Origin: Ureibacillus sp. FSL W7-1570
GTDB lineage: Bacteria; Bacillota; Bacilli; Bacillales_A; Planococcaceae
Length of the DNA stretch: 64,000 bases
Assembly (NCBI RefSeq): GCF_038593265.1
Contig: NZ_CP151979.1
Span: forward strand, 2,246,001 to 2,310,000
Direction of reading: 5' to 3'
Both the position numbers and the translations under genes were made by a program. The stretch's first letter is position 1. Each line of letters begins with the position of its first letter. This document shows, one piece after another, positions 1 through 64,000 of this stretch. Below the pieces are notes generated by a model. It did not search any database. It was not told the origin of the DNA and was given only the letters and a program-made list of their open reading frames with translations.

Positions 1-46
1 TGTATCCACCAACACCAAATATTATAGAGCCCTTTTTATTAAATAT

Positions 47-79
47 ACAGCCCATTCTAAAAAATCCAGAATGGGCTGT
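47..79 (-). terminator. Terminator-like hairpin after rpsI
   Basis: Two complementary 12-base arms (ACAGCCCATTCT and AGAATGGGCTGT) enclose a 9-base loop 14 bases beyond the rpsI stop. On the minus strand the stem is followed by an AT-rich tail that is only moderately T-rich. It probably ends the rplM-rpsI transcript. The 46 bases from here to the window edge hold no gene that I can see. Confidence 0.7.
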
Positions 80-92
80 AAACGTTGATAAA

Positions 93-485
93 TTAACGTT
101 TTGAGAATTGTGGTGCGCGACGAGCGCCTTTAAGACCGTATTTTTTACGTTCTTTCATACGTGGGTCACGTGTTAGTAAACCAGCTTGTTTTAAAGTTGG
201 ACGGAAATCTGGGTCAACTTGAAGTAACGCACGAGCGATACCATGACGGATAGCGCCAGCTTGACCAGTAAAACCGCCACCTTGAACGTTTACTAATACA
301 TCGTAGCTACCTAAAGTTTGAGTTAATTTTAATGGTTGTTTAATCACTTCACGTAATGTTTCAAATGGAATATATTCTTCTACATCACGTTTGTTAATGA
401 TGATTTTGCCTTCGCCAGGTACTAAACGTACACGAGCTACTGCGCTTTTACGACGACCTGTGCCAGTATATTGAACTTGTGCCAA
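93..485 (-). CDS. rpsI: 30S ribosomal protein S9
   Basis: S9 (130 aa) of the small ribosomal subunit. In the family the basic C-terminal tail reaches toward the P-site tRNA, and this protein ends in the typical QFSKR. The N-terminal [16 protein letters not shown] block and the internal [14 protein letters not shown] block are family hallmarks, and the length is normal. The ATG follows a GGAGGATATT-type ribosome binding site. It lies 22 bases downstream of rplM and is co-transcribed with it, the conserved rplM-rpsI pair. Confidence 0.98.
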
Positions 486-507
486 GTGAATATCCTCCTC
501 TAATTAA

Positions 508-945
508 TTATCCGCGAAGCTCATAGCTTTCTGGTTTTTGTGCAGCATGTGGATGTTCTGGACCTGCATAAACATGAAGCTTTTTGAACATTTTGCGTCC
601 TAAAGAGTTTTTAGGAAGCATACCTTTTACTGCAAGTTCGATCATTCTTGTTGGATCTTTTTCAAGCATTTCGCCTGCTGTACGTTTCTTTAAACCGCCA
701 GGATGAAGTGAGTGACGGTAGTAGATTTTGTCAGTTAATTTTTTACCTGTTAATTGAATTTTTTCAGCGTTGATTACGATGACATGATCACCAGTGTCAA
801 CGTGTGGTGTATAGATTGGTTTATGTTTACCGCGTAAAATAGCCGCAACTTCAGAAGCTAAACGCCCTAACGTTTTGCCTTCTGCGTCAACCACTAACCA
901 TTTACGCTCTACTTCATGACCTTTCGCCATAAATGTTGTACGCAT
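508..945 (-). CDS. rplM: 50S ribosomal protein L13
   Basis: L13 (145 aa), an early-assembling 23S rRNA-binding protein of the large subunit. The segments [36 protein letters not shown] and [11 protein letters not shown] match the family from end to end. The ATG (MRTTFMAKG) is preceded by AGGAGGATATATAC. It is the first gene of the rplM-rpsI unit, with its own promoter and a leader of about 90 bases. Confidence 0.98.
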
Positions 946-1043
946 GTATATATCCTCCTAATCGATTTCATGAACCGTTAATTTTCCATTTTTCACACTA
1001 ATAAGTTTCGGGGCTTATAAGTGGAATGAAAATACCATATGTT

Positions 1044-1072
1044 ATAATATTATAGATTAAAACATTAGTCAA
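1044..1072 (-). promoter_or_regulatory. Promoter of rplM-rpsI with leader
   Basis: On the minus strand TTGACT (1072-1067), a 17-base spacer and TATTAT (1049-1044) form a good sigma-A promoter about 100 bases before rplM. The intervening leader contains the complementary stretches CTTATAAG and CTTATTAG around CCCCGAAA. Bacilli are known to carry an L13 autoregulatory leader here; whether this leader fits that model was not tested. Confidence 0.65.
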
Positions 1073-1105
1073 GAAAAATGTCATACACAAGGGTAAGTTG
1101 TTTTC

Positions 1106-1849
1106 TTATTCATAAAACACTTTTTCCAAATACAATCCGTGGGGTGGAGCGGTTGTGCCGGCCATTTCACGGTTTTTGGCTTCAAGGGCTTCCTTTACGG
1201 ATTCCGGCTCCCTTTTTCCGATCCCCACTTCCCACAAAGTGCCTGCGATAATGCGGACCATATTATATAAAAAGCCGCTTCCTTCAATGACCATATGAAG
1301 CTCCTGGTTGTGCCATTCAAAATCAAGGGAATGGATGGTACGCACTTTATCCTCCACGGGGGTGCTGGCGGCACAAAAACTTGTGAAGTCATGGGTGCCG
1401 ATGAGATACCCCGCGCCCTCCTTCATTTTGCCGACGTCCGGTTTTCTCCCTTTTGTTTCAACGGTATAGTGCCTTTTAAATGGACTTTGCACTTCCTCGC
1501 AATTCCACTTATATCGATACCGTTTTCCCTTCGCGCTGAAACGGGCATGGAAATCCGGCGATACCTCTTCCATTTCCAATATGCGCACGTCACCAGGAAG
1601 CTGCGCGTTCAATGCAATTTTATAATTTTCGCTTGGGATGAAAAGCCTAGTATCAAAATGAATCACTTGTCCAGTGGCATGCACCCGCGCATCTGTACGC
1701 CCGCTGGCATAAATGCGCACCTTTTCACCTTTATGCATTTCCGTCAATACGTTTTCAATTTCCGATTGCACGGTCCGTTTTCCCGGTTGTGCCTGATAGC
1801 CGGAAAAATTTGTTCCGTCATAAGCAATGACCGCTTTCATTCGTCGCAA
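1106..1849 (-). CDS. truA: tRNA pseudouridine(38-40) synthase TruA
   Basis: TruA (about 247 aa) converts U38, U39 and U40 of the tRNA anticodon arm to pseudouridine. The YDGTNFSGYQAQPGKRTVQ block, the catalytic-Asp motif in SGRTDARVHATGQVIHFDT and the C-terminal GSGFLYNMVRIIAGTLWEVG segment are all present. The start is ambiguous: TTG at 1849 has the best spacing to an AAAGGG ribosome binding site and gives MRRMKAVIAYDG, while an ATG follows at 1840. It is 15 bases downstream of ecfT and probably in the same transcript, as in B. subtilis. Confidence 0.95.
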   Translation of the reverse strand: MRRMKAVIAYDGTNFSGYQAQPGKRTVQSEIENVLTEMHKGEKVRIYASGRTDARVHATGQVIHFDTRLFIPSENYKIALNAQLPGDVRILEMEEVSPDFHARFSAKGKRYRYKWNCEEVQSPFKRHYTVETKGRKPDVGKMKEGAGYLIGTHDFTSFCAASTPVEDKVRTIHSLDFEWHNQELHMVIEGSGFLYNMVRIIAGTLWEVGIGKREPESVKEALEAKNREMAGTTAPPHGLYLEKVFYE

Positions 1850-1864
1850 TTCGATCACCCTTTT

Positions 1865-2662
1865 CTAACTGCGGAAAAAGATTAAAAGGGCCGTTATGAA
1901 TACTAGTGCAAAAATGCAGATTGTATCTTTCGCATCCCATTTTAATTTCCGATAACGTGTGCGGCCTTCTCCTCCGCGGTATCCCCGCACCTCCATCGCA
2001 GTCGCCAAATCTTCCGCCCGTTTAAATGCGCTGACGAATAGTGGAACCAGCAGCGGGACAACCGCTTTGACCCGATCTTTGATTGGGCCTGAACCCAAAT
2101 CGGATCCTCTCGCCATTTGCGCTTTCATGATTTTGTCCGTTTCATCCATCAAAGTCGGAATGAAGCGCAACGCAATGGACATCATCAAGGCCAATTCATG
2201 GATGGGCAATTTAAGTTTCTTTAAAGGATTTAACAGCACCTCAAGTCCATCCGTTATGGAAATCGGCGAAGTTGTCAATGTCAATATCGTTGTCATGAAT
2301 ACAAGCACGGTGAAGCGGATGGAAATGAAAATTCCTTGTCTCAAACCGCCTTCATATACTTTAAGAAAACCAAGATCAAATAAGACACTGCCTTCTCTCG
2401 TAAAGAGAATGTGAATCAGAAACGTGAAAATGATCAAAATGATCACAGGTTTTAACCCATTCACTAAAAAATAGAGACGAATTTTGGAAATAAGAATGGC
2501 CAGCAAAGTAAATGCCAATAATAAGCAGTAAGTGATTGTATTGTTTGCCAAAAACACGATGATGACAAAAATAAAAGTAAAAATCAATTTGGAACGTGGA
2601 TCCAATTGATGGACAAAAGAATCGCCTGGAATAAAGCGCCCAAAAATCATTTTCTCCATCAT
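1865..2662 (-). CDS. ecfT: Energy-coupling factor transporter transmembrane protein EcfT
   Basis: EcfT (265 aa) is the integral scaffold that couples two ATPases to interchangeable vitamin or cofactor S-components in group II ECF importers. Several hydrophobic helices are visible, as are two Ala-Arg-Gly coupling motifs (MARGSDLGSG and EVRGYRGGEG) typical of the cytoplasmic coupling helices. The ATG overlaps the TGA of ecfA2 (TGATG), implying translational coupling. No S-component gene is nearby, so the module presumably serves S-components encoded elsewhere. Confidence 0.96.
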   Translation of the reverse strand: MMEKMIFGRFIPGDSFVHQLDPRSKLIFTFIFVIIVFLANNTITYCLLLAFTLLAILISKIRLYFLVNGLKPVIILIIFTFLIHILFTREGSVLFDLGFLKVYEGGLRQGIFISIRFTVLVFMTTILTLTTSPISITDGLEVLLNPLKKLKLPIHELALMMSIALRFIPTLMDETDKIMKAQMARGSDLGSGPIKDRVKAVVPLLVPLFVSAFKRAEDLATAMEVRGYRGGEGRTRYRKLKWDAKDTICIFALVFITALLIFFRS

Positions 2663-3528
2663 CAACGATCACGCTCCTTTATCACCCGGGCAATTTCTTC
2701 CGCCAATTCTTCCTCTGTTAAACATATTTTTGAGAGCGGCGTTCCGATCAACTTTTCTATCTTTTGCTGAAAATTGACGATGCGCGGCACTTCCAACCGG
2801 TATTTCTTAAGGGTTTCGCTGTCAGAAAAGATTTCCCGGGGAGTTCCGGTCCGCACACAGCGGCCTTCATGCATGATGGAAATTTGATCTGCATATTTGG
2901 CCGCATCTTCCATGCTGTGGGTAACAAGAATCGTCGTCAATTCTCTTTCTTTGTGCAAGCGATAAAACAAATCCATGATTTCTTTTTGTCCTCTTGGATC
3001 GAGCCCTGCAGTCGGTTCATCCAAAACGATGACTTCGGGATTCATCGCCAGTACACCAGCAATGGCCACACGTCTCATTTGCCCACCGGATAAATCGAAA
3101 GGCGACTTCTCGAGCACTTCCTCAGGCAATCCTACTTGTTTGATGCCTTCACGCGCCCTCTTTTCCGCTTCTTCTTCAGAAACGCCGAAATTCATCGGAC
3201 CAAACATGATATCTTTTAACACCGTTTCTTCAAATAACTGATGCTCCGGAAATTGAAAAACAATGCCCACTTTTTGGCGAACAGGTTTTAAATCTTTCGC
3301 CTTTTTTCCCGCCTCAATTTTACGGTCCCCGATCTGTACGGTTCCTTTCGTCGGCTTCAAGAGCCCGTTGAAATGTTGCAGAATCGTCGATTTACCGGAA
3401 CCGGTATGTCCGATAATGGCATGGTATGTTTTGGATGGAATCGTTAAATCCACATCAAATAAAGCGTACTTCTCAAATGGTGTACCTACTGAATATGCAA
3501 AGCTTACTTGTTGAAGTTTGATGTCCAT
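2662..3528 (-). CDS. ecfA2: ECF transporter ATP-binding protein EcfA2
   Basis: One of the two ABC ATPases of the ECF importer (288 aa). It has Walker A GHTGSGKST near residue 40, Q-loop FQFPEHQLF, signature LSGGQMRRVAIAG, Walker B VIVLDEPTAGLDP and the H-loop THSMEDA. It starts inside the end of ecfA1 (25-base overlap) and its stop overlaps the ecfT start, so the three genes form a tightly coupled operon. The FPEHQLFEETV stretch is typical of the EcfA2 paralogue. Confidence 0.96.
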   Translation of the reverse strand: MDIKLQQVSFAYSVGTPFEKYALFDVDLTIPSKTYHAIIGHTGSGKSTILQHFNGLLKPTKGTVQIGDRKIEAGKKAKDLKPVRQKVGIVFQFPEHQLFEETVLKDIMFGPMNFGVSEEEAEKRAREGIKQVGLPEEVLEKSPFDLSGGQMRRVAIAGVLAMNPEVIVLDEPTAGLDPRGQKEIMDLFYRLHKERELTTILVTHSMEDAAKYADQISIMHEGRCVRTGTPREIFSDSETLKKYRLEVPRIVNFQQKIEKLIGTPLSKICLTEEELAEEIARVIKERDR

Positions 3529-4349
3529 AAATCATTCACCAACTCTTCTTCTGTCAGATTTTTTCCTATAAGCGGCACACCCTTTGCTTGAAGCAGCTTT
3601 GTCATTCTCATGGCAAAAGGCAATTCCAATCCAAATTCAATCAGCTTGTCCCCTAATGCAAATATCTCTTCCGGTGTTCCTTCCGCGTATTTTTTTCCTT
3701 GGTTCATAAAAATGATGCGGTCCGCAAGAAGCGCCTCCTCGACGTCATGGGTGATCGATAATACGGTCAACCCGATTTCTTTTCTTAATTCGAGAACCGT
3801 CTGCAGCACCTCCGCGCGACCTTGGGGATCCAGCATGGAAGTGGCCTCATCCAAAATTAACAGTTTAGGGTGCATTGCAAGAGCTCCGGCAATGGCCACA
3901 CGCTGTTTTTGCCCACCGGATAAATGATGGGGCTCATGGTTCAGGAATTCATACATCTTCACTCTTTTCAAAGATGCTGAAACCCGCTCCACCATTTCTT
4001 CATAAGGGATCCCGTTATTTTCTAAAGCAAAAGCCACGTCATCTTGCACGGTTGCCCCCACAAATTGGTTATCCGGATTTTGAAAAACCATCCCGATTTT
4101 CGAACGGATATCCCACAAGTTTTCTTCGCTCAATACATTTTGCATGACGCGGATTTCTCCTTGTTGAGGGAAGAGAAGGCCGCAAACCATTTTCACCATT
4201 GTAGATTTGCCTGATCCATTATGACCGACAATGGCGATCCATTCGCCTTCACGAACCGTAAATGAGACGTTGTCGACAGCTTTGCGGGCATCCGGTTTTT
4301 CTGGTGTATATGAAAAAGATACATTTTGAAACGATAAAATTTCGGTCAT
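3504..4349 (-). CDS. ecfA1: ECF transporter ATP-binding protein EcfA1
   Basis: First ATPase of the ECF module (281 aa). It shows Walker A GHNGSGKST, Q-loop FQNPDNQFVGATV, signature LSGGQKQRVAIAG, Walker B LLILDEATSMLDP and H-loop THDVEEA. NPDNQFVGATVQDDVAF is the hallmark of the EcfA1 paralogue, whose Walker B often carries DEATSMLDP instead of DEPT. The ATG is preceded by GAGAGGAG. It is separated from rplQ by 364 bases containing several hairpins, so it probably begins its own transcript. Confidence 0.96.
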   Translation of the reverse strand: MTEILSFQNVSFSYTPEKPDARKAVDNVSFTVREGEWIAIVGHNGSGKSTMVKMVCGLLFPQQGEIRVMQNVLSEENLWDIRSKIGMVFQNPDNQFVGATVQDDVAFALENNGIPYEEMVERVSASLKRVKMYEFLNHEPHHLSGGQKQRVAIAGALAMHPKLLILDEATSMLDPQGRAEVLQTVLELRKEIGLTVLSITHDVEEALLADRIIFMNQGKKYAEGTPEEIFALGDKLIEFGLELPFAMRMTKLLQAKGVPLIGKNLTEEELVNDLWTSNFNK

Positions 4350-4408
4350 TTCTATGCTCCTCTCTACAGGGCTCTCCTTCTCTGTTTGCTTGGAAAACTT
4401 CTATATAT

Positions 4409-4459
4409 AAAAATAAAACACGTTTAATTCTGCCAGATCCTTAAACGTATTTTATTTTT
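4409..4459 (-). repeat. Long AT-rich inverted repeat upstream of ecfA1
   Basis: Arms of 19 bases (4409-4427 and 4441-4459) are complementary apart from one G-U pair and enclose a 13-base loop. On the minus strand the 3' arm ends in TTTTATTTTT, so the element could work as an intrinsic terminator, or as a leader stem-loop if the ecfA1 promoter lies upstream of it. No plus-strand gene is nearby that would need a terminator here. Confidence 0.6.
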
Positions 4460-4487
4460 ACATATTGATAGAGAAATTGATGTGAAT

Positions 4488-4584
4488 AAAAAAGCGCGCA
4501 CCTCATTCAGGAGAAATGCGCTAATAACCTTCAGTTAACGATTAACGTTCCCTTTTCGTGCCGTAACCGGATGAATGAGGTGCG
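4488..4584 (-). promoter_or_regulatory. Structured RNA-like element with terminator, between rplQ and ecfA1
   Basis: On the minus strand a 13-base segment (4584-4572) is exactly complementary to a second one (4509-4497), closing an 88-base domain. The second segment is also the 3' half of a compact hairpin (4521-4496) that starts GCGCA, ends TGCGC and is followed by six T residues. The two pairings exclude each other, as in attenuators and riboswitches. I do not recognise a known class. It may instead be a complex terminator of the alpha operon. Confidence 0.45.
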
Positions 4585-4664
4585 GAGAGCTAGACGATAC
4601 GAATGGAAGCATTCGATCATCATAACGCTCAGATGCCTTTATTGTCGTATAAATCATTCATTTG

Positions 4665-4708
4665 TAAAAAAGGGGGCAAGCCTAGCCGGTTTATCCGGAT
4701 ACCCCCTT
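4665..4708 (-). terminator. Intrinsic terminator after rplQ
   Basis: On the minus strand AAGGGGG and CCCCCTT close a stem containing an inner CCGG/CCGG pairing, followed by CTTTTTT. It begins just after the rplQ stop codon and is the most obvious end point of the S10-spc-alpha superoperon. Confidence 0.85.
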
Positions 4709-4713
4709 GAGAA

Positions 4714-5094
4714 TTAAACTAGTTCGATGATTACAACAGGTGCTCCATCTCCACGACGAGGACCCACTTTTAGAATTCGTGTATAACCACCTTGGCGATC
4801 AGCGTAACGTGGCGCAACATCATCGAATAATTTTTGAAGAGCAAATTTTGTTTTTTCATTGCCTTCTTCATCAGTTGTTGTCACTACTTCACGGCGAATG
4901 AATGCTGCAGCTTGACGGCGAGCATGTAAATCCCCGCGTTTACCTAAAGTAATCATTTTTTCTACAACTGAACGTAATTCCTTTGCACGAGCTTCAGTTG
5001 TCTCAATGCGTTCATTAATAATCAAATCAGTTGCTAAGTCACGTAATAACGCTTTACGTTGAGAGCTAGTACGGCCAAGTTTTCTGTAACCCAT
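4714..5094 (-). CDS. rplQ: 50S ribosomal protein L17
   Basis: L17 (126 aa) of the large subunit. The N-terminal [20 protein letters not shown] and the internal [20 protein letters not shown] blocks match the family, as does the C-terminal [15 protein letters not shown]. The length is the usual one for Bacilli, which lack the C-terminal extension of proteobacteria. It is the last gene of the alpha operon, 42 bases after rpoA, with AAGGAGG before its ATG. Confidence 0.98.
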
Positions 5095-5136
5095 GAATGT
5101 TCCCTCCTTTATTCGAACATAATAAATAACGATTGC

Positions 5137-6081
5137 TTAGTCTTCTTTGCGTAAAGACAAGCCAAGTTCTGCAAGTTTTGCTTTTACTTCTTCCAAAGAC
5201 TTACGACCAAGGTTGCGAACTTTCATCATATCGTCTTCTGATTTATTCGTAAGTTCTAATACTGTATTGATACCTGCACGTTTTAAACAGTTATAGGAAC
5301 GAACAGAAAGATCCAATTCCTCGATTGTCATTTCCAATACTTTTTCTTTTTGGTCCTCTTCTTTTTCTACCATGATTTCCGCTGCTTGTGCTTCATCAGT
5401 TAGACCAACAAAAATATTTAAATGTTCCGTTAAAATTTTCGCTCCGAGTGAAATCGCCTCTTTCGGACCGATGCTTCCATCAGTCCACACATCAAGGGAT
5501 AATCTATCGTAGTCAGAGTTTTGTCCTACACGAGTATTTTCCACTTGATAATTAACGCGTGAAACTGGAGTGTAAATAGAGTCGATCGGGATCACACCGA
5601 TAGGAAGATCCTCACGTTTGTTTTGATCAGCAGGAGTATAACCACGGCCTCTTCTTGCATACATGCGCATACGCAAATGACCGTTGCTTGCGATTGTTGC
5701 AATATACAAATCTGGATTTAAAATTTCAACGTCACTATCATGAGTGATATCAGCAGCTGTTACTGTTGCTTCACCTTTTACATCAATCTCAAGAACTTTT
5801 TCTTCATCAGAGTAGATTTTCAGAGCAAGTTTTTTAAGATTTAAAATGATGGAAGCAACATCCTCTACTACCCCTTCAATTGTTGAAAATTCATGTAATA
5901 CCCCATCAATTTGTACAGATGTAATCGCTGCACCAGGTAATGAGGATAGAAGGATACGCCGTAATGAATTTCCCAAAGTAGTTCCATATCCACGTTCGAG
6001 CGGTTCTACTACAAACTTACCATATGTGGAATCTTCGCTGATCTCAACAGTTTCAATCCTTGGTTTTTCAATTTCGATCAT
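5137..6081 (-). CDS. rpoA: DNA-directed RNA polymerase subunit alpha
   Basis: Alpha subunit (314 aa), the dimeric platform on which beta and beta-prime assemble. The N-terminal domain carries [21 protein letters not shown] flexible linker rich in Glu and Lys (about residues 228-245) leads to the helix-hairpin-helix C-terminal domain, with [16 protein letters not shown] and [12 protein letters not shown], which contacts UP elements and regulators. The ATG follows AAGGAGGGTAAATTGA. A predicted internal promoter lies just upstream, and rplQ follows in the same transcript. Confidence 0.98.
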
Positions 6082-6109
6082 TCAATTTACCCTCCTTCAA
6101 AACATCGAC

Positions 6110-6138
6110 TGTATAGGTCATACCATCATAATAGTCAA
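6110..6138 (-). promoter_or_regulatory. Predicted internal promoter of rpoA
   Basis: On the minus strand TTGACT (6138-6133), a 17-base spacer and TATACA (6115-6110) lie 29 bases before the rpoA start codon. The TTGACT also forms the 3' arm of a short AGTCAA/TTGACT hairpin with a T-rich loop, which could cause partial termination of read-through from rpsK. Confidence 0.5.
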
Positions 6139-6209
6139 AAAAACTTGACTTTATAAATTTGTACAATTCTTCTTGCACAAGAATGATGTACTCCAAAGAG
6201 TTGCACCCA

Positions 6210-6599
6210 TTACACACGACGACGTTTTGGCGGACGGCAACCGTTATGTGGAACTGGTGTAACATCTTTAATTGCTGTTACTTCAAGTCCTGCAGCTTGA
6301 AGTGCACGGATAGCTGCTTCACGACCTGCACCTGGACCTTTAACAGTTACTTCTAACGTTTTTAAACCATGTTCAAGGGACGCTTTTGCAGCAGCTTCGG
6401 CAGCCATTTGAGCAGCGTATGGAGTGGATTTACGAGAACCTTTGAATCCAAGAGCACCTGCGCTTGACCAGGAAACTGCATTCCCTTGCATATCAGTGAT
6501 CGTTACGATTGTATTGTTAAATGTTGAACGGATGTGCGCAATACCTGATTCGATATTTTTTTTCACGCGACGTTTACGTGATTGTTGTTTACGAGCCAT
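6210..6599 (-). CDS. rpsK: 30S ribosomal protein S11
   Basis: S11 (129 aa) of the small-subunit platform, near the E-site. Characteristic blocks are [54 protein letters not shown] and the basic end [12 protein letters not shown]. It lies 22 bases downstream of rpsM with a GGGGG-type ribosome binding site, in the conserved rpsM-rpsK-rpoA-rplQ order. Confidence 0.98.
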
Positions 6600-6621
6600 T
6601 TCGGTAAACCCCCTTTACTTA

Positions 6622-6987
6622 TTATTTTTTCTTGTTTGCTACAGTTTTACGAGGACCTTTACGAGTACGTGCATTGTTTTTCGTATTTTGTCCGCGGACT
6701 GGTAGACCACGACGGTGACGGATACCACGGTAGCAGCCGATTTCCATTAAGCGTTTAATGTTAAGTGATACTTCTCGGCGTAAGTCACCTTCAATTTTAT
6801 ATTTATCTAATTCTGTACGAATTCTGTCCAATTCGTCTTCAGTAAGATCACGTACACGAGTATCTTCAGAAACACCAGCAGCAGCTAATACTTTTTTAGC
6901 AGTTGCTTTACCAACACCATAAATATAAGTTAATGAAATCACTACGCGTTTATCGCGAGGAATATCAACACCAGCAATACGTGCCAT
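6622..6987 (-). CDS. rpsM: 30S ribosomal protein S13
   Basis: S13 (121 aa) of the small-subunit head, which contributes to inter-subunit bridges. The [20 protein letters not shown] start, the helix-two-turn-helix [12 protein letters not shown], the [17 protein letters not shown] block and the lysine-rich C-terminus are all present. It has AAGGAGG before the ATG and follows rpmJ directly. Confidence 0.98.
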
Positions 6988-7009
6988 ATTTTTCGCACCT
7001 CCTTAAAAA

Positions 7010-7123
<114 letters not shown>

Positions 7124-7159
7124 TCAACTCAACCTCCTTAAGTCTTCGGAGTGCAAAGA

Positions 7160-7378
7160 TTATTTAAAGCGGTATGTGATACGACCGCGAGTCAAATCGT
7201 ACGGAGATAATTCGATTGTCACTTTATCTCCAGGCAGAATTCGGATGAAATGCATACGGATCTTTCCAGAAACGTGTGCAAGCACTGTGTGCCCATTCTC
7301 TAATTGTACCTTAAACATCGCGTTTGGCAAAGTCTCAACAACTGTTCCTTCAACTTCAATTACATCGTCTTTCGCCAT
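7160..7378 (-). CDS. infA: Translation initiation factor IF-1
   Basis: IF-1 (72 aa), a single OB-fold that binds the 30S A-site during initiation. [39 protein letters not shown] and the end [11 protein letters not shown] are standard. The ATG at 7378 is chosen because AAGGGAG lies 8 bases upstream. Normally map lies between adk and infA; here only a relic remains, and infA seems to have its own promoter and a long leader within that relic. Confidence 0.97.
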
Positions 7379-7391
7379 CAACCTGTCTCCC

Positions 7392-7759
7392 TTCTTTATG
7401 TGCTAAACGGTTCCCGTCTGAGAACACTCGCAACAATTTTGCAGGTTAGAAGCAACTCCATTAACAAACATTGGATTGTATGAGAGATGTTCGAAAGACG
7501 CTCGCTGGTTTCGCTTCACACAATCCAGGGAATGAACAATCCGGTATAGAGCTGTACTCCTTTGTTAAGGATGTCCGGAAACACAAGTAATTCATACCCG
7601 TTCACTAGATGCTTCCACGAAACCCATAACACTCTTCACAAAAGAACTCTTTTGTAAGTATAAGCACTTTCGCAAGCAGTGTATACCGGGCACTATATGC
7701 TTTTGCAACTTTTTTTCGTTATATTGCCTCCGAATACCCCTCGCGAAAAGTATTATGAC
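7392..7759 (-). pseudogene. map: Degraded methionine aminopeptidase gene (map relic)
   Basis: This 400-base gap between adk and infA is exactly where map sits in other Bacillales. Translating the minus strand in several frames recovers Map-like pieces in the correct order: EKKLQKHIVPGI (ending 7682; family EELKKHIKPGI), GFRGSI (7625-7608, then TAG), VNGYELLV (from 7605), GLCEAKP (7526-7506; family GLQEAKP), ERLSNISHTIQ (7503-7471; family ERLSNISHAIQ) and [10 protein letters not shown] (ending 7392; family DGKKCAHFE). Consecutive pieces lie in different frames, a base is missing between EAKP and ERLSN, and the relic is about half the usual 750 bases. The metal-binding Asp, His and Glu regions are lost, so it cannot encode an active enzyme. 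The comparison is with remembered family sequence, not an alignment run. Confidence 0.82.
7680..7708 (-). promoter_or_regulatory. Predicted infA promoter within the map relic
   Basis: On the minus strand TTGCAA (7708-7703), a 17-base spacer and TATACA (7685-7680) form a reasonable sigma-A promoter. Transcription from it would give infA a leader of about 295 bases made mostly of map relic. The hexamers overlap former codons of map (around HIVPGI), so the promoter may be a recent invention. Confidence 0.45.
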
Positions 7760-7779
7760 TTTCGAAAGAATGACGGGTA

Positions 7780-8487
<708 letters not shown>

Positions 8488-8498
8488 CTAACCAACCT

Positions 8499-9794
8499 TT
8501 ATTTCATGAAACCTTTATAATGACGTTTTACTAATTGTGCTTCTAATTGTTTCATTGTTTCCAGCGCGACACCAACGATGATGATGACGCTTGTTCCACC
8601 AATTTTGGCGGAAGCTGGTAAATTCATAAAGTTAATAAACAAAATAGGCAATATCGCAACAACGGATAAAAATAGTGCACCGACAAATGTTAGACGGTAT
8701 AGCACTTTCGTTAAGTAATTTTGTGTATCATTTCCTGGACGGATTCCAGGGATATACGCACCTTGTTTCTTCAAGTTATCCGCAATGCGTTCAGGATTCA
8801 CTTGAACAAATGCGTAGAAATATGTGAACGCAACAATCAATGCGATATAGATGATCATCCCAACAGGTTTTGTATAGTCAAACGTGTTGATAATGAACGT
8901 TGTCACTTTGTTTTGACCGAAAAACGCCGCTAACGTCTGAGGTGTAATGATGAATGCCACCGCGAAGATTACCGGAATAACCCCTGCAGCATTCACTTTC
9001 AATGGCAAGTGCGTTTGTTGTGCTCCAACATGCGGTACTCGGCCTGATACCCGTTTTGCATATTGGATTGGAATTTTACGCAATGCTTGTTGGAAGTAAA
9101 TGACTCCAACAACGATAGCCAACATAATTAATGCAAGTAGCACTAAAACGATTATACGGATGAATAGTTGATCCCCTGCACCTTCAATTTGTTGGGCATA
9201 AATTTGGTTAATTGTAGTAGGTATCGCGGCAACGATACCTGCAAAGATGATGATTGAAATTCCGTTTCCAACGCCATGAGCGGTAATCTGCTCACCGAGC
9301 CAAAGCAAAAATGCTGTACCGGCAGTAAGCACGATTGCAATCGTTAAATAGGAAAGGAAGCTTGTATTCGTAATTAACGATCCACCATATAATTGGTTAA
9401 AACCAAATGACATGGCGAGGGCTTGGATGAAAGCCAATACTACGGTAAAGTAGCGAGTAAATTGAGCCAATTTACGCCGGCCTACTTCACCTTGGCGTCC
9501 CCATTCTGCAAACTTAGGCACGACATCCATTTGTAACAATTGAACGATGATGGAAGCAGTGATGTAAGGCATAATCCCCAACGCAAAGATGGAGAAATTC
9601 GATAAAGCACCGCCGCCAAACACGTTCAGAAAACCAACCAAGTTAAGATCATCCGTTACTTTTAACACATCTGAATCCACGTTCGGTACAGGGATAAAAG
9701 TTCCTATACGAAAAACGATCAGCATTAGTAAAGTGAAGATAATTTTATTGCGAATATCGCGGACGCGCATAAAGTTTGCGAAAGTACGAAACAT
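8499..9794 (-). CDS. secY: Protein translocase subunit SecY
   Basis: SecY (431 aa), the channel of the SecYEG translocase in the cytoplasmic membrane. Ten hydrophobic segments can be followed through the protein. The plug and second helix region GGGALSNFSIFALGIMPYI and the cytoplasmic loops VNPERIADNLKKQGAYIPG and GVALETMKQLEAQL are family hallmarks. Its ATG overlaps the rplO stop codon (TAATG), indicating translational coupling. Confidence 0.97.
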   Translation of the reverse strand: MFRTFANFMRVRDIRNKIIFTLLMLIVFRIGTFIPVPNVDSDVLKVTDDLNLVGFLNVFGGGALSNFSIFALGIMPYITASIIVQLLQMDVVPKFAEWGRQGEVGRRKLAQFTRYFTVVLAFIQALAMSFGFNQLYGGSLITNTSFLSYLTIAIVLTAGTAFLLWLGEQITAHGVGNGISIIIFAGIVAAIPTTINQIYAQQIEGAGDQLFIRIIVLVLLALIMLAIVVGVIYFQQALRKIPIQYAKRVSGRVPHVGAQQTHLPLKVNAAGVIPVIFAVAFIITPQTLAAFFGQNKVTTFIINTFDYTKPVGMIIYIALIVAFTYFYAFVQVNPERIADNLKKQGAYIPGIRPGNDTQNYLTKVLYRLTFVGALFLSVVAILPILFINFMNLPASAKIGGTSVIIIVGVALETMKQLEAQLVKRHYKGFMK

Positions 9795-10234
9795 TAAATC
9801 ACCTCAGCTGTTCCGCCAGCGTTCTCGATCGCTTCTTTTGCTGAAGCAGAGAACTTGTGAGCTTTTACAGTAAGCTTTTTGTTAAGAGTTCCGTTTCCAA
9901 GGATCTTAATACCAGCTTTTTCTTTGCTCACAACACCTGTTTCGATTAACAATGCAGGAGTGATCTCCGCACCGTCTTCGAAACGATTTAACGCGTCAAG
10001 GTTCACGATTGCGTATTCTTTACGGTTTACATTAGTAAAGCCACGTTTTGGTAAACGACGGAACAGTGGGTTTTGACCACCTTCAAATCCTGGACGAACT
10101 CCGCCTCCAGAACGAGCGTTTTGACCTTTGTGACCGCGTCCTGCAGTCTTACCATTACCTGAACCGATACCACGACCAACGCGGTTACGTTTTTTACGTG
10201 AACCTTCCGCTGGTTTTAGCTCATGAAGTTTCAT
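9794..10234 (-). CDS. rplO: 50S ribosomal protein L15
   Basis: L15 (146 aa) from the ATG at 10234, giving [20 protein letters not shown]; a slightly longer reading beginning MPP has no better ribosome binding site. The Gly- and Arg-rich N-terminal region ([20 protein letters not shown]) and the C-terminal globular part ([20 protein letters not shown]) are typical. The stop overlaps the secY start. L15 assembles late into the large subunit. Confidence 0.97.
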
Positions 10235-10270
10235 CTTAGGTGGCACCTCCTTATATATTTAATTCAGCCA

Positions 10271-10453
10271 TTAAATTTCTTTAACAGTAACTAAATGTGA
10301 TACTTTATTGATCATACCACGAATAGCAGGATTATCTGCATGTTCTACAGTAGAATTCACCTTTTTTAAACCTAAAGCTTCAACTACTTTGCGCTGTTTT
10401 TCGCTCGCGCCGATTACAGATCTTGTAAGGGTGATTTCTAATTTGTTTGCCAT
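10271..10453 (-). CDS. rpmD: 50S ribosomal protein L30
   Basis: L30 (60 aa), a small large-subunit protein. [40 protein letters not shown] and the ending [11 protein letters not shown] cover the whole family profile. It lies 12 bases after rpsE and 36 bases before rplO, in the canonical spc operon order. Confidence 0.97.
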
Positions 10454-10465
10454 GATTATCCCCCC

Positions 10466-10966
10466 TTATCCTAGTAGCTCTTCTACTGTCTTACCTCGAA
10501 GCTTTGCAACTTCTTCAGCACGTTTTAATTGTTTTAATCCATCAACAGTAGCACGTACCATATTGATAGGTGTGTTGGATCCTAAAGATTTTGATAAGAT
10601 ATCAGAAATTCCAGCTAAATCAAGTACTGCACGAACTGGACCACCAGCGATAACTCCAGTACCTTCTGTAGCAGGTTTCATTAAAATTTTTCCTGCACCG
10701 AAGTGACCAATCACCTCATGTGGAATTGTTCCACCCACACGTGGTACTTCGATCAAGTTTTTCTTCGCGTCTTCTACAGCTTTGCGGATCGCATCTGGTA
10801 CTTCTTGAGCTTTACCAGTACCGAATCCTACGTGACCGTTTTTGTCACCTACTACTACTAGCGCTGAGAAGCGGAAGCGACGTCCACCTTTTACAACTTT
10901 CGCAACGCGGTTTACCGCAACAACGCGTTCTTCAAGTTCCAATTTGCTTGCGTCAATACGACTCAT
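10466..10966 (-). CDS. rpsE: 30S ribosomal protein S5
   Basis: S5 (166 aa), involved in decoding accuracy and in the entry of mRNA to the small subunit. The loop [20 protein letters not shown], where spectinomycin-resistance changes occur in other species, appears wild type. [20 protein letters not shown] and the C-terminal [19 protein letters not shown] are standard. AAGGAGGGACATACTTC precedes the ATG. Confidence 0.98.
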
Positions 10967-10987
10967 GAAGTATGTCCCTCCTTCTTA

Positions 10988-11347
10988 TTAGAATTGTAAA
11001 CCGTTTTCGCGTGCAGCTTCTGCTAATGCTTTCACACGTCCATGATATAAATAACCACCACGGTCAAATACAACGGAAGTAATATTTTTTTCTAATGCAC
11101 GTTTAGCGATCAATTCGCCAACTTTAGCTGCAGCTTCTTTATTGCTGCCAGGACCTTCGAAACCTTTTTCCAATGTTGATGCACTTACAAGTGTATGTCC
11201 TGCAACATCGTCAATGATTTGTGCGTAAATATGTTTATTAGAACGATATACGTTCAAACGTGGACGTTCAGGTGTACCGTGTACTTTAGTACGCACGCGT
11301 GCATGACGTTTTTTACGAACTTTGTTTTTGTCTAGTTTCGTAATCAT
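10988..11347 (-). CDS. rplR: 50S ribosomal protein L18
   Basis: L18 (119 aa), a 5S rRNA-binding protein of the central protuberance. It contains [36 protein letters not shown] and the terminal [20 protein letters not shown]. The ATG at 11347 is chosen because an upstream in-frame GTG overlaps the AGGAGTG ribosome binding site itself. L18, L5 and 5S rRNA form one assembly module, and rplE lies in the same operon. Confidence 0.97.
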
Positions 11348-11378
11348 AGCGGTCACTCCTTTCTAACGCTCAATCTAA

Positions 11379-11918
11379 TTACTTACCTGTTTTACCTTCT
11401 TTACGACGTACATATTCACCTTCGTAGCGAATACCTTTACCTTTGTATGGTTCAGGTGGACGTACAGCGCGGATATCGGCTGCAAATGCACCTACACGTT
11501 CTTTATCGATTCCTTTTACAACGATTTTTGTATTTGAAGGAACTTCGATTTCGATACCAGCTTCAGGTGTGAATTCTACAGGATGTGAGTAACCAACGTT
11601 TAGTACAAGCTTTTTACCTTGTAATTGAGCACGGTACCCAACCCCGATCAATTCTAAAGAACGGGAGAATCCTTCAGATACACCTTTTACCATGTTAGCG
11701 AGTAACGCGCGAGTTGTACCGTGAACTGTACGGTGTTCTTTTGAATCAGAAGGGCGAACAACTGTAATGATATTTCCTTCTTGTTCAATTTTCATTTCTT
11801 GGTTGAATTGACGAGTTAATTCGCCTTTCGGTCCTTTTACTGTTACAGTATTGTCATCACTAACTGTCACTGTAACGCCAGAAGGAACCTCAATCGGTTT
11901 TTTTCCTACACGAGACAT
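11379..11918 (-). CDS. rplF: 50S ribosomal protein L6
   Basis: L6 (179 aa) of the large subunit, near the sarcin-ricin loop. It starts [17 protein letters not shown] and shows the duplicated domain with [20 protein letters not shown] and the C-terminal [20 protein letters not shown] motif. The length is normal. It lies between rpsH and rplR. Confidence 0.98.
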
Positions 11919-11948
11919 TTCATTGCACCTCCATTCGCATATTACTTA

Positions 11949-12347
11949 TTACCAAACGTAAGCTAATACTTCTCCGCCAACTTTTTTAGCGCGTGCTTCT
12001 TTGTCAGTCAACACACCTTGAGAAGTTGAAAGTATAGCGATTCCCAATCCGTTTAATACTTTTGGAATTTCGTCAGTTTTTGCATATACGCGTAAACCTG
12101 GTTTGGAAATACGTTTTAATCCAGTGATTACACGTTCATTGTTTTTTCCGTATTTCAAGAAAATACGGATGATACCTTGCTTGTTGTCATCGATATATTC
12201 TACATCACGAATGAAGCCTTCTCGCTTAAGAATTTCAGCGATTTCTTTCTTGATTTTGGAAGCCGGTACTTCAAGCTTCTCGTGACGAACCATGTTCGCA
12301 TTACGGATGCGAGTTAGCATATCTGCAATTGGATCTGTCATTGTCAT
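11949..12347 (-). CDS. rpsH: 30S ribosomal protein S8
   Basis: S8 (132 aa), a primary 16S rRNA-binding protein that in enterobacteria also represses the spc operon. The start [20 protein letters not shown] at 12347 is preceded by GGGAAGGAGGTAAAAGGAAT; a longer reading would run through this ribosome binding site. The family end [19 protein letters not shown] to VLAYVW is intact. Confidence 0.97.
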
Positions 12348-12379
12348 ATTCCTTTTACCTCCTTCCCATTTTTTGGGCA

Positions 12380-12580
<201 letters not shown>

Positions 12581-12583
12581 TTA

Positions 12584-13123
12584 TTATTTTTGGAACGGCA
12601 TACCGAATTGTGTCAATAACTCGCGAGCTTCTTCATCAGAATTCGCTGTCGTTACGATCACGATATCCATACCGCGTACTTTTGAAATTTTATCGTAATC
12701 GATTTCTGGGAAAATCAATTGTTCTTTAACTCCTAAAGTGTAGTTACCGCGACCATCGAACGCTTTTTTAGAAACACCGCGGAAGTCACGTACACGTGGA
12801 AGTGCGATAGAAATTAATTTATCAAGAAATTCATACATACGGTCACCACGTAAAGTAACTTTCGCGCCAATTGGCATACCTTCACGTAGACGGAATCCGG
12901 CGATTGATTTTTTCGCTCTAGTTACAACAGGTTTTTGACCAGTGATGATCGCTAGTTCTTCAACAGCTGCATCTAACGCTTTGGAGTTTTGTACAGCGTC
13001 ACCAACACCCATGTTTACTACGATTTTTTCAACTTTAGGAACTTGCATTACAGATTTATACCCAAACTTATTCATTAAAGCAGGAACTACTTCGTTTTTA
13101 TATTTTTCTTTTAGGCGGCTCAT
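12584..13123 (-). CDS. rplE: 50S ribosomal protein L5
   Basis: L5 (179 aa) contacts 5S rRNA and the P-site tRNA elbow. From the ATG at 13123 it reads [20 protein letters not shown] and includes [39 protein letters not shown] and the conserved end [26 protein letters not shown] lies just before this ATG, so the six-residue longer reading is rejected. Confidence 0.98.
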
Positions 13124-13150
13124 GTTTGTACCTCCTTTCAAAATTTCTTA

Positions 13151-13459
13151 TTAGTCGATAACTGCACCTGATTTTTTTGCAACACGAACTTTTTTGCCAT
13201 TTTCGATTTTATAACCTACACGAGTCGGCTCGCCAGTTTTTGGATCGATTAGCATAACGTTCGAAACGTGGATTGGTGCTTCTTGGCTTACAATACCACC
13301 TTGCGGGTTTAATTGGTTAGGCTTCATATGTTTTTTCACAATATTAACGCCTTCAACGATTACCCGATCTTTTTTAGGGAATGCGGCAAGTACAATACCT
13401 TCTTTGCCTTTATCTTTACCAGTAATAACTTTTACTTTGTCGCCCTTTTTAACATGCAT
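13151..13459 (-). CDS. rplX: 50S ribosomal protein L24
   Basis: L24 (102 aa), an early assembly initiator with an N-terminal KOW motif. It reads [20 protein letters not shown] and continues with [20 protein letters not shown]. The ATG at 13459 follows AAGGAGGTGCGACACATA. It sits between rplN and rplE as expected. Confidence 0.97.
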
Positions 13460-13496
13460 TATGTGTCGCACCTCCTTAATTGGTACTATCAAATGA

Positions 13497-13865
13497 TTAA
13501 AGAACTTCTGGAGCTAGGGAAATGATTTTCATAAAGTTTTTATCACGCAACTCACGTGCAACCGGTCCGAAAATACGAGTACCACGTGGTGATTTATCGT
13601 CTCTGATGATCACACATGCGTTTTCGTCAAATTTGATATAAGTACCATCTTTGCGACGTACACCAGATTTTGTGCGTACTACTACGGCTTTTACAACATC
13701 GCCTTTCTTAACAACGCCTCCTGGTGTTGCTTTCTTAACTGTGCAAACGATAATATCACCGATATTAGCAGTTTTGCGTCCAGAACCACCAAGCACTTTA
13801 ATTGTTAACACTTCACGTGCACCAGAGTTGTCAGCAACTTTTAAACGAGATTCTTGTTGGATCAT
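13497..13865 (-). CDS. rplN: 50S ribosomal protein L14
   Basis: L14 (122 aa), an interface protein forming inter-subunit bridges and the docking site for the silencing factor RsfS. It starts [20 protein letters not shown] and includes the family signature around [19 protein letters not shown] and [16 protein letters not shown]. The length is exactly that of Bacillus L14. Confidence 0.98.
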
Positions 13866-13909
13866 TTAGGTTACCTCCCTTCGGAATTTCCGTTATTTCC
13901 GAATTTCTA

Positions 13910-14173
13910 TTAAATAACAACCGCTTTTTCTACAACTTCAACAAGACGGAAATGTTTTGTAGCTGATAGTGGGCGTGTTTCCATAATGCGCACGATATCG
14001 CCAACTTTAGCTTCGTTATGCTCATCATGAGCTTTGAATTTTTTAGAGTATTTTACACGTTTGCCGTATAATTTGTGTTTTTTGTAAGTTTCAACTAAAA
14101 CGACAATTGTTTTGTCCATTTTATCTGAAACTACACGGCCAGTGTAAACTTTGCGCTGTTTACGCTCAGACAT
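13910..14173 (-). CDS. rpsQ: 30S ribosomal protein S17
   Basis: S17 (87 aa), a primary 16S rRNA-binding protein with an OB fold. [20 protein letters not shown], the basic loop [20 protein letters not shown] and [20 protein letters not shown] are all conserved. It is 17 bases downstream of rpmC. Confidence 0.98.
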
Positions 14174-14190
14174 ATACCGGACCTCCTTTA

Positions 14191-14391
14191 TCAGTTATCT
14201 CCACTGATTTCTCTTTCACGAATCACAGTTTTCATGCGCGCAATCGCTTTACGAACTTCACGAATGCGAGCTGTATTTTCTAATTGACCAGTCGCTAATT
14301 GGAAGCGAAGGTTGAAAAGCTCTTCTTTAAGTGATTTGATTTTCATTTCGATTTCAGAAGTGGCAAGTTCACGGATTTCATTAGCTTTCAT
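14191..14391 (-). CDS. rpmC: 50S ribosomal protein L29
   Basis: L29 (66 aa), a two-helix protein at the exit of the nascent-peptide tunnel near the docking site for trigger factor and SRP. It reads [20 protein letters not shown] followed by [20 protein letters not shown]. The ATG at 14391 overlaps the end of rplP by 11 bases, typical of translational coupling of these two genes. Confidence 0.97.
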
Positions 14392-14815
14392 TAGAATCAC
14401 CACCAGTTTCTTGACGTTTCACAATTTTACATTTTACAGGAAGTTTATGTGATGCTAATCGAAGAGCTTCGCGTGCAACTTCTTCAGATACACCGGCAAC
14501 TTCAAACATAACTTTTCCTGGTTTTACTACAGCTACCCAACCTTCTGGAGAACCTTTACCGGAACCCATCCGTACCTCAAGAGGTTTTTTCGTATAAGGT
14601 TTATGTGGGAAGATTTTAATCCAAACTTTACCGCCACGTTTCATGTAACGAGTCATCGCAATACGGGCTGCTTCGATTTGACGGTTTGTCACCCAGCTAG
14701 CTGTTGTAGCTTGAAGGCCCCATTCACCAAATTGTACTTCGCGGCCGCCTTTTGCTTGACCACGCATTTTACCGCGATGTTCGCGACGATATTTCACGCG
14801 TTTTGGCATTAACAT
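14381..14815 (-). CDS. rplP: 50S ribosomal protein L16
   Basis: L16 (144 aa) organises the A-site side of the peptidyl transferase centre. [36 protein letters not shown]-like and [20 protein letters not shown] blocks are present. It starts two bases after the rpsC stop and overlaps rpmC at its end. Confidence 0.98.
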
Positions 14816-14817
14816 AA

Positions 14818-15474
14818 TTATTTTCCTCCTTCCGCAGAGTTTTTCTTCGTAGGAAGGACCTCACCACGATAAATCCATACTTTTACGCCTAATTTTCCGT
14901 ATGTTGTATCCGCTTCTGCATGAGCGTAATCGATATCAGCACGAAGCGTATGAAGTGGTACAGTTCCTTCACTATAATGTTCTGCACGAGCGATATCTGC
15001 ACCGCCTAGACGACCAGACACTTGAGTTTTAATCCCTTTTGCACCAGCGCGCATTGTACGTTGAATTGCTTGTTTTTGGGCACGACGGAATGAAACACGG
15101 TTTTCAAGTTGACGTGCGATATTTTCAGCAACCAATTTTGCATCAAGATCCGGTTTTTTGATTTCAACGATATTGATGTGTACACGTTTGCCCGTAAGAT
15201 CGCTTAAGTATTTGCGTAGGTTTTCTACTTCAGTACCACCTTTACCGATAACCATTCCTGGTTTCGCAGTGTGGATTGTAATGTTCACACGATTTGCAGC
15301 GCGTTCAATTTCCACTTTGGAAACAGCTGCATCTTTTAATGTCGTTTCGATATATTTACGGATTTTGAGATCTTCATGAAGCAAATCGGCAAAGTCTTTT
15401 TCAGCGTACCATCTGGATTCCCAGTCACGAATGATGCCGATACGCAATCCGTTTGGATGTACTTTTTGACCCAA
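14818..15474 (-). CDS. rpsC: 30S ribosomal protein S3
   Basis: S3 (218 aa) lines the mRNA entry channel. It contains the type-2 KH domain with the GxxG-containing [20 protein letters not shown] and the C-terminal [20 protein letters not shown] and [15 protein letters not shown] blocks. It begins two bases after the rplV stop. Confidence 0.98.
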
Positions 15475-15476
15475 AA

Positions 15477-15824
15477 TTAACCCTCCTTCTTCTCAGATAC
15501 CACTACAGTGATGTGGCTTGTGCGTTTGTTAATTGCGCTTGCACGTCCTTGCGCACGTGGACGATAGCGTTTTAATGTTGGTCCTTCATCAACGTAAATT
15601 TCAGAAATATATAAGTTATTTGGATCTAAATCGTAATTGTGCTCAGCGTTTGCAACTGCGGATTTCAATACTTTCTCAACGACTGGAGACGCCGCTTTTG
15701 GAGTATGACGTAAAATCGCAACTGCTTCTCCTACTTGCTTACCTCTGATTAAATCAACCACTAAACGCACTTTGCGAGGTGCAATTCGGACTGTGCGAGC
15801 AACAGCTTTAGCTTTTGTTGTCAT
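15477..15824 (-). CDS. rplV: 50S ribosomal protein L22
   Basis: L22 (115 aa), whose beta-hairpin lines the nascent-peptide exit tunnel. [40 protein letters not shown] and the hairpin region [20 protein letters not shown] look intact, with no sign of macrolide-resistance type insertions or deletions. Confidence 0.98.
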
Positions 15825-15846
15825 CAGGATCTACCTCCTCTCAAAA

Positions 15847-16125
15847 TTAGCGTCTTGTTTTCTTATCATCATTACCGTGGCCTTTATAAGTCCGAGTTGG
15901 TACGAACTCGCCTAATTTGTGACCTACCATATCTTCCGTAATGTATACTGGAACATGTTTGCGTCCGTCATAAACAGCAATTGTAAGTCCAACGAAGTTA
16001 GGGAAGATTGTAGAACGGCGAGACCAAGTTTTGATTACTTGTTTCTTTTCTTGACCTTGTTGTGCTTCTACTTTTTTCATTAAATGTTCATCACAAAATG
16101 GTCCTTTTTTCAAGCTGCGACCCAT
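15847..16125 (-). CDS. rpsS: 30S ribosomal protein S19
   Basis: S19 (92 aa) pairs with S13 in the small-subunit head. [40 protein letters not shown] and [20 protein letters not shown] are diagnostic. The gene lies between rplB and rplV. Confidence 0.98.
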
Positions 16126-16185
16126 TTAGTAACCTCCCTCCGTGATTTCACCACGGCTCTGCGATCGAACCGTAGCTTTATCACA

Positions 16186-17016
16186 TTATTTTTTACGTCC
16201 ACGAATAATTAACTTATCAGATTTATTGCGTTTTTTACGTGTTTTATAACCAAGAGCCGGTTTACCCCATGGTGTCATAGGTGACTTACGACCGATTGGC
16301 GCTTTACCTTCACCACCACCGTGTGGGTGATCATTAGGGTTCATTACAGAACCGCGAACTGTAGGGCGTTTACCTAACCAACGTGAACGACCTGCTTTAC
16401 CGATGTTTACTAACTCATGGGATTCGTTACCAACTTGACCGATTGTCGCACGGCAAGCAGCCAAGATCAAACGAACTTCACCAGATTGAAGACGTACAAT
16501 TACGTATTTGCCTTCGCGTCCTAATACTTGTGCGGATGCACCGGCAGAACGAACTAATTGTCCACCTTTTCCTGGTTTCAATTCGATGTTATGGATTGTA
16601 GTACCCATTGGAATGTTTGCTAATGGTAAAGCGTTACCCACTTTAATATCAGCATCTGGACCAGAAATAATTTCTTGACCTACTTGTAATCCTTTTGGAG
16701 CAATGATGTAACGTTTTTCACCATCAGCATAGTTGATTAATGCGATATTTGCTGAACGGTTTGGATCGTATTCGATTGTAGCAACGCGTCCTGGAATGCC
16801 ATCTTTATCACGTTTGAAGTCGATAATACGATATTGGCGTTTATGTCCACCACCGTGATGACGAACAGTAATTTTACCCTGGTTGTTGCGACCAGCTTTG
16901 CGTTTTAATGGCGCTAACAATGATTTTTCCGGCTTATCTGTTGTGATTTCCGCAAAGTCAAACGACGTCATGTTACGACGGCCATTTGAGGTTGGTTTAT
17001 ACTTTTTGATCGCCAT
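16186..17016 (-). CDS. rplB: 50S ribosomal protein L2
   Basis: L2 (276 aa), needed for subunit association and peptidyl transferase assembly. [19 protein letters not shown] at the C-terminus and the loop [20 protein letters not shown], holding the conserved His that approaches the catalytic centre, are present. The N-terminus [20 protein letters not shown] is typical of Bacilli. Confidence 0.98.
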
Positions 17017-17062
17017 TTTGTTTCCCTCCTTCTTTACATTTCAAAATCCTTACGTTTCCCGA

Positions 17063-17347
17063 TTAGAAATCAAAAATTTCAATTTCTTTGCTATCAGGTG
17101 TCAATGTTACGATAGCTTTACGACGTCTGTTTGTTAATCCTTGGAATTTACCAACACGTTTTACTTTACCTTGGTAGTTCATGATGTTGACTTTCGCCAC
17201 TTTTACACCGAAGATTTCTTCAACCGCATCTTTCACTTGCGTTTTATTCGCACGAAGATCTACTTCGAAAGTGTATTTTTTCTCAGCCATTAGTTCAGAA
17301 GAACGCTCAGTAATGACAGGACGTTTAATGACATCACGTGCATCCAT
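17063..17347 (-). CDS. rplW: 50S ribosomal protein L23
   Basis: L23 (94 aa) sits at the tunnel exit and is the main docking point of trigger factor and [23 protein letters not shown] and [20 protein letters not shown] are family blocks. Its start codon overlaps the rplD stop by one base. Confidence 0.97.
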
Positions 17348-17970
17348 TATCCAAGCACCTCCTCAACCTTTTCTACTGCAGCCTTCGTGAATACAACTTT
17401 GTCATGACCTAATAAGTCAAGTACGTTGATTCCGTTAGCTGTGATCACAGTTACGCCTGGGATGTTACGTGCGGATAATGCCACGTTTTCATCTAAATCA
17501 GCTGTAACGAATAAAGCTTTTGAATCAATTTTCAAGTTATTTAAGATTTCTTTGAAGTCTTTTGTTTTTGGCGCGTCTAATTTTAACGCATCTAAAACTA
17601 GGAAGTTTTGCTCGTTCACTTTAGCGGATAAAGCGGATTTAAGCGCTAAGCGACGAACTTTTTTCGGTAATTTATAGCTGTAGCTTCTTGGTTGTGGACC
17701 GAATACTGTACCACCACCACGCCATTGAGGAGCACGGATTGAACCTTGACGAGCACGGCCAGTTCCTTTTTGGCGCCATGGTTTTCTACCACCACCAGAA
17801 ACTTCAGAGCGGTTTTTCACTTTATGTGTACCTTGACGTAGAGAAGCGCGTTGAGCGATTACTGCGTCGAATAAAACTGCTTCGTTTGGTTCGATGCCGA
17901 AAATTTCATCTTTTAATTCGATTTCTCCAACTGAAGCACCTGTTTGACTAAGTACAGTTACCTTTGTCAT
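17347..17970 (-). CDS. rplD: 50S ribosomal protein L4
   Basis: L4 (207 aa) extends a loop into the exit tunnel. This loop, [20 protein letters not shown], is present without insertions, and [20 protein letters not shown] follows. In enterobacteria L4 also represses the S10 operon; no equivalent control can be inferred here. It overlaps rplW by one base. Confidence 0.97.
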
Positions 17971-17996
17971 TCCTGTTTCCTCCTTTCTCCAGTGAA

Positions 17997-18629
17997 TTAT
18001 TTAGATTTTTTCACAGCAGATTTTACTGTTACTAAAGATTTGCGAGAACCAGGAACATTCCCTTTGATTAATAGCAAGTTGCGTTCTGGAATTACTTTTA
18101 CGATTTGCAAGTTTTGGATTGTTACTCGATTACCGCCAGTTTGTCCAGGTAAGTTTTTGGATTTGAATACTCTGTTAGGAGCAATCGGACCCATTGAACC
18201 AGGACGACGGTGATAACGAGAACCGTGGGACATAGGTCCACGAGATTGTCCGTGGCGTTTGATTACACCTTGGAAACCTTTCCCTTTTGATGTACCTGTT
18301 ACATCTACCCAATCGCCTTCAGCGAAAATATCTACTTTGACTTCTTGACCAACTTCATACTCTTCTAAGTTTACTCCGCGAATTTCACGAATGAAGCGCT
18401 TAGGAGCAGTGTTTGCTTTTGCTACATGTCCTTTTTCAGGTTTGTTTGCAAGCTTTTCGCGCTTGTCTTCGAAACCTAGTTGGATTGCTTCGTAGCCATC
18501 ATTTTCAACAGTTTTCTTTTGAAGCACTACGTTTGGAGTAGCTTCGATCACTGTTACCGGTATTAAATCGCCGTTCTCAGCAAAAACTTGCGTCATACCG
18601 ATTTTTCTACCTAAGATTCCTTTGGTCAT
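17997..18629 (-). CDS. rplC: 50S ribosomal protein L3
   Basis: L3 (210 aa), an early assembly protein with a loop near the peptidyl transferase centre. [40 protein letters not shown] and [20 protein letters not shown] show the family features, including the Gln that is methylated in some species. AGGAGGTGTGACAA precedes the ATG. Confidence 0.98.
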
Positions 18630-18672
18630 TTGTCACACCTCCTGTGATTGTTAAAAATTTTTATTATGACAA

Positions 18673-19104
<432 letters not shown>

Positions 19105-19109
19105 TCAAC

Positions 19110-19138
19110 ATTATATACAATAACATAGCGGATAGCAA
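19110..19138 (-). promoter_or_regulatory. S10 operon promoter and leader
   Basis: On the minus strand TTGCTA (19138-19133), a 17-base spacer and TATAAT (19115-19110) form a strong sigma-A promoter. The leader of about 120 bases up to rpsJ contains a GC-rich stem-loop in which CACAC and GTGTG stretches pair around CGGCCGC (about 19031-19068), a likely control structure for the operon. The 340 bases upstream of this promoter to 19456 hold only hairpins and no gene. Confidence 0.75.
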
Positions 19139-19304
19139 GTGTTTTCGTAAATTTATAATAATTTATTGGCCTTTCATTTTGTACTTTCTAAGCTGTTTTA
19201 TAGTATATAAGAGGAGTTTATATAAATCAACTCCAATAAAATTCTGAAAATTTTCCGCTATCTCATTTAAATATTTAGCTTCTCTTTCATCAAATTAAAC
19301 ATGT

Positions 19305-19323
19305 TTCCTATTATAAATAGGAA
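19305..19323 (+). repeat. Small terminator-like hairpin in a gene-free stretch
   Basis: TTCCTATT and AATAGGAA pair around a 3-base loop and are followed on the plus strand by CAATTTTTT. This looks like an intrinsic terminator for plus-strand transcripts, but no plus-strand gene lies near. It may block antisense transcription toward the bce-type genes or be chance. Confidence 0.35.
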
Positions 19324-19370
19324 CAATTTTTTGACCAGCAAAAAAGCCGGGAGGGATGCCGGATGAAAGC

Positions 19371-19404
19371 AAAAAAAGTGGTCAGCGAATTTTGCCAACC
19401 ACTT
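19371..19404 (-). terminator. Terminator of the bce-type operon
   Basis: On the minus strand AAGTGGT and ACCACTT close a stem with an inner GC/GC pair, followed by a run of seven T residues. A second, weaker GC hairpin with CTTTTTT (about 19340-19363) follows. It lies 53 bases after the permease stop. Confidence 0.85.
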
Positions 19405-19456
19405 GCTCATCGAATCCAGAAACTTATTCTCTTCCTATTTAAATAGTTTCCTGTTC

Positions 19457-21418
19457 TTATAATGCTTCTTTTACGATTTTTTTATAATACAAAACGGATA
19501 ATATGCCAAATACCGTGTACATCGCTACATAGAACAGGATGATGATGATCATTGGCGTTGTCATCTCTGAACCGAACAGCCACCAGCCGGATTTCACCGC
19601 AAAGTAACTGTGAAGGAGGCCAATCAAGAGCGGCATGCCGAAATTGAACAATTGTTTGACATAAATTCCGCGCATGATTTCTCCGTTGGAAAACCCGATT
19701 TTCCGCAAAATCGTATAGGACTCTCTTTCATCTTCCGCTTCACCCATTTGTTTAAAGTAAAGAATGCTTCCTGTTGTCAACAAAAAGGCCAGTCCCAAAA
19801 ATCCTGTCACAAAAATAGTCATTCCGTTAAGCGCTATATTCTCATCGTAATATTCTTTGTAAGTTTTTTGATAATCATATTCAATGGCTTTTCGTTCCCT
19901 CAAGTTTTTAAATAATGTTTCGGCCCTTTCACGGTCTTTTTCATTTACTAAATTAATACCGATTTGACTTGTAATTTCCGGTTTTTGAACCTTTTGTATT
20001 TCATCGAATAATTCATCTGTCACTATCAATACCGGCGAACCAGCGCTTGCCAACACCGATAAGAAAAACTCATCTTCCCTTACTTCTTTGATAAATAAAG
20101 AGTAATTCTTTTCACTTGTTTTTACTTGAATTTTCTTTTTACTTTCAAGCGGCAGTAATTCAGACAATACATTTGCATAGCTTGTAATAATGGTTTCCCC
20201 TTCTTCCAATTGAGCGTTTGGATTTATTTTTTTATAGTCCGATAAAGAAACCACTGATGAAACTGCCTCTTGATTGATATTTATATATCCAGCATTCTTT
20301 TCATCCAAATTAAATAAATCAGCCATTTTCACATTTACCGCAGAAATTTGAAAAGTAGTTTTTTCATATTCGATTCCTTCCGCTACGAGCTGATCTAAAA
20401 ATTCAATTCCTTTATTATCAAATAAAATGTAATCAAATGGAGACAACTGTCTCGCATCGGATTCTGATGAATAATAGGAAATATAAGACAGCGTCATAAT
20501 CCCGACGGCTAGCCCCGTCAACACCGTTATTAATGTAAGGGAACTGGCATTTCCCTTCATGCGGTGCATAATCGTTGTGACACCTAAAACGTCCGTTATT
20601 TTTAAATGTCCCTGTTTGCTTTTACGGATCAGGTTCATGATCAGCGCCACGGAATACCGGAAAAATAAATAGGAGCCAATAATTGTGGAACCTAAAATCA
20701 GCAGCATATTAATCAAGAGATTGTTTGTTGTGGCGCCCCCCACGCTGAACAATCTTGTGGAATCGTAATACCCATAAGCAATCAATCCAATTCCGATGAT
20801 TCCCATGACCATATGGAAAATGCTGAACTTTTTAATCCGTTCATCGGCTTTTTTGGCCGCATTAAACAATGACAATAATGATGCTTTTCGAATCATGATG
20901 AAAATTTGAAGCATAACCACCACTAATAGAAGGGCAAAAATAATGAGCGATTTAGAAAAGGCCGTCATGGAAAACGATAAACTGACAATCGCATCATTTT
21001 TTATTAACTTCATTAAGATCATGGCAAAAAAACGCGAAGTTAAAAATCCCAGCACCATCCCGATTCCAACAGCCAATGTGAACAACACGACATTTTCTAT
21101 CAATAATAACCGAAAAATCAAACCCTTGGTCATCCCGATTAATTGATATAAGCCAATTTCTTTACTGCGGCGTTTCATAAATAATTGGTTCGCATAAAGG
21201 ATAAAAAAGATCAGAATAAAATATAAAACATACGTAATGGATTCAAAACCTGCCGTGGCGGTGCCGCTTGCTTCCAATGCCTTGGTGACAGAATGGTTAT
21301 ATTGGATGGTGATGAACGAAAAGCAAAGGGTCACACTAAAAATTAATGCAAAGAAGTATAAGTAGTAATGCTTTATATTCTTCTTCATGCTTTTAAACAC
21401 TAAATTAGTTAACGTCAT
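19457..21418 (-). CDS. BceB-type ABC transporter permease (peptide antibiotic detoxification)
   Basis: A large FtsX-family permease (653 aa) of the BceAB/PsdAB/VraFG type. It has ten expected membrane segments: about four in the first 200 residues, two around 210-260, one near 290-310, and three in the last 130. Between helices 7 and 8 lies the roughly 200-residue extracellular domain (about 330-530) that senses the antimicrobial peptide in this family. The typical N-terminus [20 protein letters not shown] sets the start at 21418. It overlaps the ATPase gene by 14 bases. Which peptide it handles cannot be told from sequence. Confidence 0.9.
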
Positions 21419-22169
21419 AACCATCACCGCCAAGCACGCTTTGGGTATTCAAAATATCCTGGAAAAACGCCTGTCTCGTTTTATCCCCTTTATAAAGTTC
21501 CGTATAGATTTGACCATCTTTTAAGAACAATACACGGCTACAGAAACTGGCGGCAACCGGGTCATGGGTCACCATCATGATGGTTGCTCCTCTTTCCTTA
21601 TTGATGCTTTCCAAATTCGTCAGTAAGGCCGTCGCCGATTTCGAATCGAGCGCCCCGGTCGGCTCATCGGCAAAAACGATGGAAGGTTCTGTAATCAAAG
21701 CCCTTGCTGCCGATGTTCTTTGCTTTTGTCCGCCGGATATTTCATTCGGATATTTATTTAAAATATCCGCAATGCCTAAATATTCAACCAGCATGGCCAA
21801 GCGTTGTTCCGCCACTTTCTTTGGCACCTTGCTAATGGATAATGGCAACAGGATGTTTTCTTTCACCGTTAATGTATCCAGCAGGTTATAGTCCTGGAAG
21901 ATAAATCCTAAATGTTCCCGGCGGAATTTTGCCAAATCCCGTTCTTTCATTTTTTGTAACGGTTTCCCGTTGATTTCCACAATCCCTTCTGTCGGAAAAT
22001 CAATGGAGCAAAGGACATTTAATAAAGTCGTTTTTCCTGAACCGGAAGGCCCCATGATTCCGACAAATTCCCCTTCATGCACTTCCAGGTCAATCCCTTT
22101 TAACACTTCTTGTTTTAACGTGCGTTTTCCATAGGTTTTTCTTATTTTTCTTGCCACTAAAACAGCCAT
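21405..22169 (-). CDS. BceA-type ABC transporter ATP-binding protein
   Basis: The ATPase (254 aa) of the peptide-sensing and resistance transporter, MacB/LolD-like. It has Walker [14 protein letters not shown]-loop [12 protein letters not shown], signature [15 protein letters not shown], Walker [14 protein letters not shown] and H-loop VTHDPVAA. The start [18 protein letters not shown] at 22169 is preceded by AAGGGG. A long in-frame extension upstream runs through the promoter region and the BceR-like box and is rejected. With the permease and the upstream two-component system it makes a complete Bce module. Confidence 0.92.
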
Positions 22170-22202
22170 TTCATCAGCCCCTTGTATTGTTTCGTTACCT
22201 AA

Positions 22203-22276
22203 ATTGTACACTTTCGTCCCCTTACAATCGTTCGATTCTCGTGACAAATAAAAAATGGTAAATGACAATTTTGTCA
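22203..22276 (-). promoter_or_regulatory. Predicted BceR-type operator and promoter of the transporter genes
   Basis: At 22263-22276 lies the perfect palindrome TGACAATTTTGTCA, which fits the published BceR-type box TNACA-N4-TGTNA. It overlaps the kinase stop codon, and about 55 bases downstream on the minus strand is a TACAAT -10 candidate (22208-22203) with a poor -35, as expected of an activated promoter. The distance to the start codon leaves a leader of about 30 bases. The -10 choice is tentative; the palindrome is certain. Confidence 0.65.
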
Positions 22277-23266
22277 CATACCATAAGATTGGATGTATTG
22301 ATTCTCAAGAGGAAATTGGATGGTGAATGTTGTGCCGACATCCACTTGCGATTCTACCTTCAACGTAAGCCCGAGTTTTTCAGCCGCTTCCCTTGCCAAG
22401 TATAGACCCATCCCTGTCGCAGCGGTTGTTTCCCTTCCAATCGTTCCCGTATAGGACCGTTGGAAAATTCGGGGCAAGTCTTCAGCCCGGATCCCGACAC
22501 CGAAGTCTTGTATATGTAATAATAGATGCCCCTTTGGATCCCGGGTTGTGAATATATGGATTTCACTGTTTTCACGACTGTATTTCACTGCATTGGAAAA
22601 GATCTGGCGGATGATGAACCCAAGCCATTTGGCATCGGTTGTCACGGTTTCATCCAGGCTTTTCGTTTCCACGCCAATCCCTTTTTCAATACACCATGAA
22701 CGGAAATCCTTGATTTGTTGATGAACGACCGTTTCCAAACAAACCTTCTCCAGACGGTTATCTTTTTCAATCGTTGAAAGCCTTGTTTCATGGATTTTTT
22801 GATCAAGCAGCAAAAAAAGGCGAATCCATTCTTTTTCAATCTTCTCTCTCAATGCATAAGGTTCTACTTGTTCCACGATTAATTTCATGGCCGTCATCGG
22901 CGATTTCATTTCATGCACCCATGCCAGCACCTCATCCTGTTGTTCGAGCACTTCTATTTTCATTTGTTGGAACGATTCTTCCAATCTTTCGTATTGCTTT
23001 TGAAAGTGGTCGATGTACTTTTGCTGAAAAGGCGATAGAAGCTCTCGATTGACCGGTTGTTCACAAATGGCTTTCAGTTGTTTTGTTTCTTTCACATAAC
23101 GCCAAAGAATAAAAAGGAAAAACATCAAAAAATTCATGATGTTCACATATAGGATGGATACCTTGGACAAACCGCTATCGATGAAAAACAATCCATTCAG
23201 CCATATTTGCAAAAACAGGAAAAATAAAATCCACGCTCTTCTTTCTTTCAAAAATAGTCCAATCAT
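22274..23266 (-). CDS. BceS-type intramembrane-sensing histidine kinase
   Basis: A 330-residue histidine kinase with two N-terminal membrane helices (about 11-29 and 36-55) separated by only a few extracellular residues, the hallmark of intramembrane-sensing kinases that take their signal from a BceAB transporter. The phosphoacceptor His lies in [16 protein letters not shown] (about residue 118). The ATPase domain shows N-box [20 protein letters not shown] and [17 protein letters not shown]. Its start overlaps the regulator stop (ATGA), so the two are coupled. Confidence 0.93.
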
Positions 23267-23940
23267 TTTGTCACCGCCATATAACCAAGTCCTTTTTTCG
23301 TGACAATCGCATCTTTTAAGCCAATCTCCTCCAAACGTTGCCGCAGACGATTGACATTGACCGTCAAAGTATTGTCATTCACAAATCGCTCGTCATCCCA
23401 AAGTTTGCGCATCAGTTCATCCCTGGAAACAATTTTGTCAACGGAAGCCAATAATGTTTTCAATATAAATAATTCATTTTTCGTCAGTTCCACCGTTTTT
23501 TCCCCGTATTGAACCGTTCCTTTGTCATAATCGATCACAGCTCCATTCCATCTTGCGACATGTTGCGTTTTGTCCCCATAATCATAGGTTCTTCTTAAAA
23601 TGGCTTGTACCTTTGCAAGCAACACTTCCATATGGAAAGGTTTTTGCACAAAATCATCCGCTCCCATTTGCATCGCCATCACCATATCCATTGGATGATC
23701 CCTCGACGATAAAAACAAAATCGGCACTTGGGAAATGGCACGAATTTCACGGCACCAATGAAAGCCATCAAAAGCAGGGAGTTGAATATCGATGATAACA
23801 AGATGCGGCTGTTCTTTCAAAAAATCATCCATCACCTTTTTAAAATCTTTTGGACCTACGACTTCCATCGACCATTGGCTGAAACGTTCTTTGATTAAAT
23901 TGAAGATTGACGGGTCATCTTCTATCAGAAAGATTTTCAT
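23263..23940 (-). CDS. BceR-type response regulator (OmpR family)
   Basis: A 225-residue regulator. The receiver has acidic residues in LIEDD, the phosphorylated Asp in LVIIDIQLPAFDGF (about residue 51) and the conserved Lys in FVQKPF; the C-terminal winged helix includes LTKNELFILKTLLAS and NTLTVNVNRLRQRLEEIG. The ATG at 23940 follows GGAGAGGTTGAAAA, and the 86-residue in-frame upstream extension is rejected. By family it should activate the adjacent transporter genes through the palindrome at 22263. Confidence 0.92.
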   Translation of the reverse strand: MKIFLIEDDPSIFNLIKERFSQWSMEVVGPKDFKKVMDDFLKEQPHLVIIDIQLPAFDGFHWCREIRAISQVPILFLSSRDHPMDMVMAMQMGADDFVQKPFHMEVLLAKVQAILRRTYDYGDKTQHVARWNGAVIDYDKGTVQYGEKTVELTKNELFILKTLLASVDKIVSRDELMRKLWDDERFVNDNTLTVNVNRLRQRLEEIGLKDAIVTKKGLGYMAVTK

Positions 23941-24051
23941 TTTTTCAACCTCTCCATCAAATGTTCTACTTTTATTGTAATTTATTTTGCCATTTGTGTA
24001 TGAAAATCCACATTTAAATTCTTTTTCATTAGAAAATTCTCTTTTAATCAG

Positions 24052-24057
24052 TATAAT
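24052..24057 (+). promoter_or_regulatory. Likely -10 element of the LysR-type gene
   Basis: TATAAT occurs 40 bases before the GTG start; TTAGAA 18 bases upstream is a weak -35. The 157-base divergent region 23941-24097 must also carry the promoter of the two-component operon on the minus strand, where TACAAT near 23978 is the only visible -10 candidate. Confidence 0.4.
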
Positions 24058-24097
24058 GGAACAAAGGACAATCGTGCGTTTAAAGGAGATGTTGCTT

Positions 24098-24985
24098 GTG
24101 GACATCCGCCAAATCGAATATTTCACTGAAGTTGCAAAACATTTAAGTTTTACGAAAGCCGCTTCCACCCTGCATGTTTCCCAGCCTTCCATCAGCAAGG
24201 CGATTCAAAATTTGGAAGCTGAGCTGGGTGTTCCTCTGTTTTACCGTTCATCCAAACAGCTGGAGTTGACGGATGCAGGAAAGGCTGTTTTGGCAAATGC
24301 CCAGCATGTGCTAGCCGCTTTCAAAAATTTGCGCTCTGAATTGACGGATTTAATGGAATTGAAAAAAGGGGAAATACGTATCGGCATTCCTCCCATTGTG
24401 GGGGTGGAGTTTTTTTCAAAACTGATCAGTTTGTACAAAGAAAAGCATCCTTATATTGAAATAAAATTGACCGAAGTGGGCACGAAAAAAATCCGGCAAG
24501 GGGTTGAAGAAGGGGAATTGGATATAGGGTTGATTTGCAATTTATGTGTGCCTAACGATCAATTGCAGACCATCAGTATACTAAAAGATCCCCTCATGTT
24601 AATTGTTCATAAAGATCATCCGCTTGCTGAACTCCCTACTGTGGATATGTCCATGTTGGAAAGGGAGGCTTTTATCATCTACCGAAAAGACTTCACTTTG
24701 TACGATCGGATTATCGAAGAATGCTCAAAACATGGTTTCTACCCAACCATTGCCTGCGAATCATCCCAAAAAGATTTAATTGTTGAAATGGTGGCAGCCA
24801 AAGTGGGCATTGCATTGCTTCCGAAAACAATATGTGAGAAACTTCAAAACGATAAAATCGTTTCCATCCCCTTTAAACAGGAAAATCTCTTTCTGGAGTT
24901 GGGGTTGACTTGGAGGAAAAATAAATATTTATCCTTCGCCGTACGGGAATTTATCGATTTGGCGCAGGCGTTTATCACGAAATAA
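24098..24985 (+). CDS. LysR-family transcriptional regulator (CidR/YwbI-like)
   Basis: A 295-residue LysR-type regulator. The N-terminal winged helix-turn-helix (DIRQIEYFTEVAKHLSFTKA, LHVSQPSISKAIQNLEAELG) is followed by a type-2 periplasmic-binding-like effector domain (about residues 90-295). The GTG at 24098 is chosen because AAAGGAG lies 9 bases upstream; an ATG 9 bases earlier touches that site. From memory the whole protein resembles B. subtilis CidR (YwbI), a regulator of acetate- or pyruvate-responsive genes, but no cid-like genes are adjacent. It is convergent with the malate synthase gene and shares its terminator. Confidence 0.85.
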   Translation: MDIRQIEYFTEVAKHLSFTKAASTLHVSQPSISKAIQNLEAELGVPLFYRSSKQLELTDAGKAVLANAQHVLAAFKNLRSELTDLMELKKGEIRIGIPPIVGVEFFSKLISLYKEKHPYIEIKLTEVGTKKIRQGVEEGELDIGLICNLCVPNDQLQTISILKDPLMLIVHKDHPLAELPTVDMSMLEREAFIIYRKDFTLYDRIIEECSKHGFYPTIACESSQKDLIVEMVAAKVGIALLPKTICEKLQNDKIVSIPFKQENLFLELGLTWRKNKYLSFAVREFIDLAQAFITK

Positions 24986-24992
24986 AAAAAAA

Positions 24993-25020
24993 AGACATGC
25001 CTTCAAAGGAAGACATGTCT
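24993..25020. terminator. Bidirectional terminator between the LysR gene and glcB
   Basis: Twelve-base arms (AGACATGCCTTC and GAAGACATGTCT) with one mismatch enclose a 4-base loop. A-runs on the left and a T-rich tail on the right let it stop transcripts from both strands. It serves the two convergent genes. Confidence 0.8.
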
Positions 25021-25028
25021 CTTATTTT

Positions 25029-27209
25029 TTAATTGGCACTTACTACGCCATATTTTTGTTTTGCTTCAAGACGGCGTTTATGAAGGATTGGTTCAGTGTA
25101 ACCGTTTGGCTGTTCATATCCTTTGAAGACAAGGTCGCAAGCTGCTTGGAAACCAACAGAATCTTCAAAGTTTGGAGCCATTGGACGGTAGTTTGGATCT
25201 CCTTCATTTTGTTTATCAACGACTACGGCCATGCGTTTTAGTGTTTCATACACTTGTTCTTTTGTCACAATGCCATGGTGCAGCCAGTTGGCGATATGTT
25301 GGCTGGAAATGCGGAGTGTTGCCCGGTCTTCCATTAAGCCGATGTTGTTGATGTCAGGCACTTTGGAACATCCAACGCCTTGCTCAACCCAACGGATTAC
25401 ATATCCTAAAATTCCTTGGCAGTTATTGTCCAACTCTTCTTGAATTTCTTCTGGGCTCCAGTTTGGATTTTTCTCTACAGGAATTTGTAAAATGTCATCT
25501 TGTAAATCTTCGAAATCTGTAATGCCTTTTTGTACTTCTTTTACGTTTACTAGGTGATAGTGGATTGAGTGTAATGTGGCAGCTGTTGGCGATGGCACCC
25601 AAGCCGTGTTGGCACCCGCTTTTGGATGGGCGATTTTTTGTTCAAGCATTGCCGCCATCAAGTCAGGCATAGCCCACATTCCTTTACCGATTTGGGCATG
25701 GCCTTGCAAACCGCATTGTAATCCGACAAATACATTGGATTTTTCGTAAGCATTCAACCAAACGGATGATTTCATTTCGTTTTTGCGGATCATTGGGCCG
25801 GCTTCCATTGATGTATGGATTTCATCGCCTGTTCTGTCCAAGAATCCAGTATTGATGAAGATGATGCGTTCTTTCACTTCATTGATGCAGTTTTTCAAGT
25901 TCAATGATGTACGGCGCTCTTCATCCATGACACCCACTTTCAATGTGTAGCGTTCAAGACCCAGCAAATCTTCAATGCGGCCAAATAATTTGTTTGTGAA
26001 TGCCACTTCTTTTGAACCGTGCATTTTCGGTTTTACGATGTAAATGGACCCTTTTTTGGAGTTTTTGTATTTTGACTTGCCGATAATATCAAGTTTCGCA
26101 ATTAGGCTTGTAATCACGCCATCCATAATTCCTTCAGGGATTTCTTCCCCGTTTTTATCCAAGATGGCATTCGTCGTCATTAAGTGACCTACATTGCGGA
26201 CAAACATTAACGAACGGCCTGGTAGGGTAAATTCATTTCCATTCAAATCTTTATAGGCACGGTCAGGATTTAGTGTACGAGTCAACGTTTTTGAACCTTT
26301 TTCAAAAGTTGCGGTTAAATCGCCACGAACTAATCCCAACCAGTTGCTGTATACTAGCACTTTGTCTTCCGCATCAACGGCTGCAACAGAGTCTTCGCAG
26401 TCCATAATTGTTGTAATAGCTGCTTCCAAAACGATATCTTTGATGCCTGCAGGATCGTCTTTACCAACAGGATGATTGCGATCGATTTGAATTTCGATAT
26501 GCAAGTCATTGTTTTTTAACAGAACCGCAGTCGGCTCTTCCGGAGAACCAGTATACCCCGCCGCTTTTGACTCATCCGCAAGGCCTGTTTGGTTGCCGTT
26601 TGAAAGAGTCACAACAAGTTTGCCATTTTCAATCGCATATTTTACGGCATCCGCATGGGAAGCGTCTTTTAATGGAACCGCTTGATCCAAAAATTTCTTC
26701 GAATATTCGATTACTTTTTGGCCGCGTACCGGGTTGTAGCTGCTTCCTTTTTCCGCTCCATCTTCTTCACTGATGGCATCTGTTCCATATAATGCATCGT
26801 AAAGGCTTCCCCAACGGGCATTCGCTGCGTTTAGTGCGTAACGTCCGTTGCTCACCGGCACTACTAATTGAGGACCCGCTTGAACAGCCACTTCATCATC
26901 AACATTTTCCGTTGTCACTTCAAAGTCTTCCACTTTTGGCTCAATGTAGCCGATTTCTTCCAAAAACTTTTTATATTTGTCAAAATCAAAGTTTCCCCGA
27001 TTTTCTTTATGCCAATTATGAATTGCTTCTTCCAATTCTCTCCGTTTTTCAAGAAGCGCCTTGTTTTCTGGAGCCAAGTCATGAATGATTTGGTCGAATC
27101 CTGCCCAGAATTCATCTTTGTCAACTTCCGCTTCAGGCAGAACCTCATTTACAAAATCATATAAAATTTTTTCAACTTGTAAGTTTCCTACTTGTACGTA
27201 ATTTGCCAT
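25029..27209 (-). CDS. glcB: Malate synthase G
   Basis: Malate synthase G (726 aa) condenses glyoxylate with acetyl-CoA to malate, the second step of the glyoxylate shunt. The length and architecture are of the monomeric G isoform, not the shorter A isoform. [20 protein letters not shown] holds the Mg-binding Glu, [20 protein letters not shown] the second metal ligand, and [14 protein letters not shown] the catalytic base Asp. The ATG follows GGGGGATGCGGTGA. No isocitrate lyase gene is in this window. Its place between ribosomal and EF-Tu genes is unusual. Confidence 0.96.
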
Positions 27210-27248
27210 TCACCGCATCCCCCTCGAGTTTTTGACAATCTATTTTTT

Positions 27249-27280
27249 GAAGATTTCTTAATCTTCTTAATTTAATTATA
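27249..27280 (-). promoter_or_regulatory. Promoter and palindromic site upstream of glcB
   Basis: On the minus strand TATAAT (27280-27275) lies about 65 bases before the glcB start, with no convincing -35. Immediately downstream, where transcription should begin, is the perfect inverted repeat GAAGATT-N4-AATCTTC (27249-27266). It could be an operator for a repressor or simply a leader hairpin. Confidence 0.45.
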
Positions 27281-27357
27281 ATAGTAAAACATTGCATAAA
27301 TGAAATACATATTTTGAATAAGCAATATTCACTTTATCTATAGAATCGCAAAAAAAT

Positions 27358-27388
27358 AACCATCTTGTAGAAAATCTACAAGATGGTT
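27358..27388 (-). terminator. Terminator of tuf
   Basis: Perfect 14-base arms (AACCATCTTGTAGA and its complement) around a 3-base loop, followed on the minus strand by ATTTTTTT. It begins 25 bases after the tuf stop and should end the fusA-tuf transcript. Confidence 0.92.
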
Positions 27389-27413
27389 GAAATTGTAAGC
27401 TATTTCACTTCAA

Positions 27414-28601
27414 TTATTTAATGATTTCAGATACAGAACCTGCACCTACTGTACGTCCACCTTCGCGGATAGAGAATTTAGTACCTTCTTCAATCGCGAT
27501 AGGAGAGATCAATTCTACAGTCATTTCAACGTTGTCGCCAGGCATAACCATTTCTACGCCTTCTGGTAATGTGATTACGCCAGTAACGTCTGTTGTACGG
27601 AAGTAGAATTGTGGACGGTAGTTAGAGAAGAATGGAGTATGACGTCCACCTTCTTCTTTTGATAATACGTACACTTGTGCTTTGAAAGCAGTGTGTGGTG
27701 TGATTGAACCTGGTTTCGCTAATACTTGACCACGTTGTACTTCGTCACGAGAGATACCGCGAAGAAGTGCACCGATGTTGTCACCAGCTTCTGCATAGTC
27801 AAGTAATTTACGGAACATTTCGATACCAGTTACAGTTGTTTTTGTTGGTTCGTCAGCAAGACCGATGATTTCTACTTCGTCACCAACTTTAAGTTGACCG
27901 CGTTCTACACGACCAGTTGCAACTGTACCACGACCAGTGATAGAGAATACGTCTTCTACTGGCATCATGAATGGTTTATCAACTTCACGTTGTGGAGTTG
28001 GAATGTATTCGTCAACTGCATCCATTAATTCGATGATTTTTGCTTCCCATTCAGGATCTCCTTCAAGAGCTTTAAGAGCAGAACCTTTGATTACAGGTAC
28101 TTCATCACCTGGGAAATCATATTCTGAAAGTAAGTCGCGAACTTCCATTTCTACTAATTCTAATAATTCTGGATCGTCTACCATATCACATTTGTTTAAG
28201 AATACTACTAAGTATGGCACACCTACTTGGCGAGAAAGAAGGATGTGTTCACGAGTTTGTGGCATTGGACCGTCAGCAGCAGATACTACTAGGATACCGC
28301 CGTCCATTTGAGCCGCACCAGTGATCATGTTTTTAACGTAGTCAGCGTGTCCTGGGCAGTCTACGTGTGCATAGTGGCGTTTGTCTGTTTCATATTCAAC
28401 GTGAGAAGTGTTGATTGTGATACCACGTTCTTTTTCTTCTGGTGCGTTGTCGATTTGGTCGTAAGATTTAGCTTCACCACCAATTTTTTTCGCAAGAACT
28501 GTTGCGATAGCAGCAGTTAAAGTAGTTTTACCGTGGTCAACGTGACCGATTGTACCAATGTTAACGTGTGGTTTTGAACGATCGAATTTTTCTTTAGCCA
28601 T
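27414..28601 (-). CDS. tuf: Elongation factor Tu
   Basis: EF-Tu (395 aa) brings aminoacyl-tRNA to the ribosomal A-site using GTP. It carries the G1 motif GHVDHGKTT, effector region [15 protein letters not shown]3 [13 protein letters not shown]4 NKCD and G5 SALKALEGD. Domains II and III follow, ending GSVSEIIK. It has its own predicted promoter in the fusA-tuf gap. The next gene on the same strand is malate synthase rather than rpsJ. Confidence 0.98.
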
Positions 28602-28648
28602 TAGAGAAAGCCTCCTATTACTAGTATTTTTTTATATTTTACAACTGC

Positions 28649-28672
28649 TGACAAGAAATTGTTTCCTTGTCA
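28649..28672 (-). repeat. Leader hairpin before tuf
   Basis: TGACAAG and CTTGTCA pair around a 10-base loop shortly after the predicted tuf start point. It has no T-run, so it is more likely an mRNA-stabilising 5' stem-loop than a terminator. Confidence 0.4.
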
Positions 28673-28694
28673 TACAATCATAGCTTACAAATTA

Positions 28695-28723
28695 TTTATA
28701 CTTGATAAAAGGTGAGATTTCAA
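28695..28723 (-). promoter_or_regulatory. Predicted tuf promoter
   Basis: On the minus strand TTGAAA (28723-28718), a 17-base spacer and TATAAA (28700-28695). It lies right after the fusA stop and would allow extra EF-Tu synthesis over EF-G, as is common in Bacilli. Confidence 0.6.
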
Positions 28724-28726
28724 TTA

Positions 28727-30802
28727 TTATTCACCTTTATTTTTTTTGATGATTTCTTCTGCAATGGATTTTGGCACTTCTTCGTAATGGTCAAATACCA
28801 TTGAGAATACACCGCGTCCTTGAGTTGCGGAACGTAGTGTAGTCGCATATCCGAACATCTCTGCTAGTGGCACCATCGCACGAACCACTTGTGCGTTACC
28901 GCGGGCTTCCATACCTTCAACGCGACCGCGACGGGCAGTTACGTGACCCATGATATCACCAAGATATTCTTCAGGAACTACAACTTCCACTTTCATTACT
29001 GGCTCAAGTAATACAGGGTTACATTTTTGAGCTGCATTTTTCAATGCCATAGATGCAGCGATTTTGAACGCCATTTCACTGGAGTCCACATCGTGGTATG
29101 AACCATCGAATAATTTTGCTTTGATGTCGATAAGAGGGTATCCGGCAAGAACACCGTTTTCCATAGCGTCTTTTAATCCTGCTTCAACAGCTGGAATATA
29201 TTCGCGAGGAACTACCCCACCGACGATAGCGTTTTCGAATTCGAAACCTTTTCCTTCTTCGTTTGGAGAGAATTCGATCCAAACGTGACCGTATTGACCG
29301 CGACCACCAGATTGGCGAACGAATTTACCTTCAACTTGAGCAGTCGTACGGAATGTTTCACGATATGAAACTTGAGGAGCACCAACGTTTGCTTCCACTT
29401 TGAATTCGCGTTTTAGACGGTCAACGATGATGTCAAGGTGAAGCTCACCCATACCGGAGATGATTGTTTGACCAGTTTCTTGGTCTGTATGCGCACGGAA
29501 TGTTGGGTCTTCCTCTTGAAGTTTACCAAGCGCTGTACTCATTTTATCTTGGTCTGCTTTAGATTTTGGTTCAATAGCAACTGAGATAACTGGCTCTGGG
29601 AATTCCATTGATTCCAAGATAACAGGATTTTTATCGTCGCAAAGCGTGTCACCAGTTACTGTGTCTTTTAAACCAACTGCAGCTGCGATATCTCCTGCAA
29701 ATACTTTTGAAATTTCTTCACGGTGATTTGCGTGCATTTGAAGGAGACGTCCGATACGTTCGCGTTTATTTTTTGTAGAGTTTAGAACGTATGAACCAGA
29801 TTCCAATATACCTGAGTACACACGGAAGAATGTTAATTTACCAACATATGGGTCAGTCATAACTTTGAACGCTAATGCTGAGAATGGCTCATCATCGCTA
29901 GTATGGCGTTCTACTTCTTCACCATCAGGTGTAGTACCTTTAATTGAAGGAATATCTACTGGTGAAGGCAAGTAATCAACTACTGCATCAAGCATTAATT
30001 GAACACCTTTGTTTTTGAACGCACTACCGCAAAGAACTGGATAGAATTCTACTGCGATTGTCGCTTTACGAATAGCCGCTTTCAACTCTTCAACAGTGAT
30101 TTCTTCACCAGCGAAGTATTTTTCCATTAATTCTTCGTCTAGTTCAGCAACAGCTTCAATGAGTTTTTCACGGTATTCTTCAGCTTGTGCTTGGTATTCT
30201 TCTGGAATTTCACCTACTTGGATATCAGTTCCAAGGTCGTTTGTGTAGAAATAAGCTTTCATTTCAACCAAATCGATAATTGCAGAGAATTGATCTTCTG
30301 CACCGATTGGTAATTGAACTGGGTGTGCATTCGCTTGCAAGCGATCACGAAGAGTACTTACTGAATATAAAAAGTCGGCACCGATTTTATCCATTTTGTT
30401 AACAAATACGATACGTGGAACGCCGTATGTTGTTGCTTGGCGCCATACTGTTTCAGTTTGTGGCTCAACGCCGGATTGAGCATCAAGTACTGTTACCGCA
30501 CCGTCAAGTACACGCAAAGAACGTTCAACTTCCACAGTGAAGTCTACGTGTCCTGGTGTGTCGATAATGTTAATGCGATGGCCTTTCCACTGAGCTGTTG
30601 TCGCAGCAGAAGTGATTGTAATACCACGTTCTTGCTCTTGCTCCATCCAGTCCATTTGAGAGGCACCTTCGTGAGTTTCACCAATTTTGTGAATCTTACC
30701 AGTGTAATAAAGGATCCGCTCAGTTGTTGTTGTTTTACCAGCATCAATATGAGCCATAATCCCAATATTACGTGTATTCTCTAGGGAGAATTCGCGTTTC
30801 AT
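28727..30802 (-). CDS. fusA: Elongation factor G
   Basis: EF-G (691 aa), the translocase GTPase. It has G1 [20 protein letters not shown], switch [17 protein letters not shown]3 [16 protein letters not shown]4 NKMDKIGAD and the C-terminal domains IV-V with [30 protein letters not shown]-like and [16 protein letters not shown] blocks. It starts MKREFSL where most relatives have MAREFSL. No fusidic-acid resistance change can be judged by eye. Confidence 0.98.
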
Positions 30803-30850
30803 AGGGAATTGTCTCCTTCCATATTGGGTTTAGACTTAATAATATGTTTA

Positions 30851-30883
30851 AATTTTGTACTAGCATAGAGCTAGTACAAAATT
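30851..30883 (-). repeat. Perfect stem-loop between rpsG and fusA
   Basis: Fourteen-base arms (AATTTTGTACTAGC and its exact complement) flank a 5-base loop, starting 5 bases after the rpsG stop. On the minus strand the 3' arm ends in AAAATTT and is not followed by a T-run. It may be a processing or stability element that sets the ratio of S7 to EF-G. Confidence 0.55.
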
Positions 30884-30887
30884 CAGA

Positions 30888-31358
30888 TTACCAACGATAG
30901 TGTGCAAATGCTTTGTTTGCTTCTGCCATTTTGTGCATATCTTCGCGTTTTTTCACTGCAGCACCTGTATTGTTTGCAGCATCCAAAATTTCATTCGCTA
31001 AGCGCTCTTCCATTGTTTTTTCACCGCGAAGACGCGCATAGTTCACTAGATAGCGAAGACCTAAAGTGATACGACGGTCTGGGCGAACTTCAACCGGTAC
31101 TTGATAGTTGGAACCACCAACACGGCGAGCACGTACCTCAAGAACTGGCATTACGTTATTTAATGCTTCTTCGAACACTTCCAGTGGATCTTTACCTGTA
31201 CGTTCTCTAACGATGTCAAACGCACCGTAAAGAATTCTTTGGGCAGTACCTTTTTTACCATCGATCATGATTTTATTGATTAAACGTGTCACTAATTTTG
31301 AATTGTAAAGTGGATCTGGTAACACGTCGCGTTTTGGAACAGGACCTTTACGTGGCAT
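30888..31358 (-). CDS. rpsG: 30S ribosomal protein S7
   Basis: S7 (156 aa), the primary 16S rRNA-binding protein that nucleates head assembly. [40 protein letters not shown] and [20 protein letters not shown] are standard. AAAGGAGGAAAACAC lies before the ATG. It follows rpsL in the str operon. Confidence 0.98.
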
Positions 31359-31400
31359 GTGTTTTCCTCCTTTCGATGAATGTGATTGTATCTATTTTAA

Positions 31401-31820
31401 TTATTTTTTCTCTTTTGGTTTTTTCGTACCGTATAGAGAACGGGATTGTTTACGATCAGTTACACCTGCAGTGTCAAGAGCACCACGGATGATATGATAA
31501 CGTACCCCTGGTAAGTCTTTTACACGTCCACCACGGATTAATACAACGCTGTGTTCTTGAAGGTTATGACCTTCACCTGGAATGTAAGCTGTAACTTCGA
31601 TTTGGTTTGTTAAGCGAACACGGGCATATTTACGTAACGCAGAGTTTGGTTTTTTCGGTGTCATTGTACCAACACGTGTACATACTCCGCGTTTTTGTGG
31701 TGAATTAACGTTAGTAAGAGATTTTTTGAAGCTATTGTAACCTTTGTTTAACGCAGGTGATTTAGATTTAGTAATTTTAGATTTACGAGGTTTGCGCACT
31801 AATTGGTTAATTGTAGGCAT
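31401..31820 (-). CDS. rpsL: 30S ribosomal protein S12
   Basis: S12 (139 aa) of the decoding centre. The loops [20 protein letters not shown] and [20 protein letters not shown], where streptomycin-resistance changes occur in other species, have the usual wild-type Lys residues. [20 protein letters not shown] is a typical Bacillus start. Confidence 0.98.
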
Positions 31821-31895
31821 CTGTTTTTTCCTCCCTTCATTTCATCTTTTAATTCCACACATCCAGGTGGTTCATTTTTAGGGTAAAAACAAAGC

Positions 31896-31914
31896 TTTTG
31901 TGTTTTTCACAAAA
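31896..31914 (-). repeat. AT-rich hairpin between rplGB and rpsL
   Basis: TTTTGTG and CACAAAA pair around a five-A loop on the minus strand directly after the rplGB stop; a GCTTTGTTTTT tail follows. It could partially terminate transcripts ahead of rpsL. Confidence 0.4.
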
Positions 31915-31915
31915 A

Positions 31916-32167
31916 CTAATCCGCAGCAATTGCAACAACGGCAGCTCCAACTTGGATTCCGCACGCTTTGCCTAGCTCTTTTCTCGATTGCACATAATCG
32001 ACCGGAATTCCGTATTCTTCCGCAAGAGCGATAACGGGTTGAGTCACTCGTTCTTCTGCATCTTGTGCGACGATAATCTCTTTGGCTCGGCCAGCCTTTA
32101 TTGCTTTTACTGCTTGCTTTGTTCCTATGATTGTTTTAGTTGCCTGTTTTACTTTTTCATAAGACAT
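31916..32167 (-). CDS. rplGB: L7Ae-family ribosomal protein YbxF
   Basis: An 83-residue member of the L7Ae/L30e/Gadd45 family that binds kink-turn [37 protein letters not shown] and [20 protein letters not shown] fit the YbxF group found between rpoC and rpsL in Bacilli. In B. subtilis it can associate with ribosomes, but its role is not well defined. It has a strong promoter of its own. Confidence 0.93.
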
Positions 32168-32211
32168 TTACATATCCTCCGAAGTAGAAACAGTTGCTAT
32201 CAACCCTAAGT

Positions 32212-32240
32212 ATATTATCATTATCATTTCAATCTGTCAA
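32212..32240 (-). promoter_or_regulatory. Strong promoter of rplGB-rpsL-rpsG-fusA
   Basis: On the minus strand TTGACA (32240-32235), a 17-base spacer and TAATAT (32217-32212), with an AT-rich region upstream. It lies 45 bases before rplGB and is the likely str-operon promoter. Confidence 0.85.
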
Positions 32241-32295
32241 TTCATTTTTTATGTGGGTGATAAAAATAATTTCTAACATTATTTATATTTAGTTA

Positions 32296-32357
32296 ATCCA
32301 GCAGAAGGATCCTGTCCGCCGCTATTCTCTATAAGCGGCAGTGGCCTTCCGCTGGAT
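32296..32357 (-). repeat. Long imperfect stem-loop after rpoC
   Basis: ATCCAGC and GCTGGAT, extended by GAAGG/CCTTC, close an outer stem of 13 pairs; an inner CCGCT/AGCGG stem caps it. On the minus strand no T-run follows, so it is not a standard terminator although it occupies the position of one, between rpoC and the rplGB promoter. Confidence 0.5.
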
Positions 32358-32402
32358 AACCGGATACTCAAATTAGGGATTTGACAGCCCGTTCATTGCC
32401 GA

Positions 32403-35400
32403 TCATTCGACGGATGTCATTTCTTCCTGTGCATCCACCGGATCTTCTTTGATTTTTATTTGACGGTATCTTTGCATACCAGTACCTGCTGGGACAAGTT
32501 TACCCAAGATGACGTTTTCCTTGAGTCCGAGCAATGGATCCCGTTTGCCCTTGATTGCGGCATCCGTTAACACGCGAGTTGTTTCTTGGAAGGATGCAGC
32601 TGACAAGAATGATTCTGTTTCAAGAGATGCTTTTGTAATACCGAGAATCACTGGGCGGCAAGTTGCAGGAATTTTTCCACTCATAATCGCTTCTCTGTTC
32701 GCGTCTGTAAATTGATGAACATCAAGAAGCGTTCCAGGAAGCAGTTCTGTATCTCCCGCTTCGATGACACGCACTTTTCGAAGCATTTGGCGAACCATTA
32801 CTTCGATGTGTTTGTCGCCGATTTCCACCCCTTGCATACGGTATACTTTTTGAACTTCTTTTAACAGATATTCTTGAACTGTGGCCACGTCTTTTACTTT
32901 CAACAATTGTTTTGGATCGATTGAACCGTCTGTAAGCACTTGGCCAGGTTCCACTTCATCTCCAACCGCTACTTTCAAGCGTGCATTATACGGCGCTTGA
33001 TATTTGCGGGTTTCAATTTCGCCGACAACGGTAATTTCTCTTAAACCATCGCGACTTTCTTCAATGTCTGTGACGATACCACGAATTTCAGAAATAATCG
33101 CTTGCCCTTTTGGATTGCGGGCTTCAAAGATTTCTTGGATACGTGGAAGACCTTGCGTGATGTCGTTACCGGCAACCCCACCAGTGTGGAATGTACGCAT
33201 CGTTAATTGGGTACCTGGTTCACCAATGGATTGGGCTGCAATAATACCGACCGCTTCACCCACTTCAACTTCTTCACCAGTCGCCAAGTTAATGCCGTAG
33301 CATTTTTTACATACACCATGTCTTGTATTGCATGTAAAGGCTGAACGAATTGTCACTTTTTCAATGCCGGCTTCCACAATTTTTCTAGCGATATCTTGTG
33401 TGATAAGTTTGTCACGTTCTACAAGCACTTCTCCCGTTTCAGGATGACGTACTGTTTTCTTCGCGTATCGTCCAATAATACGTTCTTCCAATGATTCGAT
33501 GACTTCTGTTCCATCCATTAATGCGCCAATTGTTAATCCACGGTCTGTACCGCAATCTTCTTCGCGGATAATTACGTCTTGGGCTACGTCCACGAGACGA
33601 CGAGTCAAATATCCGGAGTCCGCTGTTTTTAACGCTGTATCGGCAAGACCTTTACGGGCACCGTGCGTCGAAATGAAGTATTCCAATACGCTCAAACCTT
33701 CACGGAAGGAAGATTTGATTGGAAGTTCGATAATTCGACCGGCCGGGTTGGCCATCAGACCACGCATACCGGCAAGCTGAGTAAAGTTCGATGCGTTACC
33801 ACGGGCACCGGAGTCACTCATCATGAAGATTGGGTTCAATTTTGGCAAGGAGTCCATCAATTTAGATTGAATTTCGTCTTTCGCTTCAGACCAACTTGAA
33901 ATCACTCGGTCATATCGTTCTTCTTCCGTGATTAAACCACGGCGGAATTGTTGCATAACTTTATCCACTTTTTTCTGAGCTTTATCCAAGATTTCTTTCT
34001 TTTCTGGCAATACGAGGATATCAGCGATACTTACCGTAATACCAGCACGTGTTGAATATTTAAATCCTAAGTCTTTCAAGCGGTCAAGCATTTTGGATGT
34101 TTCCGTGATATGGAAACGTTTGAACACTTCCGCGATAATGCTTCCCAAGAATTTTTTACGGAAAGGTGTAATGAGTTCTTGATCTTCGATATATTTTTTC
34201 AATACCGCTTTCCGTTGATATTCGATTTTTTCTTTTTCGGAAAGTTGGTTGTATTCTTCGGAAGCTTCCAGTTCTTTCAACATTTCATCGTCAATTTTCA
34301 AGTCGACGAAATATTTGTCTGGTGTTGCCACTTCCAAGTTGTAAGATGTTGGTTCGTTAATGTATGGGAATGATTCTGGCAAAATTTCATTGAAAATGAT
34401 TTTACCAACAGTCGTGATTAAGAATTTTTTATTTTGTTCTTCCGTGAACGTTTTGTTGTTTAGAGAGCCTGCTTTAACGGCAATCCGGCTGTGCAGGTGC
34501 ACATTTCCGTTTTGGTAAGCAATCAACACTTCATCCGGGCTGGAGAATACGGAACCTTCTCCACGGGCGCCTTTACGTTCAAGTGTTAGATAGTAGTTTC
34601 CTAATACCATGTCTTGGGATGGTGTTACAACTGGCTTACCGTCTTTTGGATTCAGGATGTTTTGTGCCGCAAGCATTAAGAGACGCGCTTCCGCTTGAGC
34701 TTCCGCTGATAATGGCACGTGTACGGCCATTTGGTCACCGTCGAAGTCTGCGTTATAAGCTGTACATACAAGTGGATGCAAGCGGATCGCACGGCCTTCA
34801 ACCAACGTTGGTTCGAACGCTTGGATTCCCAATCTGTGAAGGGTTGGGGCACGGTTTAAAAGTACCGGATGTTCTTTGATTACATCTTCCAATACATCCC
34901 ATACTTCATTGTGCATGCGCTCAATTTTGCGTTTTGCGCTTTTTATATTGTGAGCCAATCCTCTTTCAACAAGCTCTTTCATAACAAATGGTTTGAACAA
35001 TTCGATCGCCATTTCTTTTGGCAGACCGCATTGATACATTTTCAAGTTTGGACCTACGACAATAACGGAACGTCCTGAGTAGTCAACACGCTTACCAAGC
35101 AAGTTTTGGCGGAAACGGCCTTGTTTCCCTTTTAACATGTGGGATAAAGATTTTAATGGTCTGTTACCAGGACCTGTTACAGGACGGCCTCTGCGTCCGT
35201 TGTCAATCAATGCATCCACCGCTTCTTGCAACATACGTTTTTCGTTTTGGACGATGATGCTTGGAGCACCTAAATCAAGTAGTCGTTTTAGACGATTGTT
35301 ACGGTTAATCACACGGCGATATAAATCGTTCAAGTCGGATGTAGCGAATCGTCCACCATCGAGTTGCACCATTGGCCGAAGTTCAGGCGGAATAACCGGA

Positions 35401-36092
35401 AGAACTTCCAACACCATCCATTCCGGTCTGTTTCCGGAACTGCGGAAAGATTCGATGACTTCAAGGCGTTTGATGGCACGAGTACGGCGTTGGCCTTGAG
35501 CGGTTTTCAATTCTTCTTTTAATTTATTTGCTTCTTCTTCCAAATCAATTTGTTCCAGGAGCTTTTTAATTGCTTCCGCTCCCATTCCGGCTTCAAAGCT
35601 GTTGCCGAATTTTTCACGATATGCACGGTATTCTTTTTCAGACAATAACTGTTTCTTTTCAAGTGTTGTGGCACCTGGATCGATCACTACATAAGATGCA
35701 AAATAAATAACTTCTTCCAAAGCTCTAGGCGACATGTCAAGAATGAGGCCCATACGGCTTGGAATTCCTTTGAAATACCAGATGTGGGAAACCGGCGCAG
35801 CAAGTTCAATGTGTCCCATGCGTTCACGGCGAACTTTCGCACGTGTTACTTCTACACCGCATCGGTCACAAACGACACCTTTATAACGAACGCGTTTATA
35901 TTTTCCACAGTGGCATTCCCAGTCTTTTGTCGGACCAAAGATGCGTTCGCAGAAAAGACCGTCTTTTTCAGGTTTTAATGTACGATAGTTAATTGTTTCA
36001 GGTTTTTTTACTTCTCCATAGGACCAAGAACGGATTTTATCCGGTGAAGCCAAACCAATTTTCATAAATTCAAATTCATTTACGTCAACCAA
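32403..36092 (-). CDS. rpoC: DNA-directed RNA polymerase subunit beta'
   Basis: Beta-prime (1229 aa). It shows the N-terminal zinc ribbon [20 protein letters not shown], the catalytic [20 protein letters not shown] with three Mg-binding Asp residues, the bridge helix and trigger-loop region [19 protein letters not shown], and the second zinc site around [19 protein letters not shown]. The length is normal for Bacilli, which lack the large proteobacterial insertions. It lies 94 bases downstream of rpoB. Confidence 0.98.
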
Positions 36093-36186
36093 GGAGCCTA
36101 CCTCCCTTAATAAGTCCTTTTGGCATTCCTATTTTAATCAAAACCGTAAAGTTTTAATGGGGCAGGACAATTCCTGCCCGCATGCA

Positions 36187-39100
36187 TTATTTTTGTGTTT
36201 CAACAGGTTTTTCTTCTTTAGCCGGCAAGATATTGAGAGCATCAGCTGGTTGCAGATCATCATCTTCATCCATATCTCTCAATTCAATTTCTTCTTCATC
36301 GACCGTGAGCATTTTCACGTCTAACCCGAGAGATTGAAGTTCTTTGATCAACACTTTGAAGCTTTCAGGCACGCCCGGTTCCGGAACGCTTTCTCCTTTT
36401 ACAATCGCTTCATATGTTTTTACGCGACCTACCACGTCATCAGATTTGATTGTTAGCAATTCTTGTAGTGTATAGGCTGCACCGTATGCTTCAAGCGCCC
36501 AAACTTCCATCTCACCAAAACGTTGCCCACCGAATTGCGCTTTACCGCCAAGTGGTTGTTGCGTTACAAGAGAGTATGGACCTGTTGAACGGGCATGAAG
36601 TTTATCATCAACCATGTGAGCCAATTTAATCATGTACATGATACCGACAGATACCCGGTTATCGAATGGTTCGCCGGTACGTCCATCATAAAGGATTGTC
36701 TTACCATCCCGAGCCAATCCCGCTTCTTCCATTGTGCTCCAAACGTCTTCTTCGTTTGCTCCGTCAAATACAGGCGTTGCCATGTATTCGCCCAATCTGC
36801 GGGCAGCCATACCTAAGTGAAGTTCCAACACTTGTCCGATGTTCATACGAGATGGCACGCCCAATGGGTTCAACATGATGTCAACCGCAGTTCCGTCCGG
36901 CAAGAACGGCATATCTTCTTCAGGTAAAATGCGGGAAATAACCCCTTTGTTACCGTGGCGTCCGGCCATTTTATCCCCGACGCGGATTTTCCGTTTTTGC
37001 ACAATGTAAACACGCACGAGTTGGTTAACGCCTGGTGGCAATTCATCTCCGTCTTCGCGGTTGAATACTTTTACATCAAGAACGATTCCTCCAGCACCGT
37101 GCGGTACACGCAATGATGTATCACGGACTTCACGGGCTTTTTCACCGAAAATTGCATGTAACAAACGTTCTTCGGCAGTAAGTTCAGTAACTCCTTTTGG
37201 CGTCACTTTACCAACCAGGATATCGCCATCGCGGACTTCCGCACCAATGCGGACAATACCGCGATCATCAAGATTGCGGAGCGCATCTTCACCCACGTTT
37301 GGAATATCGCGTGTAATTTCTTCAGGTCCCAATTTTGTATCGCGGGCTTCAGATTCATATTCTTCAATATGAATGGAAGTATAGACATCGTCTTTCACAA
37401 GACGTTCGTTCATAATAATCGCGTCTTCGTAGTTGAAACCTTCCCAAGTCATGAAAGCAACAAGGACGTTGCGGCCTAAAGCGAGTTCACCTTTATCCAT
37501 GGAAGGTCCGTCAGCCAAAATATCTTTTGGTTTTACGCGATCTCCAACTTTCACGATTGGACGTTGGTTGATGCATGTACCGTGGTTGGAACGTTGGAAT
37601 TTTTGAAGTTTATAAACATCCAATTCGCCTTTTACTTCTTTGCCGTCTTTGATTTCAATGCGGCGAACACGGATTTCACGGGATTCAACATGTTCCACGA
37701 TACCGTCATATTTGTTGACTACCGCAGCTCCAGAGTCACGGGCAGCTACATATTCCATTCCTGTTCCCACATAAGGGGCCTCAGGCTGAATTAAAGGCAC
37801 TGCTTGACGCTGCATGTTTGCACCCATCAACGCACGGTTGGAGTCGTCGTTTTCCAGGAACGGGATACATGCTGTCGCAGCAGATACGACTTGTTTAGGT
37901 GATACGTCCATGTAGTCAACCAATTCTCTTTTGAAAACTGTATTGTCCCCACGGAAACGACCTAAAACTTCTTCTTTGGCAAATGTACCGTCTGGATTTA
38001 ATGGTGAGTTTGCTTGAGCCACGATATAGTTGTCTTCCTCATCGGCTGTCAAGTAATCAATCTGATCTGTTACTCGCCCAGTTTCAGGGTCGACTCTGCG
38101 GTATGGAGTTTCGATAAAACCAAATTTATTCACTTTCGCATAAGTTGATAGCGAGTTGATCAATCCGATGTTCGGACCCTCTGGCGTTTCAATTGGACAC
38201 ATGCGGCCATAGTGGGAATAGTGAACGTCACGCACTTCCATACCGGCACGTTCTCTTGTCAAACCGCCTGGTCCCAAAGCGGAAAGACGGCGTTTATGCG
38301 TCAATTCTGCCAATGGGTTTGTTTGATCCATGAATTGCGATAATTGAGAGCTCCCGAAGAACTCTTTAATCGCGGCAATGACAGGACGGATATTGATCAA
38401 CTGTTGCGGTACGATGGAAGCTGTGTCGTTGATAGACATGCGTTCACGTACAACCCGTTCCATACGGGATAATCCAATACGGAATTGGTTTTGCAACAGC
38501 TCACCAACAGAGCGTAAACGGCGGTTACCTAAATGGTCGATATCGTCAACATTTCCTACACCGTACAGCAAGTTGAAGAAGTAGGATAGTGCGGCAATGA
38601 TATCGGCCGGCGTCAAATGTTTCACTTCTTCTTCAACGTTCGCGTTGGAAATTACATTGATGACTTTACCGTCTTCATCATTAGGAGCATATATCTTAAT
38701 GGATTGGACTGTAACGTCTCCATCCAATACACCACCTGCTTGGGATAAAGTACGGAATCCGACACCTTTTTCCAGGTAAGGAAGAATTTTATCCAATGTG
38801 CGTCGGTCGATAATTGTATCTTTTTCAACGATGATTTCTCCTGTTTCAGGATCGACCAATGTTTCTGCAATTTTTTGATTGAACAAACGGTTTTTAATAT
38901 GAAGTTTTTTGTTCATTTTATAGCGACCAACGGCTGCCAAATCATATCGTTTCGCATCAAAGAAACGGGAATACAGCAAGCTTTTTGCGCTGTCAACAGT
39001 CGGTGGTTCGCCTGGACGAAGGCGTTCGTAAATTTCGATCAACGCCTTTTCCGTGCTGTCTGTATTGTCTTTTTCAAGCGTATTACGCAAATATTCATTA

Positions 39101-39738
39101 TCACCGAGAATATCAATGATTTCTTGATCGGAACCGAATCCTAACGCTCTTAATAAAACGGTAGCAGGCAATTTACGAGTGCGGTCGATGCGGACATAGA
39201 CAATATCTTTTGCGTCCGTTTCAAATTCCAACCATGCACCACGGTTTGGAATGACTGTTGCACCGAATCCTTTTTTGCCGTTTTTGTCCGTTTTATCATG
39301 GTAATATACGCTTGGTGAACGTACCAATTGTGATACGATAACACGTTCGGCGCCATTGATAATAAATGTTCCTGTTTCTGTCATTAATGGGAAGTCACCC
39401 ATAAAAACATCTTGTTCTTTTACTTCATCAGTTTCTTTGTTATGAAGACGTACCTTCACGCGCAATGGAGCAGCATAAGTTACATCACGTTCCTTGCATT
39501 CATCGACATCATATTTTGGTTCGCCCAATGAAAAATCGATGAATTCAAGAGAAAGATTACCTGTGAAATCCTCGATTGGAGAAATTTCTTTAAACAATTC
39601 AAGCAATCCTTCTTTAAGGAACCAGTCATAAGAGGATGTCTGAATCTCAATCAAATTTGGAAGCTCCAACACCTCTTTAATGCGCGCAAAGCTTCTACGC
39701 TGGCGGTGTCGTCCGTACTGAACTAGTTGACCTGTCAA
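36187..39738 (-). CDS. rpoB: DNA-directed RNA polymerase subunit beta
   Basis: Beta subunit (1183 aa). The rifampicin-binding region [20 protein letters not shown] followed by [18 protein letters not shown] is wild type. [15 protein letters not shown]-like, [15 protein letters not shown] and [20 protein letters not shown] are conserved. The start is taken as the TTG at 39738 ([15 protein letters not shown]) with GAGGGGTG six bases upstream, as in B. subtilis; a GTG three codons earlier overlaps that site. The acidic C-terminal tail is typical of Bacilli. Confidence 0.98.
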
Positions 39739-39816
39739 CTTATTCACCCCTCAATAAAGCGATAATAGGTCTTTGCAAAATCAAATAAATGGTGTATGAT
39801 TTTCCAAAGACAAAAA

Positions 39817-39847
39817 GAAAACGAGACTTTTCTAAAACCTCATTTTC
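39817..39847 (-). terminator. Possible attenuator in the rpoBC leader
   Basis: On the minus strand GAAAATGAG and CTCGTTTTC pair (one G-U) around a 13-base loop and are followed by TTTTTG. It lies about 80 bases before rpoB and after the predicted rpoB promoter, so it would act on rpoBC transcripts as an attenuator. Confidence 0.45.
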
Positions 39848-39938
39848 GATTAAACTTAATTTATCCACGGCAAGTATACCCACTTAGAAATCATTGCATA
39901 CAAAAGGACATACTCCCAAAAAATAATATTTTTGCATT

Positions 39939-39967
39939 TTATTATGTTATCATAGCCAATTTGTCAA
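39939..39967 (-). promoter_or_regulatory. Predicted rpoBC promoter
   Basis: On the minus strand TTGACA (39967-39962), a 17-base spacer and TAATAA (39944-39939). An overlapping alternative, TTGACT with TAACAT, is shifted by five bases. The leader to rpoB would be about 190 bases long. The promoter lies directly after the methyltransferase stop. Confidence 0.7.
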
Positions 39968-39991
39968 GTCAATATTTTATGGTCATTCCAT

Positions 39992-40591
39992 TTACTTTTC
40001 AGCTTTGATAATCCAATAGCCTTTTTTCTTCTCGACTACTTCCACTGAACGAAACTTTTCTTCCAAATACTTCTGCGTTGATGGTGCGCCTTGTTTTTTC
40101 TGGATGACCACCCAAAGCTCTCCGCCGTCGCTCAAATGGTGGAACGCTCCATCATAAATTTTGAAGACCGTTTCTTTGCCCGCACGAATCGGCGGATTTG
40201 TTAAAACGGCTGCAACTTTGACCCCTTTATCAATATAAACTCCATCGCTTTCATAGATACGTACATTTTGAATTCCGTTCATTTCCGCATTCTTTTTCGC
40301 CAATTCCACTGCTCTTTCATTTATGTCCATCATGAACACTGTGCGGTCAGGGTATTGTTTTGCGATCGCCAACCCGATTGGACCGTAGCCGCAACCCACA
40401 TCCAATACGGCCCCATCCATGTCCGGCATCTCAAATGTTTCAATCAACAAACGGGACCCAAAATCTACTTCGCCTTTGCTGAATACTCCAGAATCCGTTT
40501 CAAATAAAAAAGAATGTCCCAAAAGCGAATAACGCCATTGCTGCGGATTACTCTGTACTTGAGGCTTTTTGGAATAATAATGTTCAGTCAT
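39992..40591 (-). CDS. RsmC-like rRNA (guanine) methyltransferase (YbxB)
   Basis: A 199-residue class I SAM methyltransferase matching B. subtilis YbxB and the C-terminal half of E. coli RsmC. It has SAM motif I VLDVGCGYGPIGLAIAKQ, VFMMDINERAVELAKKNAEM, and the catalytic NPPIRAG, as in N6-adenine or N2-guanine methyltransferases. The exact substrate is inferred from the family. The ATG at 40591 follows AGGGGGG and is preceded by the rplL terminator. It holds the conserved position between rplL and rpoB. Confidence 0.9.
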   Translation of the reverse strand: MTEHYYSKKPQVQSNPQQWRYSLLGHSFLFETDSGVFSKGEVDFGSRLLIETFEMPDMDGAVLDVGCGYGPIGLAIAKQYPDRTVFMMDINERAVELAKKNAEMNGIQNVRIYESDGVYIDKGVKVAAVLTNPPIRAGKETVFKIYDGAFHHLSDGGELWVVIQKKQGAPSTQKYLEEKFRSVEVVEKKKGYWIIKAEK

Positions 40592-40618
40592 TTCGGCGGC
40601 CCCCCTAAAGAAATGAAG

Positions 40619-40646
40619 AAAAGCTCGCCAAATACGACGAGCTTTT
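40619..40646 (-). terminator. Terminator after rplL
   Basis: AAAAGCTCG and CGAGCTTTT pair around a 10-base loop and are followed by TTC on the minus strand; the plus strand also has a T-run. It is probably leaky, since rpoB lies downstream with its own promoter. Confidence 0.75.
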
Positions 40647-40679
40647 TTATTTTTAGTATAAACAATCCTTAAGCGATTA

Positions 40680-41045
40680 TTACTTAAGTTCGATAGAAGC
40701 GCCAACTTCTTCAAGTTTAGCTTTGATTTCTTCTGCTTCTTCTTTAGATACGCCTTCTTTAAGTGGTTTTGGAGCGTTGTCAACTAAGTCTTTAGCTTCT
40801 TTTAAGCCAAGGCCAGTGATTTCACGTACAACTTTGATAACTTTGATTTTTTGGTCGCCAGCGTTAGCAAGTACCACATCAAATTCAGTTTTTTCTTCAG
40901 CAGCAGCACCTGCAGCAGCGCCACCTACCACTGCTACTGGAGCAGCAGCTGTTACACCGAATTCTTCTTCGATTGCTTTTACTAAATCATTTAATTCAAG
41001 AACTGTCATTTCTTTAATAGCTTCAATAATTTGTTCTTTAGTCAT
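40680..41045 (-). CDS. rplL: 50S ribosomal protein L7/L12
   Basis: L7/L12 (121 aa), the multicopy stalk protein that recruits translational GTPases. It has the N-terminal dimerisation helices, an Ala-rich hinge ([19 protein letters not shown]) and the C-terminal domain [26 protein letters not shown] precedes the ATG. It lies 72 bases after rplJ. Confidence 0.98.
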
Positions 41046-41117
41046 TCTTTATTCCTCCTATATTGGTAATTTTGTTAGGCAATTTGCCTGATTTCGAAAT
41101 AATGGGTTAAGCGATCA

Positions 41118-41618
41118 TTACGCGCCTTGTTCTTCTTTTTGTTCTGCAACCGCTTTTGCAGCAAGAGCGAAGTTGCGGATTGGAGCTTGCAATACAGAAA
41201 GCAACATAGAAAGCAAGCCTTCGCGGGATGGAAGGTCGGCAAGAGCTTTCACTTCTTCAACAGAAGCGATGTTACCTTCGATCACACCAGCTTTGATTTC
41301 AAGCGCTTCGTTAGTTTTTGCGAAGTTGTTAAGAATTTTTGCTGGCGCTACAACATCCTCGCTTGAGAAAGCGATCGCATTTGGACCTGTTAAGTAATCG
41401 TTAAGTCCTTCTAATCCAACTTCTTCAACAGCGCGGCGTGTTAAAGTGTTTTTGTACACTTTGAAATCTACGCCTGCTTCGCGAAGTTGTTTACGCAATT
41501 CTGTCACTTGAGCTACGTTCAAACCGCGGTAGTCAACAATCACTACTGAAGCAGCGTTTTTGAATTTATCCGCGATTTCTTGTACTTGCGCTTTTTTGGC
41601 TTCAATTGCTTTAGACAT
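41118..41618 (-). CDS. rplJ: 50S ribosomal protein L10
   Basis: L10 (166 aa), the base of the L7/L12 stalk. [34 protein letters not shown] and [20 protein letters not shown] are conserved. The ATG at 41618 follows AGGAGGTGTCAAA; the nine-residue longer reading crosses this site. Expression is likely set by the L10 leader upstream. Confidence 0.97.
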
Positions 41619-41639
41619 TTTGACACCTCCTGTGGATTG

Positions 41640-41800
41640 GGTCATTCATACCGATAAAACAAAAGCCTCCGTGTAGACACACGAAGGCATAAAACGTCAT
41701 CATCAAAAGAATCGATTTATGACCTCGGTAGGGAAAGTTTAAGTGCGAATGCACCCCTACTGTCTACGGTACAAATGAGTCGCTATATTTAATTCAGAAC
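41640..41800 (-). promoter_or_regulatory. Ribosomal protein L10 leader (autoregulatory)
   Basis: The transcribed leader before rplJ contains the GGGGTGC...GCAC helix and the CCCTACCGAGGTCATAAA region typical of the Bacillus L10 leader, bound by L10 with L7/L12. It ends in a strong intrinsic terminator (41665-41688; GCCTTCGTGT with ACACGGAGGC, then TTTTGTTTT). Binding of the complex is expected to favour termination. Confidence 0.85.
41665..41688 (-). terminator. Attenuator hairpin of the L10 leader
   Basis: Ten-base arms with one wobble pair around a GTCT loop, followed on the minus strand by TTTTGTTTT. It lies 47 bases before the rplJ start codon. Confidence 0.85.
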
Positions 41801-41807
41801 ATCATCC

Positions 41808-41836
41808 ATAATAATCATGGATAGGATAATTGTCAA
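41808..41836 (-). promoter_or_regulatory. Promoter of rplJ-rplL
   Basis: On the minus strand TTGACA (41836-41831), a 17-base spacer and TATTAT (41813-41808). It lies 23 bases after the rplA stop and starts the L10 leader. Confidence 0.8.
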
Positions 41837-41858
41837 TAGTTTTATCCTTTTTTATTTA

Positions 41859-42557
41859 TTAGTTAACTACTACGCTTGAAGCATCAACTTTAATGGATGG
41901 CCCCATTGTAGTAGTGATGTTTACTGACTTCATGTAAGTACCTTTGGCTGCAGCAGGTTTTGCTTTTTGGATTGCATCAAATACAGCCAAGAAGTTTTCA
42001 ACCAATTTTTGTGTATCAAAGGAAACTTTACCGATAGGAGCGTGAACGATACCAGCTTTGTCAGCGCGGTATTCCACTTTACCAGCTTTGATATCTGCGA
42101 TTGCTTTTGCTACATCGAAAGTTACTGTTCCTGTTTTAGGGTTTGGCATTAATCCTTTTGGACCTAATACACGACCAAGTTTACCAACTTCACCCATCAT
42201 ATCAGGTGTAGCTACGATTACATCGAAATCGAACCAACCTTGTTGGATTTTGTTGATATAATCTGAATCGCCTACATAGTCTGCTCCTGCAGCTTCGGCT
42301 TCTTTCGCTTTTTCGCCTTTCGCAAACACTAACACGCGTTGAGTTTTACCAGTTCCGTTTGGAAGCACAACTGCTCCACGGATTTGTTGATCGTTTTTAC
42401 GAGTGTCGATATTTAAGCGGAATGCCACTTCTACTGTCGCATCGAATTTTACATTGCTAGTTTTTTGAGCTAATGCAATTGCTTCTTCAACAGGATACAA
42501 TTTTGTGCGATCAACTAATTTTAAAAGTTCTTGCATTCTTTTGCTACGTTTTGCCAT
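41859..42557 (-). CDS. rplA: 50S ribosomal protein L1
   Basis: L1 (232 aa) forms the mobile stalk at the E-site. [40 protein letters not shown] and [18 protein letters not shown] are conserved. The ATG at 42557 is preceded by AAAGGAGGAAAAAAC, so the 30-residue upstream extension is rejected. It lies 108 bases after rplK. Confidence 0.98.
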
Positions 42558-42665
42558 TGTTTTTTCCTCCTTTGTGGTTTTAGCGGAATTTACCTCCCAC
42601 GAATAAAGGTTGCGGGTTCTACAGAACTTGCGCAACCTCAGAAACACAACACGATTTAAAAGGGA

Positions 42666-43091
42666 TTAGTCAACGATTTCAATACCCATGCTTCGTGCTG
42701 TACCTTCTACCATTCTCATAGCCGCTTCAACAGACGCAGCATTTAAGTCAGGCATTTTAAGTTCTGCGATTTCGCGAACTTTATCGCGTTTAACCGTTGC
42801 AACTTTTTTACGATTTGGCTCACCAGAACCTGATTCGATGCCTGCTGCTTTTTTAAGTAATACAGCTGCAGGTGGAGTTTTCGTAATGAAAGTGAATGAA
42901 CGGTCTTCGAATACTGTAATTTCAACAGGTATAATCAAACCTGCTTGATCAGCAGTACGAGCGTTAAATTCTTTACAGAATCCCATGATGTTTACACCAG
43001 CTTGACCTAACGCAGGACCAACCGGTGGAGCCGGATTCGCTTTACCAGCAGGGATTTGAAGTTTAACGATTTTAATTACTTTTTTAGCCAC
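42666..43091 (-). CDS. rplK: 50S ribosomal protein L11
   Basis: L11 (141 aa), part of the GTPase-associated centre, needed for RelA activation and thiopeptide binding. It begins with a GTG at 43091 ([20 protein letters not shown]), which has AAGGAGG eight bases upstream; no ATG fits. The proline-rich [20 protein letters not shown] and [18 protein letters not shown] regions are intact. Confidence 0.97.
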
Positions 43092-43194
43092 GAGACACAC
43101 CTCCTTAAAGTCCGTGATGTGGTATATTGGGTTGCCCCTCCCACTCAAATATCCATTTATCAGCCATGCCGATAAAATATCTTTAACTCATTTC

Positions 43195-43216
43195 TCAGAC
43201 TGAAAAACTAGTCTGA
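43195..43216 (-). repeat. Leader hairpin before rplK
   Basis: TCAGACT and AGTCTGA pair around an 8-base loop just after the predicted rplK start point. No T-run follows. It may belong to an L1 or L11 control leader, but I cannot identify the L1-binding site by eye. Confidence 0.4.
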
Positions 43217-43224
43217 CCTTTGAA

Positions 43225-43253
43225 ATGATACCATTTTTCTTATTATGAAGCAA
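43225..43253 (-). promoter_or_regulatory. Predicted promoter of rplK-rplA
   Basis: On the minus strand TTGCTT (43253-43248), a 17-base spacer and TATCAT (43230-43225), about 85 bases after the nusG stop. The leader to rplK is about 125 bases. Confidence 0.6.
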
Positions 43254-43337
43254 GCAAAAATGTTACGAAGGGATAAATTATTTGATATTCCAGCCTGTTT
43301 CCGGCATGAAACCGGTCAGGATGAACGCTTTGCGCCG

Positions 43338-43874
43338 TTATACCTTCTGAACTTGTTCAAAATCCAATTCCATTTTTGTTTCCCGTCCAAACATGTCCAC
43401 AGAAACTTTTACTTTTCCTTTGTCCACATCGATTTCTTCCACGTTTCCTTTGAAGTTCTTGAATGGACCGTCCAACACTTCCACCAAATCGCCGACCGAA
43501 ATATCCAACTCGCCAATCGCTTTTTTGTGCAAGCCCATGGAACGGAGCAAACGATCCGCTTCTTCCGGGAGTAGTGGTGTCGGTTTCGCGCCGCCGCCTG
43601 AAGACCCGATGAATCCTGTCACTCCTGGGGTATTGCGGACAACATACCAGGATTCATCCGTCAAAATCATCTCAACCAATACATAACCAGGGAATACTTT
43701 ACGCATCACTGTTCGTTTTTTTCCGTCTTTCAAATCCGTTTCTTCGTGTTCAGGGATAATGACCCGGAAAATAAGATCCTGCATTCCCATTGTTTCTACA
43801 CGCTTTTCGAGATTTGCTTTCACTCGATTTTCATAACCAGAATAAGTATGAACTACATACCATTGTTTTTCCAT
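43338..43874 (-). CDS. nusG: Transcription termination/antitermination protein NusG
   Basis: NusG (178 aa) binds RNA polymerase and links it to the ribosome through S10. The NGN domain shows MEKQWYVVHTYSGYENRVKA and FPGYVLVEMILTDESWYVVR, and the C-terminal KOW domain VGDLVEVLDGPFKNFKGNVE. The length is typical of Bacilli. AAAGGAGGGAAGGACGAGG lies upstream. Confidence 0.97.
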   Translation of the reverse strand: MEKQWYVVHTYSGYENRVKANLEKRVETMGMQDLIFRVIIPEHEETDLKDGKKRTVMRKVFPGYVLVEMILTDESWYVVRNTPGVTGFIGSSGGGAKPTPLLPEEADRLLRSMGLHKKAIGELDISVGDLVEVLDGPFKNFKGNVEEIDVDKGKVKVSVDMFGRETKMELDFEQVQKV

Positions 43875-43970
43875 AATGCCTGTCGGACTCCTCGTCCTTC
43901 CCTCCTTTACAAATGCGCATACCCGCTGACGGCTTTTCCGTGTTTAATATTATAATTTACAAAATAAATG

Positions 43971-43997
43971 AAAAAAACCCGTAGGATAAGGAACGGG
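43971..43997 (-). terminator. Terminator between secE and nusG
   Basis: CCCGT and ACGGG pair around a 10-base loop and are followed on the minus strand by TTTTTTT. Downstream, TATAAT near 43950 may be the -10 of a separate nusG promoter, although no good -35 is seen. Secretion and nusG functions could thus be partly uncoupled. Confidence 0.75.
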
Positions 43998-44030
43998 CTA
44001 TTTTCTAAGCTATCGCTTGCTAAAGATTCA

Positions 44031-44216
44031 TTATATATTTAAATACCAGCGGAACAATTCAGAAATCCCCAAATCCACCAGCACAAAATAGAGGGCTACA
44101 AAAATGACTGTCGTTACTACAACGATTGTATATTTTGTAAGCTCCTTGCTCTTTGGCCAGCTTGTCTTACGCATTTCTGACATGACTTCTTGCAGAAATT
44201 TCTTGATTTTGCCCAT
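44031..44216 (-). CDS. secE: Preprotein translocase subunit SecE
   Basis: SecE (61 aa), the single-span clamp of the SecYEG channel. It has the amphipathic SEMRKTSWPKSKELTKYTIV motif followed by one membrane helix (VVVTTVIFVALYFVLVDLGI). The ATG at 44216 (MGKIKKFLQEV) follows CGGAGGTTAC; longer readings overlap rpmG. Confidence 0.95.
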   Translation of the reverse strand: MGKIKKFLQEVMSEMRKTSWPKSKELTKYTIVVVTTVIFVALYFVLVDLGISELFRWYLNI

Positions 44217-44260
44217 TCTCGCGTAACCTCCGAATAACTTATCTATATTCTCTATATCAA

Positions 44261-44404
44261 CTAGCGCGTTTGTTTGTGTAACGTGTGTCGATTGCAGCGT
44301 GGACAATACTTTTTGAGCACTATTCTAGTTGCGTTCTCTTTTTCAGGGTAAGTGTAATTCCGCGAACCACACTCTTCACAGCATAAAACGATTTTCTTTG
44401 CCAC
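44261..44404 (-). CDS. rpmG: 50S ribosomal protein L33 (zinc-binding)
   Basis: A 47-residue L33 read from a GTG at 44404: MAKKIVLCCEECGSRNYTYP, then the second pair in YCPRCNRHT, ending HKQTR. Two CxxC pairs (ECG preceded by C, and CPRC) bind zinc. GAGGTTATTCCT lies upstream. The position between sigH and secE is standard for Bacilli. A paralogue elsewhere is likely but not seen here. Confidence 0.95.
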   Translation of the reverse strand: MAKKIVLCCEECGSRNYTYPEKENATRIVLKKYCPRCNRHTLHKQTR

Positions 44405-44439
44405 AGGAATAACCTCTATTCTGGCATTTTATCTTTTAA

Positions 44440-44468
44440 AGACTAACACCAAAAAAACTCGCTGTCAA
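44440..44468 (-). promoter_or_regulatory. Predicted promoter of rpmG-secE
   Basis: On the minus strand TTGACA (44468-44463), a 17-base spacer and TAGTCT (44445-44440). The -35 lies inside the terminator stem after sigH, so both signals overlap. Confidence 0.5.
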
Positions 44469-44485
44469 TAATTGCGAACAGAGTT
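44454..44485 (-). terminator. Terminator after sigH
   Basis: Directly after the sigH TGA, AACTC and GAGTT plus TGT and ACA pair with a two-base bulge, followed by TTTTTTT on the minus strand. Confidence 0.7.
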
Positions 44486-45133
44486 TCAAATAATTTCCCC
44501 ATTTTCCAAATGGCGCTCCAATTTCCGTTTCACCCTTTGCAAGGCATTATCAATCGACTTGACATGCCGGTTTAATTCTTCGGAGATTTCATTGTAGGAT
44601 TGTCCATCCAAATATAATGAAAGGACTTGTTGTTCAAGTTCGCTTAATATTTCGCTGATTTTTTCTTCCAAATGGGAATATTCTTCACGGTTGATCATCA
44701 GATGCTCCGGATTTTCCGACTCCGCACCTGTGATGACATCCAATAGCGTCCGATCCGACTCCTCATCATAAATGGGTTTGTCGAGCGAAACATAAGAATT
44801 GAGCGGAATATGTTTCTGACGCGTTGCCGTTTTTATCGCTGTAATAATTTGGCGCGTAATACATAATTCCGCAAAGGCTTTAAAGGATGTCAGCTTATCC
44901 TCTTTAAAATCCCTGACAGCTTTATATAAACCAATCATCCCCTCTTGGACGATGTCTTCCTTATCCGCTCCAATCAAAAAATAAGAACGCGCCTTCGCTT
45001 TTACGAACACCCGATATTTATTAATCAAAAAATCCAACGCCTCTGTATTCCCTTGGTGCACCAGTTCAACAAGTTGTTCATCCGTCATCTCTTCAAAGGA
45101 TTGTGCTGTTTGCGATTGCTCTGTTTTTAGCAA
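44486..45133 (-). CDS. sigH: RNA polymerase sigma-H factor
   Basis: Sigma-H (about 215 aa), the transition-state and early sporulation or competence sigma factor. Region 2 contains KARSYFLIGADKEDIVQEGM and IGLYKAVRDFKEDKLTSFKA; region 4 contains LEQQVLSLYLDGQSYNEISE and LNRHVKSIDNALQRVKRKLE. The TTG at 45133 is chosen: GGGGTGAGG lies just upstream, and a promoter places the transcript start only about 30 bases earlier, which excludes the longer reading. Confidence 0.93.
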   Translation of the reverse strand: MLKTEQSQTAQSFEEMTDEQLVELVHQGNTEALDFLINKYRVFVKAKARSYFLIGADKEDIVQEGMIGLYKAVRDFKEDKLTSFKAFAELCITRQIITAIKTATRQKHIPLNSYVSLDKPIYDEESDRTLLDVITGAESENPEHLMINREEYSHLEEKISEILSELEQQVLSLYLDGQSYNEISEELNRHVKSIDNALQRVKRKLERHLENGEII

Positions 45134-45169
45134 CGGCCTCACCCCAGACGTATAAATCGTATTAGGAAC

Positions 45170-45199
45170 AGTATAAATGAGTTGGAAAATACAGGTCAA
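45170..45199 (-). promoter_or_regulatory. Predicted sigH promoter
   Basis: On the minus strand TTGACC (45199-45194), an 18-base spacer and TATACT (45175-45170), between the rae1 stop and sigH. No AbrB or Spo0A site was searched for. Confidence 0.55.
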
Positions 45200-45203
45200 T
45201 GAG

Positions 45204-45716
45204 TTATTTTAAACCTCTTCTCCATTTCTCAAAGGCTAACTCTACTTCTTTCGATAAGGGGATTCTAGATTTCGGTTTTTCTTTCTGCGATGTTTCCACT
45301 TTTTTTGATATATTTGATTGGATGATCTCCATCTCGATTTCCAATTCGCGGGCCGATTTTCTCAGCGCGCCATTTCCGAAAATGACGTTTTGTTCCGTCA
45401 TGTCGGAAGTAGCCACATAGATTTGGACTTTTCTTCCCTTGAGTTCATTGGATAACTTTTCAATCCGTTCATCGGCGGTCTCATTCTTTTTCGTAAATAT
45501 GACTTCCACCGAATTTTGAACATATGACTTTTCGGCTCCCGAAACGTGATAAGCATCAAAGACGACAATGACGCGCCAGCCCATCACCGCTTGAAATTCG
45601 GCCAAAAGCTCGATCAAACGGTTCCTCGCTTCCTCCAAATTGGTGTCTTTTAAAGCGCGCAACGTTTTCCAAGCGCCGATCATATTGTATCCATCAACGA
45701 TCAAAATGTTTTCCAT
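45204..45716 (-). CDS. rae1: Ribosome-dependent endoribonuclease Rae1 (YacP, NYN domain)
   Basis: A 170-residue NYN/PIN-like nuclease. The N-terminal ILIVDGYNMIGAWKTLRALK carries the first catalytic Asp, with further acids in VVFDAYHVSG and TADERIEKL and VATSDMTEQ. In B. subtilis Rae1 enters the ribosomal A-site and cleaves mRNA during translation. It follows rlmB by two bases, in the conserved cysS-mrnC-rlmB-rae1-sigH order. Confidence 0.9.
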   Translation of the reverse strand: MENILIVDGYNMIGAWKTLRALKDTNLEEARNRLIELLAEFQAVMGWRVIVVFDAYHVSGAEKSYVQNSVEVIFTKKNETADERIEKLSNELKGRKVQIYVATSDMTEQNVIFGNGALRKSARELEIEMEIIQSNISKKVETSQKEKPKSRIPLSKEVELAFEKWRRGLK

Positions 45717-45718
45717 AA

Positions 45719-46468
45719 CTAACCATTCACTTCTTGCCGTTTTCGGTACACTTCATACATCAACAATGCCGCAGCGACAGAAGCATTCAATGAATTGACA
45801 TGGCCGACCATTGGCAACGAATAGAGGAAATCGCATTTTTCCTTCAAAAGCCGGCTCATTCCTTTCCCTTCACTTCCAATGATGATAGCCAGGGGCAAGG
45901 CAGCATCCATGTTCCGGTAATCGATGCTGCCCTTTGCGTCTGTCCCTGCAATCCAAAGTCCTCTTTCTTTTAATTCATCCACCGTTTGCGCCAAGTTGTT
46001 CACTCTGCAAACGGGCACATGTTCAATTGCTCCGGTTGAAGCTTTCGCCACCGTTGCTGTAAGACCTACAGAACGCCTTTTTGGTATTATTATACCATGA
46101 ACCCCGATCGCATCGGCAGTTCTCATAATCGAACCGAGATTATGGGGATCTTCCAACTCATCTAAAATGATGAAAAATGGATCTTCATTTCTTTCTTTCG
46201 CCACTTGAAATAAATCATCAAGTTCCGCATACTTGTATGCAGCAACGGAAGCGACGATTCCCTGATGATTGGCGTTTGACAGTTGATCGATTTTTTTCTT
46301 TGGAACAAATTGTACAAATACTCCGCGCTCACGGGCCAAATCGAGCACTTCTTTGATTCCCGATTTTTTCACGCCTTCACTGATCCAAATTTTGTTCATT
46401 TCGCGGCCTGAACGAAGTGCTTCCAATACCGGGTTCTTTCCAGCAATAATCTCTCCATTCCCGCTCAT
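45719..46468 (-). CDS. rlmB: 23S rRNA (guanosine 2'-O-) methyltransferase RlmB
   Basis: A SpoU/TrmH-family enzyme (249 aa) with the knotted SAM-binding fold. The N-terminal substrate-binding domain starts [20 protein letters not shown]. Motif 1 is [20 protein letters not shown], motif 2 [14 protein letters not shown] and motif 3 [20 protein letters not shown]. In E. coli the target is Gm2251. Its start overlaps the mrnC stop by four bases. Confidence 0.93.
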
Positions 46469-46878
46469 TTCGCGACTCCTTTCGTTTCCTCCACAATTTG
46501 TATGGCGTAATCAATAATCTTATCGATGCGTTCATATTGTTTCGTTAAGTAAAGAGAACCCAGAATTGCTTCAAATCCTGAACTGTTGCGATACGTTTGG
46601 ACATCCGTATTTTTCGGAACGGTGCCGGACTTTGCATTGCGGCCCCTTCTAAAGATGGCCAGCTCTTCATCCGTCAAAAAATGTTCTTCGATCATGCGGT
46701 GCACAATCATGGATTGGGCTTTGGCGGAAACATATTTTGTCGCTTCGTGGTGCAGCGTATTCGGCTTCATCCGTCCGCTCAACAGCAAATGTTCCCTGAT
46801 GCGCACCTCCAACACCGCATCCCCCATATAGGCCAGGGCAAGCGCGTTCATTTGATTGACATCTACTAATGGAGCCAT
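46465..46878 (-). CDS. mrnC: Mini-ribonuclease III
   Basis: A 137-residue RNase III-like enzyme lacking the double-stranded-RNA-binding domain. In B. subtilis it matures 23S rRNA. The catalytic motif is [19 protein letters not shown], and the second acidic site lies in [20 protein letters not shown]. It is coupled to rlmB (ATGA overlap) and begins one base after the cysS stop. Confidence 0.94.
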
Positions 46879-46879
46879 A

Positions 46880-48283
46880 TTATGAACCTCGTTTCCAACG
46901 GGTACCTTGACGCGTATCTTCCAAAATGATGTTCATCTTCAATAATTGATCCCGGATTTCATCCGCACGTTTGAAATCCCGGTTTTTTCTTGCTATGTTC
47001 CGCTCTTCGATTAATTTCTCAATGTCTTCATCCAAAATTTCCGTCTCTTGGGCCAGTTTAATTCCCAATACTTCACTAAGCACATCAAAAGTTTCGATAA
47101 ATGCTTTCAACACCTTTTCATCGGTATTGATTTCGTTCAAATACGTGTTTGCCGTACGGGCCAGTTCAAATAAAACACTGATTGCGTTGGCCGTATTGAA
47201 ATCGTCATCCATTTCTTTTTCAAATTCTTTTTTCAATTCATCAATTTTTTCTAAATACTCTTCGCTCTCATCAGCAAGGTTTGTCGTCGATTGCAAACGA
47301 TGCTGCAGGTTCAAGTACGCTGTGCGCAAGCGTTCCAACCCGCTGCGCGCCGATTCGATCAATTCTTCCGAGAAATTGATTGGATGGCGATAATGAACGG
47401 ACAACATGAAAAATCTCAATACCTGCGGATCGATTTTTTGGATAATATCATGGACCAATACAAAGTTCCCCAAGGATTTTGACATTTTTTCATTGTCGAT
47501 ATTAATATACCCATTATGCATCCAATAACGGGCGAAAGTTTTTCCGGTATAACTTTCTGATTGGGCAATTTCGTTTTCATGATGCGGGAAAGTCAAATCT
47601 TGCCCTCCAGCATGGATGTCAATGGTATCGCCCAAATGCGCCCGGGCCATCACAGAGCATTCGATATGCCAACCAGGCCGCCCTTTTCCCCAAGGGCTCT
47701 CCCAGAAGATTTCCCCAGGTTTTGCCGCTTTCCAAAGGGCAAAATCCAGCGGGTCTTCTTTCTTTTCACCCGGTTCAATGCGGGCACCCACTTTTAAATC
47801 ATCAATAGATTGATGGCTGAGCTTTCCATAGTCTTCAAATTTACGTGTGCGGAAATAGACATCTCCTTGGGACTCGTAAGCATATCCTTTATCAACCAAT
47901 ACTTTTATAAATTCGATGATATCGTTCATATGCTCCGTTACCCGGGGATGCACATCCGCCTTCTTGCAGCCGAGAGCCGTAATATCTTCAAAATAAGCTT
48001 TAATGAAACGTTCCGTAAGCCCTGAAACCTCTTCTCCCAATTCATTGGCCGCCTTGATGATTTTGTCGTCCACATCCGTAAAGTTGGAAACGTATTTCAC
48101 ATCATACCCTTTATATTGCAAGTATCTCCGCACTGTATCATACACGATCGCCGGACGGGCATTTCCAATGTGTATATAGTTATAAACGGTCGGACCGCAT
48201 ACGTACATTTTCACCTTTCCTTCTTCGAGAGGAACAAAAGGTTCTTTTTTCCGTGTCAACGTATTGTAAATTTGAATTGCCAT
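46880..48283 (-). CDS. cysS: Cysteinyl-tRNA synthetase
   Basis: Class I synthetase (467 aa) attaching cysteine to tRNA-Cys. The HIGH motif lies in [20 protein letters not shown] and KMSKS in [15 protein letters not shown]; zinc ligands are the Cys of VCGPT, the Cys of ECSVM and the His of [13 protein letters not shown]. The ATG at 48283 follows AAAGGAGAGACTGGC. In most Bacilli the Cys T-box precedes cysE-cysS; here it leads directly to cysS. Confidence 0.97.
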
Positions 48284-48421
48284 GCCAGTCTCTCCTTTAC
48301 AAAATACCATTTGTTTGTTGAATCATCGAATTTTCCGTACATTTTTCTCCTATTTTTAAATTACCATCTTTTCTATGAAAGAAGCCAATAAATCAAAACA
48401 TTGGTTTTGGATTATTTAAAT

Positions 48422-48675
48422 AAAAAACGCCTCCATCATATTTCTATGACAGAGACGCCAAAGTCGCGCGGTTCCACTCTGATTGAAAGCATAAACGCTT
48501 TCCACTCTGCGGCCTGTAACGGTGACCAGCCGACTTGCCTACTCCATTTCAGCCAAGTGCTCAAAGGTGCATTTCCGTAAAACAGAGGTTTAGGTCACTT
48601 TCAGCCAATGGTGACCCTCTCTTTCAAACATATTTTACGTACTTCTCCTTTTCAACGCTTTCGCTTTTATTTAAT
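48422..48675 (-). promoter_or_regulatory. Cysteine T-box riboswitch controlling cysS
   Basis: The 425-base gap between gltX and cysS holds a full T-box leader on the minus strand. The T-box sequence AGAGTGGAACCGCG is at 48480-48467. Stem I features include GGCTGAAAG near 48608 and the GAGTAGGC region near 48540. The specifier is most likely TGC at 48571-48569, a Cys codon that matches the gene. The terminator (48459-48422) has a GGCGTCTCTGTCATA stem and TTTTTTATTT tail. Uncharged tRNA-Cys should stabilise the antiterminator and allow cysS transcription. Confidence 0.93.
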
Positions 48676-48708
48676 TATCGACCATTCGCACCATTCATTA
48701 AGAACATC

Positions 48709-50169
48709 TTAGTTTGCCAATTTTTCTAAACGGGCCAACACTTTTTCTTTACCAACCAACTCAATCGTACTAGCCAAGTCCGGTCCATGAGTTTGGCCGG
48801 TTGTCACCACCCGGATTGGCATAAACAAGTTTTTCCCTTTATATCCTGTCTCTTTTTGCACCGCTTTAAGCGCCGCTTTAATGGAAGGGGCATCGAATGT
48901 TTCCAAGGACACCAATTGCTGTTTGAATGATGAAACCACTTCTTTGATGTGCTCCCAACCTAATACCTCTTGCGCTTCTTCATCATATTCCACTTCGTCT
49001 TTAAAGAATAGGCTTGATAGTTCCACAATCTCTGCGCCATAGCTCATTTGATTATGATACAAGCCGATCAATTTTGTCGCCCATTCTTTTTGTTCTTCAT
49101 TCAACTCTTCAGGAAGCAGCCCCGCTTTTTGCAAGTGAGGAAGCGCCAGTTCCACCACTTCTTCCAAAGACAATTTTTTGATGTATTGGTTATTCATCCA
49201 TGTTAGTTTATTCCGGTCAAACATGGAAGGTGATTTGGATAAACGTTTCTCATCAAACATTTCAATAAGCTGTTCTTTCGTAAAGATTTCTTCTTCCCCT
49301 TCCGGAGACCAACCGAGCAATGCGAAGAAGTTGAACATCGCTTCAGGCAAATATCCCAGTTCTTTATATTGGGAGATGAATTGAATGATGGATTCGTCAC
49401 GTTTTGATAATTTCTTATGATTTTCATTCACAATGATCGTCAAATGGCCAAATTCCGGATATTCCCAACCGAACGCATCAAAAATCATCATTTGTTTCGG
49501 TGTGTTTGATAAATGCTCTTCGCCGCGGAATACATGCGTGATATCCATATAATGATCATCAAGTACAACCGCAAAGTTATAGGTAGGGATTCCGTTCGCT
49601 TTCATAATGACCCAATCGCCGATATCTTTTGATTCAAATGATACTTCTCCGCGCACCATATCATTGAATTTATAAGTGACATTTTCAGGCACTTTGAAGC
49701 GGATTGTGTATGGAATTCCTTGCGCTTCTTTTTCCGCGATTTCTTCTTTCGTCAAATGGCGGCATTTACCGTCATATGTTGGAGCCGCAATACCTTTTGC
49801 TCTTTGCGCTTCCCTTGAAGCTTCCAATTCTTCGGGCGTACAGAAGCATTTATAAGCCAAACCGCGTTCCAACAACTCTTCCGCATGTTTTTTATAAATA
49901 TCCAATCTCTCTGTTTGGCGGTAAGGTGCATAAGGTCCACCAATATCAACGGATTCATCAGGAATAATGCCCAACCATCTCAAATTGTCAAGCTGGGATG
50001 CTTCACCGCCTTCTACATTGCGCTCTATATCCGTATCCTCAATGCGCACAACAAATGTTCCGTTGTAATGTTTTGCAAATAAATAGTTGAATAACGCTGT
50101 GCGTGCTCCACCGATATGTAAATGACCGGTAGGACTTGGTGCATACCGAACACGAACTTCTTTTGCCAT
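48709..50169 (-). CDS. gltX: Glutamyl-tRNA synthetase
   Basis: Class I synthetase (486 aa). The HIGH-type motif is in [20 protein letters not shown] and the KMSKS equivalent in [15 protein letters not shown]. In Bacilli it is usually non-discriminating and also charges tRNA-Gln, which GatCAB then corrects; whether that holds here is inferred. TTAGGAGGAAAATAAG precedes the ATG. Confidence 0.96.
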
Positions 50170-50360
50170 CTTATTTTCCTCCTAAGTTGTGCAGTTGACA
50201 AACTGTGTTTTTCGTTATTACATTGCTAAAATCTTACTATTTCCAATGCTTCCCTCGACTTTTGTACATTTTACCACTCCAGTGCAGCATTGAAAAGTTG
50301 ATGGTAGGAAAGAAATTTTGTCATTTCTGAAACGTAATGATTTTTCCTTACATGTAAGTA

Positions 50361-50840
50361 CTACTGTTTTTTGATCAATAAAATGGTCGCAAGCGCTGCA
50401 ATGCCTTCTTCCCGTCCAACAAAACCCAGTTTTTCCGTTGTCGTCGCTTTCACGTTCACTTGGGAAGGTTCCGCATGTAATAATTGAGCGATCCGGTTTT
50501 TCATTTGTTCAATATACGGAGCCATCTTTGGTCTTTGTGCCATAATCGTACAGTCCACATTTCCAAGAACATACCCTTTTTCCTCAACGATTTTCCAGAT
50601 ATATTCCAATAATTTTGCTGAGTCCGCATCTTTATATTGCGGATCTGTGTCCGGAAAATGGCGGCCGATATCCCCTTCACCAATCGCTCCAAGGGCCGCA
50701 TCTGTAATCGCGTGTAATAGTACATCTGCATCGGAATGCCCTAAAAGCCCTTTTGTATGGGGGATTTCTATACCGCCGATAATCAGCGGACGCCCTTCTT
50801 GAAATGCATGAACGTCAAATCCTTGTCCAACCCGAAACAT
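50361..50840 (-). CDS. ispF: 2-C-methyl-D-erythritol 2,4-cyclodiphosphate synthase
   Basis: IspF (159 aa) closes the cyclodiphosphate ring in the MEP isoprenoid pathway. [13 protein letters not shown] and [20 protein letters not shown] provide the metal-binding Asp and His residues, and [20 protein letters not shown] is conserved. The length is normal. The start codon lacks an adjacent ribosome binding site; AAAGGATGG lies 50-58 bases upstream, separated by a stem-loop. Confidence 0.95.
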
Positions 50841-50846
50841 ATATCA

Positions 50847-50883
50847 GCTGCATGTACTAGACGCTTTCTGTCTATTATGCAGC
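50847..50883 (-). repeat. Stem-loop between Shine-Dalgarno and start codon of ispF
   Basis: GCTGCAT and ATGCAGC pair as the outer stem, and AGAC and GTCT pair inside, in a 37-base element. On the minus strand AAAGGATGG (50897-50889) lies just before it and the ispF ATG 6 bases after it. If folded, it leaves about 11 bases between ribosome binding site and start codon. Confidence 0.55.
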
Positions 50884-51008
50884 GTTCACCATCCTTTACT
50901 ATAATATCTGAATCCAAATGACCACTTCATATATTAACATATTTCCCATTTGTATGGATTGTAAGCATTTTTCCCAAACAATCCTTTTAGATCATTAAAC
51001 AAGAAAAG

Positions 51009-51037
51009 ACCTCACGAATCGATCAGATTTGTGAGGT
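51009..51037 (-). terminator. Terminator overlapping the end of ispD
   Basis: ACCTCAC and GTGAGGT pair around a 15-base loop, followed on the minus strand by CTTTTCTTG. The ispD TGA at 51023 lies in the loop, so the last codons of ispD are part of the stem. It should reduce read-through to ispF. Confidence 0.65.
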
Positions 51038-51721
51038 TTTCAGCTGCCGGTTTCTTAATATCGCTTCACCAAAGACCAAGTCCTCTTTTGTGGTAATTTT
51101 AATATTTTCATAGCTGCTTTCGACGATGTGAATTTCATAGCCGAGACGTTCCACAAGCATCGCTTCGTCCGTTCCTAAAAAACCCACTTTTTCTGCGACA
51201 TCCTCTGCATGAAGCAACAGTTCGAAACGGAAAGCTTGCGGCGTCTGGATGGCCCATAAGTCATCCCGCTCCACCGTTTCAACGATGATGCCGTCCCGCA
51301 CTTTTTTCATCGTATCCTTTGCGCGGACTCCCGCAATGGCAGCCCCTTTTTCATAAGCCGTTTCCACTAAACGGTCAATCACCGACTGAAGTATAAAGGG
51401 TCTTGCGGCATCATGGACAAGAACGATTTCCACATCCTTCATGACTTTTAAACATGCATGAACGGAATGTTGGCGTTCTTCCCCTCCATTCGGCAACCCC
51501 TTTACCTTAGTAATACCGTATTCATTCAATAAGTTTTGAATATATTCTCTTTCTTCCGGCTTAACCGCCAAGTAGATCCCTGTGCATTTTGGATCCTTTT
51601 CAAAGACTTCGAGAGTATGGATCAAAATCGGCTTATTGGCCAATGGCAAAAATAATTTGTTTTTTCCTGCCCCCATCCGTTTTCCGCTGCCGGCTGCCGG
51701 CAACACCACTTCATAATCCAC
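51023..51721 (-). CDS. ispD: 2-C-methyl-D-erythritol 4-phosphate cytidylyltransferase
   Basis: IspD (232 aa) activates MEP with CTP in the isoprenoid pathway. The N-terminal nucleotide-binding motif VVLPAAGSGKRMGAGKNKLF, the LVHDAARPFI motif and QTPQAFRFELL are conserved. It lies 30 bases after yacL and is followed by a terminator before ispF, so the two MEP genes may not be strictly co-transcribed. Confidence 0.95.
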   Translation of the reverse strand: MDYEVVLPAAGSGKRMGAGKNKLFLPLANKPILIHTLEVFEKDPKCTGIYLAVKPEEREYIQNLLNEYGITKVKGLPNGGEERQHSVHACLKVMKDVEIVLVHDAARPFILQSVIDRLVETAYEKGAAIAGVRAKDTMKKVRDGIIVETVERDDLWAIQTPQAFRFELLLHAEDVAEKVGFLGTDEAMLVERLGYEIHIVESSYENIKITTKEDLVFGEAILRNRQLKTSQI

Positions 51722-51751
51722 AAGCTCAACTCCTACAATTGTTGCGTGTTT

Positions 51752-52843
51752 TTATGCTACTTGTTCGTCTTTCGGTTTTGCAAAAATCATGCGACCGGCG
51801 GATGTTTGCAATACGCTTGTCACCGTAACCGTTATTGCTTGGCCGATATAATTACGGCCACCTTCAACAACAATCATTGTGCCATCGTCCAAATAGGCGA
51901 CTCCTTGATTTTGTTCCTTTCCATCTTTGATGACAACAACCTGCATATCTTCCCCGGGGATGACAACAGGTTTCACCGCGTTTGCCAGTTCATTGATATT
52001 CAATACTTGTACATGATGAAGTTCGCACACTTTATTTAAATTAAAATCGTTCGTTAAAATTTTCGCGCCCATTTTTTTCGCCAGCCGCACTAATTTTAAA
52101 TCAACTTCTTGGATATCATCAAAGTCCTCTTCTGAAATAATCACATTTACCGATTTTCCGTCCTGTAATTTTTTCAACATATCAAGCCCCCGGCGTCCAC
52201 GGGTGCGTTTCAACGTATCGCTGGAATCCGCAATATGCTGCAATTCCGTCAAAACGAATTGCGGCACCACCAATACCCCTTCAATAAATCCTGTAGTCGC
52301 AATATCCGCAATGCGGCCGTCGATGATAACGCTTGTATCCAGCAGTTTATATAACGTTTTTTCAGATCCGGGCTGGCCGGCTTCTCCGGCTTTCTTTTTC
52401 GCACCGACTCCTGATTTTGTAAATAGTTGTGAAAGTTCGTCCCTTTTTTTAAAGCCGACTCTAAATCCCAAATATCCCAGAATGATGGATAAAATAATCG
52501 GCAAGAAATCGGTAATAACCGGAATGTTAATTCGTTCAATCGCAAATCCCACAAAATATGCTACAATTAAACCGATAATCAACCCTAGAGTACCAAAGAA
52601 TAAGTCCGCTGCCGGAATTTTAAAAAGCACCTCTTCCATCCAGTTGATAAATTTCACGCAATAGTCTGATAATGAAAACGAAAGAAGAAATAACAATAAC
52701 GCCCCTATTGCTACCGATGTGTATGGATTATTTAACCATGGACTAGATGATAAATTAATAATTTCGTATAATGGCGGTAAAAAGACAAAACCCAAAGCAC
52801 CACCAATAAACAGAAACGCAATTTGAATGATTCTCTTCAGCAT
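51752..52843 (-). CDS. PIN/TRAM domain membrane protein YacL
   Basis: A 363-residue protein with four N-terminal membrane helices (about 5-25, 42-60, 80-103 and 110-130), a PIN-like domain starting LLDTSVIIDGRIADI (about 168) and including SEEDFDDIQEVD and TNDFNLNK, and a C-terminal TRAM domain (about 295-355). It is widespread in Gram-positive bacteria; its precise role is unknown, probably an RNA-acting membrane nuclease. AAAAAGGAGGTGGCAGG precedes the ATG. In B. subtilis disA lies between this gene and radA; here it is absent. Confidence 0.9.
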   Translation of the reverse strand: MLKRIIQIAFLFIGGALGFVFLPPLYEIINLSSSPWLNNPYTSVAIGALLLFLLSFSLSDYCVKFINWMEEVLFKIPAADLFFGTLGLIIGLIVAYFVGFAIERINIPVITDFLPIILSIILGYLGFRVGFKKRDELSQLFTKSGVGAKKKAGEAGQPGSEKTLYKLLDTSVIIDGRIADIATTGFIEGVLVVPQFVLTELQHIADSSDTLKRTRGRRGLDMLKKLQDGKSVNVIISEEDFDDIQEVDLKLVRLAKKMGAKILTNDFNLNKVCELHHVQVLNINELANAVKPVVIPGEDMQVVVIKDGKEQNQGVAYLDDGTMIVVEGGRNYIGQAITVTVTSVLQTSAGRMIFAKPKDEQVA

Positions 52844-53045
52844 CCTGCCACCTCCTTTTTTCTGATATATTATCTTACTGATAATTATACATGGTTCATG
52901 AATCCTTTGCGATTTGTAAGAACGCTTCATCGCATTTTTTGGACTTTTTTACCTTTTTTTCGCAAATTAAATCAACTTCTTCTTTATTTTTTTCCAATTC
53001 CTGAAGAAAAAATGCCCATTTTTCTCAAAACATGGTAAAATTCCC

Positions 53046-54416
53046 TCAATTGCCAAAACAAAGTTTCACCGCTTCATTGATTGTTTGAACACCGATCACT
53101 TCAATTTCTTTTGGATTTTCCCATCCTCCCAGATTGGAAGCCGGGATGAATACACGTTTAAAACCAAGTCTTGCAGCTTCATAAACCCGCTGCTCTATAC
53201 GGGATACCCGTCTTACTTCTCCAGTAAGCCCCACTTCCCCAATGAACACATCCGTGACATTCACAGGCTGATTTTTGTAACTGGAAACAATCGATGTAAG
53301 AACAGCCAAGTCAATGGCCGGTTCATCCAATTTTACCCCGCCTGCCACTTTCACGTATGCGTCTTGGGCTTGCAAAAGCATTCCCATTCTTTTTTCCAAA
53401 ACGGCCATCAATAATTGAACCCGGTTTTGATCCACGCCTGTCGCCATCCGTTTTGGATAGTTGAAACTTGTCGGCGTTACCAACGATTGGATTTCAACCA
53501 AAATCGGCCTTGTCCCTTCCATGGAAGCCACCACCGTAGAGCCTGCAGCACCTTGTGAACGTTCTTCCAAAAAGAGTTCAGAAGGATTTAATACTTCTTT
53601 TAAACCGGAGTGAATCATCTCGAAAATGGCAATTTCATTTGTGGAGCCAAATCGGTTCTTATGGCTTCTTAAAATCCGGTACGTGTGATGTCTCTCCCCT
53701 TCAAAGTAAAGAACCGTATCCACCATATGCTCCAATATTCTCGGACCTGCAATTTGCCCTTCTTTCGTTACATGCCCGACCAGGAAAGTTGCGATGCCCT
53801 TCGTTTTTGCGATTCTCATAAGCTCCGAAGTACATTCTCTCACCTGGGATACGCTGCCGGGAGCGCTTGTGACTTCCGGATGATGAACCGTTTGGATGGA
53901 GTCCACAATGATAAACCGGGGTTGTACTTCCTCAATACTATGACGAATCAGTTCCAGATCCGTTTCCGCATAGATGAATAATTCCTTTGATTGTACGCCG
54001 AGTCTTGATGCCCGGAGTCTCGTTTGTTTCAGCGATTCTTCCCCGGATACGTAAAGCACGCGATGTCCACTGTTGGATAAATCCGCCGATAGCTGCATAA
54101 GAAGGGTGGATTTTCCGATTCCCGGGTCTCCGCCAATGAGCACAAGAGAACCTGGCACAATGCCGCCCCCAAGTACCCGGTTCAGTTCCACCATGCTCGT
54201 TTCAAATCTTTGTTCTTCCTGCGTTTCAATGCTGACAATCGGTACGGCTTTCTGACTGGAGGCTTCTGAATGCTGAAACACTCCACGGGATTTTGAAATG
54301 ACTTCTATTTCTTCCACAAAGCTGTTCCATTCCCCGCATCCAGGGCATCTTCCCAACCATTTCGGCGATTCATAGCCGCAGCTTTGACAGCAAAATTTTG
54401 TTTTCTTTTTGGCCAT
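53046..54416 (-). CDS. radA: DNA repair protein RadA
   Basis: RadA/Sms (456 aa), a RecA-like helicase that promotes branch migration in recombination. It has the N-terminal zinc finger [20 protein letters not shown], Walker [17 protein letters not shown], the [10 protein letters not shown] motif unique to RadA, and the C-terminal Lon-like domain (about 280-450). It follows clpC by about 155 bases that include a terminator. Confidence 0.96.
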
Positions 54417-54516
54417 TGGTTCCTCCTATTATTCTTATTAGTACGGCGATGATAACAAAGACGGCTTAACATCTGCACCAAATGTCATTATTATTGATTT
54501 TCATATGTATTAAAAT

Positions 54517-54559
54517 AAGCTGTGCCGCAAGTCAATCGCAGTTGGCTTGCGGACAGCTT
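54517..54559 (-). terminator. Terminator of the ctsR operon
   Basis: On the minus strand AAGCTGT and ACAGCTT close a long stem with an inner CCGCAAG/CTTGCGG helix, followed by ATTTT. It lies 14 bases after the clpC stop. Confidence 0.8.
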
Positions 54560-54572
54560 CGTTTATAAAATT

Positions 54573-57011
54573 TTATGCACTTTCAACAGTATCTTTTTCT
54601 CTTACGACAAACGCGCCATCCACGTAGTCAAAGACGACTTTGCTATTTTTCGAAATAGTGCCTTTCAACAACTCTTCGGATAAACGGTCCTCAACATTTT
54701 TCTGTAAAGCACGGCGGATTGGACGGGCACCGTATTGAGGATCGTATCCTTCTTCCGCGATTTTCTCTAAAGCGGCATCCGTTAATTCCAAATCGATATC
54801 CTGATCTTTTAATCGTTTCACCAAAGATTTTGCCATCAAGGATACGATTTGTTTTAATTGATCTTTTTCCAACGGTTTGAACACAATGATTTCATCAATA
54901 CGGTTTAGGAATTCTGGACGGAAGGCTTTTTTCAATTCTTCCATCATAGTAGATTTCATATCTTTATATTTGCTGTCTTTTTCTCCTACGCCGAATCCTA
55001 AGCTTTTTTGATATTTTAAGGCTTCCGCACCGATGTTGGATGTCATAATGACAACCGTGTTGCGGAAATCCACTGTACGTCCTTTTGAATCCGTTAAGCG
55101 TCCATCATCGAGCACTTGCAATAAGATGTTGAACACATCTGGATGGGCTTTTTCAATTTCGTCCAAAAGCACGACAGAGTATGGTTTTCGGCGCACTTTT
55201 TCCGTTAATTGGCCGCCTTCTTCAAATCCTACATATCCTGGAGGTGAACCAACAAGGCGGGAAGTGGAGTGTTTTTCCATATATTCGGACATGTCGATGC
55301 GGATCATTGCATCTTCATCTCCAAACATCACTTCTGCCAATGCTTTTGCAAGTTCTGTTTTCCCTACGCCAGTTGGCCCTAAGAAGATGAATGTACCAAT
55401 TGGACGTTTTGGATCTTTAAGTCCTGCACGGGCGCGGCGGATCGCTCTGGAGATTGCCTCAACCGCTTCATGTTGGCCGACAACGCGTTTATGCAATTCT
55501 TCTTCCAAGTTAAGCAGTTTTTCAGACTCTTCTTGAGCAATTTTGTTTACCGGAATTCCCGTCCACATGGAAACGACTTCGGCAATATCTTCCACTGTCA
55601 CTTTGGATTCTTCTTTGCCTTGTTTTTCTTTCCATGATTTTTTCAATTGCTCGAGTTCTTCTTTAATTTTTTGTTCTGTATCGCGCAATGCTGCCGCTTT
55701 TTCAAACTCCTGGCTTGAAACGGCTGCGTTTTTCTCATTGCGCACATGTTCCAATTTATCTTCGAGAGCTTTTAGATTTGGTGGCACTGTGAATGAGCGT
55801 AAACGCACTTTTGATCCCGCTTCATCAATCAAGTCAATGGCTTTGTCCGGCAAGAAACGGTCTGAAATGTAACGATCGGATAATTTTGCCGCCGCTTCAA
55901 TCGCTTCATCTGTAATTTTTACACGGTGATGCGCTTCATAACGGTCACGCAAACCTTTGATGATCTGGATTGTTTCTTCCACTGTCGGTTCATCGACTTG
56001 AATTGGTTGGAAACGGCGTTCCAAAGCGGCATCTTTTTCAATGTATTTTCGATATTCATCCAATGTTGTGGCACCAATGCATTGCAATTCTCCGCGGGCA
56101 AGGGCCGGTTTTAAAATGTTGGAAGCGTCAATCGCACCTTCCGCACCACCTGCTCCAATCAATGTGTGCAATTCGTCGATGAACAGAATGATGTTACCTG
56201 CTTGGCGAATTTCATCCATCACTTTTTTCAAGCGGTCTTCGAATTCACCACGATATTTTGTACCTGCTACAACCGTACCCATATCAAGCGTCATCACGCG
56301 TTTATCACGCAATGTTTCAGGCACTTCGTTATTGACGATTTGCTGGGCAAGTCCTTCTGCAATGGCTGTCTTACCTACACCCGGTTCACCAATCAACACA
56401 GGGTTGTTTTTTGTACGGCGTGAAAGCACTTCGATCACACGTGTGATCTCTTTGCTTCGTCCAATCACTGGATCAAGGCCGCCTTCACGGGCAATAGCAG
56501 TCAAATCCCGGGCTAAGCTGTCCAGTGTTGGTGTGCTGACTGTTTGAGTCGGATTGGCGTTTTGGGAAACATCATTGTTGCCCAAAAGCAATAGAACTTG
56601 TTGGCGGGCTTTATTGAGACTCACACCAGCGTTTGCAAGCACTCTCGCGGCAACACCTTCGCCTTCGCGAATCAATGCAAGCAGGATATGTTCTGTGCCG
56701 ATGTAAGCATGGCCCAATTTCCGCGATTCATCAACGGCGAGTTCAATGACTTTTTTCGCTCTAGGTGTATAGTGAACAATTGGCCCTACATCTTTCGTTC
56801 CTTTTCCGACTAATTCTTCGATGCCCCGTTCAATCATTTCCGGCGTTACATCGATGGCTTCCAAAGCTTTTGCTGCGATGCCTCCGCCTTCCCGGATAAG
56901 CCCAAGCAAGATGTGCTCTGTGCCGATGGATTCATGTTTCCAACGGATCGCTTCTTCTTGTGCCAACTGCAACACTTTTTGGGCGCGTTGAGTGAATCGA
57001 TTAAACATCAT
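54573..57011 (-). CDS. clpC: ATP-dependent Clp protease ATP-binding subunit ClpC
   Basis: ClpC (812 aa), the Hsp100 unfoldase that works with ClpP and adaptors such as McsB and MecA. It has two Clp-N repeats (residues 1-140), the first AAA module with [16 protein letters not shown], a central coiled coil with a UVR-type segment ([20 protein letters not shown]) and the second module with [14 protein letters not shown]. The ATG at 57011 ([14 protein letters not shown]) overlaps the end of mcsB by 11 bases. Confidence 0.97.
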
Positions 57012-58101
57012 ATCTTTCCTCTCCTTTTCCTCTAGGTTTTGAATTACCACTGTTTAATTTTTCGCGTATCAGTTTTGCTCTATATACATCCCGTTCAGCC
57101 GGTTCCAAGGTAGTGCCTGCATATTGTTGTACAAACCCCGGTTGAATAAGAATCGTACACTCATTTAAAATATGCTTTGAAACATCTTTAATGATTCCTA
57201 AATCAACACCTAACCGGACATTGGATAAACATGTCGCCGCTTCTTCGCTTGTCATGATCCGCGCATGTTTCAAAGTTCCATAAGCCCGGTGAATGCGGTC
57301 TTCCAAAGCGACTCTGGATTGTGCCAAAAGAGTTTGTCTTGCGTTTCGTTCCTGTTCAATAATTTGTGTCACGACTGTTTGCAAATCATCGACAATTTCA
57401 TCTTCCGACTTGCCAAGAGTCACTTGATTTGAAATTTGATACATGTTTCCTAAGTTTTCGCTGCCTTCACCGTAGATGCCTCGCACGACCATGCCAAAGC
57501 GGGCAAGCATTTGGGTCAATGCTTTGATCTGTTTCGTCATGGAAAGTCCAGGCAAATGCATCATGACGGATGCTCTCATCCCTGTACCTACATTGGTTGG
57601 GCAGCTTGTTAAATAGCCGAATTCATTATGGAAAGCAAACGGCAATAATTTTTCAAGTTGACTATCCAATTTATTTGCCATTTCATAAGTTTCCATGAGC
57701 TTAAGTCCAGGGGATAAGCATTGGATTCTTAAATGGTCTTCTTCGTTGACCATGACGCTGATGGCTTCATCCTGCGAAATGATGACGGATGCAAACTTTT
57801 CCCTTTTTGCAAGCATTGGACTGATCAGATGTTTTTCCACGAGTACTTGGCGTTGCAGTACAGGCATTTCCTGTATTGTGAAATGGGAAAAATCATGATT
57901 GTTATCTTTCAATTGGTAAAACGCCTGCGTCACCATTTGATCGATTGTTTTCGCTTCTTCATCTGAAAAGATGATCGGAAAACGGAAACCCTCCAAATTT
58001 CTTGCCAACCGGATGCGTGTGGAAATCACAATGTCATCTTCCGCACCATCAGTTCCCATCCAACTTGGCGCCTCCGCTTTTAAGAAATATTCAAGATTCA
58101 T
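57001..58101 (-). CDS. mcsB: Protein arginine kinase McsB
   Basis: McsB (366 aa) phosphorylates arginines on proteins, marking them for ClpCP, and controls CtsR. It is homologous to phosphagen kinases: [40 protein letters not shown] and [20 protein letters not shown] are conserved. It starts within the mcsA stop (ATGA overlap) and overlaps clpC at its end, so the operon is fully coupled. Confidence 0.96.
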
Positions 58102-58652
58102 GGTGTATCCACACCTCCCATTTCCAGCTTACGTTCCAATTCCTTGATTTCATCCCTGAATTTTGCCGCATCCTCAAAACGTTCGTCTTGGATCGCCAAT
58201 TGCAGCTGCTCACGGGCATGTTCGATCTGTTTTTTCAAAATGCGGTTGTTATCCACTTTTTGTCCTGGTCTTTTTCCTGTATGTTTCGTTCCGGCCTGGA
58301 ATTTTTCAAGTACTTGAGGAAGTTTTTCGCTAAAGGTTTCATAACATTGCGGGCAGCCTAATTTTCCTTCGTTTAAAAACTTGCGGAAAGTAAATCCACA
58401 AGCGGGGCATGCGACCGTTTGCACGGAAGGCTGAACAGTTCTTTCCTGCAAATCGTTTTTCCAGAGAGGCATGCCGAACCAGTTCGAAAGCAATTGATGG
58501 ATCGGGAATTGTTCTTCTTTGGGAAAATCCAGGCTGAATGGATGAAATTGTGCGGCACATACTTCGCAATAATGTTTCTCGCTTTTATGTCCATTGATGA
58601 TTTGTGTGACTGTAACCGTTGCTTTCCGTTGCTTACAGTGTTCACAAAGCAT
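58098..58652 (-). CDS. mcsA: McsB activator McsA
   Basis: McsA (184 aa) activates McsB and binds metals. Two zinc-finger-like pairs are visible at the N-terminus (LCEHCKQ and HYCEVCAAQ), two more in the middle (ACPACGFTF and LGCPQCYETF), and a C-terminal UVR motif LAIQDERFEDAAKFRDEIKE. It lies 14 bases after ctsR. Confidence 0.94.
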   Translation of the reverse strand: MLCEHCKQRKATVTVTQIINGHKSEKHYCEVCAAQFHPFSLDFPKEEQFPIHQLLSNWFGMPLWKNDLQERTVQPSVQTVACPACGFTFRKFLNEGKLGCPQCYETFSEKLPQVLEKFQAGTKHTGKRPGQKVDNNRILKKQIEHAREQLQLAIQDERFEDAAKFRDEIKELERKLEMGGVDTP

Positions 58653-58666
58653 GACCTACCACCTCT

Positions 58667-59131
58667 TCATTTTTCATATTTTAAAGTTAATAACATCGCT
58701 TTTAAAATCGCCGACCTCAATTCATCGCGAGTTGGTAGTTGCAGCTTTAATGTATCCCGATTGACGGCTGCGAGCATCAATGTTGCTTCTCTTTCATTGA
58801 TCATTTCTTCTTCCAGCAAGCGATAAATGATATCTTCCGCCATATTTTGGGTGGCGCCTTTTTCGATTTGCTTTATTAAATGATCTATCAACTCAACTTT
58901 TGAGCTCGGTTTCACACGGAAAATCCGGATATATCCACCGCCACCCCGTTTACTTTCAACAAGGTAGCCTTTTTCCACCGTGAATCGTGTATTGATTACA
59001 TAATTAATTTGCGAGGGAACACACTGGAATTTATCGGCCAATTCGCTGCGTTTGATTTCAATATGTCCTTTACCATCTAATTCGATAACCCTTTTTAAAT
59101 ACCCTTCAATCAAGTCGGAAATATTTTTCAT
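58667..59131 (-). CDS. ctsR: Heat-shock repressor CtsR
   Basis: CtsR (154 aa), the class III heat-shock repressor. MKNISDLIEGYLKRVIELDG and KRSELADKFQCVPSQINYVI form the winged helix-turn-helix; the Gly-rich wing RGGGGYIRIFRV, which senses heat, is intact. It autoregulates the operon by the box at 59156-59178. GCGAGGTGAATTG precedes the ATG. Confidence 0.97.
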   Translation of the reverse strand: MKNISDLIEGYLKRVIELDGKGHIEIKRSELADKFQCVPSQINYVINTRFTVEKGYLVESKRGGGGYIRIFRVKPSSKVELIDHLIKQIEKGATQNMAEDIIYRLLEEEMINEREATLMLAAVNRDTLKLQLPTRDELRSAILKAMLLTLKYEK

Positions 59132-59155
59132 TTTTTTTACAATTCACCTCGCTTT

Positions 59156-59178
59156 TTTGACTTTGACTTTCTTTGACT
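59156..59178 (-). promoter_or_regulatory. CtsR operator (three heptad half-sites)
   Basis: On the minus strand AGTCAAAGAAAGTCAAA (59178-59162) is an exact match to the known CtsR box RGTCAAA-NAN-RGTCAAA. A third GTCAAA (59161-59156) follows directly. The site covers the transcription start just downstream of the -10 element, so CtsR binding should block the promoter. Confidence 0.93.
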
Positions 59179-59180
59179 TT

Positions 59181-59209
59181 ATTATATTTCCTTTTTCGCT
59201 CATGTGCAA
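59181..59209 (-). promoter_or_regulatory. ctsR operon promoter
   Basis: On the minus strand TTGCAC (59209-59204), a 17-base spacer and TATAAT (59186-59181), immediately followed by the CtsR box. I see no clear sigma-B promoter in front of it, unlike B. subtilis. Confidence 0.85.
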
Positions 59210-59236
59210 ATAAAAACCCTCGACAAAATGGAGGTT

Positions 59237-59280
59237 AAAAAAATCGACAATACGTATTACTTTACGTTTTGCCGATTTTT
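59237..59280. terminator. Bidirectional terminator after the DUF4870 gene
   Basis: AAAAATCG and CGATTTTT, CAA and TTG, ACGTA and TACGT pair with two mismatches around TTACTT. T-runs occur on both strands. It separates the small membrane gene from the ctsR promoter. Confidence 0.7.
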
Positions 59281-59335
59281 ATCTAATATATTCATCTTTG
59301 CTTAAAGATGCAGGGTCATGAAAAGGTCCTGCCGA

Positions 59336-59641
59336 TTACACCCAACGGCCTACAAAAGGATAGTTCCAATCGTTCTCCTGAAGGGCATTGATAATACCGA
59401 TAATTGGAACAACAATTGTCATAATGCCGAAAATGATTAAGAATGGAATGCCAATCAATACGAAACTTAACACCGTCGATATGCCAATCAATACCCACAT
59501 GACGAATTGGAATAACAACGCTTGGACGGAAAGCCGCTTCACACTTTCATCACTGCTGATTAAGAAAAATAAAATTGGCACTAAAACCGGAGCAAAAAAC
59601 GCACTTGCATGTATGATTACTTTCGCCCACTTTTCTTCCAT
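59336..59641 (-). CDS. DUF4870 family small membrane protein
   Basis: A 101-residue protein with a hydrophobic N-terminal helix (about 10-28) and two more helices (about 45-90), ending NDWNYPFVGRWV. AFFAPVLVPILFFL, SVKRLSVQALLFQF and the final YPF motif are typical of the DUF4870/Tic20-like family; the function is unknown. The ATG follows GGGAG. A sigma-W-type promoter lies 60 bases upstream, suggesting an envelope-stress gene. Confidence 0.8.
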   Translation of the reverse strand: MEEKWAKVIIHASAFFAPVLVPILFFLISSDESVKRLSVQALLFQFVMWVLIGISTVLSFVLIGIPFLIIFGIMTIVVPIIGIINALQENDWNYPFVGRWV

Positions 59642-59700
59642 ATATTTGTCAACTCCCGTTTCTTTTTGTTCATATTTATTAATTACTTGCTATATACATA

Positions 59701-59726
59701 TACGGATGATTCTTTTAATAGTTTCA
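59701..59726 (-). promoter_or_regulatory. Sigma-W-like (ECF) promoter of the DUF4870 gene
   Basis: On the minus strand TGAAAC (59726-59721), a 16-base spacer and CGTA (59704-59701) match the sigma-W consensus of B. subtilis exactly. The start point would lie about 50 bases before the start codon. The remainder of the 232-base gap is AT-rich without genes. Confidence 0.6.
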
Positions 59727-59850
59727 ACTTCTTGAAATTTTTTTAAATTTATTGCTTAATTCACCACTTATTTTTTCCATTGTTTTCAATTAATAGACAA
59801 AAAGTTCTTTAGAAATTTCAATGTTGTATGCTATTATTTGAAAAAAGAAA

Positions 59851-59875
59851 AAAGCCTGCCCATATGAGCGGCTTT
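59851..59875 (-). terminator. Terminator of the 75-residue membrane protein gene
   Basis: AAAGCC and GGCTTT with an inner GC pair close a hairpin that overlaps the stop codon; TTTTTTC follows on the minus strand. Confidence 0.75.
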
Positions 59876-60101
59876 ACTTATCCTTTTTTTGTCCATCCAC
59901 ATTTTTCGGATCTACATAATCAGGATGTTCTGTAGGGAATAGAAAGCGGGCAAAAAGACCCGAAAATAGGGTAGCACTGATGATAATCAATATTTTATGG
60001 TTCTTTGGTACTTCTTCAAACATATGATTCAACATCAGGGCAGCAAATACTGCCACTGTCACCATTGAAACTATGATATATGCAAGCCTTCGCTGGTTCA
60101 T
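59874..60101 (-). CDS. Small two-helix membrane protein, unknown function
   Basis: A 75-residue protein with two predicted membrane helices, RLAYIIVSMVTVAVFAALML and ILIIISATLFSGLFARFLF, and a hydrophilic tail ending GQKKDK. The ATG at 60101 is chosen because AAAGGA lies 11 bases upstream; another ATG 12 bases earlier touches that site. I do not recognise the family. It is divergent from the aerotaxis gene with 138 bases between. Confidence 0.65.
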   Translation of the reverse strand: MNQRRLAYIIVSMVTVAVFAALMLNHMFEEVPKNHKILIIISATLFSGLFARFLFPTEHPDYVDPKNVDGQKKDK

Positions 60102-60239
60102 CTTGACAAACATCCTTTGCGCTTACTTTTAAATACATAAACTAATCGTATTTTACAACGTATCCAAGGAAAATACAAATTCAGGTATTGAGTTTGCAAG
60201 AATGATTTTAATAAAAAATGATTAGAGTGGGGGATACAT

Positions 60240-61556
60240 ATGAAGTTTGTGCCATTCAGTAAAGACGGCAAGTCAATGGAGGAACGGTTTTTTGATCTTG
60301 AAACATATGTTCACAATGTATTAATCGAGGTTTCCGAGTATCCCGGCATAGCTAAGCAAATTGAAACAATTCAATTGACCAAAAATGATTTGGCTATCCT
60401 GCGTCAGTTAAAACCTCTCATTAAAAACTATATTCCAAAAATGGTGAATACTTTTTACGATAACATTTCGATTAATCGCCAACTCGTTGATCTTATCAAT
60501 CGATATTCAACAATGGACCGATTAAAAATAACGCTCACCAAACATATAAATGATATTTTCGAAGGGCAGATTGATAAAAAATATATCGAAAACCGGACTA
60601 GGATTGCTCTTGCGCATATCAAGATTGGACTGATGTCAAAATGGTATCTTTCATCATTCCAATCTCTGAATTCTTCTTTTGCACAGTTCATCCAAGAATT
60701 GAATCTTTCGAATGAAGAAGCATTGCGCGCAACCAATGCCTTCTCAAAGATTATCAATTTGGAACAGCAGCTCGTAATTGAAGCCTATGAAAAAGAACAA
60801 GAACGGGTCCGCAAAGAAAATGACAAAATAAAACAATCTCTGATCGCATCCATTCAACAAATCGCCCAAGAACTGAATGTGATGAATCAAGAAACGACGA
60901 CATCCATCCAAATCATTTCAGAGCAATCTCAAAATATTGCTTCATCCACATCGCAAGGTTTGGATTATGTTGCGGATACAGAAGAAAAATCAAATCAGGG
61001 TAAATCCCAATTGGCGAAACAAACAGACTTGATGAATATGATTTTAAACAGTGTCAATTTATTGGAAGATTCCATGATTCACTTACGTTCGTCTTCCCAA
61101 AAAATTTCTGAAATTGTCAATTTGGTGACTGGCATTGCCGATCAGACAAACTTGCTCGCTTTAAACGCTTCCATTGAAGCCGCCCGTGCAGGCGAACACG
61201 GGAAAGGGTTTGCCGTTGTAGCGGAAGAAGTGCGAAAGCTTGCGGAAGAAACGAAGAAAGCCGTGCAAAGCGTTTCTACATTAATAAAAGAAATGGAAGC
61301 GAATATTTCTGAAATGACATCCAGTGTAAATAACGTGGATGAACAAGTGAAACTAAGTGTGGAAACCCAGGAGCATTTGGCGGAATCCTTTGAACAAATT
61401 GCCAAGAAAGTGTCGGGAATCCGCAATCAGTATGCTTCCACTTCCAAAGATATTGAACAAATTTCCAATAATATTGCAAACCTGGTGGAAAGCACTTCTC
61501 TTATAGCCAAATCTTCGGATACTTTAATTAAAGCGGTTCACGATTTTTCGAATTAA
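60240..61556 (+). CDS. HemAT-like globin-coupled aerotaxis transducer
   Basis: A 438-residue soluble chemoreceptor. The N-terminal globin domain (about 30-190) resembles B. subtilis HemAT: the proximal heme His is in [16 protein letters not shown] (about residue 126) and the distal Tyr in VNTFYDNIS (about 73). The C-terminal signalling domain has the CheA/CheW-binding tip [20 protein letters not shown] and [19 protein letters not shown]. No membrane helix is seen. It should bind oxygen and steer swimming through CheA. GGGGGATACAT precedes the ATG. Confidence 0.92.
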
Positions 61557-61590
61557 TGGATAAAAGAACTTCAACCTGCTTATAAAAACC

Positions 61591-61624
61591 GAAGCTGTCT
61601 GGAAAAATATTTCCGGACAGCTTC
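61591..61624. terminator. Bidirectional terminator between the HemAT-like and thioesterase genes
   Basis: GAAGCTGTC and GACAGCTTC, extended by GGAAA and TTTCC, form a strong stem around AATAT. A T-rich tail follows on the plus strand. It serves two convergent genes. Confidence 0.85.
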
Positions 61625-61629
61625 AATAT

Positions 61630-62124
61630 TTATTTTAGGAGGGCAACCTCTTTTAATTTTTTTCTTTTTTCCTTCCTCAACTTTTGTCTTTCTAATCCGG
61701 CTTTGTGTAATCTCTCTTCTTCCACCGTCTCCGGATAAACTTCCGGAACCGGCGTCGGTTTCCCTTCTTCATCAATGGCCACCATCGTTACAAAAGATTC
61801 TGTTGTCAATTTTTCCTCTCCGGTTTTGATGTTGCGGGACAAGACACGCACATACACTTCCATGGATGTCCTTCCTGTGGAAGTGACGATGGCTTCCAAC
61901 TCCAACATATCCCCCACATAAGCGGGAGAAACGAAATCGACGGAATCAAATGAAGCGGTTACCACTTCTTTCTTACAATGTTTCATGCAAGAAAGTGCCG
62001 CTATTTCATCAATATACGCCAAGATCTTTCCTCCGAAAATGGAACCATATTGATTCGCATCAGGAGGTAATACGAGTCGGTTCTGAACCGTACGTGACTG
62101 GCTCATTGGATATGCATTGCTCAT
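61630..62124 (-). CDS. Acyl-CoA thioesterase (hotdog fold, YkhA-like)
   Basis: A 164-residue hotdog-fold thioesterase that hydrolyses acyl-CoA. NQYGSIFGGKILAYIDEIAA carries the catalytic Asp, and VTASFDSVDFVSPAYVGDML is typical of the cytosolic BACH/YkhA group; the basic C-terminal tail KLRKEKRKKL is an extension. The ATG at 62124 follows TTGGAGG; a TTG five codons earlier overlaps that site. Confidence 0.88.
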   Translation of the reverse strand: MSNAYPMSQSRTVQNRLVLPPDANQYGSIFGGKILAYIDEIAALSCMKHCKKEVVTASFDSVDFVSPAYVGDMLELEAIVTSTGRTSMEVYVRVLSRNIKTGEEKLTTESFVTMVAIDEEGKPTPVPEVYPETVEEERLHKAGLERQKLRKEKRKKLKEVALLK

Positions 62125-62221
62125 TTGTATGTCCTCCAATTCATTGTATACTATTCCAATACATTGCGATTATTATGCAAACATAATATTAATTTCATAC
62201 AGATGAGCATTGCAACTTTTT

Positions 62222-63649
62222 TTACAGGTCTGTTTTAATCGTTATAAATTTCAAATCCGTCATTTCTTCAATGGCATATTTAATACCTTCCCGCCCATAT
62301 CCGCTATTTTTCACACCGCCATATGGCATATTATCTATGCGGAATGTCGGGATATCATTAATGACAACCGCCCCCGCTTCCAATTCATCCGCCGCTTTTA
62401 AAGCATCTGTAAGAACGTTAGTATATATTCCCGCATTTAAACCTAAATCGGAGGCATTGACATATTGAATCGCTTCATCCAATGTTTTGTAAGGGACGAT
62501 GGAAACAATCGGCGCAAAGGTTTCCAAGCACATGATTTTCATATCCGGTTTCACGTTCACCATCACGGTTGGAGTCATCGTGCGTTCAGTGAATTCCGCA
62601 CCTGTCGCCACTTCCGCCCCTTGCGCTTTCGCTTCTTCTATCCAAGCTTTGATGCGCTCGACTTCTTTCGGATGAATCATGGCGCTTAAATCCGTCGTCG
62701 GGTCAAACGGATCTCCCAGTTTCAATTTTTTCGTTTCTTTCACAAAAGCCTCTGTAAATTGATCGTAAATGGATTCATGAACATAAATTCGTTGCAGCGA
62801 AATGCATACTTGTCCGGAAAAGCCGAATGCGCCGCTCACCGTGCGAGGGACGATTTTTTCGATCGGCGTGCTCGGTTCGATGATAACCGCCGCATTGGAA
62901 CCCAATTCTAATGTCACTTTTCTTAAGCCCACTTTTTCTTTGATTTTCATTCCAACCGCGCCACTGCCAGTGAACGTCACTTTTTTCACAAAAGGATGGG
63001 TCACTAGCACATCGCTCAATTCTCCGCCTGAGCCGGTCACGATTTGCAATGCGCCATCAGGAAGACCGGCTTCTTTAAAAATTTCCGCCATCGCCAATGC
63101 GCTTAACGGTGTTTGAGTGGCCGGTTTTAAAACAACCGTATTTCCGACTGCAAAGGCTGGCCCCAATTTATGGGCAACGAGATTGAACGGAAAGTTAAAT
63201 GGCGTAATGGCCGAAACAACTCCTAGAGGGATACGTTTTGTAAAGCCGAGGCGATTTTTTCCACCCGGAGCTGCATCCATCGGCACGGTTTCGCCAAAAA
63301 CATTTTTTGCCGCCTCTGCCGAAAACTGATAAGTGGCAATCGTACGGTCCAATTCAGCAAGTCCGGCGGTAATCGGCTTTCCAGCTTCATTGGCAAGAAT
63401 TTCTGCAAATTCTTGTTTTCTTTTCTTCATGATGTCCACAACTTTATATAAGATTTCCGCTCTTTCATACGCAGATGTTTTTTTAAACGTTTGGAAAGCC
63501 TCATGAGCTCCCTGGATGGCCCGTTCCACATCTTGTACAGAAGCCTTTGCCACTTTGGCAATCACTTCGCCAGTATAAGGAGCCGTTAAGTCATAGGTTT
63601 CTTTCGCTTCCTCCCATTGACCGTTAATCCATAATTTTGTTTCTTTCAT
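62222..63649 (-). CDS. Aldehyde dehydrogenase family protein
   Basis: A 475-residue NAD(P)-dependent aldehyde dehydrogenase. The nucleotide-binding region is ITPFNFPFNLVAHKLGPAFA and VTFTGSGAVGMKIKEK, the general base Glu in VTLELGSNAAVII, the catalytic Cys in FGFSGQVCISLQRIYVH, and ETFAPIVSIVPY follows. Within the family it resembles glyceraldehyde- or lactaldehyde-type enzymes, but the substrate cannot be fixed. AATGGAGGTGTAGGAG precedes the ATG. It is separated from the neighbouring thioesterase by about 100 bases. Confidence 0.9.
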   Translation of the reverse strand: MKETKLWINGQWEEAKETYDLTAPYTGEVIAKVAKASVQDVERAIQGAHEAFQTFKKTSAYERAEILYKVVDIMKKRKQEFAEILANEAGKPITAGLAELDRTIATYQFSAEAAKNVFGETVPMDAAPGGKNRLGFTKRIPLGVVSAITPFNFPFNLVAHKLGPAFAVGNTVVLKPATQTPLSALAMAEIFKEAGLPDGALQIVTGSGGELSDVLVTHPFVKKVTFTGSGAVGMKIKEKVGLRKVTLELGSNAAVIIEPSTPIEKIVPRTVSGAFGFSGQVCISLQRIYVHESIYDQFTEAFVKETKKLKLGDPFDPTTDLSAMIHPKEVERIKAWIEEAKAQGAEVATGAEFTERTMTPTVMVNVKPDMKIMCLETFAPIVSIVPYKTLDEAIQYVNASDLGLNAGIYTNVLTDALKAADELEAGAVVINDIPTFRIDNMPYGGVKNSGYGREGIKYAIEEMTDLKFITIKTDL

Positions 63650-63709
63650 CTCCTACACCTCCATTATGATTTATTTCCATTTTATCACTCCCAACAATTT
63701 TTGAGTGAA

Positions 63710-64000
63710 TCAACGGAAGAAATCCAACAAATCAATTCCAGGCAAAAAAATAATATCCACAACATCCAGCGTAATTTCCATAACATCAATTAAATCTTCA
63801 ATAAAAAGCTCTTTCATATCGACCATATTTTGCACCTCAACCAGCTCTCTCATGATTTTTTGGATGGCGACAATTAGTGCCAATTCCTTTGCCATGCGGA
63901 ATATTTTTAATTCCAATAAAGCTTTCTGCCATTCCGCTATTTCATCTATTTTTTCATTATCTGTTGCATTTAACGCTAAAATCCCCAAATACGGATAGTG
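63710..64000 (-). CDS. 5'-truncated ORF of unknown function
   Basis: The last 97 codons of a gene whose start lies beyond the window; the frame is open to the edge (HYPYLGILALNATDNEKIDE at the visible start). The product is acidic, rich in Glu, Leu, Ile and Asp, with amphipathic helices such as AKELALIVAIQKIMRELVEV and a hydrophobic end VVDIIFLPGIDLLDFF. No family is recognised. A small repeat-rich or coil-forming protein is possible. Confidence 0.45.
   Translation of the reverse strand, partial: HYPYLGILALNATDNEKIDEIAEWQKALLELKIFRMAKELALIVAIQKIMRELVEVQNMVDMKELFIEDLIDVMEITLDVVDIIFLPGIDLLDFFR

Follow-up and report, generated by a model that had tools for sequence, protein, structure and literature searches.

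Within the window, the 64,000-nucleotide stretch of Ureibacillus sp. FSL W7-1570 analysed here, the intact genes adk and infA are separated by a minus-strand spacer of 398 nt in which the original prediction had placed a relic of map, the gene for methionine aminopeptidase. No open reading frame in 7382-7779 scores over the TIGR00500 cut-off, and such a frame occurs only elsewhere in the genome. The features of the locus are listed below.

7160..7381, minus strand: infA, downstream neighbour, intact (Pfam eIF-1a, 100 bits).
7382..7397, minus strand: infA Shine-Dalgarno region AAAGAAGGGAGACAGG, the conserved 3' edge of the element (genus and cross-genus alignments).
7382..7779, minus strand: whole map-derived non-coding element, the adk-infA spacer (no Map ORF; aligned across the genus).
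7473..7517, minus strand: block A4, map codons for EAKPDERLSNISHTIQ, with one base fewer than most relatives have.
7608..7632, minus strand: block A2, map codons for YNGFRGSI, reading TATAAT in most other genera.
7623..7690, minus strand: hairpin domain, with CCCGG...UUAUGGG closing strands and a variable paired arm (consensus fold of alignment A1).
7679..7711, minus strand: block A1, map codons for LQKHIVPGI (tblastn to Map; frozen wobble positions).
7780..8436, minus strand: adk, upstream neighbour, intact (Pfam ADK, 208 bits).

A tblastn comparison with 11 Map proteins from spc operons recovers colinear Map pieces in different frames, namely KKLQKHIVPGI (7714-7682), GFRGSI (7625-7608), FPGLCEAKP (7532-7506) and ERLSNISHTIQ (to 7471). 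Ordered Map-like fragments in shifting frames are thus real, as predicted; of the six proposed, four are clear in the window and a fifth, around ELVHGIPG, is recognisable in other genera only. The predicted bounds, 7392..7759, fall inside the spacer, and the element is better bounded at 7382-7779. Taken by itself, the window offers modest evidence of Map ancestry: its best piece reaches 25.0 bits, a score attained by 3 of 2000 dinucleotide shuffles. Across the genus, the Map match exceeds all 2000 shuffles in 21 of 24 spacers (the exceptions being the window locus L036, with 3 shuffles, L035 with 4 and L058 with 1), and the top match scores 43.9 bits (L051). The possibility that the fragments score no better than shuffled sequence is consequently dismissed for those 21 spacers, while the window itself is matched by its three shuffles.

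The genome encodes a single type I Map over the family cut-off (G000:C1:1735352-1736092, L001; 304 bits against a cut-off of 171), so that the expected paralogue elsewhere does exist, and in full length. Also as predicted, the map-derived locus itself cannot make Map. Exactly one Map match at E<=1e-40 is found in 24 of 25 genus genomes, the exception being the fragmented G010. The genome's own Map matches the genus spacers at 13.1-17.3 bits, no better than shuffles (shuffle maximum 24.3), and the remnant therefore belongs to the spc-type map lineage. Compared with the type I map (TIGR00500) of the spc operon, the element occupies the same adk-infA position and is colinear with it over a stretch that starts at about codon 25, or at 14-21 in some genera, and reaches about 155-175; over all genera, Map matches start at codon 14-25. 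It differs in being less than two thirds as long, frameshifted and marked by a common internal deletion, in allowing no Map product, and in bearing its constraint on nucleotides.

The broken state is shared far beyond this genome. Among 25 genus genomes searched, 24 carry adk and infA on one contig (in G010 infA lies at a contig end), and all 24 spacers, 384-433 nt long, align in conserved blocks; an intact map in these close relatives, which the original prediction had proposed to look for, is present in none of them. Two of the genus spacers also occur, letter for letter, in records of Ureibacillus thermosphaericus and U. terrenus. When named genomes were scanned for a pattern that fixes 25 bases, 43 loci were found, all in Lysinibacillus, Ureibacillus, Solibacillus, Caryophanon, Metasolibacillus or Bacillus ndiopicus records, and both flanks are present at 40 of the 43. 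The family search covered 151 genomes, 149 of them with infA; 17 belong to the window's genus, and 78 of the other 134, drawn from all 18 further genera, were examined. All 78 have an adk-infA spacer of 291-454 nt without an intact map, and a Map match at E<=1e-3 is still present in 51. Over the family, an intact spc map is found in 0 of 102 genomes examined, from 19 genera, with a spacer of 291-454 nt throughout, and the element ends at the infA start, a fixed position, in 102/102. Sequencing error as the cause of the broken map is very unlikely, because none of 102 genomes has an intact map at this place, and the supposition that the loss is particular to this genome is not supported by the same count. 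The spacers of genera g19 (L122-L128) and g20 (L129-L132) are strongly diverged and are mostly missed by the covariance model described below.

Outgroups were taken from class-level genomes, the order-level search having given only genomes of the same family, and comprise the 21 loci most similar in Adk among those that the class-level search returned. An intact map lies between adk and infA at 18 of these loci. The remaining three (L221, L225 and L230, families f9 and f10) lack map there and retain a gap of only 94-180 nt. A map missing from the spc operon is not in itself exceptional; retention of the remnant is the unusual part. In an alignment of 7 functional maps with 15 elements (the window, 10 further genera and one unassigned Lysinibacillus), every element is colinear with map and lacks about codons 91-123. 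Both flanks of this codon gap are present in 13 of the 15, L112 and L158 missing more. All 15, the window included, are missing both the IDIG...GDSAW stretch and the C-terminal portion of map, which together we take to be the region of the five metal-ligand residues. The common internal gap suggests one ancient map loss.

A search of plasmid and phage records gave no match that would point to a mobile copy of the element. In several outgroups map and infA are separated by a KOW-type gene, which scores 19.9 bits against Pfam KOW, below the 22.3-bit cut-off. It is open in several of them, with an intact form at L216, and broken in genus g14 (L215, L222), where it is another decaying gene just ahead of infA. 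As a source of the 3' third of the spacer the KOW gene was rejected, since only 2 of 111 spacers exceed the 95% level of the shuffles.

Homology to an intact gene and inactivating lesions, both expected of a pseudogene, are present at the locus; neutral divergence without purifying selection is not seen in the three best blocks. Third-position minor-allele fractions in A1, A2 and A4 are 0.08, 0.09 and 0.13 in the element (n=20, 19 and 19) versus 0.48, 0.40 and 0.46 in 18 functional maps, which come from many outgroup families and include at least two with misplaced A1 windows. The element samples hold one sequence per genus, except that the window's genus supplies two and one sequence is unassigned, and each copy is the best block match at 60% or more, a rule that drops 2, 8 and 9 of 107 sequences for A1, A2 and A4. 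A fairer control than the outgroup maps is given by adk and infA from 20 representatives, whose genera are nearly those of the element samples. Here the third-position fraction is 0.31 for adk, with the same value at codons whose amino acid is invariant, and 0.22 for infA; adk third positions agree on average only 56% across those genera. Within the element blocks, third positions display neither excess variation nor codon periodicity. The blocks were selected for conservation, and the contrast is therefore valid for A1, A2 and A4 and not for the whole spacer, whose mean minor fraction is 0.22 over 314 well-filled columns, 86 of them at or below 0.10. The best-kept map blocks are thus held more tightly at the nucleotide level than the synonymous sites of adk, and the description of the locus as a decaying relic is not supported.

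The closing strands CCCGG-UAUAC and GUAUA-A-UGGG (in the window CCCGGUAUACAC and GUGUUAUGGG) enclose an arm that varies between genera in length and sequence. Pairing between the first and last thirds of this variable arm averages 9.5 pairs, whereas shuffles average 3.6 and length-matched adk segments 3.4. The test covered 93 of the 107 distinct sequences, those in which the flanks could be recognised (14 were dropped for want of a flanking motif), and left g25 and g20 outside. The arm pairs above its shuffle mean in 15 of 17 groups, so that sequence changes while structure is maintained, and its fold z is lower than that of adk in 12 of 17. Genera g19 and g28, each represented by one sequence, have no closing arm, and g35 stands barely above shuffles.

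Consensus folds, covering 14 of 19 genera (g19, g20, g23, g25 and g28 were left out), give sense-strand z values of -6.7 and -5.4 for the element in two separate clades, with none of 60 column shuffles reaching that level in either clade, versus -3.8 (0 of 60) and -1.3 (6 of 60) for adk, whose alignments are less diverged and hence not a matched control. On the antisense strand the values are -4.1 and -1.4 for the element and -1.2 and -2.7 for adk; an earlier run with 20 shuffles gave the element -6.6 and -5.8 in sense and -5.1 and -1.9 in antisense. A tree-based, home-made test resembling R-scape found no covarying base pair at E<0.05 in any of three alignments, and one of the alignments gave two pairs with E<1. 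The power of this test is limited by the small number of substitutions per column, and alignment A1 has a double change at only 1 of 10 predicted pairs. Genus g20 was dropped from one covariation run and from the block-constraint and arm analyses, and g19, g20, g23, g25 and g28 from another covariation run; such dropping favours apparent conservation. Whole-spacer single-sequence folding was discarded as support, the mean z of -2.02 in 21 elements comparing with a lower -2.53 in 20 adk coding sequences. The sense strand folds better than the antisense in 20 of 21 elements, and also in 16 of 20 adk sequences, while 18 outgroup maps average -1.24 and -1.25 on the two strands. As for known RNA families, none in Rfam 15 reaches its gathering cut-off in the spacer. 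At E<=10 there are three matches far under cut-off, of which only one lies within the spacer, on the plus strand at 7567-7585 (E 9.4; 14.3 bits, cut-off 33). From these comparisons a structured RNA is probable; we do not call it proven, because covariation is not significant and single-sequence folding is non-specific.

A covariance model of the element holds only 10 base pairs and is thus mainly a sequence profile. Run with strict filters, it matches 49 of 398 class genomes, once each, namely 29 of 39 listed family genomes and 20 outside the family. The 10 family genomes that it misses belong to g19 (8) and g20 (2). In all 20 outside genomes the match covers the full model. The six that were checked by coordinates (G037, G192, G222, G236, G248 and G268) lie just downstream of adk and all fall at an intact map, that of G037 directly within the TIGR00500 match.

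Neither an intrinsic terminator nor a strong promoter was found in the spacer of the window, where the sole promoter-like site scores 9 of 12. The spacer is therefore probably co-transcribed with the operon, whose genes downstream of infA, the alpha operon, are presumably rpmJ-rpsM-rpsK-rpoA-rplQ. A fixed partner for the infA Shine-Dalgarno sequence was sought and not found: no single conserved block pairs with it consistently, the pairing partners vary between genera, and the window's own Shine-Dalgarno is largely unpaired.

The reading that we consider fairly probable on balance is that exaptation has turned a dead protein gene into a structured RNA located just before infA. The spc-operon map would have been inactivated once, near the root of the family, a second Map elsewhere having rendered it dispensable. 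Parts of the map message may already have had, or may then have gained, a role as nucleic acid, and these parts would have been kept since as a structured RNA of roughly 300-450 nt, intercistronic between adk and infA and co-directional with the operon. We infer that the element acts as RNA, most likely in cis, on how the transcript segment infA-rpmJ-rpsM-rpsK-rpoA-rplQ is expressed or processed. It is highly improbable that the locus is instead a plain, functionless pseudogene whose decay is incomplete. The frameshifts and large deletions in the map homologue and the Map paralogue in the genome are what such a pseudogene predicts; against it, three blocks are nearly unchanged across genera in which adk third positions agree at only 56%, the wobble positions of the element are frozen, and the remnant is kept in 102/102 genomes, though other families without map have gaps of only 94-180 nt. 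Residual coding, whether of a short conserved peptide or as translation for coupling, is suggested by longer open map-like stretches in some genera (g27) and is exceedingly improbable, given that the constraint lacks codon periodicity, that frames vary between genera and that arm lengths are not multiples of three throughout. A further variant would make the RNA constraint older than the loss, the map mRNA having already borne a functional structure overlapping the code, of which only that part survived. The surviving pieces are indeed colinear with roughly the first two thirds of map, and the closing strands are present as map codons in outgroups. This order of events is distinctly improbable, however, since wobble positions in the same blocks of outgroup maps vary freely (0.40-0.48) and outgroup map fold z is equal on both strands (-1.24 and -1.25).

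Two other explanations grant the conserved blocks a function and assign it elsewhere. It is unlikely that they are conserved as DNA, whether as an internal promoter or as a region of protein binding that serves the infA and alpha part. Block A1 in the window reads TTGCAA-N17-TATACA, and most genera other than the window's own have TATAAT in A2. However, TATAAT is lost in the window's genus and CTGCAA replaces TTGCAA in many genera, promoter-like sites in 7000-8500 are no commoner than in shuffles (2 versus a shuffle mean of 3.0, in the window only), the conserved length exceeds that of a promoter, and the paired arm is left unexplained. We likewise doubt that the element is a trans-acting non-coding RNA processed from the operon transcript. 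Its size and conservation resemble those of an RNA gene, and base-pairing with other messages is conceivable for its conserved CU-rich stretches, CTCATCC and TCTCTCAT; what speaks against this is the fixed position up to the infA start in 102/102 genomes, the single match in each of the 49 genomes matched by the covariance model, and the finding of neither a strong promoter nor a terminator in the window. We therefore favour a cis-acting element on the infA and alpha part over both a processed trans RNA and a DNA element.

Conversion of a protein gene into an RNA is already known in mammals. The accessible text of PMC5577775 describes mammalian long non-coding RNAs, including Xist, as fossils of protein-coding genes (citing Duret et al. 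2006 for Xist), notes limited homology between XIST and LNX3, and also discusses paralogues that accommodate the loss of a protein gene. Xist and its kind resemble the element in having lost the protein code while the locus was kept as non-coding RNA; the element differs in being bacterial and short, in lying within a core operon, and in its nearly unchanged map blocks. The literature searched, in which subscription papers were poorly covered, held no account of an adk-infA element and no bacterial gene-to-RNA case, and in the main text of a survey of 50 bacterial genomes infA, adk and four taxon terms are absent (PMC11109978). The fullest form of the proposal, in which a core protein gene was turned in place, within the most conserved ribosomal-protein cluster, into a large, family-wide structured RNA that is a bacterial counterpart of Xist-like exaptation and probably controls the infA and alpha part, seems to us about equally likely to hold or to fail. 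If true, it would provide a bacterial structured RNA born from a dead protein gene whose ancestral code is still readable, and would point to regulation of infA and the alpha operon from a site just before them, in the large family of Lysinibacillus, Ureibacillus, Solibacillus and their relatives. Close outgroups still bear a live map, and the origin of a regulatory RNA would thereby become directly testable.

The Rfam families L10_leader, L17DE and S10-Clostridia are like the element in lying in or near ribosomal-protein operons; the element differs in its coding-gene origin, in reaching no Rfam cut-off and in having a structure that is predicted only. Elsewhere in the window, all on the minus strand, Rfam elements include a T-box at 48448-48664, an L10 leader at 41650-41787, an S10-Clostridia leader at 18994-19093 and an L17 downstream element at 4561-4631.
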